NCBI GenBank assembly: GCA_020351305.1 | Contig: CP070730.1 | Coordinates: forward strand, 362,474-408,610 | DNA: 46,137 nucleotides | Source: Candidatus Bathyarchaeota archaeon | GTDB lineage: Archaea; Thermoproteota; Bathyarchaeia; Bathyarchaeales; SOJC01 | Direction: 5' to 3' | In this document: positions 1 through 46,137 of the stretch, piece after piece | How the letters are laid out: each line of letters opens with the position of its first letter | How positions within the stretch are numbered: the stretch's first letter is position 1 | The notes under the pieces: generated by a model | Database searches by the model: none | What the model was told of the DNA's origin: nothing | Seen by the model: only the letters and a program-made list of their open reading frames with translations | Program-made: the position numbers and the translations under genes

Positions 1-43
1 CATAAGAGCGTTGACAAATACAACCATAGAACGAGTCGGAGAT

Positions 44-205
44 ATGACTATGTCTTCACATGGAGTCACGCAAGAGAGACACGAAGCAGTCTGTGCAGAC
101 TGTGGAAAAGAATGTATGGTCCCATTCAAACCTAATAAGGGCAGGCCTGTATACTGCAAAGAATGCTGGGCAGATCGAAGACCACCAATAGAGAGACTCT
201 ACTAA
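44..205 (+). CDS. Small CxxC-x17-CxxC zinc-ribbon protein
   Basis: A 53-residue protein with two CxxC pairs separated by exactly 17 residues (Cys17/20 and Cys38/41), the signature of a small zinc-binding family common in archaea and some bacteria. Its function is unknown; RNA or protein binding is only a guess. I chose the ATG at 44 because GGAG lies just upstream; an in-frame TTG at 11 and an ATG at 50 are alternatives, and the window edge hides anything further upstream. It ends 19 bases before the aIF1A start, so it may be cotranscribed with the translation cluster that follows. Confidence 0.75.
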   Translation: MTMSSHGVTQERHEAVCADCGKECMVPFKPNKGRPVYCKECWADRRPPIERLY

Positions 206-224
206 AAGTGCAGGGTTAATTGCC

Positions 225-530
225 TTGGGAAAAAGAAAAGTAATCAGCGAAGACGAACTCAGCAACATGGTGCTTCCCGAAGGCACTGACGTCCTAGGCG
301 TAGCGGATAAACTGTTGGGCTACGATCGAATTTCAGTGAAATGCCAAGATGGACATGAGCGCCTTTGCCGTATAAGAGGGAAAATGAAAAGGCGAGTTTG
401 GATAAGGCAAGGTGACGTCGTACTAGTTTCTCCATGGGACTTTCAACGTGATAAAAGAGGAGACATCATTTGGCGCTACACTCGAGCCCAAGCAGAAATG
501 CTTCGTAGAAAAGGCATGTTAACAATTTAA
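225..530 (+). CDS. eif1A: Translation initiation factor 1A (aIF1A)
   Basis: This 101-residue protein matches archaeal aIF1A, the OB-fold factor (homologue of bacterial IF1 and eukaryotic eIF1A) that sits in the A site of the small ribosomal subunit during initiation. Visible family features are the segment around residues 28-60 with GRI-type turns (RIRGKMKRRVWI), the conserved DVVLVSPWD stretch around residues 64-72, and a basic C-terminal tail. Length fits the archaeal family. The start is a TTG giving MGKRK; no ATG start fits better. It precedes rio1 by 16 bases and belongs to the translation/ribosome-biogenesis cluster here. Confidence 0.95.
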   Translation: MGKRKVISEDELSNMVLPEGTDVLGVADKLLGYDRISVKCQDGHERLCRIRGKMKRRVWIRQGDVVLVSPWDFQRDKRGDIIWRYTRAQAEMLRRKGMLTI

Positions 531-546
531 GCGAGGAATTTTTGAG

Positions 547-1344
547 GTGACTTATCGAAAGAGAGTGGAAAAAAGACTCGAGCGAAAGGAGAGAAAATAT
601 GAAACGGAACAGTTGTTGAAGGAGAAACGAAGTGAAGAATACGAGGTTCTAGAAGAAGTTTTTGATAAATCCACTCTAATGATTATATATGAACTCTTAA
701 ACAAAGGCATTATTGATGAAATCCATGGTGTAGTTAAAGCTGGAAAAGAAGCGAGAATTTATTGGGGAAAAGACAAAAAAGGAAAAGAACTAGCAATCAA
801 AATTTATTTGACAATAGCAGCAGAGTTCAAAAAGGGTAAACTCAAATACCTGACAGCTGATCGTAGGTTCAAACACATAAGACGCGATACTCGATCACTA
901 GTTTTTGCGTGGGCTTTGAAAGAGTTTAAAAATCTACAGTTGGCTCGAAAAGCAAAAGTTAGGGTACCTCGACCTATTGCTATAAAGAAAAATGTGCTCG
1001 TAATGAATTTCATTGGCAGAAATGGTAACCCCGCTCCGGAATTAAGGGAATTACCCCCTAAAAACCCTAATTTCATTTACAATGAGCTCTTAGAGTATAT
1101 CAAACGTCTTTATCACGTAGCAGGGTTGGTTCATGGCGACATAAGTGAGTATAATATAATGGTTTGGAGGGGCAAGCCAATTCTTTTTGATATGGCTCAA
1201 GCAGTACTCCTTTCTCACCCCATGGCGATCGAATTCCTCAAACGTGACTTACAGAATCTTCATAGATATTTCAAGAAGCTGGGTGTAAAAGTATTATCAG
1301 TTAATGAAATGCTTCGGGAAATTACAGAAGATGGTAAGACCTAG
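547..1344 (+). CDS. rio1: RIO1 family atypical serine/threonine kinase
   Basis: A 265-residue RIO1 kinase/ATPase, which in archaea and eukaryotes acts in late maturation of the small ribosomal subunit. The RIO P-loop variant is KAGKEA around residues 64-69, the ATP-anchoring lysine is K85 in AIKIY, the catalytic loop is HGDISEYN with D198 and N203, and the metal-binding Asp is D215 in LFDMA. An N-terminal basic segment of about 35 residues precedes the kinase fold. The start is GTG at 547. It overlaps the next gene (KH protein) by 14 bases, implying translational coupling, and the Dim2-like product is also a 40S/30S assembly factor. Confidence 0.95.
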   Translation: MTYRKRVEKRLERKERKYETEQLLKEKRSEEYEVLEEVFDKSTLMIIYELLNKGIIDEIHGVVKAGKEARIYWGKDKKGKELAIKIYLTIAAEFKKGKLKYLTADRRFKHIRRDTRSLVFAWALKEFKNLQLARKAKVRVPRPIAIKKNVLVMNFIGRNGNPAPELRELPPKNPNFIYNELLEYIKRLYHVAGLVHGDISEYNIMVWRGKPILFDMAQAVLLSHPMAIEFLKRDLQNLHRYFKKLGVKVLSVNEMLREITEDGKT

Positions 1345-1912
1345 TACTTTCGTGAAAATTCCGAAAAGACGCATAGGGACTCTTATTGGTCCCAACGCGA
1401 CTACAAAAGAGCTCATTGAGTCCAAGCTTGGAATTCAGCTTGATATTGATAGTGAAAGCGGTGATGTGACCATCAAACTTTCACCAGAAGAAACTGACCC
1501 ATCTCGGCTTTTCAGAGCAAAAGAGACTGTTCTTGCAATAGGTAGAGGTTTTTCTCCTGAGAAAGCTCGAAAGCTCTTGGATGACGAGGAAGCAATGCTA
1601 ATTATCGTTGACCTAAGAAATTTTGTAGGAAAATCAGAATCTGATATCAAACGAGTATGTGGAAGAATTATTGGAAGAGAAGGAAAGACTAGGCGACTTA
1701 TTGAGGAGCTAACAGACACTTACGTTTCCGTATATGGACACACGGTTAGTATCATTGGACCCATAGAGGAAACTGAAATCGCTAGACAAGCCGTCGAGAT
1801 GCTTATTCGTGGGCGATTACACACGTCCGTTTATAGATTTTTACATAGTAAAAGAAGGAAGCTAAAGAAAAAGAAAATGGAATTGTGGAAAAAGCCATAT
1901 GAGAAAGCTTAA
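1331..1912 (+). CDS. KH-domain RNA-binding protein, Dim2/Pno1-like
   Basis: A 193-residue protein with two KH domains. The first begins near residue 5 (KIPKRRIGTLIGP) and the second carries the GRIIGREGKTRR loop around residues 110-121, the GxxG RNA-binding element. This is the archaeal homologue of eukaryotic Dim2/Pno1, which helps shape the 3' end of small-subunit rRNA; archaeal members are also reported to bind aIF2alpha. The C-terminus is strongly basic. I start it at the ATG at 1331 rather than an upstream in-frame ATG at 1304, because only the shorter form matches family N-termini. It overlaps rio1 by 14 bases. Confidence 0.92.
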   Translation: MVRPSTFVKIPKRRIGTLIGPNATTKELIESKLGIQLDIDSESGDVTIKLSPEETDPSRLFRAKETVLAIGRGFSPEKARKLLDDEEAMLIIVDLRNFVGKSESDIKRVCGRIIGREGKTRRLIEELTDTYVSVYGHTVSIIGPIEETEIARQAVEMLIRGRLHTSVYRFLHSKRRKLKKKKMELWKKPYEKA

Positions 1913-2070
1913 AGAGTAAAACGTCTGTAACCGCGCTTCTTTGGTTCTATTTCGACACTAGGGGACCCGAAAAGCCTGGTTATGCCCGAAATTTGCCTTA
2001 TTTGTTGCGAAAAGATATATTTCGCTGTAACATATATGCCTACTAACAGGTTGAATACGGAGAAAGCGGG

Positions 2071-3600
2071 ATGACAAGTCAAGCATTCGAAGAGATTAGT
2101 CCCGCTGATTTTTTTTATCGCAATCGGGACATAGCTGGATTCACTAATCCATCCCGGGCCATATTCGCCTCTATTAGAGAACTTGTAGAAAATTCCTTGG
2201 ACGCTGCGGAGATTGCTATGGTTCCACCTGATATCTATGTCCGTGTAACTTATAGCGACGGTGATCCGGATTCCAATGTATACAAACTCCGAGTTGAAGA
2301 TAATGGTTCGGGTATTACTTCGCGACATATCCCTTCCGCCTTTGGTCAAGCGCTTTTCGGATCAAAATACAAGCTGAAACAGTCTCGTGGAACCTTTGGG
2401 CTGGGCGGCACAATGGCAGTTCTATATGGCCAAATCACCACCCACAAACCAGCTTACATAGTATCTAGCACAGGGTCCACAAAAGTCTATAAGTACAGAA
2501 TAATGATTGACATCCAAAGAAACAAGCCAATAATCCTAGAGCGAAAAGTTTTAATTAACAAGGAACAATGGCATGGAACAATCGTAGAATTCTCTCTAGA
2601 AGGCGACTATTTTCGGGCAATGCCGAAAATCCTTGAATATTTAAAGCAGACAGCTGTTGTTAATCCTTACGCAAATGTCGCCTTCATCGATCCGAAGGGA
2701 AGATTCTATAAATTCACACGTGTAACAACAATGATGCCGTCACCTCCAAAGGAAACGTTACCTCATCCTTATGGAGTAGATGTTGAAACAGTTAAACGTC
2801 TTATACAGATGACATCCCATCGAAACATGTTAGACTTCATGAGAACTCACTTTCATCGAATCAGTGAGAAAATCGCCCATAGTTTCCTTGAATTCACTGG
2901 AATTGCACAAACGAAAAACCCGAAAAAGCTAGGACCTCAAGAGATAGTGAAACTTGTGCAGATGATGAAGCGGTACGAAGAGTTTCGCCCCCCAAGCGCA
3001 ACTTGCCTTTCTCCTCTTGGAGAAGAACTCCTAAAAGCTGGGATTCTGAAGGAGTTGAAACCAGAATTTACTGCGGTTTGCCAACGCCGACCTGCAACTT
3101 ACGCTGGGCATCCTTTCATAGTGGAGACCGCAATAGCATATGGTGGAGATATCCCGCGAAAAGGCGACTTTATACTCTACCGTTTTGCTAATCGAATCCC
3201 TCTCCTCTATGACGAAGCTAGTGATGTAACCTTCCGTGTTGTAAAAACTATGAATTGGCGTAGATACAAAGTCTCTCAGGACATGCCCATAGCTGTGCTT
3301 GTACACATTTGCAGCACCAAAATACCATACAAGACTGTGGGCAAAGAGTTTATTGCAGATAGACCAGAGGTCAAAAGAGAAATTTTAAATGGCATACGAG
3401 AGGTAGCACGAAAGCTTCAACGGTTTTTATCAAAGCGAGAACATGTGGAAAGGGAGAAGCGGAGGCTAAGTGTCTTCTCCAAATATCTACCCAAAATCGC
3501 AAGATTCTCTACCAAATTAGCTGGTAAGGAAACAGAACCTAATATAGAAAGATTGTTAGAAAGTGTGAACACAGTTGGAGGAAAAGAAAAGAACATCTAG
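2071..3600 (+). CDS. top6B: DNA topoisomerase VI subunit B
   Basis: This is the ATPase subunit of the type IIB topoisomerase that relaxes and decatenates DNA by passing one duplex through another. The GHKL ATP site is clear: N-box around residues 37-45 with E37 and N41, DNGSGI at 77-82, and the glycine-rich lid GTFGLGG at 107-113. An H2TH-like segment and the transducer follow, with WRRY near residue 390 where the family usually has a WKxY switch loop. Length 509 is normal for archaea. TATA-like AAGATATATTT near 2010 and a purine-rich SD at about 2059 support the ATG. It overlaps top6A. Confidence 0.97.
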   Translation: MTSQAFEEISPADFFYRNRDIAGFTNPSRAIFASIRELVENSLDAAEIAMVPPDIYVRVTYSDGDPDSNVYKLRVEDNGSGITSRHIPSAFGQALFGSKYKLKQSRGTFGLGGTMAVLYGQITTHKPAYIVSSTGSTKVYKYRIMIDIQRNKPIILERKVLINKEQWHGTIVEFSLEGDYFRAMPKILEYLKQTAVVNPYANVAFIDPKGRFYKFTRVTTMMPSPPKETLPHPYGVDVETVKRLIQMTSHRNMLDFMRTHFHRISEKIAHSFLEFTGIAQTKNPKKLGPQEIVKLVQMMKRYEEFRPPSATCLSPLGEELLKAGILKELKPEFTAVCQRRPATYAGHPFIVETAIAYGGDIPRKGDFILYRFANRIPLLYDEASDVTFRVVKTMNWRRYKVSQDMPIAVLVHICSTKIPYKTVGKEFIADRPEVKREILNGIREVARKLQRFLSKREHVEREKRRLSVFSKYLPKIARFSTKLAGKETEPNIERLLESVNTVGGKEKNI

Positions 3601-4672
3601 CGAATCAGCTTTGCACAAAAAAATGAAGGCAGTTACAGACCTGAAGACTCTCGGTGAAGCTCTATATCACCAAATAGAGCAAGGAGAATTCCCTTGGATT
3701 AAGATGCCCACCCGCTCCATAGATAATATATACTATAGCCCTGAGCTTCGTCAATATATTTTAGGAGAGAGAAGAGTAAAACGCAGTGCTCGAAACATCC
3801 GCCATATCCGCCCCTTTACACAGCTTGTATGGACAGCTTTCTTTGCACATCAGCTCTCAACTCAACGCAAAACTTCTACCCTCAGAGATGTTTACTACTC
3901 AGCGCAAGCCTACGAAATGTCCTTCAAAGACCAGTCGGAATCAGACAATGTAATCACAGATCTTGAAACAGTAATAGGACTCGCTAGAGAGGATTTCAAT
4001 GTCTTCCCAGAAGAACGCTCAGCAGTCTTCGGAGACCTGACAATTGAATACACAGTGCCAGGCTATGAGGGTAGACGAATGAATATGACTTCCCATCCAG
4101 ATGGTCTGATGATAGGTCCCGCATTAACATACAGTGAGCTCGTAAAAACCAGCGCTGACAAGGTTATTGCCATCGAAAAAGGTGGCTTGTTTACAAGGTT
4201 TATTGAGGAGAATGTTCATAAGAAATTTAATGCACTTCTTGTCTTAACCGCAGGACAAGCTCCACGAGCCACACGGCATTTCATCCGTAGGTTGAACAAG
4301 GAACTGGAATTACCAGTCTACATTCTAACAGATGGTGACCCTTGGGGAATGCACATAGCCATGGTCATAATTTCTGGTTCAGCCAACGCAGCTCACCTCC
4401 GAGGCCTAGCAACACCAGACGCGAAATGGAGTGGAGTTTGGGCGACAGACATAGTAGACTATAAGCTGCCAACAGACCCCTTAACAGAAATCGACGTAAA
4501 ACGACTCCATGAACTACAGCGGGATCCCCGATACAAAGCCAAACTATGGCAACGAGAAATAAAGACTTTCATGAAAATCCGGAAAAAAGCTGAGCAGGAA
4601 GCCTTTAGTCGTTATGGTCTCACATATATAGTAGACGAATATTTGCCAGCTAAACTAGAAGAGACAAAATGA
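3575..4672 (+). CDS. top6A: DNA topoisomerase VI subunit A (Spo11-like)
   Basis: The DNA-cleaving subunit of topoisomerase VI, homologous to eukaryotic Spo11. The winged-helix (CAP-like) domain carries the tyrosine pair Y107-Y108 in RDVYYS, one of which makes the covalent 5'-phosphotyrosine bond. The Toprim domain has Glu201 in AIEKGG and the DxD pair D253/D255 in TDGDPWG, which hold the magnesium ions. The start is uncertain: TTG at 3575 overlaps top6B by 26 bases and lacks a good SD; an ATG at 3623 would shorten the N-terminus by 16 residues. Adjacent A and B genes form one enzyme. Confidence 0.96.
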   Translation: MEEKKRTSSESALHKKMKAVTDLKTLGEALYHQIEQGEFPWIKMPTRSIDNIYYSPELRQYILGERRVKRSARNIRHIRPFTQLVWTAFFAHQLSTQRKTSTLRDVYYSAQAYEMSFKDQSESDNVITDLETVIGLAREDFNVFPEERSAVFGDLTIEYTVPGYEGRRMNMTSHPDGLMIGPALTYSELVKTSADKVIAIEKGGLFTRFIEENVHKKFNALLVLTAGQAPRATRHFIRRLNKELELPVYILTDGDPWGMHIAMVIISGSANAAHLRGLATPDAKWSGVWATDIVDYKLPTDPLTEIDVKRLHELQRDPRYKAKLWQREIKTFMKIRKKAEQEAFSRYGLTYIVDEYLPAKLEETK

Positions 4673-4763
4673 TCCCAACTTTCAAAATACAAATACGCAC
4701 TAAGAAGATTAAAATAAAACTTAGATTACCATATGTAAACTCTGAATGCAAAGGTGTTGTGAC

Positions 4764-4958
4764 ATGAGCAGTGATGAATCAGCGGGATTCCTTATTGCAG
4801 ATAAATTCTTCGGCTTACTCATTATCCTTATCGGCTCTATTGTAATATATAGCACATCTACAAGCCCCGACTTAGAATACCCAAGCCTATTGTTTGCTAT
4901 AGGAGGCTTATCCATAATATCTCTCGGATTTTTTATGATTCTTGCAAAAGTGCAGTAG
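4764..4958 (+). CDS. Small two-helix membrane protein
   Basis: A 64-residue protein with two hydrophobic helices (about residues 14-30 and 42-60) joined by a short polar loop; I do not recognise the family. I chose the ATG at 4764 because AAAGGTG lies eight bases upstream; an in-frame ATG at 4746 lacks such a site. An A/T-rich TATA-like run at about 4711-4720 would place transcription initiation close to the start. It stands alone between top6A and the permease pair. Function unknown. Confidence 0.6.
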   Translation: MSSDESAGFLIADKFFGLLIILIGSIVIYSTSTSPDLEYPSLLFAIGGLSIISLGFFMILAKVQ

Positions 4959-5101
4959 ATGATTTCAATCCCTGCTGCTGGAAACTATTTGCTTTGATGC
5001 ATTTTAGAAAGACGGAAACTCTGCGAATCCATTTAATTGACCTAAGCTATATTCTTAATAGTTCATTTGATTAATAGAACGTAATATCTTTCACTCTTAA
5101 A

Positions 5102-5665
5102 ATGAGAAGGCTAGTCATGAGTAAGATAAAAGAGGAGATACGTCGTAGAGTTCCGCGACTTACAATGAGCTTGGTGATGGCGATTATTTTCCTTATAATA
5201 AGCAGTGTTGTTAGCCAAACCAGTGAACTCCCTTTGTTGGAAACAGAGATTATTTCAGATGTGCTAAACGTAGCTAGCGTAATACAGACTATAACAATTG
5301 TAATCACGGCGATGTTTTTAATACGTGCATTGTTTGATGCCTTGGTGCTAGGAGACATCGTAACCGACATCATCGTTAGGCGCCTTGGGATAAAAGAGGA
5401 AAGATCACCCAAAAGGGCAGCGAGAGATCTTATCTATATTATCGTGATTATTTTGATAACAACAGCAATTGCACCTATTATTCGCGCTTTGGAGGCAAAT
5501 GTCGGGTATTGGCTTAGTATGTTCACTATATATGCGGCTCTTGGATTAATCATTATATTAATCTATGATATAGGCCGAATCCTTTACAGAATTATCGAAC
5601 AAAGAGCTGAAATATTAGCTGACCGTCTTTCTAAAATTGCTGAGCAACAAAGTAGAAATGGGTGA
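5102..5665 (+). CDS. Four-helix membrane protein of unknown function
   Basis: A 187-residue protein with a basic amphipathic N-terminus (residues 1-20), four predicted membrane segments (about 22-38, 58-80, 110-130, 142-165), and a charged C-terminal helix. I do not recognise a family. Its stop overlaps the start of the following permease by four bases (GTGA), so the two are very likely translated together and may work together. No obvious SD precedes the ATG at 5102; an in-frame ATG at 5117 is equally possible. Confidence 0.7.
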   Translation: MRRLVMSKIKEEIRRRVPRLTMSLVMAIIFLIISSVVSQTSELPLLETEIISDVLNVASVIQTITIVITAMFLIRALFDALVLGDIVTDIIVRRLGIKEERSPKRAARDLIYIIVIILITTAIAPIIRALEANVGYWLSMFTIYAALGLIIILIYDIGRILYRIIEQRAEILADRLSKIAEQQSRNG

Positions 5666-6969
5666 CGCACACGGTACTGACAGTGACCATAATAATCTTC
5701 ATTCTGATTTATCTACTCACGGTTCTCCTTTCAGCAACTAAAGCCGTTCCTATGTCTCTCGCTGCTTTAAGTGGAGCTCTAATGACTGCATGGTTTGGGG
5801 TACAATTCGAAATTTTTAAAAGCTATGAAGACATGTTTGGGTTGGTCGAGAATAGTATACCAATACTCAGTCTTATCATTGGCACTATGATTGTGGTTGA
5901 AGTAGCTGAGAAAAGTGGACTATTCCGCTTCGGCGCACTATATGCTGTCAAACTTTCAAAGGGAAATCCCGGCAGACTTTTTGTTTCAATTTGCGTAATC
6001 TCTGCAATTGTTTCTATGTTTCTTAGCGATCCCACAGCGATGTTGCTCATGGCAGCTGCTACTGTGACCATAAGCAAGCTTCTCAATTACGATCCTGTGC
6101 CATACTTTCTTTCTGCAACTATCATGATAAATCTTGGTGGCACCAGTACATTAATCGGCTCATCAACTAACATGGCAATCGGAATCGCCTCAGGCACCAG
6201 TTTTGCAAGCTTCATAAGTTACCTTACATTGGGCGAAATCGCTTTATGGGTGCTGACAATTGTCGCATTGTACATGTTTTTTAAGTCAAGGTTAGGGGAG
6301 AAAAAAACTCTCCCAGAATACAATCCTTGGCAGAGCGTCGAGAACAAGAAACTTTTCTATCGCTCCATTTTCACCCTATTTCTTCTGATAATTCTTTTCA
6401 TAGCTCTAGAAAACCTGCCTTTCATCGGACGAGCACCTGAGGTTATTGCTCTTGGCTGCGCTATCATTGCACTAGTTCTGAGTGGATTAGATCCAGCAGA
6501 GATTTTCAAGGGAATTGACTGGGAAACAGTGTTTTTTATCGCCGGGTTCATGTTCGTCGTTGGGGGCCTAGAAAAAACTGGAGTCTTGATACAAATATCA
6601 AATCAATTCATACAATTAGTTGGGAGTAGTCCTCTAAATGCAACTCTGCTAACTTTGTGGTTCAGTGGATTTGCAAGCGCTATATTAAGTAATGTTGCTA
6701 TTGCTTTAACATTCATACCAATAGTGAGTGGAGCTTCGGGACTTAACTCTCCCTCCGTTTGGTCAGCACTTGTGCTCGGGACAAATCTTGGAGGTGCTAC
6801 TACTCCGTTGAGTGGTTCTGTCGTCATCATGGCAATTGGCGCTTTGAAGCGTGAAGGAATTTCGATGAGTTTTGGTGAATTCACTAAAATCGGCTTGATA
6901 ACATCAGTACTTCAATTGGGCTTCTCTAGCCTTTACCTCATTTGGAGATTTTCACTTTTAGGTGGTTGA
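5662..6969 (+). CDS. ArsB/NhaD/CitMHS-type (ion transporter superfamily) permease
   Basis: A 435-residue polytopic membrane protein with about 11-12 helices. It has two inverted-repeat hairpins typical of the ion transporter superfamily: NLGGTSTLIGSSTN near residues 153-166, and TNLGGATTPLSGS near residues 374-386. Closest families by eye are ArsB, the P-protein/OCA2 group and CitMHS. The substrate (arsenite, sodium/proton exchange or a carboxylate) cannot be told from sequence alone; no arsenic genes are nearby. The GTG start overlaps the upstream membrane gene's stop. The next small gene follows directly. Confidence 0.85.
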   Translation: MTHTVLTVTIIIFILIYLLTVLLSATKAVPMSLAALSGALMTAWFGVQFEIFKSYEDMFGLVENSIPILSLIIGTMIVVEVAEKSGLFRFGALYAVKLSKGNPGRLFVSICVISAIVSMFLSDPTAMLLMAAATVTISKLLNYDPVPYFLSATIMINLGGTSTLIGSSTNMAIGIASGTSFASFISYLTLGEIALWVLTIVALYMFFKSRLGEKKTLPEYNPWQSVENKKLFYRSIFTLFLLIILFIALENLPFIGRAPEVIALGCAIIALVLSGLDPAEIFKGIDWETVFFIAGFMFVVGGLEKTGVLIQISNQFIQLVGSSPLNATLLTLWFSGFASAILSNVAIALTFIPIVSGASGLNSPSVWSALVLGTNLGGATTPLSGSVVIMAIGALKREGISMSFGEFTKIGLITSVLQLGFSSLYLIWRFSLLGG

Positions 6970-6973
6970 TAGA

Positions 6974-7228
6974 TTGGCGAAGGTTAAGAAATGGCTTGAA
7001 TCTAGGATAAAAAAACCTGAGGCAGAGTATGATAAGGTTAAAAGAGAGTTTGAAATGGCGATGGGGAAACCGTTCATTACGATAAAAGTTGAGATCCCAA
7101 AAGGCTTTGAAGATAATCATGCTCAATTCTTGAGATTAGAGAAAGACGAAGATTTTCTAAGAGAAGTTAAGGATTTAATTAAGAAGAGGCTAGTATACGA
7201 GGAACGTGGTGTGAAGCCCAGCTCATGA
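6974..7228 (+). CDS. Small charged protein of unknown function
   Basis: About 84 residues, highly charged and helical, with no membrane segment and no motif I recognise. A TTG at 6974 is preferred because GGTGG (6961-6965) sits at SD distance; a GTG at 6962 overlapping the permease gene is the alternative. The tight spacing to the permease suggests a shared transcript, but a functional link is not shown. After it, 7229-7482 has no gene that I can see, until tRNA-Ala. Confidence 0.6.
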   Translation: MAKVKKWLESRIKKPEAEYDKVKREFEMAMGKPFITIKVEIPKGFEDNHAQFLRLEKDEDFLREVKDLIKKRLVYEERGVKPSS

Positions 7229-7482
7229 AATTGCACGCACAACACAGTTCCATAACTCATCCAGATACATTAAGATGAATATTTCTAGAACATAAACCTA
7301 TCTATTTACATATGTAATAATAATGTCGTGAAAACTGCTACAAAAAACAACTATTTTTTAGTCTCTCATGTTCTGGTAGATATTCTTTCTCGAGGTTGAA
7401 ACAATAACTGACCACAAGAACTAATGTAAAAAAGTATTCGATACATAAAGTAGAAAAGGCAGTAACAGTTTATTCAGAAAGC

Positions 7483-7557
7483 GGGCCGATAGTTCAGCCT
7501 GGAATGAATGCCTGACTTGCACTCAGGAGGCCGCGGGTTCAAATCCCGCTCGGTCCA
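7483..7557 (+). tRNA. tRNA-Ala (anticodon TGC)
   Basis: A complete 75-base cloverleaf. The acceptor stem GGGCCGA pairs with TCGGTCC and includes the G3-U70 wobble pair that identifies tRNA-Ala. The anticodon stem CCTGA/TCAGG encloses loop CTTGCAC with anticodon TGC. The T arm is GCGGG-TTCAAAT-CCCGC and the discriminator is A at 7557. The 3' CCA is not encoded. No intron is present. A TATA-like ATACATAAAG at about 7440-7450 could be its promoter. Confidence 0.97.
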
Positions 7558-7662
7558 TAGTGGAGAAGCAATATCTCAAAGTGTTTCTGAGTTCTTGGAA
7601 AAAACCCATAATGTTTACATGCATCCCTAGCTTAATTTCTACATTTAGCCAAAATTCAATAG

Positions 7663-8685
7663 ATGATTCTTATGCAAGCTTGGAAAGCAGCGGAAAACGC
7701 TCTGAAACATGTTTTGGAGGCAATTCCTGGAGAACGGATTGCAATAATCTGTGATGATGAGAAACTTGAAGTTGGAAAGGCTTTCTCTAGAGGAGCCTTA
7801 GCCCTAGGACTTTGGACCAGGCTAATTGTTCTAAAAGCTAAAGAAGGTTTCAGAAAGAATGTTCCCAAGCACCTTCTTGAATTGCTTAGTAGATGGAAGC
7901 CAGAGTTATTTATAAACCTCCTTCGAGGAGTGGGACAAGAAACATCATTTAGGATTAGACTCATTCATTTGGAGACAAGAGACAAGAAATCTCGCTTAGG
8001 TCACTGTCCAGGAGTAAACCTGAATATGCTCACTAGTGGAGCGTTAGCATTGACTGGAGAAGAACATAGAAAGATGCAAGATTATGCCAGGGATCTTATG
8101 GAAAATCTGAGCAAAACTGTAAAAATCGAGGTCACTTCTCCTTCAGGCACTGAGCTATCATTCATTACCAAAGGCAGGCAGTTCTTTACGGATACATTTT
8201 TAGACTGGACGGAAATGAAATGGATAAACTTACCAACTGGGGAGGTGATAGTAGCGCCTGTTGAAGATTCATTAGAAGGTATACTCACATGTGACATGGC
8301 TATAGGAGGTTTTGGTCCGATAGAAAGCCCAGTTAGACTTACAGTGAGGGAAGGTATGGTGAGAAATGTTGCTTCTGGGGACAAGGCAGCATTGAAGCAT
8401 GTCAAAGTTGCCCTAGGAATAGATGAATGGGCTAAAAGGGTCGGCGAGTTTGCATTTGGCATAAATCCTAAAGCCAAATCGCTAGATAATTTTTTGGAAA
8501 CAGAGAAAATCAGTGAGACAGTGCATATTGCCTTTGGAAATAACATGGATATGCCCGGGGGAAGGAATGTATCAAGAAATCACGTAGATTTTCTCGTCTC
8601 AAAACCAATCGTAAAGATAACAAAAGGAAACGGGAAGACAACGACGATTCTTCGCGATGGAAAATTCCAATTTAACCCATACTAG
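7663..8685 (+). CDS. M29-like (thermophilic aminopeptidase family) metallopeptidase
   Basis: A 340-residue protein resembling family M29 aminopeptidases and related metalloenzymes. Recognisable ligand motifs occur in the expected order in the C-terminal half: GEFAFGIN (Glu), HIAFGNN (His) and NHVDFLVS (HxD). The N-terminal 100 residues form an alpha/beta domain. Family members are dimeric dinuclear-metal exopeptidases, though some relatives are ring-cleaving dioxygenases, so peptidase activity is likely but not certain. Starts at 7663 or 7672 (both ATG) are possible. It follows tRNA-Ala by about 100 bases with no operon partner. Confidence 0.8.
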   Translation: MILMQAWKAAENALKHVLEAIPGERIAIICDDEKLEVGKAFSRGALALGLWTRLIVLKAKEGFRKNVPKHLLELLSRWKPELFINLLRGVGQETSFRIRLIHLETRDKKSRLGHCPGVNLNMLTSGALALTGEEHRKMQDYARDLMENLSKTVKIEVTSPSGTELSFITKGRQFFTDTFLDWTEMKWINLPTGEVIVAPVEDSLEGILTCDMAIGGFGPIESPVRLTVREGMVRNVASGDKAALKHVKVALGIDEWAKRVGEFAFGINPKAKSLDNFLETEKISETVHIAFGNNMDMPGGRNVSRNHVDFLVSKPIVKITKGNGKTTTILRDGKFQFNPY

Positions 8686-8777
8686 ACACTCGTGATTTTC
8701 CCCATTTTCCGTTTGTGTATGCACAAATCTACAATCACCTTGGGCTATGTATGCACGTATTTGGTCTTTTTAGAGCT

Positions 8778-9011
8778 TCACTTAATTCTCACTCTTGCAA
8801 AAAGAGACCACAGAGCAATTGCAATTAGTATGGCAGCTAAGCCAAGAACTCGAAAGAAATATCCTAGATTACTTTGAAAGGGTAGAAGATACACTACTAG
8901 AAACAAGGCTAATGTGATCATTAAAGTGGACAGGAACAACTTAGCTCTCGGTGACAATGTTATCCCAATGTCAATAGAGAAGGTGAACATACAAGCTTTA
9001 AACCTTATCAT
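8778..9011 (-). CDS. Possible small two-helix membrane protein
   Basis: A 77-residue reading frame with two strong hydrophobic segments (about residues 26-44 and 52-70) and a basic C-terminal end, a composition more like a real membrane protein than chance. No SD is visible before the ATG, and an internal ATG at residue 8 is an alternative start. It lies in an otherwise gene-free stretch between the M29-like gene and ahcY. I do not recognise a family, and the coding call is tentative. Confidence 0.45.
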   Translation of the reverse strand: MIRFKACMFTFSIDIGITLSPRAKLFLSTLMITLALFLVVYLLPFQSNLGYFFRVLGLAAILIAIALWSLFARVRIK

Positions 9012-9112
9012 TAGTCAGATGCTTGGGCATTTCTTGTGATAACTAGTAGAGAGCATTGAGGCAGATGGTTGTGTTTGTGCATGGAAATTTGTGCACTTAT
9101 TTTCCTTATTTA

Positions 9113-9122
9113 TTTTTAAATA
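9113..9122 (+). promoter_or_regulatory. TATA box of ahcY
   Basis: TTTTTAAATA lies about 40 bases upstream of the ahcY ATG, leaving room for a short leader with the SD GGGAGG at about 9145-9150. Confidence 0.6.
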
Positions 9123-9156
9123 GCTGATCTTCAATCATGTTGGAAGGGAGGAATCC

Positions 9157-10413
9157 ATGTCAGAATCAAAAATCAAAGATCCGAACCTTGCATCTAAGGG
9201 CGAACTTCTGACAAGGTGGGCTTCGATGCATATGCCTGTGCTGAACAACGTTATGAAACGATTTAAAAGAGAAAGGCCATTCGAGGATATGAAATTTGGT
9301 GCTTCTCTCCATGTTACAAAAGAAACAGCTGTTCTGATCGATACCCTAATGGCAGGAGGCGCGGAAATATCCCTCTGTGGCTCAAACCCTCTTTCCACAC
9401 AAAACGAGGTTGCTGCATTCTTAGCAGCGAAAGACGTTAATGTTTATGCTTGGAGAGGGCAAACAACTGAGGAATATTATTGGTGTGTTGGAAAAGTCAT
9501 AGATAACGAACCTTTCATTACAATCGATGATGGTGCTGATTTAGTGGGTCTGATTCACTCTAAAAGAACTGAAGCCATATCTAACATCAGGGGTGGAACT
9601 GAAGAAACAACGACTGGTGTAATAAGGTTACGAGCGATGGCGCAAGCTGGGGCATTGAAATATCCAATTATAGCTGTTAACGATGCTTACACAAAATATC
9701 TTTTTGATAATCGTTACGGAACAGGGCAAAGCACGCTCGATGGCATTTTGAGGGCAACAAGTATTCTACTCGCTGGCAAGAACTTTGTCATAGCTGGGTA
9801 TGGTTGGTGTGGACGGGGATTGGCGATGAGGGCAAGAGGTATGGGTGCAAAAGTAATTGTTACGGAAATAAATTCGACACGAGCTTTAGAAGCGGTTATG
9901 GATGGCTTCAGAGTGATGCCCATGGAAAAGGCTGCAGAAATTGGTGAAATCTTCGTTACTGTTACAGGAAATAAAAGCGTAATCCGGAAAGAACACATGA
10001 AGAAAATGAAAGACGGTGCAATACTTGCTAATAGCGGGCATTTCAATGTGGAAATAGATTTCTCAGGATTGAAGAGCATGACTATAGCCGAAAGGGAAAT
10101 CAGACCAAATTTAGAAGAATTTCAATTGACGAATGGAAGGAAACTCTACTTACTTGGCGAAGGAAGGCTAATTAATCTTGCTGCTGCAGAGGGCCATCCT
10201 TCAGAAGTCATGGACATGTCTTTCGCAAATCAAGCTCTTTGTATAGAGCATCTGGTCAAAGGACCTAAACTTGAGCCAAAAGTTTACAGTGTACCTAAAA
10301 GAATTGACGAACTTGTTGCTAGCCTCAAGTTAGAAGCAATGGAAGTAGGAATAGACAGACTTACGGAAGAACAAAGAGAATATCTTGTGAGTTGGAAAAT
10401 TGGTACATCCTGA
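9157..10413 (+). CDS. ahcY: S-adenosylhomocysteine hydrolase
   Basis: A 418-residue NAD-dependent hydrolase that splits S-adenosylhomocysteine into adenosine and homocysteine, removing the inhibitory by-product of SAM-dependent methylation. In some archaea the homologue prefers S-inosylhomocysteine. Substrate-site motifs are [21 protein letters not shown] and [10 protein letters not shown]; the Rossmann NAD site is GYGWCGRG in the second half; the C-terminal signature [13 protein letters not shown] is present. Length fits the archaeal and bacterial short form. A strong SD precedes the ATG. A SAM hydrolase further along (41.4 kb) also yields adenosine. Confidence 0.97.
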
Positions 10414-10472
10414 ATCAATGGCAAAGCTTATAACAACAACTGCCTAAGAAATGGCTACAAAGTGGTGATAGC

Positions 10473-10778
10473 ATGGTTAGTAAAGACCAAGGAATTGGCG
10501 GTTTGATTTTTCTAGTATGCATAATCATAGCCATTGGTTATACTTTAGGGCTTTTCTGGCTGGGAGATCCACTCGGTGCTAGTGCTGGATCTGGTTGGTC
10601 GCTGCCATTTTGGCTGATTGCTATTCCCGTGTATCTTGCATTCATACTCATTCTTGGCATAGGAGCCTGGATAGGTTGGACCATGGCTACTACTCCGCCA
10701 CCGAGGCCTATTGAAGAGCTTGAAGCTGAGGAAAAGAAGGAAGAAGAGACAGAAGGAGAAAAGCCCAAAGAGAAATAG
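10473..10778 (+). CDS. Small membrane protein with acidic tail
   Basis: A 101-residue protein with two membrane helices (about residues 9-31 and 45-70) and a proline-rich then Glu/Lys-rich cytosolic-type tail of about 25 residues. The SD GGTGATA sits directly before the ATG, supporting this start. Family and function not recognised. It lies between ahcY and a nucleotidyltransferase gene with its own promoter, so it is probably transcribed alone or with ahcY. A T-tract follows. Confidence 0.75.
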   Translation: MVSKDQGIGGLIFLVCIIIAIGYTLGLFWLGDPLGASAGSGWSLPFWLIAIPVYLAFILILGIGAWIGWTMATTPPPRPIEELEAEEKKEEETEGEKPKEK

Positions 10779-10795
10779 ATGCACTATCAAAAGGC

Positions 10796-10802
10796 TTTTT
10801 TT
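10796..10802 (+). terminator. T-tract, likely transcription terminator
   Basis: Seven consecutive T residues shortly after the stop codon at 10778, followed by a pyrimidine-rich run; this is the usual form of archaeal termination signals. It precedes the next gene's TATA box. Confidence 0.45.
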
Positions 10803-10808
10803 CCCTCA

Positions 10809-10818
10809 TTTTATAAAG
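10809..10818 (+). promoter_or_regulatory. TATA box of the nucleotidyltransferase gene
   Basis: TTTTATAAAG lies about 22 bases upstream of the ATG at 10835, the distance expected for a leaderless or nearly leaderless transcript. This supports the ATG rather than the GTG at 10826 as the start. Confidence 0.65.
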
Positions 10819-10834
10819 GCATTGCGTGGGCATT

Positions 10835-11584
10835 ATGAGTCAAGTGAAGGCTCTGGTGTTATGTGGAGGGAAAGGAACAAGACTTAGGCCAATCACTTAT
10901 TATCTCCAAAAAACCATGATTCCAATTGGCTATTCACAGAAACCCCTTCTTGAATACATAGTATTCCTTTTGAAGTTTCATGGAGTTACAGATATAACCT
11001 TCCTTGTGAATTACAAAGCTAAGCAGATTCAAAATTATTTCACTGATGGAACTCGATTCGGCGTAAATATACACTATGTCCATGATATCCAATCCTTAAA
11101 AGGGACTGGAGGCTCTGTAATCAATGCTTACAGACAAAGAAGTTTCATTGCGAAGGACACTTTATTGATATATTATGGTGATATAATCACCAACCTCAAT
11201 CTTAGGGCTTTAGTCGAATTCCACAAGAAAAAGAAGGCAGCAGCGACCATGGCTCTTGCCTCTAGGTTTGAAATAAGAGTTGGCTTAGCCGATTTATCCG
11301 AAGATGGTAGAATTCGGGGTTTTATAGAAAAGCCTGAATTGGAAAAGCCTGTAAGTATAGGTATCTTGGTTGTAGAAGGAAAGTCTTTGAATTTGGTACA
11401 AGAGTTAGCAGAGGAGAAGCAAGCAGTGGATTTGATGGGGGATGTGATCCCTCATCTGATCCAGCTAAATAAGCCTGTCTATGGTTTTGCTTCTGATGCT
11501 TTTTGGTATGACATCGGCAGTACTGAAGCATATGAAAAGCTGAATAAAAGGAAGGTCAAGGATACCATGTCCACATTTTTCTAG
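10835..11584 (+). CDS. Sugar-phosphate nucleotidyltransferase
   Basis: About 249 residues of the NTP_transferase family (GlmU/RmlA/mannose-1-phosphate guanylyltransferase group), which joins a sugar-1-phosphate to an NTP to make an activated sugar. The nucleotide-binding signature LVLCGGKGTRLRPIT is at the N-terminus, the YYGDIITN metal/sugar site near residue 116, IEKPE near 170, and FWYDIGSTEAY near the C-terminus. There is no left-handed beta-helix domain, so it is the short form. The exact sugar cannot be told. The TATA spacing suggests leaderless translation from 10835. Confidence 0.88.
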   Translation: MSQVKALVLCGGKGTRLRPITYYLQKTMIPIGYSQKPLLEYIVFLLKFHGVTDITFLVNYKAKQIQNYFTDGTRFGVNIHYVHDIQSLKGTGGSVINAYRQRSFIAKDTLLIYYGDIITNLNLRALVEFHKKKKAAATMALASRFEIRVGLADLSEDGRIRGFIEKPELEKPVSIGILVVEGKSLNLVQELAEEKQAVDLMGDVIPHLIQLNKPVYGFASDAFWYDIGSTEAYEKLNKRKVKDTMSTFF

Positions 11585-11650
11585 GAATCTCTTCCTTTAA
11601 GCATAAGTTATAAGAGAAATCCTTTAAGGATATATTCTTCGTGGATTGCA

Positions 11651-13294
11651 GTGTCTAACTCCAACTTGGTTCTGCCTTATGTTATAGAAGAAAGTGGTAG
11701 AAAGACGCGTTTCTCTGGGGCCATGGAAGCTGCAGCTCTCCTTTGCATTGCAGAAGCGGAGCGGAAAAAAAAACCAAGGCTTTTTGGTAGAACTGTGGAA
11801 AACTTGGGTTTCATCTCTAAGCTCTATTACCCTCTTTGGGCTATCCCTTGGGAAAACAACTCCCTATTAATAGATGGAATGGAGCCTGTTTCAAACAATA
11901 TTTCATACTACAAACCACCGGATATTGAAAGCTTCATTGAGCACTTGAAAAGAAGCACCTCAGTTCAAGAGCTATATCACAGCGCTTTGAGAAGCCACCG
12001 TGAAACCTTTTCGGATTTCATCTCTTTTGCAGAAATTCCCATGAGTGGTCTCATTACTGATGGGGAAATGCGCTCTAGCATGTTAACCTACATCCAAGAA
12101 AGCCAAGCAAAAAAAAGCACCTCGCACGAGCCGCAATCCTCATTAATTCAGCCCAAAATCGATGAGAAAAGCGCGGTTAAGATAAGTCGGAAAACTATTG
12201 ACCATTCTAACAGACTGCAATCGGAGATCAAAGGCTTGCAGTTTGCGATTGATACACTGGGCAGAGAGACACAGAAACATGTCGGCATGATTGATAAGGA
12301 AATTAAGCAAACGCGAAAAAAGTACGAAAGCAGACTTTCCAAAGTTATGGTAGAGGTTGAGCAAAGGAGAGAAGAATTAGGAAAGGAAAAAGACCAGAAG
12401 ATTGAACATGTAACTACAATAAACAAAGGGGAAATAGATGCAAGGCTTAATGAAAGAAAGAGATGGGAACGAGAACTTTTAAGACTTGAGCAAAGTAGAA
12501 ACGAGTACGAAAGAAGAAAAGAGTTGCGAAAGAGAAAGAACGATGAAGTTGGTGAAGCTCGATGGGAGGCTCGGTTACGAAATGTTCAAAACCAAATTTC
12601 CACCGTAAAAGGAAAAATTAAAGCCCTTTCAAACTTCGTCGATCGAAGCAATAAGGAAACAGAAAAGACAACGAGAAAATTATTGGACACTTATCAGAAA
12701 CTAATCGATAAAGAAGAAAAGAAAATTACAGATCTGAAAAGCTTACAGGACTCAGAGATCGAAAAACAGGAGAAGGAGAGAGAAGAACTACAGAGAGAGT
12801 CACATGCAATAATAGAAAAAATCGAACGATTAATCGAACAGAAGACAGAGCATTCTTCAATATTAAAAGAAGCCACAATTCCATGGGAACTAGAAACTCC
12901 CACCTTGATCCATATACCCTTCTACCTAGTTCAATACAATGCTGAGCAAGAGAAAAGATATCGTTTTCGTCCCCCCTCAGTAGCACGAGACCACGAAGGA
13001 CTAGTGATGAAGATTCGCAAAACCTTAAGAAGTCGCAGCCTTGAATCTCGAATCAGCGCCCTTCTAAAGGCACGTTCCAAAGCTTTGGAAAGGCTGATAA
13101 CCACTCTTGAAGAAAAACTCAAAACTGACAAAGGGATTGAGAGAAGCTTAAATCAGTTAGGCGCAACACATAACCTGTTAACAACTGCAAACTTTAAAGA
13201 AAGGGCAAAAGCAGGAATGGAAGAACTCGAAGTTGAAGGATGGATAAAACCGGAGGAAAAAGACTCAATCTTGGAGATCTACGCGAAGGGATAG
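11651..13294 (+). CDS. Long coiled-coil protein, partner of the MCM-like ATPase
   Basis: A 547-residue protein. Residues 1-150 appear globular; about 165-430 are Glu/Lys/Arg/Gln-rich with heptad-like spacing, i.e. a long coiled coil; the C-terminal 115 residues appear globular and helical. No enzymatic motif is seen and I do not recognise the family. TTTAAGGATA at 11623-11632 is at the right distance for a leaderless GTG start at 11651. The AAA+ gene begins 10 bases after its stop, so the two very likely form one operon and perhaps one complex, like an SMC- or Rad50-type arm with a separate motor, though that is only an analogy. Confidence 0.8.
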   Translation: MSNSNLVLPYVIEESGRKTRFSGAMEAAALLCIAEAERKKKPRLFGRTVENLGFISKLYYPLWAIPWENNSLLIDGMEPVSNNISYYKPPDIESFIEHLKRSTSVQELYHSALRSHRETFSDFISFAEIPMSGLITDGEMRSSMLTYIQESQAKKSTSHEPQSSLIQPKIDEKSAVKISRKTIDHSNRLQSEIKGLQFAIDTLGRETQKHVGMIDKEIKQTRKKYESRLSKVMVEVEQRREELGKEKDQKIEHVTTINKGEIDARLNERKRWERELLRLEQSRNEYERRKELRKRKNDEVGEARWEARLRNVQNQISTVKGKIKALSNFVDRSNKETEKTTRKLLDTYQKLIDKEEKKITDLKSLQDSEIEKQEKEREELQRESHAIIEKIERLIEQKTEHSSILKEATIPWELETPTLIHIPFYLVQYNAEQEKRYRFRPPSVARDHEGLVMKIRKTLRSRSLESRISALLKARSKALERLITTLEEKLKTDKGIERSLNQLGATHNLLTTANFKERAKAGMEELEVEGWIKPEEKDSILEIYAKG

Positions 13295-13304
13295 ATGAGA
13301 AAAA

Positions 13305-15047
13305 GTGTTGACCGACAAGATTGTAGAAAGGAAACTTTTACTTAAACGCGCTTTTTCGCAAACCAAACTTTTCGAAATTGGGAAAGCTCTCAACATTTCC
13401 TATTTTCGCAGTTTTCAAAGTGAATGGGATATAAATAGTGATAAAGCCGCTCTTGAAATTTCAACAACTGTGGATAATAAAAGGCTGAAGGAGATATTCG
13501 TGAAATATGGCCCCCGTGAATGGCAAGTTTTCAACGGTCAATATTACACATTTAAAGATGGCGAGCTCCGACTTGAAGGTTCATGGAAGACTATTCAAAC
13601 AGCGATCTCTCAAATTAAGAAAAAATATGGGGAAAGATGTTCTGATGTTTTGAGATGTTTCATTGAGCTCGATGAGGGCTGCGGTGTCGAGGAGATTAAA
13701 CAGAATCTTCCAGAAGGTACAAATCCAATACCGATTTTATCAGATTTGGAGGAACTCGGAGTCATAGTGCCTTCTTACAAAAGCAAACACCTTCTAGAGT
13801 GGGTGATATTAGAAGAAACTTCTCCAATAATTCGGTTGGAATTGGGGCTGGCTTCCAAAGAACTTGAAAGGAAAATGGTTACTGGCGTGGGCATTCCTAA
13901 GGCTGAGCCTGAAGGCGAAGAACGTCGAGTGATTGAAGGCATGGATCGAGAACTTGACAATTACTTGAATGACTTACTCAAATATCGAGTAGATAGGATT
14001 GCACTTTTTGGAAAATCCTTTTCTGTCGCCTCTCTTGCTGACTACTTGAAAGACCTTTTTGGACCAATTCTATACTTTGACAGCCTACTTAGCATTACTC
14101 AGCAATATGGATTGGCTGATGTTGAGATTATTCATTCTGGGGGTAGAACAGGCATGCAAACAGGCTGGAACCTTTCCTTATTTGGTGAGCCTGGAACTGG
14201 TAAGAGCTTTTCAGTTAGAGACATTATTCTAGGTAAGACTGACGCAAAGGTTCCTCCCCATGGTATTCCGGGGCGCAACCGTTATGCAGGAGGTATAACT
14301 CCTGCTAGATTTATACGCATTGGCCAAGCTTACTCTGGGAGAGTTTTTAATTTTATTATTCCAGAATTTAATGACTGGTTCAAGTACAAGGGCATGGTGG
14401 AGCCGCTAAAGCTGGCTATGGAACGTGGTGAAATTAAATATGAAATGCATAGAGAGGTCATTGGACCTTACCACTTCACCAGCTTCTTCAGTGTCAACTA
14501 TAATGTGGCAGCTCTCGGCAGGGGTTATGAAGTGACTATCCAAGATCCAAATTTCAGTGCAATCGAAGACAGAATGCTTTGTCGTTTACATAGGCTTACA
14601 AAACAGCGATTTGTAGAAATCGCAGATAGTCAGATGCGTTTGGCTTTTGGTGAAATCGATATCGAAGAAGGAGCACAAGACATTCGTGACCATCTATCAC
14701 TTGTTTACGCAGCAGAAACCGAACATCCTCTAGTACAAGATAGATTTCCCCCGAAGCCTATCATGCTCACCCCAAAAGCTCAAGAAATGTTGATGAAAGT
14801 CAGAGAAGCGATTCTGAATGAGATCCCGCGAGAAGTTGTCCGTTTCTCAGCAAGACTCGAAGACCGTGCTATTCGCTTTGCCTCCGCTGCCTCTCTTCTA
14901 ACCTACTTTCAGTCAAATCTCGACTACATTCCCATTGATGAAGAAGCCTTGAGATACGCATTACAGCTTTACATAGAGGAAGCGTCAGTAAGATCTCAAG
15001 ATGAATTCAGACCAGAAGCAGTTTTGGAAAAACTTTCCATAGCCTAA
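13305..15047 (+). CDS. MCM-like AAA+ ATPase
   Basis: A 580-residue protein. Residues 1-270 contain a possible winged-helix segment (about 105-160) and unknown parts. The AAA+ core starts near residue 275: Walker A GEPGTGKS at 294-301, Walker-B-like FIIPEF at 350-355, a helix-2-type insert around 363-395, a sensor-1-like strand ending SVNYN, and EDRMLCRLHRL as a likely arginine-finger region. A C-terminal helical lid contains VRFSARLEDRAIRFA, like the sensor-2 region of MCM helicases. Walker B has Pro where Asp is usual, but keeps Glu354. The GTG start follows the coiled-coil gene by 10 bases. It is not MCM itself; function unknown. Confidence 0.75.
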   Translation: MLTDKIVERKLLLKRAFSQTKLFEIGKALNISYFRSFQSEWDINSDKAALEISTTVDNKRLKEIFVKYGPREWQVFNGQYYTFKDGELRLEGSWKTIQTAISQIKKKYGERCSDVLRCFIELDEGCGVEEIKQNLPEGTNPIPILSDLEELGVIVPSYKSKHLLEWVILEETSPIIRLELGLASKELERKMVTGVGIPKAEPEGEERRVIEGMDRELDNYLNDLLKYRVDRIALFGKSFSVASLADYLKDLFGPILYFDSLLSITQQYGLADVEIIHSGGRTGMQTGWNLSLFGEPGTGKSFSVRDIILGKTDAKVPPHGIPGRNRYAGGITPARFIRIGQAYSGRVFNFIIPEFNDWFKYKGMVEPLKLAMERGEIKYEMHREVIGPYHFTSFFSVNYNVAALGRGYEVTIQDPNFSAIEDRMLCRLHRLTKQRFVEIADSQMRLAFGEIDIEEGAQDIRDHLSLVYAAETEHPLVQDRFPPKPIMLTPKAQEMLMKVREAILNEIPREVVRFSARLEDRAIRFASAASLLTYFQSNLDYIPIDEEALRYALQLYIEEASVRSQDEFRPEAVLEKLSIA

Positions 15048-15048
15048 G

Positions 15049-15762
15049 CTATCTCAGGAAAGCAGTCGGTACAAGCCTCCTTGCATCTTTAAGGAATTCT
15101 TGTATGCATGTTGAAGAAAATGGCTTAAAGTTCATATATTTTGGATCAAGTGTTTCCACATCTCCCTTAAAGTTTTGGAGAAAATATTTCTTACAGCCAA
15201 TTATTTTGTGACAAATCTCTTCAATGTCTTCTTTTCTATGAAGTGTTGGAACCAATGTAGTACGAAATTCATAATCCACAGAACCTTGCAGCAACATCCT
15301 TATTGTCTCCTCTATTTCAGGAAGCAAGTTTTCTGCATTAATCCCTATAACGGCTGAGTATCTCTCTAGAGTCAAAGGTGCTTTAACATCCAAAGCAACG
15401 TAATCTACAAACTCTTGGGCAATCAATTTTTTCATCATTGCAGAGTTGGAGCCGTTAGTATCAAGCTTCACCGACAAGTCCAGTTTTTTAATTCGTTTGC
15501 ACAGATTTGGAAGTTCTTTATGAATAGTTGGTTCGCCTCCTGTTATCGCAACGCCATCAAGCCAGCTCCTATTTTTGCTCAAATATCTCGCAATCTCGTT
15601 GTAAGGTATCCTTTGCATTGTTTCCGGGCGCAACACAAGAGTGGTGTTGTAGCAGAAGGGGCACTGGAAGTTGCAAAAAGGTAAAAAAATGACAGCTGAA
15701 GCCTTCCCATCCCAATCCACAAGGCTGAAATCCATAAATCCCTTAATTTCAGGCAGCTTCAT
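15049..15762 (-). CDS. nrdG: Radical SAM protein, NrdG-type reductase activase
   Basis: A 237-residue radical SAM enzyme of the kind that activates anaerobic (class III) ribonucleotide reductase by generating a glycyl radical. The cluster motif CNFQCPFC (Cx3Cx2C) lies near residues 30-37 after a short N-terminus that resembles NrdG2 proteins (KGFMDFSLVDWDG), and GGEPT, the SAM-binding motif, is near residue 76. It overlaps the upstream glutaredoxin-like gene by 14 bases, a common pairing that suggests the redoxin supplies electrons. The reductase gene nrdD is not in this window, so the exact target is inferred. Confidence 0.88.
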   Translation of the reverse strand: MKLPEIKGFMDFSLVDWDGKASAVIFLPFCNFQCPFCYNTTLVLRPETMQRIPYNEIARYLSKNRSWLDGVAITGGEPTIHKELPNLCKRIKKLDLSVKLDTNGSNSAMMKKLIAQEFVDYVALDVKAPLTLERYSAVIGINAENLLPEIEETIRMLLQGSVDYEFRTTLVPTLHRKEDIEEICHKIIGCKKYFLQNFKGDVETLDPKYMNFKPFSSTCIQEFLKDARRLVPTAFLR

Positions 15763-16015
15763 AACCTAGTCGTTTCCTTATTTCAGTTTCCAGCTCCTCT
15801 TGCGAGAGTAGTTTTCCGCGAGCAATAACTTCGCCATCTATGGCTATGCTGGGAGTGCTCATGATCTGATGCATAAGCCCTTCCAGTTGCCCATCCACGG
15901 TACTTATGTCAACTTCAATGTAATTTAGCTTATATTTCTGTGCAATTTCTTGTGAAATCTTTTTAGCTGCTGGGCAATCTTTGCAAGTAGGCAGGGTGAA
16001 AACTCTCAGCTCCAT
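15749..16015 (-). CDS. Glutaredoxin/thioredoxin-like small protein
   Basis: About 88 residues with a thioredoxin fold: beta strand RVFTLPT, the redox CxxC in CKDC, an alpha helix, and the cis-proline MSTPSIAID. It acts as a dithiol-disulfide carrier. The ATG at 16015 is preferred because GGTGACC lies immediately upstream; the GTG at 16027 is the other option. Its overlap with the NrdG-type gene suggests joint translation and a role in reducing the anaerobic ribonucleotide reductase or its activase (inference). Confidence 0.85.
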   Translation of the reverse strand: MELRVFTLPTCKDCPAAKKISQEIAQKYKLNYIEVDISTVDGQLEGLMHQIMSTPSIAIDGEVIARGKLLSQEELETEIRKRLGYEAA

Positions 16016-16210
16016 ACTGGTCACCAAATCTAAGTGCAGTTTGTGGGCAACACAAGCCTTAACTCTTTCTACTATTAAGGCACGCTTTCATCATTCTACA
16101 TCACTTAGTCTTCAGCGTAGCCTAGGTGGATCAGATGTGCTTGAAGACTTTTGGTACTTAGAACATTAAAATATCCAAGCGGCATTTAACTCTGTAAAGT
16201 CGAGGTTCCC

Positions 16211-17653
16211 ATGACAAAGGTAAAACGCGAGAAATTGGATAAACGATTCGGTGAATGGTTCCGTCAAGTACTCATAGATGCAGAAATACTGGACTACCGT
16301 TATCCTATCAAGGGTTGTGGTGTTTGGCTTCCCTACGGTTTCAAAATACGTAAATTAGTAACCAACTTGCTTAGAAATCTGCATGATGTAAGAGGACACG
16401 ATGAAGTACAATTCCCCATCATGGTTACTGAAACCAACCTCCGCAAAGAAGCTACTCACATCAAAGACTTCGAAAACGAAGTATTCTGGATAACACATGG
16501 TGGTCTAAAACCCTTAGAAATAAGATATGCCTTGAGACCGACCAGCGAAACAGCAATCTTCCCCATGCTCAAACTCTGGATACGAAGCCACGCAGACCTG
16601 CCAAAGAAATTATACCAAATTGGCAGCGTTTTTCGATGTGAAACAAAAACAACCAGGCCCATAATAAGAGTACGCGAGGTAACAACATTTAAAGAAGCTC
16701 ATACTTGCCACGCTACTGCAAAAGATGCAGAAAACCAAATCAAAGAAGCTACCCAAATCTACAAAGACTTTTTTAACGCATGTGGTGTCCCCTATGCTAT
16801 TAGCCGACGTCCAGATTGGGATAAATTCCCTGGCGCCCTTTATTCTCTTTCCTTTGATGTTATCATGCCAGACGGGCGCACCTTACAGTCAGGCACAGTT
16901 CATAATCTAGGACAAAACTTCTCCAAAGCTTTTGATATCCAATACGAAACCTTAGAAGGCAATCATGAATACATCTGGCAAACCTGCTATGGCATTAGTG
17001 AACGTGGAATCGGTGCCTTGATTAGCGTGCATGGGGATGACAACGGGCTTGTACTAATGCCTGAACTCTCTCCAATTCAGGTAATTATTGTTATAATACC
17101 ACATAAGAAATACCTCCAGCAAATCATAAAAGTCAGTAGAACAGTCGCGGATATGCTGAGTGACTTGGACTTCAGAGTTAAGATTGATCAAAGGGAAGAC
17201 TTGACACCTGGGGCAAAATTCTTTTACTGGGAGACTCATGGCGTCCCAATAAGGATAGAGATTGGTCCAATGGACATTCAAAAAAAGCAAGTCACTATAG
17301 TGCGGCGGGATACTTTCAAGAGAGAAACCTGCAAGATCAGCGACTTACCATCCCGGTTGCATAAGCTAGTTGATCATATGTCGACTGAACTACGTAAAAA
17401 GGGTTGGAAATGGATGGGAAAGCGGATGTATAGGGTAAACAGCCTTGAAAAAGCAAATGAGCTGCTGAAAAGAAGGGCAGGAATCGTGGAACTTCCATGG
17501 TGTGGCGAATATGATTGTGGTCATGAGATTGAAGAGCGAGTAAATGCTTCTTTATTGGGGACACCTGTCGACATCAATGAGAAAATTAAGGGTAAATGCC
17601 CTATCTGTGGCAAGACTGTATCTGGATTGGTGAGAATGGCAGTAGCCTACTAG
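16211..17653 (+). CDS. proS: Prolyl-tRNA synthetase (archaeal/eukaryotic type)
   Basis: A 480-residue class II synthetase that charges tRNA-Pro. Motif 2 is visible as FRCETKTTRPIIRVREV followed by EAHTCH, and motif 3 lies near HGDDNGLVLMPELSPIQV. The anticodon-binding domain spans about 285-385. The C-terminal zinc-associated domain has WCGEYDCG and CPICG cysteines and the family's terminal tyrosine. Length fits the archaeal form without an inserted editing domain. TTAAAATATCC near 16166 and the SD GAGGT at about 16201 support the ATG at 16211. Confidence 0.97.
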   Translation: MTKVKREKLDKRFGEWFRQVLIDAEILDYRYPIKGCGVWLPYGFKIRKLVTNLLRNLHDVRGHDEVQFPIMVTETNLRKEATHIKDFENEVFWITHGGLKPLEIRYALRPTSETAIFPMLKLWIRSHADLPKKLYQIGSVFRCETKTTRPIIRVREVTTFKEAHTCHATAKDAENQIKEATQIYKDFFNACGVPYAISRRPDWDKFPGALYSLSFDVIMPDGRTLQSGTVHNLGQNFSKAFDIQYETLEGNHEYIWQTCYGISERGIGALISVHGDDNGLVLMPELSPIQVIIVIIPHKKYLQQIIKVSRTVADMLSDLDFRVKIDQREDLTPGAKFFYWETHGVPIRIEIGPMDIQKKQVTIVRRDTFKRETCKISDLPSRLHKLVDHMSTELRKKGWKWMGKRMYRVNSLEKANELLKRRAGIVELPWCGEYDCGHEIEERVNASLLGTPVDINEKIKGKCPICGKTVSGLVRMAVAY

Positions 17654-17661
17654 AATAAGGA

Positions 17662-17948
17662 CTAAGACAGTAGCCTTACAGCTTCGCCACCTTCCATTCC
17701 CTGCATCACACCAATCATTACTGCCTTTCGCGTAGCTGCTTTAACTTCTGAATTAAGCATTTCATCAAAAGTCTTAATACCACTTACCATTGCAGCCTCA
17801 ACCTCCCAGCTTTTCCGCTGCATCCACATTTAAGAAGCCACACATGACAAAACTTTTTTGCCCAACAATAGCAATAAGCGGTGGAGAATCCTGCAAATCC
17901 AAACACAGTTTTATTATCAATTCTCAACTGCGCGCACGTTTCAATCAT
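17662..17948 (-). pseudogene. DUF1805 gene with two frameshifts
   Basis: On the minus strand, three successive frames together spell a DUF1805-like protein of about 95 residues: an N-terminal piece from an ATG at 17948 (MIETCAQLRIDNKTVFG), a middle piece (LDLQDSPPLIAIVGQKSF, then VMCGFLNVDAAEKLGG), and a C-terminal piece (EVEAAMVSGIKTFDEML, then LNSEVKAATRK) ending at a TAG at 17662. Frame changes fall at about 17895-17915 and 17800-17810. The total length equals a typical family member, so only small indels broke it. A TATA-like run near 17985 remains. It could also be assembly error. Family function is unknown. Confidence 0.72.
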
Positions 17949-17980
17949 TATACCGCCTGTTTACCTACTTTCAGAAGCAC

Positions 17981-17991
17981 TTTTTAAATAA
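17981..17991. promoter_or_regulatory. TATA box, probably shared by two divergent genes
   Basis: TTTTTAAATAA lies about 36-46 bases upstream of the CDP-alcohol phosphatidyltransferase ATG (18027) and about 35 bases upstream of the broken DUF1805 start on the other strand. Its near-symmetry could serve either direction. Confidence 0.5.
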
Positions 17992-18026
17992 AAGATTGCG
18001 TCCATAAACATTCTTTGGGAACCATT

Positions 18027-18617
18027 ATGTTAACTCGGCTAAAGAAACGAGTTCAATTGCTACTTGCAGCACAGGCGAAACTACTGCATAAGATGGGTAT
18101 GACCCCAAACATAATTAGTGCAATGGGAATTCTGTCCGCTTTCTTGGCTGGCTGTTTCTATTGGGCAGCACAATTCAATAATTTCTTCTTGATAATAGCA
18201 CCGCTTCTCCTTCTACTCTCCGGATTCTTCGATACTCTTGATGGGATAGTCGCAAGACTTTGCAAAGGGACAACAGTCTTCGGGGGCTTCCTAGATTCAT
18301 TGCTTGACCGATATGCAGATGCATTTATTTTCATCGCTATAATTACTAGTGGTTTATGCGATCTCTTTTGGAGCTCTGTTGCCCTTGTCGGTTCTCTATT
18401 AGTAAGCTACACCCGTGCAAGAGCAGAAGCCACTGGTTCTAAAATGGAGACAATCGGTTTTGCAGAGCGAGCCGAACGAATAATTGTATTGACAATAGCT
18501 AGTTTTGCTGCATTTTTCTGGTTTAACGCTCTCTTCACAGGAATTGTTATCCTTGCAGTGTTAACCAATCTTACAGTGCTACAACGTACAATATACTTCT
18601 ATAATTCACTTAAATGA
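18027..18617 (+). CDS. CDP-alcohol phosphatidyltransferase, likely archaetidylinositol phosphate synthase
   Basis: A 196-residue membrane enzyme that joins a CDP-lipid to an alcohol acceptor in archaeal phospholipid synthesis. The family signature D-x2-D-G-x2-A-R-x8-G-x3-D-x3-D is fully visible (DTLDGIVAR then GGFLDSLLD), with about six membrane helices. Archaea use such proteins for archaetidylinositol phosphate, archaetidylserine or archaetidylglycerol phosphate; the length and TRARAEA segment favour the inositol phosphate enzyme but do not prove it. ATG 18027 is chosen over a TTG at 18015 from family N-termini. Confidence 0.88.
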   Translation: MLTRLKKRVQLLLAAQAKLLHKMGMTPNIISAMGILSAFLAGCFYWAAQFNNFFLIIAPLLLLLSGFFDTLDGIVARLCKGTTVFGGFLDSLLDRYADAFIFIAIITSGLCDLFWSSVALVGSLLVSYTRARAEATGSKMETIGFAERAERIIVLTIASFAAFFWFNALFTGIVILAVLTNLTVLQRTIYFYNSLK

Positions 18618-18623
18618 GAGTAG

Positions 18624-18911
18624 CTACCTTTTTCTACGACGTCCTCTCCGCTCGGTTCTTGAGCGCACTTTCACTACTCCCCGATGCACAGCGCATGAGA
18701 CACAATAAAACCTTGTCTCTACAGGCGAAGAAATGTATGTGCCTTTTTGCCGTAATTCTTTAGCCAACGCATAGTCCACCATTGAGACTCTCCGCGAAAC
18801 ACGCTTAACCTTGTCCCGAGGTACCAACTCGCTGCAGCTACTACACTGCACAAATGAACTTTTCCCTTTGCCCCCTTTTGATCTCCCACGACTTTTCCGC
18901 TTCACAGGCAA
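18624..18911 (-). CDS. rps26e: 30S ribosomal protein S26e
   Basis: A 95-residue ribosomal protein of the S26e family, found in eukaryotes and many TACK/Asgard archaea. It has the basic N-terminus KRKSRGRSKGGKG, zinc-type cysteines CSSC near residue 25 and CVSC near residue 73, PRDKVKR, and a highly basic C-terminal tail. The TTG at 18911 gives MPVKRKSRG, matching family N-termini; a longer in-frame reading from 18971 would run through the promoter. It is convergent with the phosphatidyltransferase gene, six bases apart. Confidence 0.93.
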   Translation of the reverse strand: MPVKRKSRGRSKGGKGKSSFVQCSSCSELVPRDKVKRVSRRVSMVDYALAKELRQKGTYISSPVETRFYCVSCAVHRGVVKVRSRTERRGRRRKR

Positions 18912-18950
18912 GATTTCACACCCTTTTACGCTAGTCAATTGTGAAGGAGA

Positions 18951-18960
18951 CTTATATACT
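18951..18960 (-). promoter_or_regulatory. TATA box of rps26e
   Basis: Minus-strand AGTATATAAG lies about 40 bases upstream of the TTG start at 18911, predicting a short leader and supporting the shorter S26e start. Confidence 0.65.
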
Positions 18961-19170
18961 TGGCTTACCAAAGGGAAAACTTGCTCTGTCTAATCTCTAT
19001 CGGTCACCCGACAATGAATTTCTACGAATTGCTTCGTTTGGAAAGAATTCTGAGACATTCTTGCTTGTAAACCTAGATTCTAAGAGACCTAACATGCATG
19101 CGTGCGCAATTCTAAAACTTGATCCATCGACATCTGGGGGAGAAATGAGAGATTCATAAGGGAGCAACCA

Positions 19171-19180
19171 AAATATATGA
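19171..19180 (+). promoter_or_regulatory. TATA box of the small zinc protein gene
   Basis: AAATATATGA about 55 bases before the TTG at 19232, with GAGGGG as SD at about 19219-19224. The rest of 18972-19231 holds nothing I can call. Confidence 0.5.
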
Positions 19181-19231
19181 GAAAGGGATTAAGCAAATTC
19201 AACATAATACTGTTGTTTAGAGGGGCTTATA

Positions 19232-19444
19232 TTGGGAAGAATTGACAAAGGTGTAAAATGCAGTGTTATAAGCTGCGACAAAGATGCCATCCGCTCTATT
19301 GCAGCAGGCAAAGTCACCGCTGCAGGGCTAAAAACCGATGCTAAAAGAAGGGCATATCTCTGTAAGGAACATTATAAAGAGTTTAAGAAAGTTACGAAGA
19401 AGGATAGGACACTTGAAAAATGGCGCTATAAGAGCACTATATAA
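19232..19444 (+). CDS. Small basic zinc-binding protein, conserved-archaeal type
   Basis: A 70-residue basic protein with potential zinc ligands: Cys10 and Cys15 near the N-terminus (VKCSVISCDKDAI) and a CKEH pair near residue 50. Many Lys/Arg residues suggest nucleic-acid or ribosome binding, which is inference. Similar short proteins occur in TACK archaea but I cannot name a function. The start is TTG with an SD (GAGGGG) seven bases upstream and a TATA box further up, so the gene looks real and separately transcribed. Confidence 0.72.
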   Translation: MGRIDKGVKCSVISCDKDAIRSIAAGKVTAAGLKTDAKRRAYLCKEHYKEFKKVTKKDRTLEKWRYKSTI

Positions 19445-19550
19445 TACCCAAGTTGATTATATGTAGGTAAAGGCAATGGCTGATTTCCACAAGAATTTTT
19501 AAAAAGGCTAGTTCTAATCTAAAGAAAGCCACCTAAGCGGGTTGAATAGT

Positions 19551-21413
19551 TTGCGTGTACTTCAGCTTCATTCAAATTACATCGAATATAAGCCCATTAA
19601 GAAAGAAATTGATAGAGCTGAAGAAACGGGGAAAGAACCAATACTGTTGGAAGAAGTTGTAGTTCTTTTCACTGCCGTTGAAAAAGATGATAACGAAACT
19701 GTGGCAATTCAGGCTATCGAAGAAACTCAGAATTTTCTAGAGAAACTTGAGGTTAACAAGATTCTGCTCTATCCATATGCCCACCTAAGTAACAACTTGG
19801 CAAAACCTGCAGTAGCGCTTAAAGTTATCAAGACAATGGAAAAATATGCAAAAGAAAGAGGTATAGAAACCTATAGAGCACCTTTCGGCTGGAATAAAAA
19901 ATTCACTATTTCAATAAAAGGGCACCCCCTAGCAGAACAGTTCAGACTCATCCAACCAACTGAAGCGCAGAAGGAAGAGAAAGTTTCTAAGGCTTTAGAA
20001 GCTGAAGAAAAAATGAAATCTTCTTGGTACATATTGCAGCCAAACGGGAATTTAATACCAGTTGAAAAATACGATTTTACCGGACAAGAAAATCTTGAAA
20101 GCCTAACTAGATATGAAATTTCAAAAACCAGAGCAAGCCAACAAACGCCTCCACACATAAGGCTGATGAAAAAACTTCAACTCGTCGACTATGAACCTGG
20201 TAGCGATCCGGGAAATCTAAGATGGTATCCCAAAGGTCGGCTAATTAAGTCTTTGATTGAACAATTCGTCACGAATGCTATGTTAGAGTATGGTGCTATG
20301 GAAGTCGAAACTCCAGTTATGTACGATTTCCACCACCCCAGCCTTGTCGACTATCTTGACCGATTTCCAGCACGCCAATATATTTTAAAATCTGAAGATA
20401 AGGACCTCTTCCTCAGGTTTGCCGCGTGCTTTGGTCAATTTCTCATGCTTCACGACACACAGTTCTCCTATCGCCAGCTTCCATTACGAATTTACGAACT
20501 AACAAGATACAGCTTTAGACGAGAGAAAAGCGGCGAAATAACTGGACTTCGACGACAACGTGCTTTTACGATGCCAGACTGCCACGCACTATGCTCTAAC
20601 TTGAAACAAATGAAAAACGAGTTCAACATCAGATTCAAGCTATGTATGACAGTTTTGCAAGGTTTTGAGTTGGAAAAAGAAGATTACGAATTGGCAATCA
20701 GATTCACGAAGGATTTCTACGAAGAAAACAGAGATTTCATAGTTTCACTAGTGAATGAATTCAGAAAACCCGCTTTAATTGAGATGCTCAAGGAAAAGGT
20801 ACTTTACTGGATCATGAAATGGGAATTCAACGTTATCGATAATCAAGATAAAGCTTCAGCGTTATCAACAGATCAAATTGATGTTGAAAATGCTAAAAGA
20901 TATGACATAACCTACGTTGATGAGAACGGGGACAGGCAACACCCACTCATTCTACACTGCTCACCAAGTGGAGGTGTGGAAAGATGCATCTACGCCTTGC
21001 TAGAAAAAGCCTATCGAGAACAACAAAAAGGCAAGGCACCTACTCTTCCCCTCTGGCTTTCACCTACACAAGTAAGAGTAATTCCTGTCTCAGACAAATT
21101 CATGAAAGACGCTGAAGAGATCACCAAAACAATCAACAAATCAAACATCAGAGTCAGCTTTGACGATCGTCCTCAAACCATGCAGAGAAAAGTTAGAGAA
21201 GCAGAAACTGAATGGGTAAACTACGTATTAGTTATTGGTCAAAAGGAAAAAGACTCTGGAATTATTTCAGTTAGAGATAGGCTTACTGGAAAAATCAGAA
21301 AGATGAAGCTTGCAGAACTGGTCGATGAGATACTAAAAAAAACAAAAGGCAAGCCCTTTAAACCGTTGCCATTGCCAGAAAAACTATCCAAGCAACCCCA
21401 ATTTAGGGGCTAA
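19551..21413 (+). CDS. thrS: Threonyl-tRNA synthetase (archaeal type)
   Basis: A 620-residue class II synthetase charging tRNA-Thr. Residues 1-140 are the archaea-specific editing domain related to D-aminoacyl-tRNA deacylase, starting RVLQLHSNYIEY. The catalytic core has motif 2 near YSFRREKSGEITGLRRQRAF and motif 3 at HCSPSGGVERCIYALLE; the zinc site is expected to include Cys of FAACFGQF and a His in the MPDCHALC region. The last 110 residues are the HGTP anticodon-binding domain. TTG at 19551 gives MRVLQLHSNY like other archaeal ThrRS; TTG at 19542 would add three residues. Confidence 0.96.
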   Translation: MRVLQLHSNYIEYKPIKKEIDRAEETGKEPILLEEVVVLFTAVEKDDNETVAIQAIEETQNFLEKLEVNKILLYPYAHLSNNLAKPAVALKVIKTMEKYAKERGIETYRAPFGWNKKFTISIKGHPLAEQFRLIQPTEAQKEEKVSKALEAEEKMKSSWYILQPNGNLIPVEKYDFTGQENLESLTRYEISKTRASQQTPPHIRLMKKLQLVDYEPGSDPGNLRWYPKGRLIKSLIEQFVTNAMLEYGAMEVETPVMYDFHHPSLVDYLDRFPARQYILKSEDKDLFLRFAACFGQFLMLHDTQFSYRQLPLRIYELTRYSFRREKSGEITGLRRQRAFTMPDCHALCSNLKQMKNEFNIRFKLCMTVLQGFELEKEDYELAIRFTKDFYEENRDFIVSLVNEFRKPALIEMLKEKVLYWIMKWEFNVIDNQDKASALSTDQIDVENAKRYDITYVDENGDRQHPLILHCSPSGGVERCIYALLEKAYREQQKGKAPTLPLWLSPTQVRVIPVSDKFMKDAEEITKTINKSNIRVSFDDRPQTMQRKVREAETEWVNYVLVIGQKEKDSGIISVRDRLTGKIRKMKLAELVDEILKKTKGKPFKPLPLPEKLSKQPQFRG

Positions 21414-21420
21414 TACCATC

Positions 21421-21900
21421 TTGAAAAACATATCTGATGATCCGAGTGTTGTAAGAATTGATGAGGACCAGTTGAAAATAAAGGAGCTTGCTGTTTACAC
21501 TGAAGGGAAGTTCTATCCAAAGTCTAAGGCAAAAAATATCAGTCTATGATCATGATTTCCTCTATGGTGACGGCGTGTTTGAAGGAATACGTGCTTACAA
21601 TAGTATCATTTTCCAACTAAAAGAACACCTCGACAGGTGTATTACGAGGAATAACAAGAAAGATTGTCATTAAAATGGCATAAAAACTTGGATATAAGGT
21701 TTTTAAGAAAGCAATTACACCAGCAAGCCTAACCTTGCAGATGAAGTATTCTTCACAGGAAATGTAGCAGAAGTTGTACCATTAAAAGAGATAAATGACA
21801 GAAGAATCGATAACAAAACTCCAGAGCCTATCACTCAGAGATTGATCGCAGCATATCAAAACTAGTCCAAGATCCTAATGAAGGCATCGAGATTCGTTAA
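21421..21900 (+). pseudogene. Decayed branched-chain aminotransferase gene (ilvE)
   Basis: Fragments of a class IV branched-chain aminotransferase remain in order. First KELAVYTEGKFYPKSKAK, then after an extra A in a six-A run (21531-21536), KISVYDHDFLYGDGVFEG and IRAYNSIIFQLKEHLDR. A large internal deletion follows, after which GITRKIVIKMA, a TAA stop, KLGYKVFKKAITPASL, a frameshift, ADEVFF and VAEVVPLKEINDRRIDN can be read, ending near EGIEIR. About 150 residues are gone, including the PLP-binding lysine region. At least four separate lesions rule out a single sequencing error. The intact start would be TTG at 21421 or 21472. Confidence 0.88.
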
Positions 21901-21914
21901 GAACATCAACCTGC

Positions 21915-23144
21915 TTAACTAACATTATTCATAAATCTCTCAAACATATCTAAGGCGTTTTCTAAAACCTCGATTGAAGGTAGGAATGTACTTCTAAAAT
22001 GACCTACACCATATGTATCACAAAAGCCTGAACCATGTACAAGAAGAATTCCTGTTTTCTCCAAAACATCTAAGACAAACTCTAGGTCAGTCTTCCAACG
22101 TAACCCAATGTCACGAATGCTCGGAAAAACGTAAAAGGCCCCTTTAGGCTTTGTGCAACTGATCCCTTCAATTTCGTTTAATCTTCCCCAAACGTAATCT
22201 CTCCTTTCGCGTAATTTCCTTACCATCTTAAAAATGTGACCTTGCGGTCCACTCAAAGCTGCAATCCCAGCTCTTTGAACAGGAGTGTTCGTGCACAATC
22301 TAATTCGAGTCTCTTTTTTAATGCCTTCCTTCAGTGTTTCCAACTGACCTTCAGAGTCGCTGAAATAAAAATAGCCAAGTCTCCACCCAGTCGCCAAATA
22401 AGCTTTAGAGAAACCGTTTAGCCCAACCACTGGAAAATCCTTTGCGATGTGAGCAGTGCTCTCAAATCGTTCTTCATACACTATCTGATCGTAGATTTCA
22501 TCAGCTAAAAGTAGTAGATTGTTTTCAGCTGCTAAATCTACAACCTTTTTCACAGAATTCCTATCATAGATCGCACCGCATGGATTGTTTGGGTTTATTA
22601 ACACAATACCTCTTGTCTTCTTAGAGATTTTTGATCTCATATCTTCAATGTCAAGTTTCCATCCCTTCTCCTCAATGGTTTTATAAGCTACAGGTTTCCC
22701 GCCAAAGAATCTCGCGTATGCTGTGTAGGGTGGGTACGTCGGTCCAGGCACCAGAATTTCATCGCCTTGGTTAATGATAGCTGCCATAACCATGAATATG
22801 GCTTCTGAAACACCGGTGGTTACCACAACATTCTCAGGTATAATGTCTATCTTGTTGACACGCTTTTCTTTCCTGCAAATCGCTTCTCTTAGCTCCAAAA
22901 GACCTTCTGATGGGCTGTACCAATTTTCCCCTGCTTTTATTGCATCAAACATAGCTTGTTTAATGTGTTCTGGTGTATCAAAGTCAAACTTCACCGGATC
23001 GCCAATGTTCAGATAAGTAATTTTTCTCCCTTTCCTTTCAAGGTTTTTTGCAAACTCGATGACATCTCTAATAGCATAGCTGATTAGGCTAACTCTTTTA
23101 GCTACTTTAAAACGCGTTTTGTATGGGGCTGTCAAAGTATTCAC
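21915..23144 (-). CDS. Class I/II pyridoxal-phosphate aminotransferase
   Basis: A 409-residue aspartate-aminotransferase fold enzyme. Visible landmarks are NWYSPSEGLLELREAI, the conserved NPNNPCGAIY, ADEIYDQIVYE, and the Schiff-base lysine in NGFSKAYLATGWRLGY; the substrate-binding Arg is expected in FRSTFLP near the C-terminus. The group includes alanine, aspartate and aromatic aminotransferases; the alanine/valine-type subgroup fits best but specificity is inferred. GTG start at 23144 directly abuts the stop of the FAD oxidoreductase gene, so both form an operon that may act on the same amino acid. Confidence 0.9.
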   Translation of the reverse strand: MNTLTAPYKTRFKVAKRVSLISYAIRDVIEFAKNLERKGRKITYLNIGDPVKFDFDTPEHIKQAMFDAIKAGENWYSPSEGLLELREAICRKEKRVNKIDIIPENVVVTTGVSEAIFMVMAAIINQGDEILVPGPTYPPYTAYARFFGGKPVAYKTIEEKGWKLDIEDMRSKISKKTRGIVLINPNNPCGAIYDRNSVKKVVDLAAENNLLLLADEIYDQIVYEERFESTAHIAKDFPVVGLNGFSKAYLATGWRLGYFYFSDSEGQLETLKEGIKKETRIRLCTNTPVQRAGIAALSGPQGHIFKMVRKLRERRDYVWGRLNEIEGISCTKPKGAFYVFPSIRDIGLRWKTDLEFVLDVLEKTGILLVHGSGFCDTYGVGHFRSTFLPSIEVLENALDMFERFMNNVS

Positions 23145-24431
23145 CTATATAATGAGCTTCTCTGGTTCAACTTTGCGGCTTGTCATGCCAAGATTACTCA
23201 CCATAAATTTCTTGCCTCCATAGAGATTTGCCTGTTTTTCACCTACATATAAGGCTGCGGCAATTCTGCCAATAGCATCACATTTCATGTTTCCACTCCC
23301 ACTGCAACTCCCGACAACTAACAGATCGTTCTCTGCAAAAAGAACTGGTTGTCCGTCAATTGTATTAAGCGCATATTGACCTGCCCAATAGGAGTCAGAG
23401 TGTGCTCCTAAAAACTGTGGGAAATATTTTGATACTACTTGATAAATCCCATAGCGATAGAAATTTTCTTCTGGTTGTGGGTCGTCTTCTAGCTTGAAGG
23501 CTCTTGGAAAATGGTCGCCATAGCTCAACCAGAAAGCTTTTTCTTCTAGTGCGGGTTTGATGTAAACTGCTGGTTTTGGCAGAATAGTGAAAGGCATGCA
23601 ATTTTCCGAATTAAAGCCTTTGGTTTTCAACAACTGTTTCAATTTTGTCGCTGTTGCCTTTACAGAGAAAAGTTGACGCTTGATGGGCACCATTGGTGCA
23701 TAGATTCCAATTTGATGAAGAAGGGTATTCGCCCACACTCCTGCAGCAACAATAGTTTTTTTTGCTTTAATTGTACCTTGATTAGTTTTGACTCCTGCGA
23801 CTCTTGATTCTTGCCAAAAGAAGGGTTCATAAGGGATTTCCAAAGCTTCTTTTGGCTCTACGAGTATTTTCTCAGCTTTTGTATTGTAGCGAATTTCCCC
23901 ACCCAATTTCTTGAATTCCTCCTCATAGAACTGAACCACTAAGTCAATATCGACAGAACCTGCCTTTGGAATGAATATGCCTTTATCAACATCAGCTAAC
24001 CTCATCACTCGAGCTTCTTCATCGACCATAACTTGAGTATTGAGATTGAGCTGTTTTGTCAACTCTTCTGCTTCGTAAACATTGTATTCGAGATTACTTT
24101 CAGCCATTGATTTTAGAACGGGCTCTAGCGTTCTGAATTGCTCTTTGGAAAATAGCCACAAGTATCCAGTCCATCTGAGCTTTATATCTAATCCTTGCTG
24201 GTTTTGAATATGCTTGAAGGCTTCAACAGTTGTATCTACAAGAGTAAGGTTCGTTTGAGAGTTGAAAAAACACCGAAACATGGCTGCACTTTTAGCAGTG
24301 TTTCCTTGTCCAGCGGTGTTCATTTTATCTATGACTAGAACTCGGCTCTGAGGTCGCAGTTTCTTAATGTGATAGGCGGTTGCCAACCCAATTATTCCTG
24401 CGCCTACAACAACTGCGTCATACTCTACCAC
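23145..24431 (-). CDS. FAD-dependent oxidoreductase, DAO family
   Basis: A 428-residue flavoenzyme of the D-amino-acid oxidase/sarcosine oxidase/glycerol-3-phosphate dehydrogenase group. The FAD Rossmann motif VVGAGIIGLATAYHI starts at residue 8, the second-strand acid is in VLVIDK, and the C-terminal FAD region includes YALNTIDGQPVLF and VVGSCSGSGNMKCDAIG. An N-terminal NTAKSAAMFR segment resembles sarcosine-oxidase-type proteins. The substrate is unknown; coupling to the downstream aminotransferase suggests amino-acid catabolism. No signal peptide is visible, so it is cytoplasmic or membrane-associated. Confidence 0.87.
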   Translation of the reverse strand: MVEYDAVVVGAGIIGLATAYHIKKLRPQSRVLVIDKMNTAGQGNTAKSAAMFRCFFNSQTNLTLVDTTVEAFKHIQNQQGLDIKLRWTGYLWLFSKEQFRTLEPVLKSMAESNLEYNVYEAEELTKQLNLNTQVMVDEEARVMRLADVDKGIFIPKAGSVDIDLVVQFYEEEFKKLGGEIRYNTKAEKILVEPKEALEIPYEPFFWQESRVAGVKTNQGTIKAKKTIVAAGVWANTLLHQIGIYAPMVPIKRQLFSVKATATKLKQLLKTKGFNSENCMPFTILPKPAVYIKPALEEKAFWLSYGDHFPRAFKLEDDPQPEENFYRYGIYQVVSKYFPQFLGAHSDSYWAGQYALNTIDGQPVLFAENDLLVVGSCSGSGNMKCDAIGRIAAALYVGEKQANLYGGKKFMVSNLGMTSRKVEPEKLII

Positions 24432-24545
24432 GATACTTCATCTCGCCTGAAAGTTTATGAGAATTAATCACTTCATGATTCTCGCTTTTAAACTTCACTG
24501 ACTGATGAAAAGACGGAAAAATTATAAGTTCTAACCATTGTGAGG

Positions 24546-25640
24546 TTACTCAGATGGGATGAATTCCTCAATTTTCGCTAAAAAGCCCTGTGAAGTATAT
24601 ACTCTTATCACGATTTGTTCACCTCTCCAATTATCCCAGTTTAAGCGTTCATCTTCACACAGGATTGTTACATTGAAACCATTTTCAAGCACATAACCAG
24701 TTGCGTTGCAGGTGATCCCCTTGAAAGTTTCGTTTCCAATACTTATCGTAATGTTACTCAAATTTACATGATGTGGGGATTGTGGGTCATTTCTTAGAAT
24801 GAACCGAGTTGCGTTTGCTTGAGGGTATGTAACGTTTGATAAAGTTAAGAGAACCGGATTTGAGAAAGTTTCTGTGTGGATATCATTATAGCCCTGTAAA
24901 GTTTCGACCGTAATTATATTTATCACTCCGAGATAGCCACTATTAGCTTCAGCATCCCAAAGTGGCCAATTGCAGATTAACACTCTACTCTCATTTTCAG
25001 GAACGTTTATTGGAAACGTCATGTTTTGTCCTTCAACAAGAATATAATCTGACGGTATTTTGTCGATACCCAAGCGTATTTCGGATATGTCGAGGGCGAA
25101 GTTTGACCAGTTACGAACAGTTATGTTGAATTGTGTAATGGTTACTGTTGTGTTGTAAGCAAACTCAGTAATTTCCATTTTCGCAAACTTGGTTTCATAT
25201 GATTTTATCCCACCTGACCCTTCTTCAACAAAAATAGCTACTGTCAAGTTTTGCCCTGCGTATTCTCCCCAGTTCAGGTTGCATTTGAAAGTTATATCTT
25301 CGCCCTTTCTAAGAGGGTAGGGAATCGAAGGCTCCACAAATTTAGGTAGTCTAACATCATTTGTAGCAGAAATCATGGCAATACTAGTGATACTTGCATC
25401 GCCCTCTGAATAGGTAGGATTCAAAACAGTGACATTGAAGTAATTTGCATCCTCGCTGGGGAATGTGACATTCGTTATTGTTATGGTAGTGATTCCTTGA
25501 GGAACCCTGAACCCTATATCCACATAATATCCAACAGTCCATAAGTATGAGAAAACAGCGCCAACTATTCCAGACACAAAGAGCAAAATAAATAGAGAAA
25601 GTGCTGAAATCCCCTTTGTACTTTTTAACAGAACGCGCAT
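24546..25640 (-). CDS. Pilin-like secreted or surface protein with class III signal
   Basis: A 364-residue protein with one N-terminal hydrophobic helix (about residues 12-32) preceded by LLKSTKG. The KG followed by ISALSLFILLF resembles archaeal class III (prepilin) signals cleaved by PibD/FlaK after the glycine. The rest is beta-rich and Asn/Thr-rich with many NxS/T N-glycosylation sequons, consistent with an extracellular, repeat-like Ig fold: two related segments each begin with ITNVTFP- or LSNVTYP-type strands. No cysteine-rich or enzymatic motif is seen. Likely exported surface or appendage protein; function unknown. Confidence 0.7.
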   Translation of the reverse strand: MRVLLKSTKGISALSLFILLFVSGIVGAVFSYLWTVGYYVDIGFRVPQGITTITITNVTFPSEDANYFNVTVLNPTYSEGDASITSIAMISATNDVRLPKFVEPSIPYPLRKGEDITFKCNLNWGEYAGQNLTVAIFVEEGSGGIKSYETKFAKMEITEFAYNTTVTITQFNITVRNWSNFALDISEIRLGIDKIPSDYILVEGQNMTFPINVPENESRVLICNWPLWDAEANSGYLGVINIITVETLQGYNDIHTETFSNPVLLTLSNVTYPQANATRFILRNDPQSPHHVNLSNITISIGNETFKGITCNATGYVLENGFNVTILCEDERLNWDNWRGEQIVIRVYTSQGFLAKIEEFIPSE

Positions 25641-25789
25641 GTTTGTCCCTCTCTCATCCTATGATATCTATTCTGATTTGTCAAGGAGGTAAATAAGTAT
25701 TGGCGTGATACACACGCTCATAGCACGCGCAAAAAAATTATTGGATTTTTAACTTAAGATTTAAGAAATAAACTGGACAATGTTCTCCT

Positions 25790-26929
25790 ATGATGCTCCC
25801 AACAGCATCTCTATCAAGTTTCCTAAAAACACTAGTGAATCCATGGTACCAAGCCTTACAGAACCCTGCAGAAGCCCAAAACCAAGCCTTTTCAGAGTTG
25901 ATTAGACACTACAGAAAAACTGAATTTGGCATGCAACATTCCATAGATAAGGTTTATAGCATAGCAGACTTTCAGTTGAGCCTCCCAAAAATTAACTATA
26001 ATACATTACAGCCATATTTACAGAGGACAAAAGAAGGAAACTATCGCGCCATACTCTCCGAACCTCCAATCTGCTGGATTATGACGAGAGGCTCCACGGG
26101 AGCTTCAAAAATTCTTCCAGCCACCAAAACTCATCTTGAACAAATTTTCTCTTGTGGGGCAAGAGCTTTAGTAAACTATGTTTTGAAAAAAGACGACTTT
26201 ACTCTTCTAACGGGGAAAATTCTCAATCTTAACTTTCCTTCAGCAGTAACAAAAATGAAGATAGGTGAGAAGATAGTCACTTACGGATATAGTTCAGGTA
26301 CTTATGCCAAGCTGAATCCCATGCTTAGCAAAGTGAGCCTGTTGCCAAGACAAGAAGAAGTCGATGCGCTTGGTCCTGGGATAGCCAGAGAAGATTGGAA
26401 AAGACGGTTTAATCTCGTCTACCAGAAATCGCTACATCAAAATGTGATTGCAGCGATGGGTGTGACCCCAGTAATCTTATCCTTCGCTAAACATGTCACA
26501 AAAAAGCATCGGAAAAAGCCCAAAGATTTGTGGCAGTTCAAAGCTCTCTTCTGCACAAGCGTCAGAAAAATTCAGTTCAAGTATGCACCTCAACTACGTC
26601 ACTTCTACGGAGAGGTCCCAATCATTGAAATGTATACTGCTACAGAAGGCGTATATGGTCAACAGCTGGATAACCTTCCTTACATTAGTCCTAACTATGA
26701 CAAATATCTATTTGAGGTAGAAACTGGGAAAGGAGTTAGGATGCTTCATGAGCTTAAGAGGGGTGAATGGGGGCGACTAATCATCTCATCCTGCCTTTTT
26801 CCTAGGTACGAAATAGGCGACATAATTGAAGCTATGGGGAAAAACTATTTTCGAATTATTGGCAGAACAACTACTCTAAACATCTTGGAGCATAGATTAT
26901 ACAGGCTTTTATATGGATGGCTTCTCTAG
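25790..26929 (+). CDS. GH3-like acyl-adenylating protein, short form
   Basis: A 379-residue protein resembling the GH3 branch of ANL adenylate-forming enzymes, which activate a carboxylic acid with ATP and often transfer it to an amine. ATP-binding motif I appears as TRGSTGASKILP near residue 100; the YTATEGVYG motif II near residue 280; and PRYEIGDIIEA near residue 338 as motif III. Plant and bacterial GH3 proteins are about 550 residues; here the C-terminal domain is missing because the protein stops shortly after GRTTTLNI. It may be naturally short or truncated. Start ATG at 25790 or 25793. Convergent with the next gene, overlapping by four bases. Confidence 0.75.
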   Translation: MMLPTASLSSFLKTLVNPWYQALQNPAEAQNQAFSELIRHYRKTEFGMQHSIDKVYSIADFQLSLPKINYNTLQPYLQRTKEGNYRAILSEPPICWIMTRGSTGASKILPATKTHLEQIFSCGARALVNYVLKKDDFTLLTGKILNLNFPSAVTKMKIGEKIVTYGYSSGTYAKLNPMLSKVSLLPRQEEVDALGPGIAREDWKRRFNLVYQKSLHQNVIAAMGVTPVILSFAKHVTKKHRKKPKDLWQFKALFCTSVRKIQFKYAPQLRHFYGEVPIIEMYTATEGVYGQQLDNLPYISPNYDKYLFEVETGKGVRMLHELKRGEWGRLIISSCLFPRYEIGDIIEAMGKNYFRIIGRTTTLNILEHRLYRLLYGWLL

Positions 26930-27315
26930 GGTCGCGGGCTTCTTCTGGATGACCTAATCGCTCCATAGATTGCTACGATGATAATCAATGCTCCGATCAC
27001 TATCATGAAAAGCGCACCACGCCAAGGGCTAGACAGCTCAAAAATGGTTGATATCAGAGAGGTTACTCCAATTAAAATAACGATTAAACCTCCAATTAGA
27101 GCCCAGAAACGACTAGTTTCCCCTTTCTCGTGTTTCTCCTGCTTCTCCTGCTTTTCTTCCTTTTCTTCCTTTTCTTCCTTTTCTTCCTTCTCCCCTTTCT
27201 CATGTTTTTCGTAAGCTTCTCTAGAAGATGATTCAAATCTTAGTGAAGCTCCACATTTAGGGCAGAACTCCATCTCATTTGTAATTTCATTCCCACATTT
27301 CGAACAGTAGGACAA
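26926..27315 (-). CDS. Zinc-ribbon membrane protein with KEKE-type repeat
   Basis: About 129 residues: an N-terminal double-CxxC zinc ribbon (YCSKCG and FCPKCG), a highly charged Lys/Glu repeat of about 30 residues encoded by tandem 9-base units, and two membrane helices ending in a basic tail. Such proteins are common archaeal membrane proteins of unknown role. The TTG at 27315 is preferred because GGGTGA lies upstream; a GTG at 27324 is the other choice. TATA-like ATATTTATATTC lies at about 27355. The repeat length probably varies between strains. Confidence 0.78.
   Translation of the reverse strand: MSYCSKCGNEITNEMEFCPKCGASLRFESSSREAYEKHEKGEKEEKEEKEEKEEKQEKQEKHEKGETSRFWALIGGLIVILIGVTSLISTIFELSSPWRGALFMIVIGALIIIVAIYGAIRSSRRSPRP
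27134..27187. repeat. Tandem 9-base repeat in a coding region
   Basis: Six consecutive units of 9 bases: two copies of TTCTCCTGC followed by four of TTTTCTTCC, partly continued at the 3' end. On the minus strand they encode Lys/Glu triplets of the zinc-ribbon membrane protein. Being in frame (9 bases), copy changes would not break the reading frame. Confidence 0.85.
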
Positions 27316-27594
27316 CCACTTCACCCTAATTCAACTACCCTGTTTGGTTAGTATTGAATATAAATATTAGCTGCCAGCCTAACAATTTAATTTTGAATTT
27401 GCACTTATTCTCTTTCCTTTAAGAATGTTATGGAACGTTGAAGGTTCATGAAAAATCTACTGCAATAATTTGGAAAAAGCGTGCATAGTTGCACCGATAA
27501 TTGGTAAAAAAAGGTTTCCATTGAGTGAGATGAATAAGTGGGAGAGACAATTACAGTAGGATTTACAACAACCAGGCTTTCTACCATAAACTAC

Positions 27595-28785
27595 TCAATC
27601 CAAAGGAAGCTTGTCCAGCTGCTTCATGACGAATCTGCGGATTTCCTTTGGCTTGGGCAACTTTGCCACAATTTTTCCCTTCTTGATGGTGGGTTTCAAC
27701 ATTCGCTCTGTTCTACTTCGACATTTCGGGCATTTTGGTTGAGGCTTATAGTATGGTAAAACAATGTCAGTTAGACATTCTTGGCATCGCCATACTTCCT
27801 TTTTCCCGCCAAGTTTACCTCGCTTTGCACACAGCTTTCCCTTTATTTGAACTATATCCAAAGCGAAGTTTATTGCAGGAGAGTTACATACATATGTGCC
27901 CACACCGAAAGCATCTGCCCCCGCTTTACTAAGCTGCTTGATTGTCCCCTCATTTAAACCTCCGGAAACAAAAATCTTGACCTGCTCATAACCACGAAGA
28001 TTCAGCTCCCATCGTACTTCTCGCACTATCTCCGCAAAATTTCCTTTCCGAGATAATGGGGTGTCAAGCCGCACGGCTCTTAAATTTTTTAGAGTTTCTG
28101 CAGCTAAGATCGCTTCTGTTTTCTCGTCTGAGTAAGTATCTACCAAAGCAACTCGTGGCACATCTTTTTCGACTATGTCGTCGAAAGCTTTCCATGCCTT
28201 AATCTGGTCACCTAGTACTACAATAAGCGCATGAGGCATAGTTCCCACCGGTTCTGTCTGTGTCGACCTAGCACCCGCCAAGCAACTGACAGCGTCGAAT
28301 CCTCCGATGAAGGCAGCACGGTCTATCATAGGCGAGAGGGATGGGTGCATGCGCCGAATTCCAAATGAAATAAGCTGTTTTTTTTCCGCAATTTTTCTCA
28401 ACCTTGCAGCTCGAGTGGCAATTCCAGAGGCTTGACAAATGAGCCCTAAAAGTGCGGTCTCATAAATGCAGAAAGCGCCATAAGAGCCTTCAATTCGCAT
28501 AACTGGTTCGTGAAAACCTTGAATGTCAGTAGAGTAGAATGCTGTTCCTTCAGGCATTGAGTAAACATCGACAGGTATGTTCTTGAACAAGAGAGCCAAT
28601 TCTTCGATGCCACACAAGATGCTCCATGACCAGTTTTCTGGAAGATTACCTGAGGTCACTTCCGCAACTGCGGAAGTCTTTTCTAAACCCTTAGCTTCCA
28701 AAACTTGTTTTGTGCGGACAAAATAGATGTCGGTGGTTTCACCTTTTTTGATCTCCTCATCAGAAGCAATATGGAAAATGGGCAT
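27595..28785 (-). CDS. pncB: Nicotinate phosphoribosyltransferase
   Basis: A 396-residue enzyme making nicotinate mononucleotide from nicotinate and PRPP, the entry to NAD salvage. Key stretches are TSGNLPENWSW, the QASGIATRAARLR helix, FGIRRMHPS, the flexible phosphate-loop region CLAGARSTQTEPVGTMPHAL, and VSGGLNEGTIKQL with GVGTYVC. The C-terminal 60 residues carry a double-CxxC zinc ribbon (CQEC and CPKC) seen in archaeal short-form enzymes. The ATG has AAGGAG upstream and a TATA-like CTTTAAATAAAT at about 28840. The NMN adenylyltransferase gene further on (42.2 kb) completes the dinucleotide. Confidence 0.95.
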   Translation of the reverse strand: MPIFHIASDEEIKKGETTDIYFVRTKQVLEAKGLEKTSAVAEVTSGNLPENWSWSILCGIEELALLFKNIPVDVYSMPEGTAFYSTDIQGFHEPVMRIEGSYGAFCIYETALLGLICQASGIATRAARLRKIAEKKQLISFGIRRMHPSLSPMIDRAAFIGGFDAVSCLAGARSTQTEPVGTMPHALIVVLGDQIKAWKAFDDIVEKDVPRVALVDTYSDEKTEAILAAETLKNLRAVRLDTPLSRKGNFAEIVREVRWELNLRGYEQVKIFVSGGLNEGTIKQLSKAGADAFGVGTYVCNSPAINFALDIVQIKGKLCAKRGKLGGKKEVWRCQECLTDIVLPYYKPQPKCPKCRSRTERMLKPTIKKGKIVAKLPKPKEIRRFVMKQLDKLPLD

Positions 28786-29038
28786 TTTGAGTTTTCTACT
28801 CCTTAGGGATTTCTTAATTCAATGAAATGGAACGATATTTATTTAAAGTTTCAAACATCGCTTTGTTCTAGAATAGCTGATTGAATCCTACTCTAATTAT
28901 GTAGTTATGGGAAAATCAAGCAAAGTAGCAATATACACACATAAACACAAACTTGTATTTTTATGTAGATTTGGTGTGTGAGAAAGACCTTTATACAAGT
29001 GGCAGAAAGCTCTGCAGAGAAAGGGGTCAACACCCGGC

Positions 29039-30238
29039 ATGAAAGCTAAATTGCCGACCATTATCAGTGTAGGCAGAACCAAATTTGGAGAACATTATGA
29101 AGTAGAGCCTGAGAAGCTGATTGAAGAAGCCGGACTGGCTGCTTTAGATTCTGCACGAATCGAACGTAGAGGCTTGGATGCCTGTTACTTCTCGGATTAC
29201 TTCCTCCCAATAACAAACAAGATAGGTCTTGAAGAAGGGTTTCTTTCGGAGCTTTTAGAACTCAACATACCTATGGAGATTACTCGCTCTTTTAGCTCTG
29301 CCCTTTCAAACGCTTGTAATGCCATCCTAGCAGGAACATACGACATTGTGCTCGTTGGGGGAATGGAGAAAATGACTGACAGGTGGGATAAGATTAGGGA
29401 TGACCTAATGCTTCTGGAGGATCCTTGGAGCTATTACGCTGGATGCACACCCGAAGCGAACCATGAGCTTATGTTCAGAGCATATATTAAGGAACATGGT
29501 ATTTCAGGTCAACAGTTAGATGTTTTGAATACCGCGTTAGCTCAATTTTCTGTAAAAAGCCATAGCAATGCCATGAAAAATAAATACGCTCAATTTCGCA
29601 AAGAAATTTTAATCGATGCAGTTATTAAGGCTAGGATTAAAGCGAAAAGACCTTTGGGCTTGTTTGATTTTGCACCAATATCTGATGGGGCATCAGCATT
29701 AATTTTAACGAACTTAGAGATAGCTCCATCTTATACAGACAAGCCAATCTACATCCTTGGCCATTCTATGGCTACCGATTACATCACCTTTCCCTCGCGT
29801 AGTGACTTAACTAGTTTCGTAGCCACTCAACTTGCGATGAAAAGTGCTCTCAAAAAGGCAAACATCCAATTGGACGATATTTCCATACTGGAGATTTACG
29901 ACCAATCTACGATGATGGGATTAGTCTCTCTCGAAGATTTGGGTTTCTGTGAGAGAGGTAAAGCCTGGATGGATATGTATGGAAGCTATCAAAAGGATGA
30001 AAAGGGCTATGAACTTAAAGAGAGGAGGATTTTTGTGAATGTTAACGGTGGGCTTAAGGCTGATGGGAATCCCCTAGGCGCCACAGGTGGCGCTGAGATT
30101 TTTGAAATTTTTCAACAGTTAAGACTTGAGGCTGGTGAAAGGCAGATTAAGGCAGATGAAGAGCTTAGATTTGGCTGCGTTCATGAGTTGGAAGGTTTTG
30201 GTACAAAAGCCTATGTCTATATTTTAGGAGGGAAATGA
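29039..30238 (+). CDS. Thiolase-like (SCP2 type) protein lacking catalytic residues
   Basis: A 399-residue thiolase-fold protein in the archaeal acetoacetyl-CoA thiolase/SCP2 family. The framework is conserved: VLVGGMEKMTD, the FAPISDGASALI stretch, VNGGLKADGNPLGATGGAE. But, aligning from GGMEKM, the nucleophile Cys position holds Thr82 or Arg83 in TRSFSS; the HD/HDCF His is Tyr287 (EIYDQS); and the GH(P/A)LGATG His is Asn344. The C-terminal Cys motif is also absent. It may be a structural pseudo-thiolase for the next gene's product (inference). TATA-like CTTTATACAAG lies at about 28988. The gap to the next gene is one base. Confidence 0.85.
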   Translation: MKAKLPTIISVGRTKFGEHYEVEPEKLIEEAGLAALDSARIERRGLDACYFSDYFLPITNKIGLEEGFLSELLELNIPMEITRSFSSALSNACNAILAGTYDIVLVGGMEKMTDRWDKIRDDLMLLEDPWSYYAGCTPEANHELMFRAYIKEHGISGQQLDVLNTALAQFSVKSHSNAMKNKYAQFRKEILIDAVIKARIKAKRPLGLFDFAPISDGASALILTNLEIAPSYTDKPIYILGHSMATDYITFPSRSDLTSFVATQLAMKSALKKANIQLDDISILEIYDQSTMMGLVSLEDLGFCERGKAWMDMYGSYQKDEKGYELKERRIFVNVNGGLKADGNPLGATGGAEIFEIFQQLRLEAGERQIKADEELRFGCVHELEGFGTKAYVYILGGK

Positions 30239-30239
30239 A

Positions 30240-31763
30240 GTGAGTAGTGAACCAATCGAGAGACGAGTTGCATATATCGGCGATAGATTGCGGGGCAGCC
30301 GTTGCAACATGTGTGGCAAAGAATACTTCAAACTTAAAAATTACTGTGGCACTTGTGGAAGAGAAAGCTTTGGAAAAATGGAGCACATTGACTTTTTCTA
30401 CGAGGAAGGAACGCTGGAAGTCTGTACTCTTGTTAACAAACCTACAAATAAATTCACAAAGCTAGGTCCATACATCTATGGAATAGTTACTTTTCACGAT
30501 GGCAAAGTGCGTTTTCCAGGCCGATTAACTGATCGTGTAATAAAGGACGATGATGAAGTTAGTTTTGATGATTTGGAAGGTAGAAAGGTTGTCCCTCGGT
30601 TCAGGAGGAGACATGCCGTGGAGCCTAAGAGCATAATACCTACCATCTCTTTGGCATTCTCTTTTGCCGATGAATATTATCCCTATCAAGAGTACAGGCC
30701 AGTTAAGCCTTCAAGGAAATATGAAAAGCCTGGAATAGTTGGATATGGTGTATATTCCTCAAAATTCAGAATTCGAGAGAGAATGATGGAACGCTCTGTC
30801 CCCTTCTTGGATGAAGATTCTATTACTGCAGCAGTTGAAGCAGGGAAAATGGCTTTAATTCACTCCGGAGTTGACCATAAGTTGGTAGGTAAGGTGTATG
30901 TGGGATCCGAATCAAATCCCTATGCAGTCAAACCTATTGCTTCAAAAGTCGCACAGGTGCTGAAGCTTGGTGAGGAGTGTCAGGTTGAAGGTGTGCAATG
31001 TGTGGATGCAATAGACACTGAGTTCGCTTGCAAAGCTGCAACCAGCATGTTCAAGGATGCTGCTTCGCTTGTGTATTATCCAGATTCTCAAGAATCTTAT
31101 GCTATGGTTATCGGCACTGACAACTCTCAAGCTGCTCCTAGAAACGAACCAGGAGGCGAATTAGACCTTTTCGTAGGCTATGGAGGATCCGCATTCATTT
31201 TTGGCCTGCAGGATGTGATAGCTCGCTTTGAAGGTTGGGTCTCATTTACATCAGATACACCAGACTTTTGGAGAAGGGATACGCAACCTCACCCAAGTCA
31301 TGGTGGTCGTTATACAGGTGTACCAGCCTACTTCAAGCATGTAACAAAAGTTGCTAAGGAGCTCATGGGACGTTTGAAACTTGAACCACGAGATATAGAT
31401 TATTTTGTAGCACATCAACCTAACGCCATTTTTCCAACGCGTGCTGCAAAAGCTTTAGGCTTTAAAGAAGAGCAATTCCTGCCGGGTCTGCAGGTTGCTA
31501 AATTTGGAAACACCTACTCTGGTTGTTCGCCGATTGGCTTGGCTGCTGTCCTCGATGTAGCAAAACCAGATGAAAGAATTCTGGTGGCAAGCTATGGTTC
31601 TGGAGCTGGGAGTGACGCCTATTCTTTTATAACCACAAGCCAATTAGTAGAAAATCGGACTCGACAAAAATTTACAGTTGGTTATCAAGCTGAAAGCAGA
31701 TTTGTGGATTATTTAGATTATGACGCTTACAGGAGATTCAAACAAGGAATGGAAGCCGCTTGA
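30240..31763 (+). CDS. DUF35 fused to HMG-CoA-synthase-like protein
   Basis: A 507-residue fusion. Residues 1-125 form a DUF35 (zinc ribbon C22/C25/C36/C39 plus OB fold), normally a separate protein bridging thiolase and HMG-CoA synthase in archaeal complexes. From about residue 160 follows an archaeal HMG-CoA-synthase domain: YVGSESNPYAV, the nucleophile Cys264 in EFACKA, His392 in AHQPN, and NTYSGCSPIGLAAVLD. Compared with family members about 18 residues near the N-terminal part of the domain are lacking and a His before PYAV is Asn. It condenses or binds acyl-CoA, possibly making HMG-CoA for lipids. The downstream gene overlaps by four bases. Confidence 0.88.
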   Translation: MSSEPIERRVAYIGDRLRGSRCNMCGKEYFKLKNYCGTCGRESFGKMEHIDFFYEEGTLEVCTLVNKPTNKFTKLGPYIYGIVTFHDGKVRFPGRLTDRVIKDDDEVSFDDLEGRKVVPRFRRRHAVEPKSIIPTISLAFSFADEYYPYQEYRPVKPSRKYEKPGIVGYGVYSSKFRIRERMMERSVPFLDEDSITAAVEAGKMALIHSGVDHKLVGKVYVGSESNPYAVKPIASKVAQVLKLGEECQVEGVQCVDAIDTEFACKAATSMFKDAASLVYYPDSQESYAMVIGTDNSQAAPRNEPGGELDLFVGYGGSAFIFGLQDVIARFEGWVSFTSDTPDFWRRDTQPHPSHGGRYTGVPAYFKHVTKVAKELMGRLKLEPRDIDYFVAHQPNAIFPTRAAKALGFKEEQFLPGLQVAKFGNTYSGCSPIGLAAVLDVAKPDERILVASYGSGAGSDAYSFITTSQLVENRTRQKFTVGYQAESRFVDYLDYDAYRRFKQGMEAA

Positions 31764-32935
31764 CAACCAAAAATTCTGCCTTAGAGGAAAGCCGGGTGAA
31801 ACCGCGATTTTGGCGATTTGCGAAGTGGATTCCTAAAGTTCTTTTTTCTCCTTTTAGAGCGTTTGAGGAAGTTGTAAGAAAACCAGATTTCAAAGGTCCA
31901 ATTCTAATCTTATTGATAATGCTCCCTTTGACTTTAGGTGGACAATATTTTAGCGCGACCAAGTTCTATTTGGAAACACCAACCCCTAAAAACGATGGAT
32001 GGACAGAACAGCCACATAATTCATTACCGGTTTCTTGGAGTTCCAACGGTAATATAACCATTAGCGATGACGACTATGTAAAGGGTAATTATAGCGTTTC
32101 CTCTTCTTTAATCAACACATCACAAGTTTGGATGCAGCTAGCAAACATAGAGAATTTCAACTGCTCCGATACAGAATATTGCCGCTTGTCATTTAGTACA
32201 AAGTGGATTAATGAAGCCAATTCCACGCCAGCTATAACTCTGCAGTTGTTTTCACTTAATAATGAAAGCAGATTTGAGTTGCTGGTAGAGAATGTTGAAG
32301 CTAGTAGTGATATTTGGTCAAATGTTAGTGTTGATCTGGCCACTAACGACTGGACATCTGTGGCTTCACCCAGCTGGGGCAACATAACTGGTATAGGTTT
32401 CCAATTTAAGTGGGTTAACTCAGCAAATCATACTATACACATAGATGATATATTTTTTGGAAAATTTGTTAGCATCTCATCATCAAGTAGCTTTGGCATA
32501 CAGCTTATGTATCTGCTTATGCGAAGCAGTATTGATTTTCTATTGAGATGGGTAATACTTTCTGGGATAGTTTTATTAGCTTTAAGAAGCTTTTCCGACT
32601 GGAATGGTGTTTGGCAAAACTTGCTAGGCATAGTCGGATATGTTTTCTCCCCATCTATTGTTTATCTGAGTGCTTTGGCACTACTCTTTTTTCTTTTGCC
32701 ACCTTTTTTCTTGCCATTTTCCCCCACCTCAGAGACTTTCATTGCATATCAAAGCTCTTGGGGTGTATCTATCTCCGTCCTAAATTTGCTATTCTTGGGG
32801 TGGACCACAATTCTATGCATTATAGCTGTAAAACAGATTCACGAACTCTCTTGGACTAAAGCTACCTTGATAGGCTTAGGCGGCATTGTCCTAACATTAC
32901 TCCTTAGTTCCTTTCTGCTCAGCGCCTTTTTCTAG
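31760..32935 (+). CDS. Yip1-like membrane protein with large extracellular insert
   Basis: A 391-residue protein. An N-terminal amphipathic start (KVLFSPFRAFEEVV, typical of the Yip1 family) precedes one helix, then an extracellular domain of about 200 residues (about 70-250) rich in Asn/Ser/Thr with several NxS/T sequons and a jelly-roll-like pattern (DYVKGNYSVSSS). About four or five hydrophobic helices follow. The TTG start overlaps the upstream fusion gene's stop, so it belongs to the thiolase/HMGCS operon. Function unknown; a lipid or envelope role is possible by context. Confidence 0.72.
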   Translation: MTTKNSALEESRVKPRFWRFAKWIPKVLFSPFRAFEEVVRKPDFKGPILILLIMLPLTLGGQYFSATKFYLETPTPKNDGWTEQPHNSLPVSWSSNGNITISDDDYVKGNYSVSSSLINTSQVWMQLANIENFNCSDTEYCRLSFSTKWINEANSTPAITLQLFSLNNESRFELLVENVEASSDIWSNVSVDLATNDWTSVASPSWGNITGIGFQFKWVNSANHTIHIDDIFFGKFVSISSSSSFGIQLMYLLMRSSIDFLLRWVILSGIVLLALRSFSDWNGVWQNLLGIVGYVFSPSIVYLSALALLFFLLPPFFLPFSPTSETFIAYQSSWGVSISVLNLLFLGWTTILCIIAVKQIHELSWTKATLIGLGGIVLTLLLSSFLLSAFF

Positions 32936-33326
32936 GGTCACTTGAGGACGAGAAGTCGCACAACCTGCAATGTGCCAAGTTCAATATAGGGCTTGCCCTT
33001 TGACATAATTCACACATGAGCCTTTTTTTCCTTGCAAGCCTACATGTATCACATAAATCGAGGATGAGTGCCATTCTGTCTTTGTTACCGCTTACTAATG
33101 AAGCAGCAGTTTCCTTAATTTGCACTCTTACTGCCTTTTCCTTTTCTATTTGGAGTAGGTTGCCTCTTACATTATGGATGTATTTACTTACTGCAGTTTG
33201 AGTTATGCCCAAAAGGTTTGCAGCTTCTGTTTGTTTCATTCCATAGGTTTCGATGAGTTCTTTCGCGAGAAGGGCCCGTACTGCTGGAACAACTGATTTT
33301 ACTGCGACTTCGCATGGGAGTTTCAT
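32919..33326 (-). CDS. HTH transcriptional regulator (COG2522 type)
   Basis: A 135-residue protein starting MKLPCEV, as in archaeal COG2522 regulators; a longer in-frame reading from 33380 would run through the TATA box. The helix-turn-helix is residues 28-52 (MKQTEAANLLGITQTAVSKY). The C-terminus has three Cys pairs (92/95, 105/108, 120/123), suggesting zinc or iron-sulfur binding and metal or redox sensing (inference). Its promoter shares a region with the divergent regulator gene, with twin palindromes nearby. It is convergent with the Yip1-like gene, overlapping by 17 bases. Confidence 0.88.
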   Translation of the reverse strand: MKLPCEVAVKSVVPAVRALLAKELIETYGMKQTEAANLLGITQTAVSKYIHNVRGNLLQIEKEKAVRVQIKETAASLVSGNKDRMALILDLCDTCRLARKKRLMCELCQRASPILNLAHCRLCDFSSSSDPRKRR

Positions 33327-33361
33327 TTTAGCAAACCTATCTATAGTGTGGTGGGGAAAAG

Positions 33362-33369
33362 GTATATAA
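33362..33369 (-). promoter_or_regulatory. TATA box of the COG2522 regulator gene
   Basis: GTATATAA region (minus-strand TTATATAC) lies about 38 bases upstream of the ATG at 33326, immediately next to the first palindrome. Confidence 0.65.
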
Positions 33370-33371
33370 GC

Positions 33372-33406
33372 ATGACGCATGTCATAAAATATATGACGTG
33401 TGTCAT
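33372..33406. promoter_or_regulatory. Twin ATGAC-N4-GTCAT operator sites
   Basis: Two identical-arm palindromes, ATGAC-gcat-GTCAT at 33372-33385 and ATGAC-gtgt-GTCAT at 33393-33406, have centres exactly 21 bp apart, i.e. on the same helix face. An AT-rich TATA-like stretch (about 33386-33394) for the plus-strand gene lies between them, and the minus-strand TATA box lies just beside the first. This layout suits a dimer pair repressing or co-regulating both divergent genes; the binding protein is probably one of the two products. Confidence 0.8.
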
Positions 33407-33429
33407 AGGAACGATGGAGGAAACTTGTT

Positions 33430-34428
33430 TTGAAAACAAACTCTTCTCCTATCTCCCCTCAAAAAAGAAGAGATAATGATGACCACGATCCTATGACATA
33501 CGCAACTCAAAATGAGAAAATAAAAAGTCGAAAGCGGGTAGAGGATTCACTATGGCTTTCAAGGAAAATGGTTGACGATGGATGCACTCTCGAACAGACA
33601 TTGCATGTGATGGAAGAACGATGTAAAAATTGCAGTTTTATTTCACCGGCGCTGTGTGTTAACCAATGTACAACTTGGATGGTAAAAAGAGAGCTCCGAG
33701 AAACCGAAAATGCACTTTCAAGAGAGGGTCATGATATCCAGCTGCTCAACGCCATTAAGAATGAGAGAAGAATAACGATGTTGGCGATTCTTAGGAAACC
33801 CTTGTCTGTTGAGGGAATACAAAAAGAGCTTCGAGGTTATGGCTTCAATCATAGTCAGGAGACTGTTGGTGAATACTTGAGACCATTGATTTGGGCTGGT
33901 TTAATTAGGGAAAGCAATGGGCGCTTTAGGATCTCGTTGTATGGCAAGAAAGTTCTTGATGCGATGGTCAGACACAATTTCAAAGGACAGCTGCCCGCTC
34001 ATTCTGAAGGTTATGAAGAAAGGGTTCTTAGAAGCCTTTTGACAGGGGACAAAACACGCAGTGAGTTGTATAAGGTCATTCCTAAGCAAGGGTTGTCAAG
34101 AGTTTTAAAACGTTTGAGGGAAAATGGATTAATCTTGGATAATGCACTTGATGCTCGTGTATTTTATTTTCGTACAAAGAGGGCACTTTCCATGGAGCGG
34201 ATTTCGCCAACTCAAAGGAGAATTTGTGAATCGATTCCTGATGATGGCGTTTCTGCAACGGGTTTGGCTAATGATATTGGGATTAGTCTAAGGCGGGTCT
34301 ATAAGTACTTGCGGACTTTGAGGGGAAAGAAGCTGGTCTTTAGGCGAGTCGTGCCGTTAAGGTTCAAGTTATCTTTACGGGGAAGGCAAGTGGCAAAGTT
34401 TCTGGATGAGGTTGCAACTATAGAGTAA
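33430..34428 (+). CDS. Winged-helix regulator with four-Cys motif
   Basis: A 332-residue putative DNA-binding protein. The N-terminal 60 residues are hydrophilic; a Cys motif with spacing C65-x2-C68-x7-C76-x3-C80 follows, likely metal-binding; then two or three winged-helix-like domains (about 105-170, 195-240 and 255-320; the last has SATGLANDIGISLRRVYKYL). TTG at 33430 has the SD ATGGAGG upstream. It diverges from the COG2522 regulator gene across the twin palindromes. Specific function not recognised; a transcription factor is likely. Confidence 0.72.
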   Translation: MKTNSSPISPQKRRDNDDHDPMTYATQNEKIKSRKRVEDSLWLSRKMVDDGCTLEQTLHVMEERCKNCSFISPALCVNQCTTWMVKRELRETENALSREGHDIQLLNAIKNERRITMLAILRKPLSVEGIQKELRGYGFNHSQETVGEYLRPLIWAGLIRESNGRFRISLYGKKVLDAMVRHNFKGQLPAHSEGYEERVLRSLLTGDKTRSELYKVIPKQGLSRVLKRLRENGLILDNALDARVFYFRTKRALSMERISPTQRRICESIPDDGVSATGLANDIGISLRRVYKYLRTLRGKKLVFRRVVPLRFKLSLRGRQVAKFLDEVATIE

Positions 34429-34564
34429 CCCGCTTCTAGGAATATGTTTTGAAAGTAGTGTATAAAGAAAATGATGGCGAAATTCTTTACAGAAGAATGC
34501 ATCTGCAAAACTATGCTCACAGATTTATTTTCAACCTAACATAGGTATTTTTCGGGGTTGTAAC

Positions 34565-35008
34565 TTATTCTTCTATATTCTTAGACTTCGCCTTGATGGC
34601 AGGGGGTGGGCGCTTCTGCACATATTGATAACTCCTTGGTCTCCCTAGCCGTGTTAATACGCCTTCTCGAACTAAGTCCACCAAAGCATGGGCTACAGCC
34701 GTTCGATCATAGTGGTAGCCTCCTCGCCCTAATTCCCCATGAACCTCGCCAAGGGACCTACCGATACCAAACCACTCATCACGCCATAGACCTAGAATCA
34801 AACCTTTACAGGTCTCCCCCCGACCAACACTCCTGATCGTCTCACCGCCAATCGTTCTGCCACTAATAACATCTTCTCGTTCAGAGAACACCCTCAAAAT
34901 TTCATCAACTACACTCCCAACCTCACTCACCCCACATTCAACCTCAACATCTACATCGCCTACCCTCAGCTTTACACGAACACGACCAACGCCTTCAACC
35001 TCAGACAT
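34565..35008 (-). CDS. Winged-helix protein divergent from nurA
   Basis: A 147-residue protein. Residues 1-45 are Val/Gly-rich (beta-strand pattern, VRVKLRVGDVDVEVE), followed by a helical middle and a C-terminal winged-helix-like region (about 75-130, with DRTAVAHALVDLVREGVLTR and a basic, proline-rich tail). I do not recognise a family. The codons look distinct (rich in GTN/GGN and GAG), which may reflect its amino-acid content. It shares a divergent region with nurA-herA containing a 25-bp inverted repeat, making it a plausible regulator of that pair (inference). Confidence 0.68.
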   Translation of the reverse strand: MSEVEGVGRVRVKLRVGDVDVEVECGVSEVGSVVDEILRVFSEREDVISGRTIGGETIRSVGRGETCKGLILGLWRDEWFGIGRSLGEVHGELGRGGYHYDRTAVAHALVDLVREGVLTRLGRPRSYQYVQKRPPPAIKAKSKNIEE

Positions 35009-35031
35009 ATATGCCGCCTATTGAATATTGA

Positions 35032-35056
35032 ATTGTGCATCATGATCATGCACAAT
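35032..35056. promoter_or_regulatory. 25-bp inverted repeat between wHTH gene and nurA
   Basis: Arms ATTGTGCAT and ATGCACAAT (9 bp, perfect) flank the 7-base spacer CATGATC. The right arm touches the nurA TATA box (35056-35065), and the left arm lies 24 bases upstream of the divergent wHTH gene start. This is the position of an operator overlapping a TATA/BRE. Confidence 0.8.
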
Positions 35057-35065
35057 ATTTAAATA
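35056..35065 (+). promoter_or_regulatory. TATA box of nurA
   Basis: TATTTAAATA lies about 40 bases before the nurA start, with SD-like GGTGAATC at 35093-35100. Confidence 0.65.
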
Positions 35066-35100
35066 CCAAGACAACCAACCTAAAGATATATTGGTGAATC

Positions 35101-36186
35101 TTGGTGAATGCACAACTCCCTATAACAACAACACCAAAATATAATTTTCCATTCTCAGAAGAAAATATCTGTCTCCCCCAGAAATTCATGGAACTGAGCA
35201 TAAGTTCCCTAAAGAAACTACAGCCAATACAACCCTTCACGGAAAGCATGGCAACCAGCCTTTCAACAACAAACACATGCACAAAATATCAAAAAAACTG
35301 TGCTCCTTCAACTAAACTTTTCAAATTAGAGCCTGATAGGACCGATACTTCCATAGTAGCTATAGATGTCTCAAGCATAAAATTGGGAGAAACCAAAACT
35401 GGAATTTTACTCGCAGTTAGAGGTGCTATTGTATGGAAGCAAGCAGATAGCTATAGATATTTACGAGTAGGACCCTTTCCTTTTCATGCGTCTGAAAAGA
35501 ACAAAGATAAAATCTATAACCGTCTCCATCAACATAGCCAAGTGGCACACAATCAGAAGCTAACTACATTCAATTTACAATATATACAAACTCGATTGAC
35601 AACCCTTTTAGAACGATGGATACAAGCATCAATAAACCAAACAACCCGTAACAGCTTAATTCTGTGGGACGGATGCCTCATGGCAGGAACTCCTGAAACA
35701 CCCACAAAGACAATGGCACAACTACTAGCAAAAGCTCGCACTAATGGAAATGTCATCTTAGCTTTTTCAAAGATGACAAGACTGTTCCTGTTTGGACATC
35801 GCATCACAGATCTTGTATGGAAACATCCTCCTCCCTGCCTAGTTTTGATATCTAACTACTCTGATCGTGCAGGCTCGATGCATTTACTGGGTAACCTGTA
35901 TGTAGCCAAACTAACGGTGGGAAACTGTGCATTTCGATTGGATGTAGATAAAGAACTAGCGAAGATGCGAGCGATTGAAGCGGTTAAGAAATTACTTGGA
36001 AATGACCTATTTCAGCAGAGCTATCCGGAAACTCTTAGATTAGCACACATATTTTCCACATTTACTGCAAATGAAGTTCTGGGTCTTCAGCGCTGTATTG
36101 CCAAAGAAAGCAACTTGAAGATAATAACGAGGTTAAACCTTCGCCGTTTACTTTTTGGTCGTTTCGGTAAAGGATCGGATGGTTAG
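35101..36186 (+). CDS. nurA: NurA 5'-3' nuclease domain protein
   Basis: A 361-residue NurA-family nuclease, which with HerA resects DNA ends in archaeal double-strand-break repair. The RNase-H-like fold begins at about residue 84 with the catalytic Asp89 in VAIDVSS; a second acid lies in ILWDGCLMAG; a Lys in AFSKMTRL; and the C-terminal LRLAHIFSTFTANEVLGL helix is typical. A 75-residue N-terminal extension precedes the domain. TTG at 35101 (or GTG at 35104) follows a near-SD GGTGAATC. herA starts six bases after the stop. No mre11/rad50 genes are seen in this window. Confidence 0.9.
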   Translation: MVNAQLPITTTPKYNFPFSEENICLPQKFMELSISSLKKLQPIQPFTESMATSLSTTNTCTKYQKNCAPSTKLFKLEPDRTDTSIVAIDVSSIKLGETKTGILLAVRGAIVWKQADSYRYLRVGPFPFHASEKNKDKIYNRLHQHSQVAHNQKLTTFNLQYIQTRLTTLLERWIQASINQTTRNSLILWDGCLMAGTPETPTKTMAQLLAKARTNGNVILAFSKMTRLFLFGHRITDLVWKHPPPCLVLISNYSDRAGSMHLLGNLYVAKLTVGNCAFRLDVDKELAKMRAIEAVKKLLGNDLFQQSYPETLRLAHIFSTFTANEVLGLQRCIAKESNLKIITRLNLRRLLFGRFGKGSDG

Positions 36187-36192
36187 TTTAAC

Positions 36193-37650
36193 GTGCGACT
36201 TTATAGAAAAGAGGGTCTCAATGTACAAATCATCAGTTTTCCTAACGAAGAAGTAGCGAAAGGTAACTATTTGGTAGTCGAGGATCGCGAAACCGGGAGG
36301 AGTCTTATCGTTCAAGTTGTAGATATACAATATGCCAATATTCCAGGAATTCTGGAAGAGTTGCTTCGAAATTATAATGGTGATTCTTATATAAAAGGTG
36401 AAGATTTGGATCCTTTTGAAGTGGGTAATCATATTGAATTCATTCAAGATGCACGCCTATTGATTTGCAAGATTCGCGCATCAAATAGTGATGGGGTCTT
36501 AGTTTCTGCCAATTCTTGGCTTCCCTCTCGGTCGAGAGCTATTGTCAAACCATTTCCCATTGAGAAACTGCTTATTCAGGTCAAAATGCACGAGGTGTAC
36601 TCCATGCATCTGGGTGAAACGATGGAGAAAAAAGGGCTTTGTGTTGACGTTCGGACTTTGGACGGTGGGCTTAATATCATAACGGGCAAGAAAGGAACAG
36701 GTAAATCGCATATGTCTAAGCTGCTAACTCTAAGTATGGTAAAGCATGGAGCTCCAATCGTAGTTCTTGATCTAAATGGTGAATATGCAGGTCTTGGAAA
36801 AGATGTTGATGGAAAACCAAACGAGTTTTCTGGAAAGATTCATGTTTTGACACCTGGGAAGAACCTTCAAGTGACTTTGGCACAGTTGAAGCTTGGTGTT
36901 ATGCTTAAGATACTTGTCAATGCTCTCAATCTGCCAGGCACATCAGCAAGGGAGTTTAGGCGTATTTGGTCTTTTCTTCAGCAGAAAGATGGTTTGTCGA
37001 TGAGTAATTTGGGTGAAGCAATAAAAAATTGGAAATGCAATCAACATGTACGCGACGCTTTGTTTTCTAGGTATTATACGTTATTGAGTTCTAGGTTATT
37101 TACAGATAACTCCGCCCAAGCAACCTCGTTAAGGGATGCGCTTTACAAAGCGCGAGTTGGCGGTGCGGTAGTGATTAACCTTCGTGATATATCGACCATA
37201 GGTAGGCACATTGTTGTGGAGTACGTACTTGGCAAGCTTGTAGAATTATTGACAAGTTGGAAATTGCGAGCAGTTTTCCTTTTTGCTGAAGAGGCTCATT
37301 TATACTTGAGAGAGACTTATTGGGATGACATCGTAACTAGAATGCGCCATTTTGGGGTATTCACAACCTTTATCACAAATCAGCCAGACACAATTCGAGA
37401 GAATATTTACAGTCAAGCCGACAACCTATTTCTCTTCAACTTCACAAATGAGCATGATCTTGAAACTATTTCGAGGGCTTCCAAAGCAGATGCTGAAACT
37501 GTTAAGTCTGTAGTTAGAGATTTACCGCCTTTCCATTGTCTTGCCTTAGGTAAAGTTGTGAATGATTTTCCAGTTGTTGTTAGGGTGAGACAGCTGGATG
37601 TTCTGGCGATGGGTCAAACAAGGCTATTCTTCTCCGAGAGAAATAGCTAG
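36193..37650 (+). CDS. herA: HerA bipolar DNA translocase
   Basis: A 485-residue hexameric HerA/FtsK-type ATPase, the motor partner of NurA. Residues 1-140 form the HAS-barrel domain; Walker A is GKKGTGKS at 165-172; LDLNGEYAG around 191-199 is a HerA signature; Walker B FLFAEEAH at 362-369 holds two acidic residues; and FITNQPDTI is the sensor-type strand near 393. The GTG start at 36193 follows nurA by six bases, so the two form one operon under the palindrome-containing promoter. Confidence 0.92.
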   Translation: MRLYRKEGLNVQIISFPNEEVAKGNYLVVEDRETGRSLIVQVVDIQYANIPGILEELLRNYNGDSYIKGEDLDPFEVGNHIEFIQDARLLICKIRASNSDGVLVSANSWLPSRSRAIVKPFPIEKLLIQVKMHEVYSMHLGETMEKKGLCVDVRTLDGGLNIITGKKGTGKSHMSKLLTLSMVKHGAPIVVLDLNGEYAGLGKDVDGKPNEFSGKIHVLTPGKNLQVTLAQLKLGVMLKILVNALNLPGTSAREFRRIWSFLQQKDGLSMSNLGEAIKNWKCNQHVRDALFSRYYTLLSSRLFTDNSAQATSLRDALYKARVGGAVVINLRDISTIGRHIVVEYVLGKLVELLTSWKLRAVFLFAEEAHLYLRETYWDDIVTRMRHFGVFTTFITNQPDTIRENIYSQADNLFLFNFTNEHDLETISRASKADAETVKSVVRDLPPFHCLALGKVVNDFPVVVRVRQLDVLAMGQTRLFFSERNS

Positions 37651-37683
37651 CCATAATAATTGCAGTGTCTTCGCTTGCGTTGT

Positions 37684-38772
37684 CTATTTTGAAAGCTTTT
37701 CTCCACAGTTTCCACAGAATTTTGTTCCGGGGGAATTTTTTGTGTTACACTTTTTACAGACTATGTTAGCATCGACCTTTGATTGAGGTAGAGGTTCTCC
37801 ACAGCTTCCGCAGAATTTATTGCCTGCAGGATTCTCTGCCTTGCATTTTGGGCACGCAACTTTTGGAGTCGGAGCTAAGCTTTGTCCACAGTTTCCACAG
37901 AATTTCATTCCAACAGTGTTTTTGCCGCCGCATTTTTGGCAGATTACTAATTCTTGTGGTTTTCCTTCTTGGGCTTGTTGCAGTTGTTTAGCCATCATGA
38001 AGGGCATGGTTAATCCTAGTCCAGCTCCCACACCAGCTGCAGCTGCTCCGCCTCCTGCGGAGTCCTTGAGTTCTGCTGCAGTTTCTTTCATGTACTGCAT
38101 TTGCATAGCTTGTGCGCCCATTCCTGAAGCAAATCGTCTGGCTTCCTCCGGGATCTTGACGCCTTCAAAAGTGCAGTCTATGACCTTCAAGCCTATTCGT
38201 GAAGCTTCGTCGCTGATTTTTAAGGCAACCTTGTCAGTTGTGACATCTACGTTTTTTACTACAGTGAATATGTCGAGGTGTCCAAATTCATCTATTATGC
38301 GTTCGTTTATGAAACCTCTGATATAGTTCTCGATGTCTTGAGATGTGGTTGCTCCTCGATTTCCAAAGAATTCCATGACAAACAGCTTCGGGTCTTCGAC
38401 TTTGTAGAGGAGGTATCCGAAAAACCCAAGCTCGGCTTGGTACTTGATATCGCCGCTTGGGGCTGAATAAGCTGTTCCTCCGAAGTTTCCTCGGAACTGG
38501 CTATTGCTGACGAATACAACTTCGCAATTGAAAATGTCGCCGATAATTCCCAAGGCTTTAATGACGCCGGTTAAGAGTGGGATATTTTTACTGGTTATAG
38601 TATGTCTTCCCGGGCCAAAAACGTCATAAGCTTTGCCATCTCTGAAGAAGACAGCCCATTGGTTTTCCTTTACAATTACCTGGCTTCCATATTTGAGTGA
38701 AAGGTTTGGGAATCTATATGCTATGTCTTCTGCTCCAGCATAGTCCCAAGAAACTTTTTCAATTACGGGCAT
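37684..38772 (-). CDS. SPFH/band-7 protein with three C-terminal zinc ribbons
   Basis: A 362-residue protein similar to COG4260 (YdjI-like) proteins. Residues 1-235 carry the SPFH domain (QVIVKENQWAVFFRDGK near 31-47; helix EEARRFASG near 215). A Gly/Ala-rich linker (about 240-270) with AAAAGVGAGLGL is followed by three double-CxxC zinc ribbons (about 278-300, 309-331, 341-360). The ribbons look like recent tandem copies. It is last in a tight three-gene minus-strand operon (three-base gap). Such proteins may organise membranes or bind partner zinc ribbons; function unknown. Confidence 0.85.
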   Translation of the reverse strand: MPVIEKVSWDYAGAEDIAYRFPNLSLKYGSQVIVKENQWAVFFRDGKAYDVFGPGRHTITSKNIPLLTGVIKALGIIGDIFNCEVVFVSNSQFRGNFGGTAYSAPSGDIKYQAELGFFGYLLYKVEDPKLFVMEFFGNRGATTSQDIENYIRGFINERIIDEFGHLDIFTVVKNVDVTTDKVALKISDEASRIGLKVIDCTFEGVKIPEEARRFASGMGAQAMQMQYMKETAAELKDSAGGGAAAAGVGAGLGLTMPFMMAKQLQQAQEGKPQELVICQKCGGKNTVGMKFCGNCGQSLAPTPKVACPKCKAENPAGNKFCGSCGEPLPQSKVDANIVCKKCNTKNSPGTKFCGNCGEKLSK

Positions 38773-38775
38773 AAT

Positions 38776-39309
38776 TTATATCTCCAAAGGTCTGAATCCC
38801 TTTTCTCTTTCATTCCACTTAGATTCAAAATCGAGTATTAAAGACTTGATGTTTTTCACTTTTGTTTCTATTACATCCCATTTTTCTGCTTCAGCGTCTT
38901 TATGAACCTCGTCCACCGCGTTCACTATAGAATTAATGTCTTCTTCCAAGGCTTTATCATAGTTGAATGTCCGAGCTAGCTCTTTTTCTCTTATGGAACC
39001 TTTGCGGTCCCATAATCCTGCATAGCCATAATCAGCGCGATTAATTTTTTCAGCAATTCTGTCCAAGATCTGAATAACTTTCTTAAAATGATCTCCTAAT
39101 GCCTCTTGTCTAGTTTCTAATGCAGCTAGATATATTTCCTCCCAACGGTGACGCATGGCTTTAAAGTCTGAGTAGTAATAGTCTCGGAGTTTTTTGTCAA
39201 ACTCACGTAAGTCCTCTTTGGTTCCATAACCTCCTGTTAAGACATTTTGGATTTTTTCAAATACTCCTTGCCTTTCTTTAACCTTTTCAATAGTTTCCTT
39301 TTCTGACAT
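38776..39309 (-). CDS. Coiled-coil protein of the SPFH operon
   Basis: A 177-residue, mostly helical protein with Glu/Lys-rich amphipathic helices and no membrane segment or catalytic motif. The ATG at 39309 with SD AGGAGA just upstream is clearly the start; a longer in-frame reading from 39426 overlaps the upstream zinc-ribbon gene and is not supported. Gaps are 11 bases to the upstream gene and three to the SPFH gene, so this protein likely forms a complex with them. No family recognised. Confidence 0.75.
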   Translation of the reverse strand: MSEKETIEKVKERQGVFEKIQNVLTGGYGTKEDLREFDKKLRDYYYSDFKAMRHRWEEIYLAALETRQEALGDHFKKVIQILDRIAEKINRADYGYAGLWDRKGSIREKELARTFNYDKALEEDINSIVNAVDEVHKDAEAEKWDVIETKVKNIKSLILDFESKWNEREKGFRPLEI

Positions 39310-39320
39310 TGATAAGTCTC

Positions 39321-40550
39321 CTATACGATTTTGACTAAGGGTCTTCCTCCGCCTAAAACTTTTCCGTCGCAGCCATCTACTAGAATTGCGTAATTTTCTC
39401 CTTTTATGTTGTAGTTGACAAACCATATAGGTGCATGAATCAACTCACCTTCTCCTGTTTCCACTTGTGTATTACAACTCTCGAGAACGTCAACTTTTCC
39501 ACCCGCAACTAGTCTCTCTTTTGCTTCAACTTCAGCGATAATTCTTGTTTTAGCCTCTTCCTCGTTCAATTCTGTGTTTAGGAAATCTGCATCTTTGGGG
39601 ATTTTTCCCACATCGAAAGGTATTTTTTTAGCGGCTGGAACATCGTAATACTTTATTTCGCTAATCATGGTTTTTCTCCCTAAGATTGGCCAAATGTAGT
39701 GTGAAGAAAAGGTATATGACACTGCCCTTGGTCTGCGGTTCTTCTGCTGGGCTTCCATGAATGCGCTGGCACCTGCTTGAAGGATTTTTCCGAACCGTTT
39801 GAACTTACTTTCTCTCTTGCTACTCAAAGCGTCTTGAACCTGCCGCATTTCTCCAGAAAACCCGGTTCCTGTTGTTCCTTTGAAACTAGTTTCTGCATCT
39901 GTTATAAAGACCCAGAAAGGAATATAGCGGAGCTTAATACCTGTGATTTTAGCATCTCTTGAAACGCCAACTCTGAATAACCCTTTATCCATAAATTTTT
40001 TCGCTGCTTCTGCTGCCTGTTGAGTCAAGAGGTGGTTTTCCAGCATGCTGTGCATTTTGATTTCTTCACTTGTGCCGGTGGAGATTGTGAATCCACAATA
40101 TCGACAAGTTACTATCAAGTCTTCTTGTGTAACCTTAAGAGGTGCTCCACATTTTGTGCAGCTTGTCAAAATTGGTCTTTCTACCTTAGCTTGAGCGGTT
40201 GATTCCGCATTTTGGCGTGGACTTGGAGGTGGGGTTTCTATGGCAGGCACCCTCTCTGTGTGGCTTCTGAAAGCTTCAGGATTTGCAGCCAAGGCTAGAA
40301 TAATGTCTTCAACAATAAACCAAATTTCTTCATCGTCCTCTCCGATGCCAGAGACTATAAAATTATTTGGCACTCCTTTAACGCTAAATCTTTCATTTGC
40401 CCCGAAGATTCCAGGTCTCTTGTACTCTATTAAGAAACTGGTTGAACCTTCCAATATGCGTTCTATCTTAAAGCCGCGCTTCTCCATCGTAGATCTCAAT
40501 TTTCCCTGTAAAGCTTCGATGTTGACTCCCAATCCCTGATAACGAGCCAA
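39321..40550 (-). CDS. Zinc-ribbon protein of the SPFH operon
   Basis: A 409-residue protein. Residues 1-100 are a small alpha/beta domain; a proline-rich linker (about 108-118) leads to a double-CxxC zinc ribbon (CTKCG at about 131, CRYCG at about 149); the remaining 250 residues are beta/alpha with SYTFSSHYIWPILGR and VDGCDGKVLGGGRPL motifs, likely a conserved lipid- or protein-binding domain. The TTG start has a strong SD GGAGGTAAT nine bases upstream. It heads the three-gene operon. Family function not recognised. Confidence 0.78.
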   Translation of the reverse strand: MARYQGLGVNIEALQGKLRSTMEKRGFKIERILEGSTSFLIEYKRPGIFGANERFSVKGVPNNFIVSGIGEDDEEIWFIVEDIILALAANPEAFRSHTERVPAIETPPPSPRQNAESTAQAKVERPILTSCTKCGAPLKVTQEDLIVTCRYCGFTISTGTSEEIKMHSMLENHLLTQQAAEAAKKFMDKGLFRVGVSRDAKITGIKLRYIPFWVFITDAETSFKGTTGTGFSGEMRQVQDALSSKRESKFKRFGKILQAGASAFMEAQQKNRRPRAVSYTFSSHYIWPILGRKTMISEIKYYDVPAAKKIPFDVGKIPKDADFLNTELNEEEAKTRIIAEVEAKERLVAGGKVDVLESCNTQVETGEGELIHAPIWFVNYNIKGENYAILVDGCDGKVLGGGRPLVKIV

Positions 40551-40686
40551 TTAATAATTACCTCCAATGGTTATGACACTTGCCCTAATACATGGGCTCG
40601 CATTTCTTCAACTCATCTTTGTACTTGTGGCTGAGTGCTTCTTCAATGTTGTGCATGTATAATATGCGCGCGCATCTAAAATATCA

Positions 40687-40908
40687 CTAGCGTTTCAGTA
40701 TTGAGAGAGCAGCTACTGCTATGAAGGCGAGACCCGCGTACACCTCGTTCTGAGTAAGCAGCCAAACCACCAAAGCTATAATACCAGCAGGCAAAACAAA
40801 ATGCAAGATTTTCACGACAGCAATTATAATTATGATTCCCAAAATGAGAAGAGCTAATAGTGCAATCAAGCCAAACAGGCCAAACGAAAAGAAAACTGAT
40901 GGAAACAT
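40687..40908 (-). CDS. Small hydrophobic membrane protein
   Basis: A 73-residue protein that is almost wholly hydrophobic, with about three membrane segments (residues 5-30, 33-50, 54-70) and a basic final KR. Purine-rich AAGGAAGG at SD distance supports the ATG at 40908. It lies 136 bases upstream of the SPFH operon on the same strand; that gap has no visible gene. A role with the SPFH operon is possible by position only. Confidence 0.65.
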   Translation of the reverse strand: MFPSVFFSFGLFGLIALLALLILGIIIIIAVVKILHFVLPAGIIALVVWLLTQNEVYAGLAFIAVAALSILKR

Positions 40909-40982
40909 GATTCTTCCTTCCTTGGTACCTATCTATTCTCATTAAAACTTTTCTTGAAGCTATATTTTGGGGATACAAGTTT

Positions 40983-41228
40983 TCATTTTTCTTTATGTGT
41001 TAGTCTTTCCAATGCATGCATGTAGTCCAACCGTTGGAGTTCATAGTGAACACTCAAATACAACCCAATAAAGAGCACCGAAAAACCTACGATTGCGAGT
41101 AAGATAATTCTGAAGAGCAATCCAGCTGAAGCAATAATTGAGCCTGACGCCCACACAACTTCCCCAATGAATCTTGCAAGACGAATCTCAACAATCTTCT
41201 GTGATAAATAATCTGTTATTTCTGACAA
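40983..41228 (-). CDS. Small two-helix membrane protein
   Basis: An 81-residue protein with an amphipathic N-terminus, two membrane helices (about 25-43 and 45-62), and a charged C-terminal tail. TTG at 41228 is preceded by SD-like GGAGCAA and, further up, a TATA box. I do not recognise the family. It is on the same strand as, and upstream of, the membrane-protein/SPFH cluster. Confidence 0.62.
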   Translation of the reverse strand: MSEITDYLSQKIVEIRLARFIGEVVWASGSIIASAGLLFRIILLAIVGFSVLFIGLYLSVHYELQRLDYMHALERLTHKEK

Positions 41229-41268
41229 CGACAGTTGCTCCGTCTTATTGAAGAAAACTATTGGAGGA

Positions 41269-41277
41269 GTATATAAG
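41269..41277 (-). promoter_or_regulatory. TATA box upstream of the small membrane gene
   Basis: Minus-strand CTTATATAC lies about 45 bases upstream of the TTG at 41228; the symmetric TATATA could also help the divergent plus strand. Confidence 0.55.
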
Positions 41278-41368
41278 TGCTAACTAAAAGGCAAAAATGT
41301 AGAAGCCTATCGAAGTTTATTGAAGTTATATAGGTTATAGTAGAAAATTGTCTAGGAGATGAAATTTC

Positions 41369-42178
41369 TTGGTTAATGAAATACTAACTCTTCTTACCGA
41401 TTTCGGGTTGAAAGATCCCTATGTAGCAGAAATGAAAGCTGTCATACTAAACAAGTGCCCCACAGCAAGGATTGTAGATATCAGCCATAAAATTCCTAAA
41501 TTTGATATCCATATGGGTGCTTTCGTGCTTGCCTCTGCAGCATCATTTTTTCCCCGAGGCACAGTTCATTTAGCTGTTGTCGACCCAGGAGTTGGCACCA
41601 AACGTAGACCCATAATTTTAGAGACCAAACATAGTTTTTTTGTGGGGCCAGACAATGGTATGCTAATGTTGGCTGCCTTAAAGGAAGGTCTACAGCATGC
41701 ATATGTGATTGAGAATCCACAATTCATGTTGCCAAAAGTTTCCAGAACATTTCACGGGAGGGATATTTTTGCACCTGCTGCGGCTTATCTAGCAAAAGGC
41801 TGCGCTGCCTCTGGGTTTGGAAAAGAGATTAAAGATTACGAAATGCCAGATTTTACGAAACCAAGTTGTGAGAGGAATATGGTAAATGGTGAAGTATTAC
41901 ACATTGATGATTTCGGCAATATAATTACTAACATCTCGTTGAAAGCTCTAAAGGAACTTGCTATTCATAAAGGAGATTTTCTGAAGGTGAAAATTAGTGA
42001 AGCAACCACAACTTCAAGATATTGTGAAGCTTATGGCGATGTTTCCCTTGGAGAAACGCTTGTGATATTAGGCAGTCATAATTTTTTAGAGATTTCGGTG
42101 AATGAGGGGAGTGCTGCAATGCGATTTAATGCAAAACGCGGGGATTCAGTCAACATTCAACTACAAGAAGACGGTTAA
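41369..42178 (+). CDS. SAM hydrolase (S-adenosyl-L-methionine hydroxide adenosyltransferase, DUF62)
   Basis: A 269-residue member of the DUF62/fluorinase-like family. Archaeal members hydrolyse SAM with water to adenosine and methionine. Visible motifs: LLTDFG at the N-terminus, VVDPGVGT near residue 71, GPDNGML near 92, FHGRDIFAPAAA near 128 and HIDDFGNIITN near 176. TTG start at 41369 has GGAGATGAA upstream and a TATA-like TTATATAGG at about 41327. It is convergent with the NMN adenylyltransferase gene (four-base overlap). Halogenase activity is unlikely: no chlorinase-type loop is seen. Confidence 0.9.
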   Translation: MVNEILTLLTDFGLKDPYVAEMKAVILNKCPTARIVDISHKIPKFDIHMGAFVLASAASFFPRGTVHLAVVDPGVGTKRRPIILETKHSFFVGPDNGMLMLAALKEGLQHAYVIENPQFMLPKVSRTFHGRDIFAPAAAYLAKGCAASGFGKEIKDYEMPDFTKPSCERNMVNGEVLHIDDFGNIITNISLKALKELAIHKGDFLKVKISEATTTSRYCEAYGDVSLGETLVILGSHNFLEISVNEGSAAMRFNAKRGDSVNIQLQEDG

Positions 42179-42696
42179 ATCCTGTCCGTTTTTGCCAAAT
42201 CTTGAAGTCTCTTTACGCCATCAATCTCCTTAATATATTTAGCAACGTTTTCAGGTACAAGTTCTCGCCAACTTTTGTTTTTCAGCATCCTTTCTCTAAT
42301 TTCTGTAGCTAAGTAGAGATGACGCTTGTTGAAGGGTATGGATTTAATAGGAAAACCAGCCTCCAAAAAAAGTCGACATGTGAGTGGGTCATTTGAATAG
42401 ACCGATTCGAACTTTGGAGTGTAGCCTCGTATTTCAGCGACCCACATCATATGGACATGCATGTCGCGAATGGGGATAATCCAGTACTGTGACGGCGATA
42501 TTTGGGTCTCGTCCAAAGCCTTTCGGATCATGGTGACTCGCTCACCTGCAGTAAAGGGGTTGTCCAACCGATGGCTATACTGGGCACTACCTATCACTAT
42601 TATTACTTCGCTAACTTCAGATAGAATAAATTTTATGGCATGAAGATGCCCCAAATGAAACGGTTGAAACCGACCAACATAAAGCCCTCGTGACAT
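42175..42696 (-). CDS. nadM: Nicotinamide-nucleotide adenylyltransferase (archaeal type)
   Basis: A 173-residue enzyme that adenylates NMN or NaMN to make NAD or its deamido form. The nucleotidyltransferase motif GRFQPFHLGHLHAI is near the N-terminus, followed by IVIGSAQYSHRLDNPFTAGER. The C-terminal part carries ATEIRERM, the ISTxxR-like region that is altered in this protein (ATEIR). The ATG at 42696 matches family N-termini (MSRGLYVGRFQP); an in-frame ATG at 42732 would add 12 residues with no support. It complements the nicotinate phosphoribosyltransferase gene. Confidence 0.94.
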   Translation of the reverse strand: MSRGLYVGRFQPFHLGHLHAIKFILSEVSEVIIVIGSAQYSHRLDNPFTAGERVTMIRKALDETQISPSQYWIIPIRDMHVHMMWVAEIRGYTPKFESVYSNDPLTCRLFLEAGFPIKSIPFNKRHLYLATEIRERMLKNKSWRELVPENVAKYIKEIDGVKRLQDLAKTDRI

Positions 42697-42793
42697 TATG
42701 GAGATCCTCTTTCGAATGCATAATATACGCATTGTCTTAATATTTGTTCGTCCGCAGCGTTCATAAACGGGCTCTCAAGACTTTACAAGTAAG

Positions 42794-42800
42794 TTTAAAT
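42794..42800 (+). promoter_or_regulatory. TATA box of the proteasome beta gene
   Basis: TTTAAAT about 46-52 bases before the proposed TTG start at 42846; with SD GGAGG at 42831-42835, this argues for that start over the TTG at 42744. Confidence 0.55.
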
Positions 42801-42845
42801 GGAGGTCAATCCATAATCAACCAACATCTAGGAGGAATAACAGCT

Positions 42846-43466
42846 TTGATTGAACAGAATCAGCAACACCCATATTTCTATATGCCAGGTGCAACCACTC
42901 TAGGGATAGCTTTTTCCGAAGGAGTTTTACTTGCATCGGAGAAACGTGTGACTTATGGTTACTTTATTACAAGCAAGGCTGGAAAAAAAGTCTTTAAAAT
43001 AACTGACCATATCGGAGCCGCATGTGCAGGACTCGTTTCTGATATGCAAGTTCTCATAAGAGAGGTTGAGGCTTATGCGAACCTTTATAGAATGGACAGC
43101 GGCCGAAAAATTTCCGTGAAGTCAGCTGCAAAGGTCATGTCAAACCTGCTTTTCAACAGACGTTTGTTTCCATTGATTACACAGACAATTATTGGTGGAG
43201 TTGATAATGAAGGCGCTTCGATCTACGTCTTGGACGTCTTAGGCTCTGTGCTTCCAGACAAGTATGCAGCAGTAGGAACCGGCGCAGAGATCGCAGTAGG
43301 AGTCCTTGAGGAAGAGTATAGCGAAGGCTTGAGTTTAGAGGAAGCTAAAGAGATGGCAATCCACGCTATGAAATCTGCAATAAGTCGAGATGCTATGAGT
43401 GGCAACGGAGTTGACTTCCTAATCATAACAAAAGAAGGCATCATTGAAGAGAAAATGCAATTCTAA
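42846..43466 (+). CDS. psmB: Proteasome beta subunit, probably catalytically inactive
   Basis: A 206-residue 20S proteasome beta subunit. After a 15-residue leader, PGATTLGIAFSEGVLLASEKR aligns without gaps to the active form's mature start (T-T-T-V-G); position 1, the nucleophile Thr, is Ala16, while Glu17 and Lys33 equivalents fit (E, K of SEKR and GKKV). AMSGNGVDFLII at the C-terminus is the conserved beta strand. A second, active beta subunit would be needed elsewhere. TTG at 42846 is preferred from SD GGAGG and TATA; TTG at 42744 lacks them. Some Crenarchaeota have similar inactive betas. Confidence 0.85.
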   Translation: MIEQNQQHPYFYMPGATTLGIAFSEGVLLASEKRVTYGYFITSKAGKKVFKITDHIGAACAGLVSDMQVLIREVEAYANLYRMDSGRKISVKSAAKVMSNLLFNRRLFPLITQTIIGGVDNEGASIYVLDVLGSVLPDKYAAVGTGAEIAVGVLEEEYSEGLSLEEAKEMAIHAMKSAISRDAMSGNGVDFLIITKEGIIEEKMQF

Positions 43467-43474
43467 ATGCTTTG

Positions 43475-43480
43475 TTTTTT
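43475..43480 (+). terminator. T-tract, possible terminator after the proteasome beta gene
   Basis: Six T residues within a T-rich stretch (TTTGTTTTTTATTT) just after the stop codon at 43466. Confidence 0.4.
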
Positions 43481-43556
43481 ATTTAGCTAAAAACCCTTGT
43501 CAATCAATACATTTTTTTCGAAGAAGCTCTAAGCGTAGTGATTAAGGAAAACAGAA

Positions 43557-44306
43557 ATGAGAAAAAAAGTCTTTGCACTATCTACAAAAGACATAGGATT
43601 AGCTATTGTTTTTGCGTCATTCTATGCGATTTTCTCTTCGTGGAATCTCTTCCCACTTGTCGGTGCTGGGCAAGGCAGATTTATTCAATTGGGAACCTTG
43701 GTGGCTCCATTAATCGGGATACTAATATATCCTTGGCTCAGTGTTCTGACAATTACAATAGGTGGAACAATTGGGTTTTTCATTTCGCAGACTGGACCCT
43801 TTGGCCCTCTTAGTTTCTTACCCCATGTAGCCGCAGCTTTATGTGCTAGCCTGCTTATCAATGGAAAAAAATGGAGCTGTAGCGTTGCATATCTCTTTCT
43901 ATTTCTAGTGTTTGCCTTTTACCCCGTGGTAGGACCAGCTTGGCTGTGGCCTTCCTTTTTATGGCTGCATGTTGCTGCTTTGGTGTTTCTATTTTCTCCC
44001 CTGCAATCGAAGGTTTGGAGGCCATTATACGAAGAGAAGGATTCGTTCAAGCTGGTTTTAACTGTTGGACTGACGCTATTTATATCCACTCTTTTTAGTC
44101 ATATTGTGGGCAGTTTAATGTTTGAAATTATGTATTGGCCGAGTTTAATTTCTGAAGTGGGTGCTTGGACAACTACTTGGCAACTGCTTACGTTCCTTTA
44201 TCCCCTAGAAAGAATTCTTATTACTGCAATTCAAGTACCATTTGGCACAGGGTTACTAAAAGTTTTGAAGACACATAATTTCAACCTAAGCAGCAGAAAT
44301 GTTTAG
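43557..44306 (+). CDS. ECF transporter S-component-like membrane protein
   Basis: A 249-residue protein with about seven hydrophobic helices. The N-terminal pattern (DIGLAIVFASFYAIFSSW), then GRFIQLGTLVAPLIGILI and GGTIGFFISQTGPFGPLSFLPHVAAAL, resembles ECF substrate-binding (S) components that capture vitamins or metals. Which substrate is not clear; no ATPase or T component is nearby, so energy coupling would use shared modules (inference). Its 3' end overlaps cofE by 21 bases in convergent orientation. Confidence 0.75.
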   Translation: MRKKVFALSTKDIGLAIVFASFYAIFSSWNLFPLVGAGQGRFIQLGTLVAPLIGILIYPWLSVLTITIGGTIGFFISQTGPFGPLSFLPHVAAALCASLLINGKKWSCSVAYLFLFLVFAFYPVVGPAWLWPSFLWLHVAALVFLFSPLQSKVWRPLYEEKDSFKLVLTVGLTLFISTLFSHIVGSLMFEIMYWPSLISEVGAWTTTWQLLTFLYPLERILITAIQVPFGTGLLKVLKTHNFNLSSRNV

Positions 44307-45053
44307 TGCTGATGTATATACACACTTTTCGAATTGAATTTGCATCTCTTCAGATGACACCCGCTTATCTGTAAAAGTAACAGGAGCGTTCTTGATGAGG
44401 ACAAATGGTATTTTTTCATTTGATTCTCCCATTAACAGGTGAGCTGAGGAGGCAAGGTCATCAGCTATTGCGTGGCGAGTAATCAACAAAGGTTTTCCGA
44501 AGAGATCGTATTCTTTTCTGTAATCTTTAACTGGTTTGAAACCTGAGGCAGCTAAAGCTAAGCCTCGGGTGCCCATTCTAAGGGGAGCTACTTGGCTATC
44601 CATTATTAGAACTCCCACGTTTTTTCCGGTTTTCTTCTTTATTCTGTTTCGAATATCTTCAGCTTGTTGATGAGGTTCTAAAGGCCATAGTGCAGCGTGA
44701 TCAGCTGGTGCATTCTTGTGGTCGATACCAGCATTTACGGTCAAGATTCCATCTTTCAGCGTGAGGATTGCCTTTTCAACTCCACCATAGATTTGCTCAG
44801 CTTCGTGCAGTATCAGTTCAACGAATTGAGGTTTCAGCAAGTATATCTGAGCTAGGGTCTTTGCTTTTCTAGATTCTGAGATTTGATTTAGTTTTATGAC
44901 GCGACCCTGCGCAATTGCCAATACTTTTGATGCTATTACAATAATGTCTTTTTCTTCTAGTTTCAGATTGTGCTTTTCTATTGCTTGAAGGAGTGCGTTC
45001 ACTATGTTGTCTTTTGGCTTAATTAGAGGTGTTTTGAGAGCGTGAACCTGCAA
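44286..45053 (-). CDS. cofE: Coenzyme F420-0:L-glutamate ligase
   Basis: A 255-residue GTP-dependent ligase adding glutamate to coenzyme F420-0. Signature stretches include VIASKVLAIAQGRVI, NAGIDHKNAPADHAALWPLEP, VLIMDSQVAPLRMGTRGLALAASGF and AIADDLASSAHLLMGE. TTG start with AAGGGTATAG upstream. It shows that the organism probably makes F420, a hydride carrier of methanogens and many other archaea. Convergent with the ECF-S gene. Other F420 genes are not in the window. Confidence 0.95.
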   Translation of the reverse strand: MQVHALKTPLIKPKDNIVNALLQAIEKHNLKLEEKDIIVIASKVLAIAQGRVIKLNQISESRKAKTLAQIYLLKPQFVELILHEAEQIYGGVEKAILTLKDGILTVNAGIDHKNAPADHAALWPLEPHQQAEDIRNRIKKKTGKNVGVLIMDSQVAPLRMGTRGLALAASGFKPVKDYRKEYDLFGKPLLITRHAIADDLASSAHLLMGESNEKIPFVLIKNAPVTFTDKRVSSEEMQIQFEKCVYTSALNISAA

Positions 45054-45227
45054 GGCTATACCCTTAAGCTCTATTCAGCGTCTGATCTAATAAGCACGCG
45101 ATAGATTGTCAGCAATGTATTATGTCCACTAGCCTTGGGGTTTTTTGAGAGATTTTATTAGAATATATTATCAAGTTTAGAATGTCGGCTTTAATTCACG
45201 CCGCGCCAATTCAGGGAGGTGAATGAT

Positions 45228-45518
45228 TTGGATAAATATGAGCAGAATTTGCAGAAGATGATTAAAATGGGCGAGGAAGAGAGAATGAAGGCTATTGAGA
45301 CTAAGAAAGAGATTTGCGTTTGTGGCGGCTGCCCTAGCTACAATGACTGCGCTAGAGAGAAGAAGGAGTTGCTGTATTGCGCCCTTGGTAAAAGTGCGAC
45401 CTGTATAACGGATGAAGCTGGTTGCATTTGTCCAAATTGCCCAGTAACTGAGCAGATGGGGCTTACACATGACTATTTCTGCACTAAAGGCAGCGAAAGA
45501 GAACAACGAGGGATGTAA
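45228..45518 (+). CDS. DUF2769-type cysteine-rich small protein
   Basis: A 96-residue protein with a basic, charged N-terminus (about 30 residues) and a Cys-rich core matching DUF2769: CVCGGCPSYNDC, then CALGKSATC and CICPNCPVTEQMG, and a final FCTKGSE. The eight or more cysteines suggest iron-sulfur or zinc binding. The TTG at 45228 follows a full SD GGAGGTGA; GTG at 45219 overlaps that site and is less likely. Function unknown. Confidence 0.82.
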   Translation: MDKYEQNLQKMIKMGEEERMKAIETKKEICVCGGCPSYNDCAREKKELLYCALGKSATCITDEAGCICPNCPVTEQMGLTHDYFCTKGSEREQRGM

Positions 45519-45625
45519 ACTCTCGCCAATAAACACTCATTTTTTTGGATGGTATCGTGAATTTCATAATCCTCCTACTCAAGTGTTCTAGTAGTGAGGG
45601 TTCTGTTGTTTATTGGTGTTAATTT

Positions 45626-45733
45626 TGGTGCGGCGGGCCGGATTCGAACCGGCGAACCCCTACGGGAAAGGATCTTGAGTCCTTCGCCTTTAGTCAACAA
45701 ACATTGCTTTTGACCTGGCTCGGCTACCGCCGC
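45626..45733 (-). tRNA. tRNA-Leu (anticodon CAA) with a 20-base D-loop insertion
   Basis: Minus-strand class II tRNA. Acceptor GCGGCGG/CCGCCGC; anticodon stem AAGGA/TCCTT around loop CTCAAGA with anticodon CAA; a long variable arm CCC-GTA-GGG; T arm GCCGG-TTCGAAT-CCGGC. The 3' CCA is encoded (45626-45628). The D arm starts GCCGAGCC and should run GGTCAAAGGC, but 20 extra bases (about 45692-45711, ambiguous by up to three) lie in its loop. Without them the size, about 85 before CCA, is normal. A minus-strand TATA-like CTTAAAT lies at about 45760. The insert may be a non-canonical intron. Confidence 0.9.
45692..45711 (-). other. Putative intron in the D loop of tRNA-Leu
   Basis: Removing these 20 bases restores the normal archaeal tRNA-Leu D loop GGTCAAAGGCG. 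The junction bases AAA repeat on both sides, so the exact ends are uncertain. Inside the precursor, GTCAA (just upstream) can pair with TTGAC in the insert; I could not draw a classic bulge-helix-bulge motif by eye. Confidence 0.65.
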
Positions 45734-45840
45734 CCAACCGAAAACTAGCAACCCTAGAAAATTTAAGGCTTGCCAACACAGCCTTACCAGAACTGGGTGG
45801 CTGTCAATGATAAACGCAGAATACAGGGTCTTCATAAAGC

Positions 45841-45849
45841 TTTTATATT
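45841..45849 (+). promoter_or_regulatory. TATA box of the Lsm gene
   Basis: TTTTATATT about 38-46 bases before the GTG start at 45887, with SD AGGAGTT just upstream of the start. Confidence 0.6.
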
Positions 45850-45886
45850 GTGAGACTGAGTGTCATATTCACTAGGAGTTACCAAC

Positions 45887-46126
45887 GTGAGCAGTTTAGA
45901 ACCAAGCAGAAAGCCCTTAAATGTGTTAGTAAAGCAACTAAATAACCATGTCACAATAACACTCAAAAACGGCATCACTTACAAGGGCACCATGACGAAA
46001 TGTGACGGGCATATGAACATCATTTTGGAAGGAGCTACTGAGTGCAAAGGTGATAGTCTAATCGCCAATTATGGCAGTGTCTTGGTAAGGGGAAACAACA
46101 TACTCTATATCTCTATCGAAAAATAA
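45887..46126 (+). CDS. Sm-like (Lsm) archaeal RNA-binding protein
   Basis: A 79-residue archaeal Lsm protein that forms heptameric rings binding U-rich RNA. The Sm1 motif runs from about residue 9 to 45 (VLVKQLNNHVTITLKNGITY and DGHMNIIL) and Sm2 appears as GSVLVRGNNILYISI at the end. GTG at 45887 is chosen from SD AGGAGTT; a GTG at 45860 would add nine residues and lacks an SD. The gene ends just inside the window edge. Confidence 0.95.
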   Translation: MSSLEPSRKPLNVLVKQLNNHVTITLKNGITYKGTMTKCDGHMNIILEGATECKGDSLIANYGSVLVRGNNILYISIEK

Positions 46127-46137
46127 ATCTGCGACCC

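Follow-up and report, generated by a model that had tools for sequence, protein, structure and literature searches.

Non-canonical tRNA introns have been described in archaea at positions 20/21, 22/23 and other sites (PMC4090602), and they occur also in Thaumarchaeota and other lineages (PMC3218864). Canonical archaeal tRNA introns at 37/38 use the same splicing signal and the same enzyme as the intron analysed here, but they lie in the anticodon loop rather than in the D arm. The described D-arm introns are short (11-129 nt), form a bulge-helix-bulge (BHB) or a relaxed BHB motif and contain a 4-bp helix and two 3-nt bulges, with the 5' strand of the central helix in the exon (PMC4090602). Outside Thermoproteales, D-arm introns are known from the intron-rich Candidatus Caldiarchaeum subterraneum of the Aigarchaeota, for which the multi-intron genes named include tRNA-Leu(UAA) but not tRNA-Leu(CAA) (PMC3293823). 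Frequent non-canonical introns in a recently described lineage are also a feature of the Asgard Atabeyarchaeia and Freyarchaeia, where 92-95% of the tRNA genes contain introns (PMC11291895); in the genome studied here, they are present in a minority of the 41 tRNA genes detected.

The tRNA-Leu(CAA) gene of a Bathyarchaeota archaeon (class Bathyarchaeia) almost certainly contains a protein-spliced BHB intron in its D arm, at positions 21/22. Its small size, the 4-bp helix and the two 3-nt bulges are those of the D-arm introns in PMC4090602, whereas the host lineage, the position and the isoacceptor differ. Within the open-licence literature examined, neither the 21/22 position in combination with Leu(CAA) nor a paper on tRNA introns in Bathyarchaeia or Methanomassiliicoccales was found. 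The range extension beyond Thermoproteales that the earlier note had expected is modest, since D-arm introns had already been reported outside this order, as in Caldiarchaeum. The comparisons below point to a well-supported new instance of a kind already known, the excision of which we infer.

The gene lies on the minus strand at the end of a window of 46,137 nucleotides, which is the whole stretch of DNA that was analysed, within a genome of 1.87 Mb (Table 1). The Rfam tRNA model RF00005 recognizes the unspliced gene with 50.3 bits (cut-off 29), and the D-loop stretch comprises 28 nt, compared with 4 in the model. ARAGORN reports only a tRNA-Ala at 7483 in the window and misses the unspliced Leu(CAA) gene, which is called as tRNA-Leu(caa) after 20 nt have been taken out. 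This confirms, together with an intron-less homologue described below, the observation of the earlier note that the D loop contains 20 extra bases, the removal of which restores a normal tRNA. The gene is present in a single copy, and no other Leu(CAA) gene was found in the host genome. Thus, a tRNA gene that is missed by a common gene finder appears to be intact, and its predicted splice sites are now fixed. A gene for an Lsm (Sm-like) protein (45884-46126, +) is located divergently to the tRNA gene, and a DUF2769 gene (45219-45518, +) is the other neighbour; neither was found within about 1.5 kb of the tRNA gene in other genera.

Table 1. Features of the intron-containing tRNA-Leu(CAA) gene, in window coordinates
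Feature	Position	Strand	Basis
tRNA-Leu(CAA) gene with intron, 105 nt (85 nt spliced)	45629..45733	-	Rfam RF00005, ARAGORN
5' exon, 24 nt, ending in CCAGGTCAA	45710..45733	-	Little or no variation among 12 family orthologues; BHB phase
Intron AAGCAATGTTTGTTGACTAA, 20 nt	45690..45709	-	Length and sequence vary among relatives (12-22 nt); absent in G004
3' exon, 61 nt, starting with AGGCGAAGG	45629..45689	-	Conserved across all orthologues
Anticodon CAA, without intron at 37/38	45675..45677	-	ARAGORN on the spliced gene
CCA end, genomically encoded	45626..45628	-	Sequence reading; part of ARAGORN's spliced gene
Putative TATA-like box TTAAATTTT, 25-33 nt before the mature 5' end	45758..45766	-	Sequence reading
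BHB central helix, 5' strand GGUC, in exon	45712..45715	-	Pairs with 45692-45695; 44/44 in family; pairing probability at least 0.97
BHB central helix, 3' strand GACU, in intron	45692..45695	-	GACU/GGCU/GGCC/GACC/GAUU in relatives, each pairs with GGUC
5' bulge AA^A, expected cut 45710/45709	45709..45711	-	BHB position; constant exon end GGTCAA
3' bulge AA^A, expected cut 45690/45689	45689..45691	-	BHB position; constant exon start AGGC
Inner intron hairpin AGCAA-UGU-UUGUU, 5 bp	45696..45708	-	BHB conformer; not the minimum-energy pairing if folded alone

The insert is located at the boundary between D loop and D stem. Because a run of A residues flanks it (GTC-AAAA...GACT-AAA-GGC), it can be slid by up to 3 nt, and its phase is fixed only by the symmetry of the BHB and by comparison with relatives, in which the exon ends GGTCAA and AGGC are constant. 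Both place it at 45709-45690, two bases away from 45692-45711 as given in the earlier note, which had recognized the same insert in a different phase. A cut after GGTC, as the latter coordinates imply, was rejected as it would alter A21 in relatives that read ...AG|AGGC, ...AT|AGGC or ...AC|AGGC, while the GGTCAA|AGGC phase yields an identical mature D loop in all of them. In an unbiased scan over all pairs of cuts in the gene, the 20-nt intron ranks first. It interrupts the mature tRNA sequence between nucleotides 24 and 25, which are positions 21 and 22 in standard numbering.

Within the family, 12 of 13 genomes, which represent nine of the ten genera, have an insert at this site. Gene order around the relatives' tRNA genes is not conserved within 1.5 kb, and orthology therefore rests on the tRNA sequence itself: the exons of the 12 family orthologues are identical to those of the window at 81-85 of 85 positions (95-100% across genera). 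In contrast to the exons, the inserts range from 12 to 22 nt, have unrelated loops and vary freely in their middle. The thirteenth genome, G004, contains an intron-less gene, and its D arm, GCCGAGCCAGGTCAAAGGC, is identical to that predicted to result from splicing. As the insert recurs at one point in so many genomes and genera, these alignments indicate that it is neither a chance event nor a sequencing error, and the first alternative of the earlier note, a non-canonical intron in an unusual place, gains strong support.

A clear BHB, which the earlier note had not been able to draw, can be formed by the precursor: GGUC-AA^A-[AGCAA UGU UUGUU]-GACU-AA^A, with a central helix of 4 bp flanked by two 3-nt bulges on opposite strands and an inner helix of 5 bp. 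The outer helix GCC:GGC has 3 bp and one extra A on its 5' side; the hBHBh' definition asks for at least 2 bp in each of the two flanking helices. Placing the bulges on the other side of the central helix gave no BHB, and only the canonical layout with the 5' strand in the exon fits. Across the 11 distinct introns of the family, all 44 central-helix positions are paired, even though the intron strand occurs in five versions. The pairing totals, those of the family and those of the other lineages given below, were not attained in any of 20,000 shuffles, a contrast that is inflated by the relatedness of the sequences. With just 1-2 base pairs in the inner helix, several introns of the family correspond to the relaxed form of the motif and not to the strict one. 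When the precursor is folded alone, an extended helix in which the 5' bulge is paired is favoured by 2.2 kcal/mol (-44.0 versus -41.8), but the central helix retains a probability of 0.97-1.0; for one Methanomassiliicoccales precursor, the minimum-energy fold is the exact BHB.

The insert, the conserved BHB, the homologue that equals the predicted product and the genes for a splicing endonuclease are established by computation and together support the intron. In the proposed pathway, the gene would be transcribed and the D-loop GGUC of the precursor, which includes G18 and G19, would base-pair with the GACU that lies close to the intron's 3' end, generating a 4-bp helix between two 3-nt bulges. 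A heteromeric EndA would cut both bulges, presumably at the exact bonds predicted, and a tRNA ligase, which we take to be of the RtcB type, would join the exons to a normal tRNA-Leu(CAA).

The mature tRNA might instead retain the insert, which would then form an additional hairpin within an enlarged D loop; the stable folding of the lone strand, with a hairpin at this site, would agree with this (z = -3.07 versus shuffles). G18 and G19 normally contact the T loop, and both would be consumed by this hairpin. In addition, a plain D loop is found in one genome of the family and in 15 further Bathyarchaeia genomes, and the conservation of the bulges at the cut sites contrasts with the free variation of the insert, as would be expected for a sequence that is removed. 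We consider retention very improbable, and excision of an intron remains our preferred explanation.

The earlier note had suggested that processing may require an endonuclease of another specificity. The host genome encodes two EndA-type proteins (PF01974), one of alpha and one of beta type. The catalytic subunit matches EndA of A. pernix (3p1z, E = 3.6e-43) and contains the Y/H/K triad, and its IPKPK sequence aligns with K44-P45-R46 of the Crenarchaea-specific loop in A. pernix. The second subunit lacks the catalytic His, a residue that is replaced in all eight beta subunits examined. These features place the enzyme, as far as can be predicted from its sequence, in the heteromeric (alpha-beta)2 type with the Crenarchaea-specific loop. 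The lysine in this loop is reported to provide EndA with a broad substrate range (PMC6379350, PMC12397907). The IPKPK loop is present in all 12 alpha subunits of the family; G004 is among them, and the idea that its missing intron is tied to the loss of the loop was dismissed on the basis of this alignment. The pairing of the 5' bulge in the free-energy minimum and the relatives without a proper inner helix could speak for a special enzyme. Nonetheless, the central helix with its two 3-nt bulges matches the standard substrate, and with an EndA pair that carries the broad-range loop, no unusual endonuclease would be needed; we regard its involvement as highly improbable. That the gene is a broken copy, as the earlier note had also considered, or that the insert is an assembly error is hardly conceivable: ARAGORN's failure on the unspliced gene is compatible with either, but this is the sole Leu(CAA) gene found in the genome, all other parts of the tRNA are intact, its exons are conserved between genera, and the insert recurs in independently assembled genomes, single-contig ones among them.

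Among 257 Bathyarchaeia genomes searched with the exact pattern, at least 23 contain the intron form and at least 16 an intron-less D loop, both being lower bounds. The remaining genomes match neither of the strict patterns, and partial matches suggest that many of them carry an intron further downstream. In GTDB genomes, Methanomassiliicoccales, Brockarchaeota and Asgard archaea have BHB introns at the same site, as do other Bathyarchaeia. The introns of Methanomassiliicoccales and their Euryarchaeota relatives (L094, L097, L099, L103, L104, L107, L108, L114, L117, L118, L124, L127, L130 and L131) are textbook BHB introns of 22-28 nt at the identical tRNA-Leu(CAA) site. All 56 central-helix positions of these 14 introns are paired, and the inner helices covary, changing in sequence while pairing is kept. 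Pairing is found at 23 of 24 positions in six introns from Asgard archaea, Brockarchaeota and one further archaeon, and at 31 of 40 in ten introns from other Bathyarchaeia. The outermost pair is mismatched in five of the latter ten, and the JdFR-07 sequence misfits at the 21/22 phase. Three matches of the GTDB scan were false: in L109 and L110, the motif lies upstream of an intact tRNA, and L133 is a Chloroflexota record that is not a tRNA-Leu(CAA). An apparent second insert downstream of the anticodon, in the anticodon stem or the variable arm, accompanies the D-loop insert in the tRNA-Leu(CAA) genes L102, L105, L111 and L115 (Asgard) and L119 (Bathyarchaeota JdFR-07).

The identical insertion point and the same pairing exon strand, GGUC, recur in Bathyarchaeia, Methanomassiliicoccales, Brockarchaeota and several Asgard lineages. 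A site common to such distant archaeal phyla offers a compact test case for weighing an ancient origin of non-canonical tRNA introns against repeated gain. The 21/22 intron of tRNA-Leu(CAA) could be one old intron that was present in the common ancestor of several archaeal phyla or could mark a preferred landing site that was reused repeatedly, and its persistence may not be due to chance alone, as it might, for example, guide the modification of the D arm; we rate this proposal as rather unlikely.

Further non-canonical introns were observed in the same host genome (coordinates in G000:C1). tRNA-Leu(TAA) (700020-700135, +; L091) contains a 25-nt D-loop intron, GGTCTAA^atatgg...aggacat^GGGGG, and is matched by ARAGORN only once this intron is removed. 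D-stem introns are present in tRNA-Lys(TTT) (around 96520-96575, -; L089), with 16 nt and a 4-bp BHB helix, and in tRNA-Glu(TTC) (963639-963697, +; L087), with 18 nt near position 10/11. In tRNA-Asn(GTT) (1531934-1532035, +), a 28-nt intron with a 4-bp BHB helix lies on the 5' side of the anticodon, and two tRNA-Met(CAT) genes (591872-591974, +, and 1423884-1423979, -) contain variable-region introns of 28 and 21 nt, respectively, likewise with 4-bp BHB helices. Splicing models restore the tRNAs for Leu(TAA), Glu(TTC), Lys(TTT) and Asn and both tRNA-Met. The same is probably true for tRNA-Asp(GTC) (1042764-1042869, +; L083), which has a D-loop insert of 29-31 nt and for which the best model is less certain.
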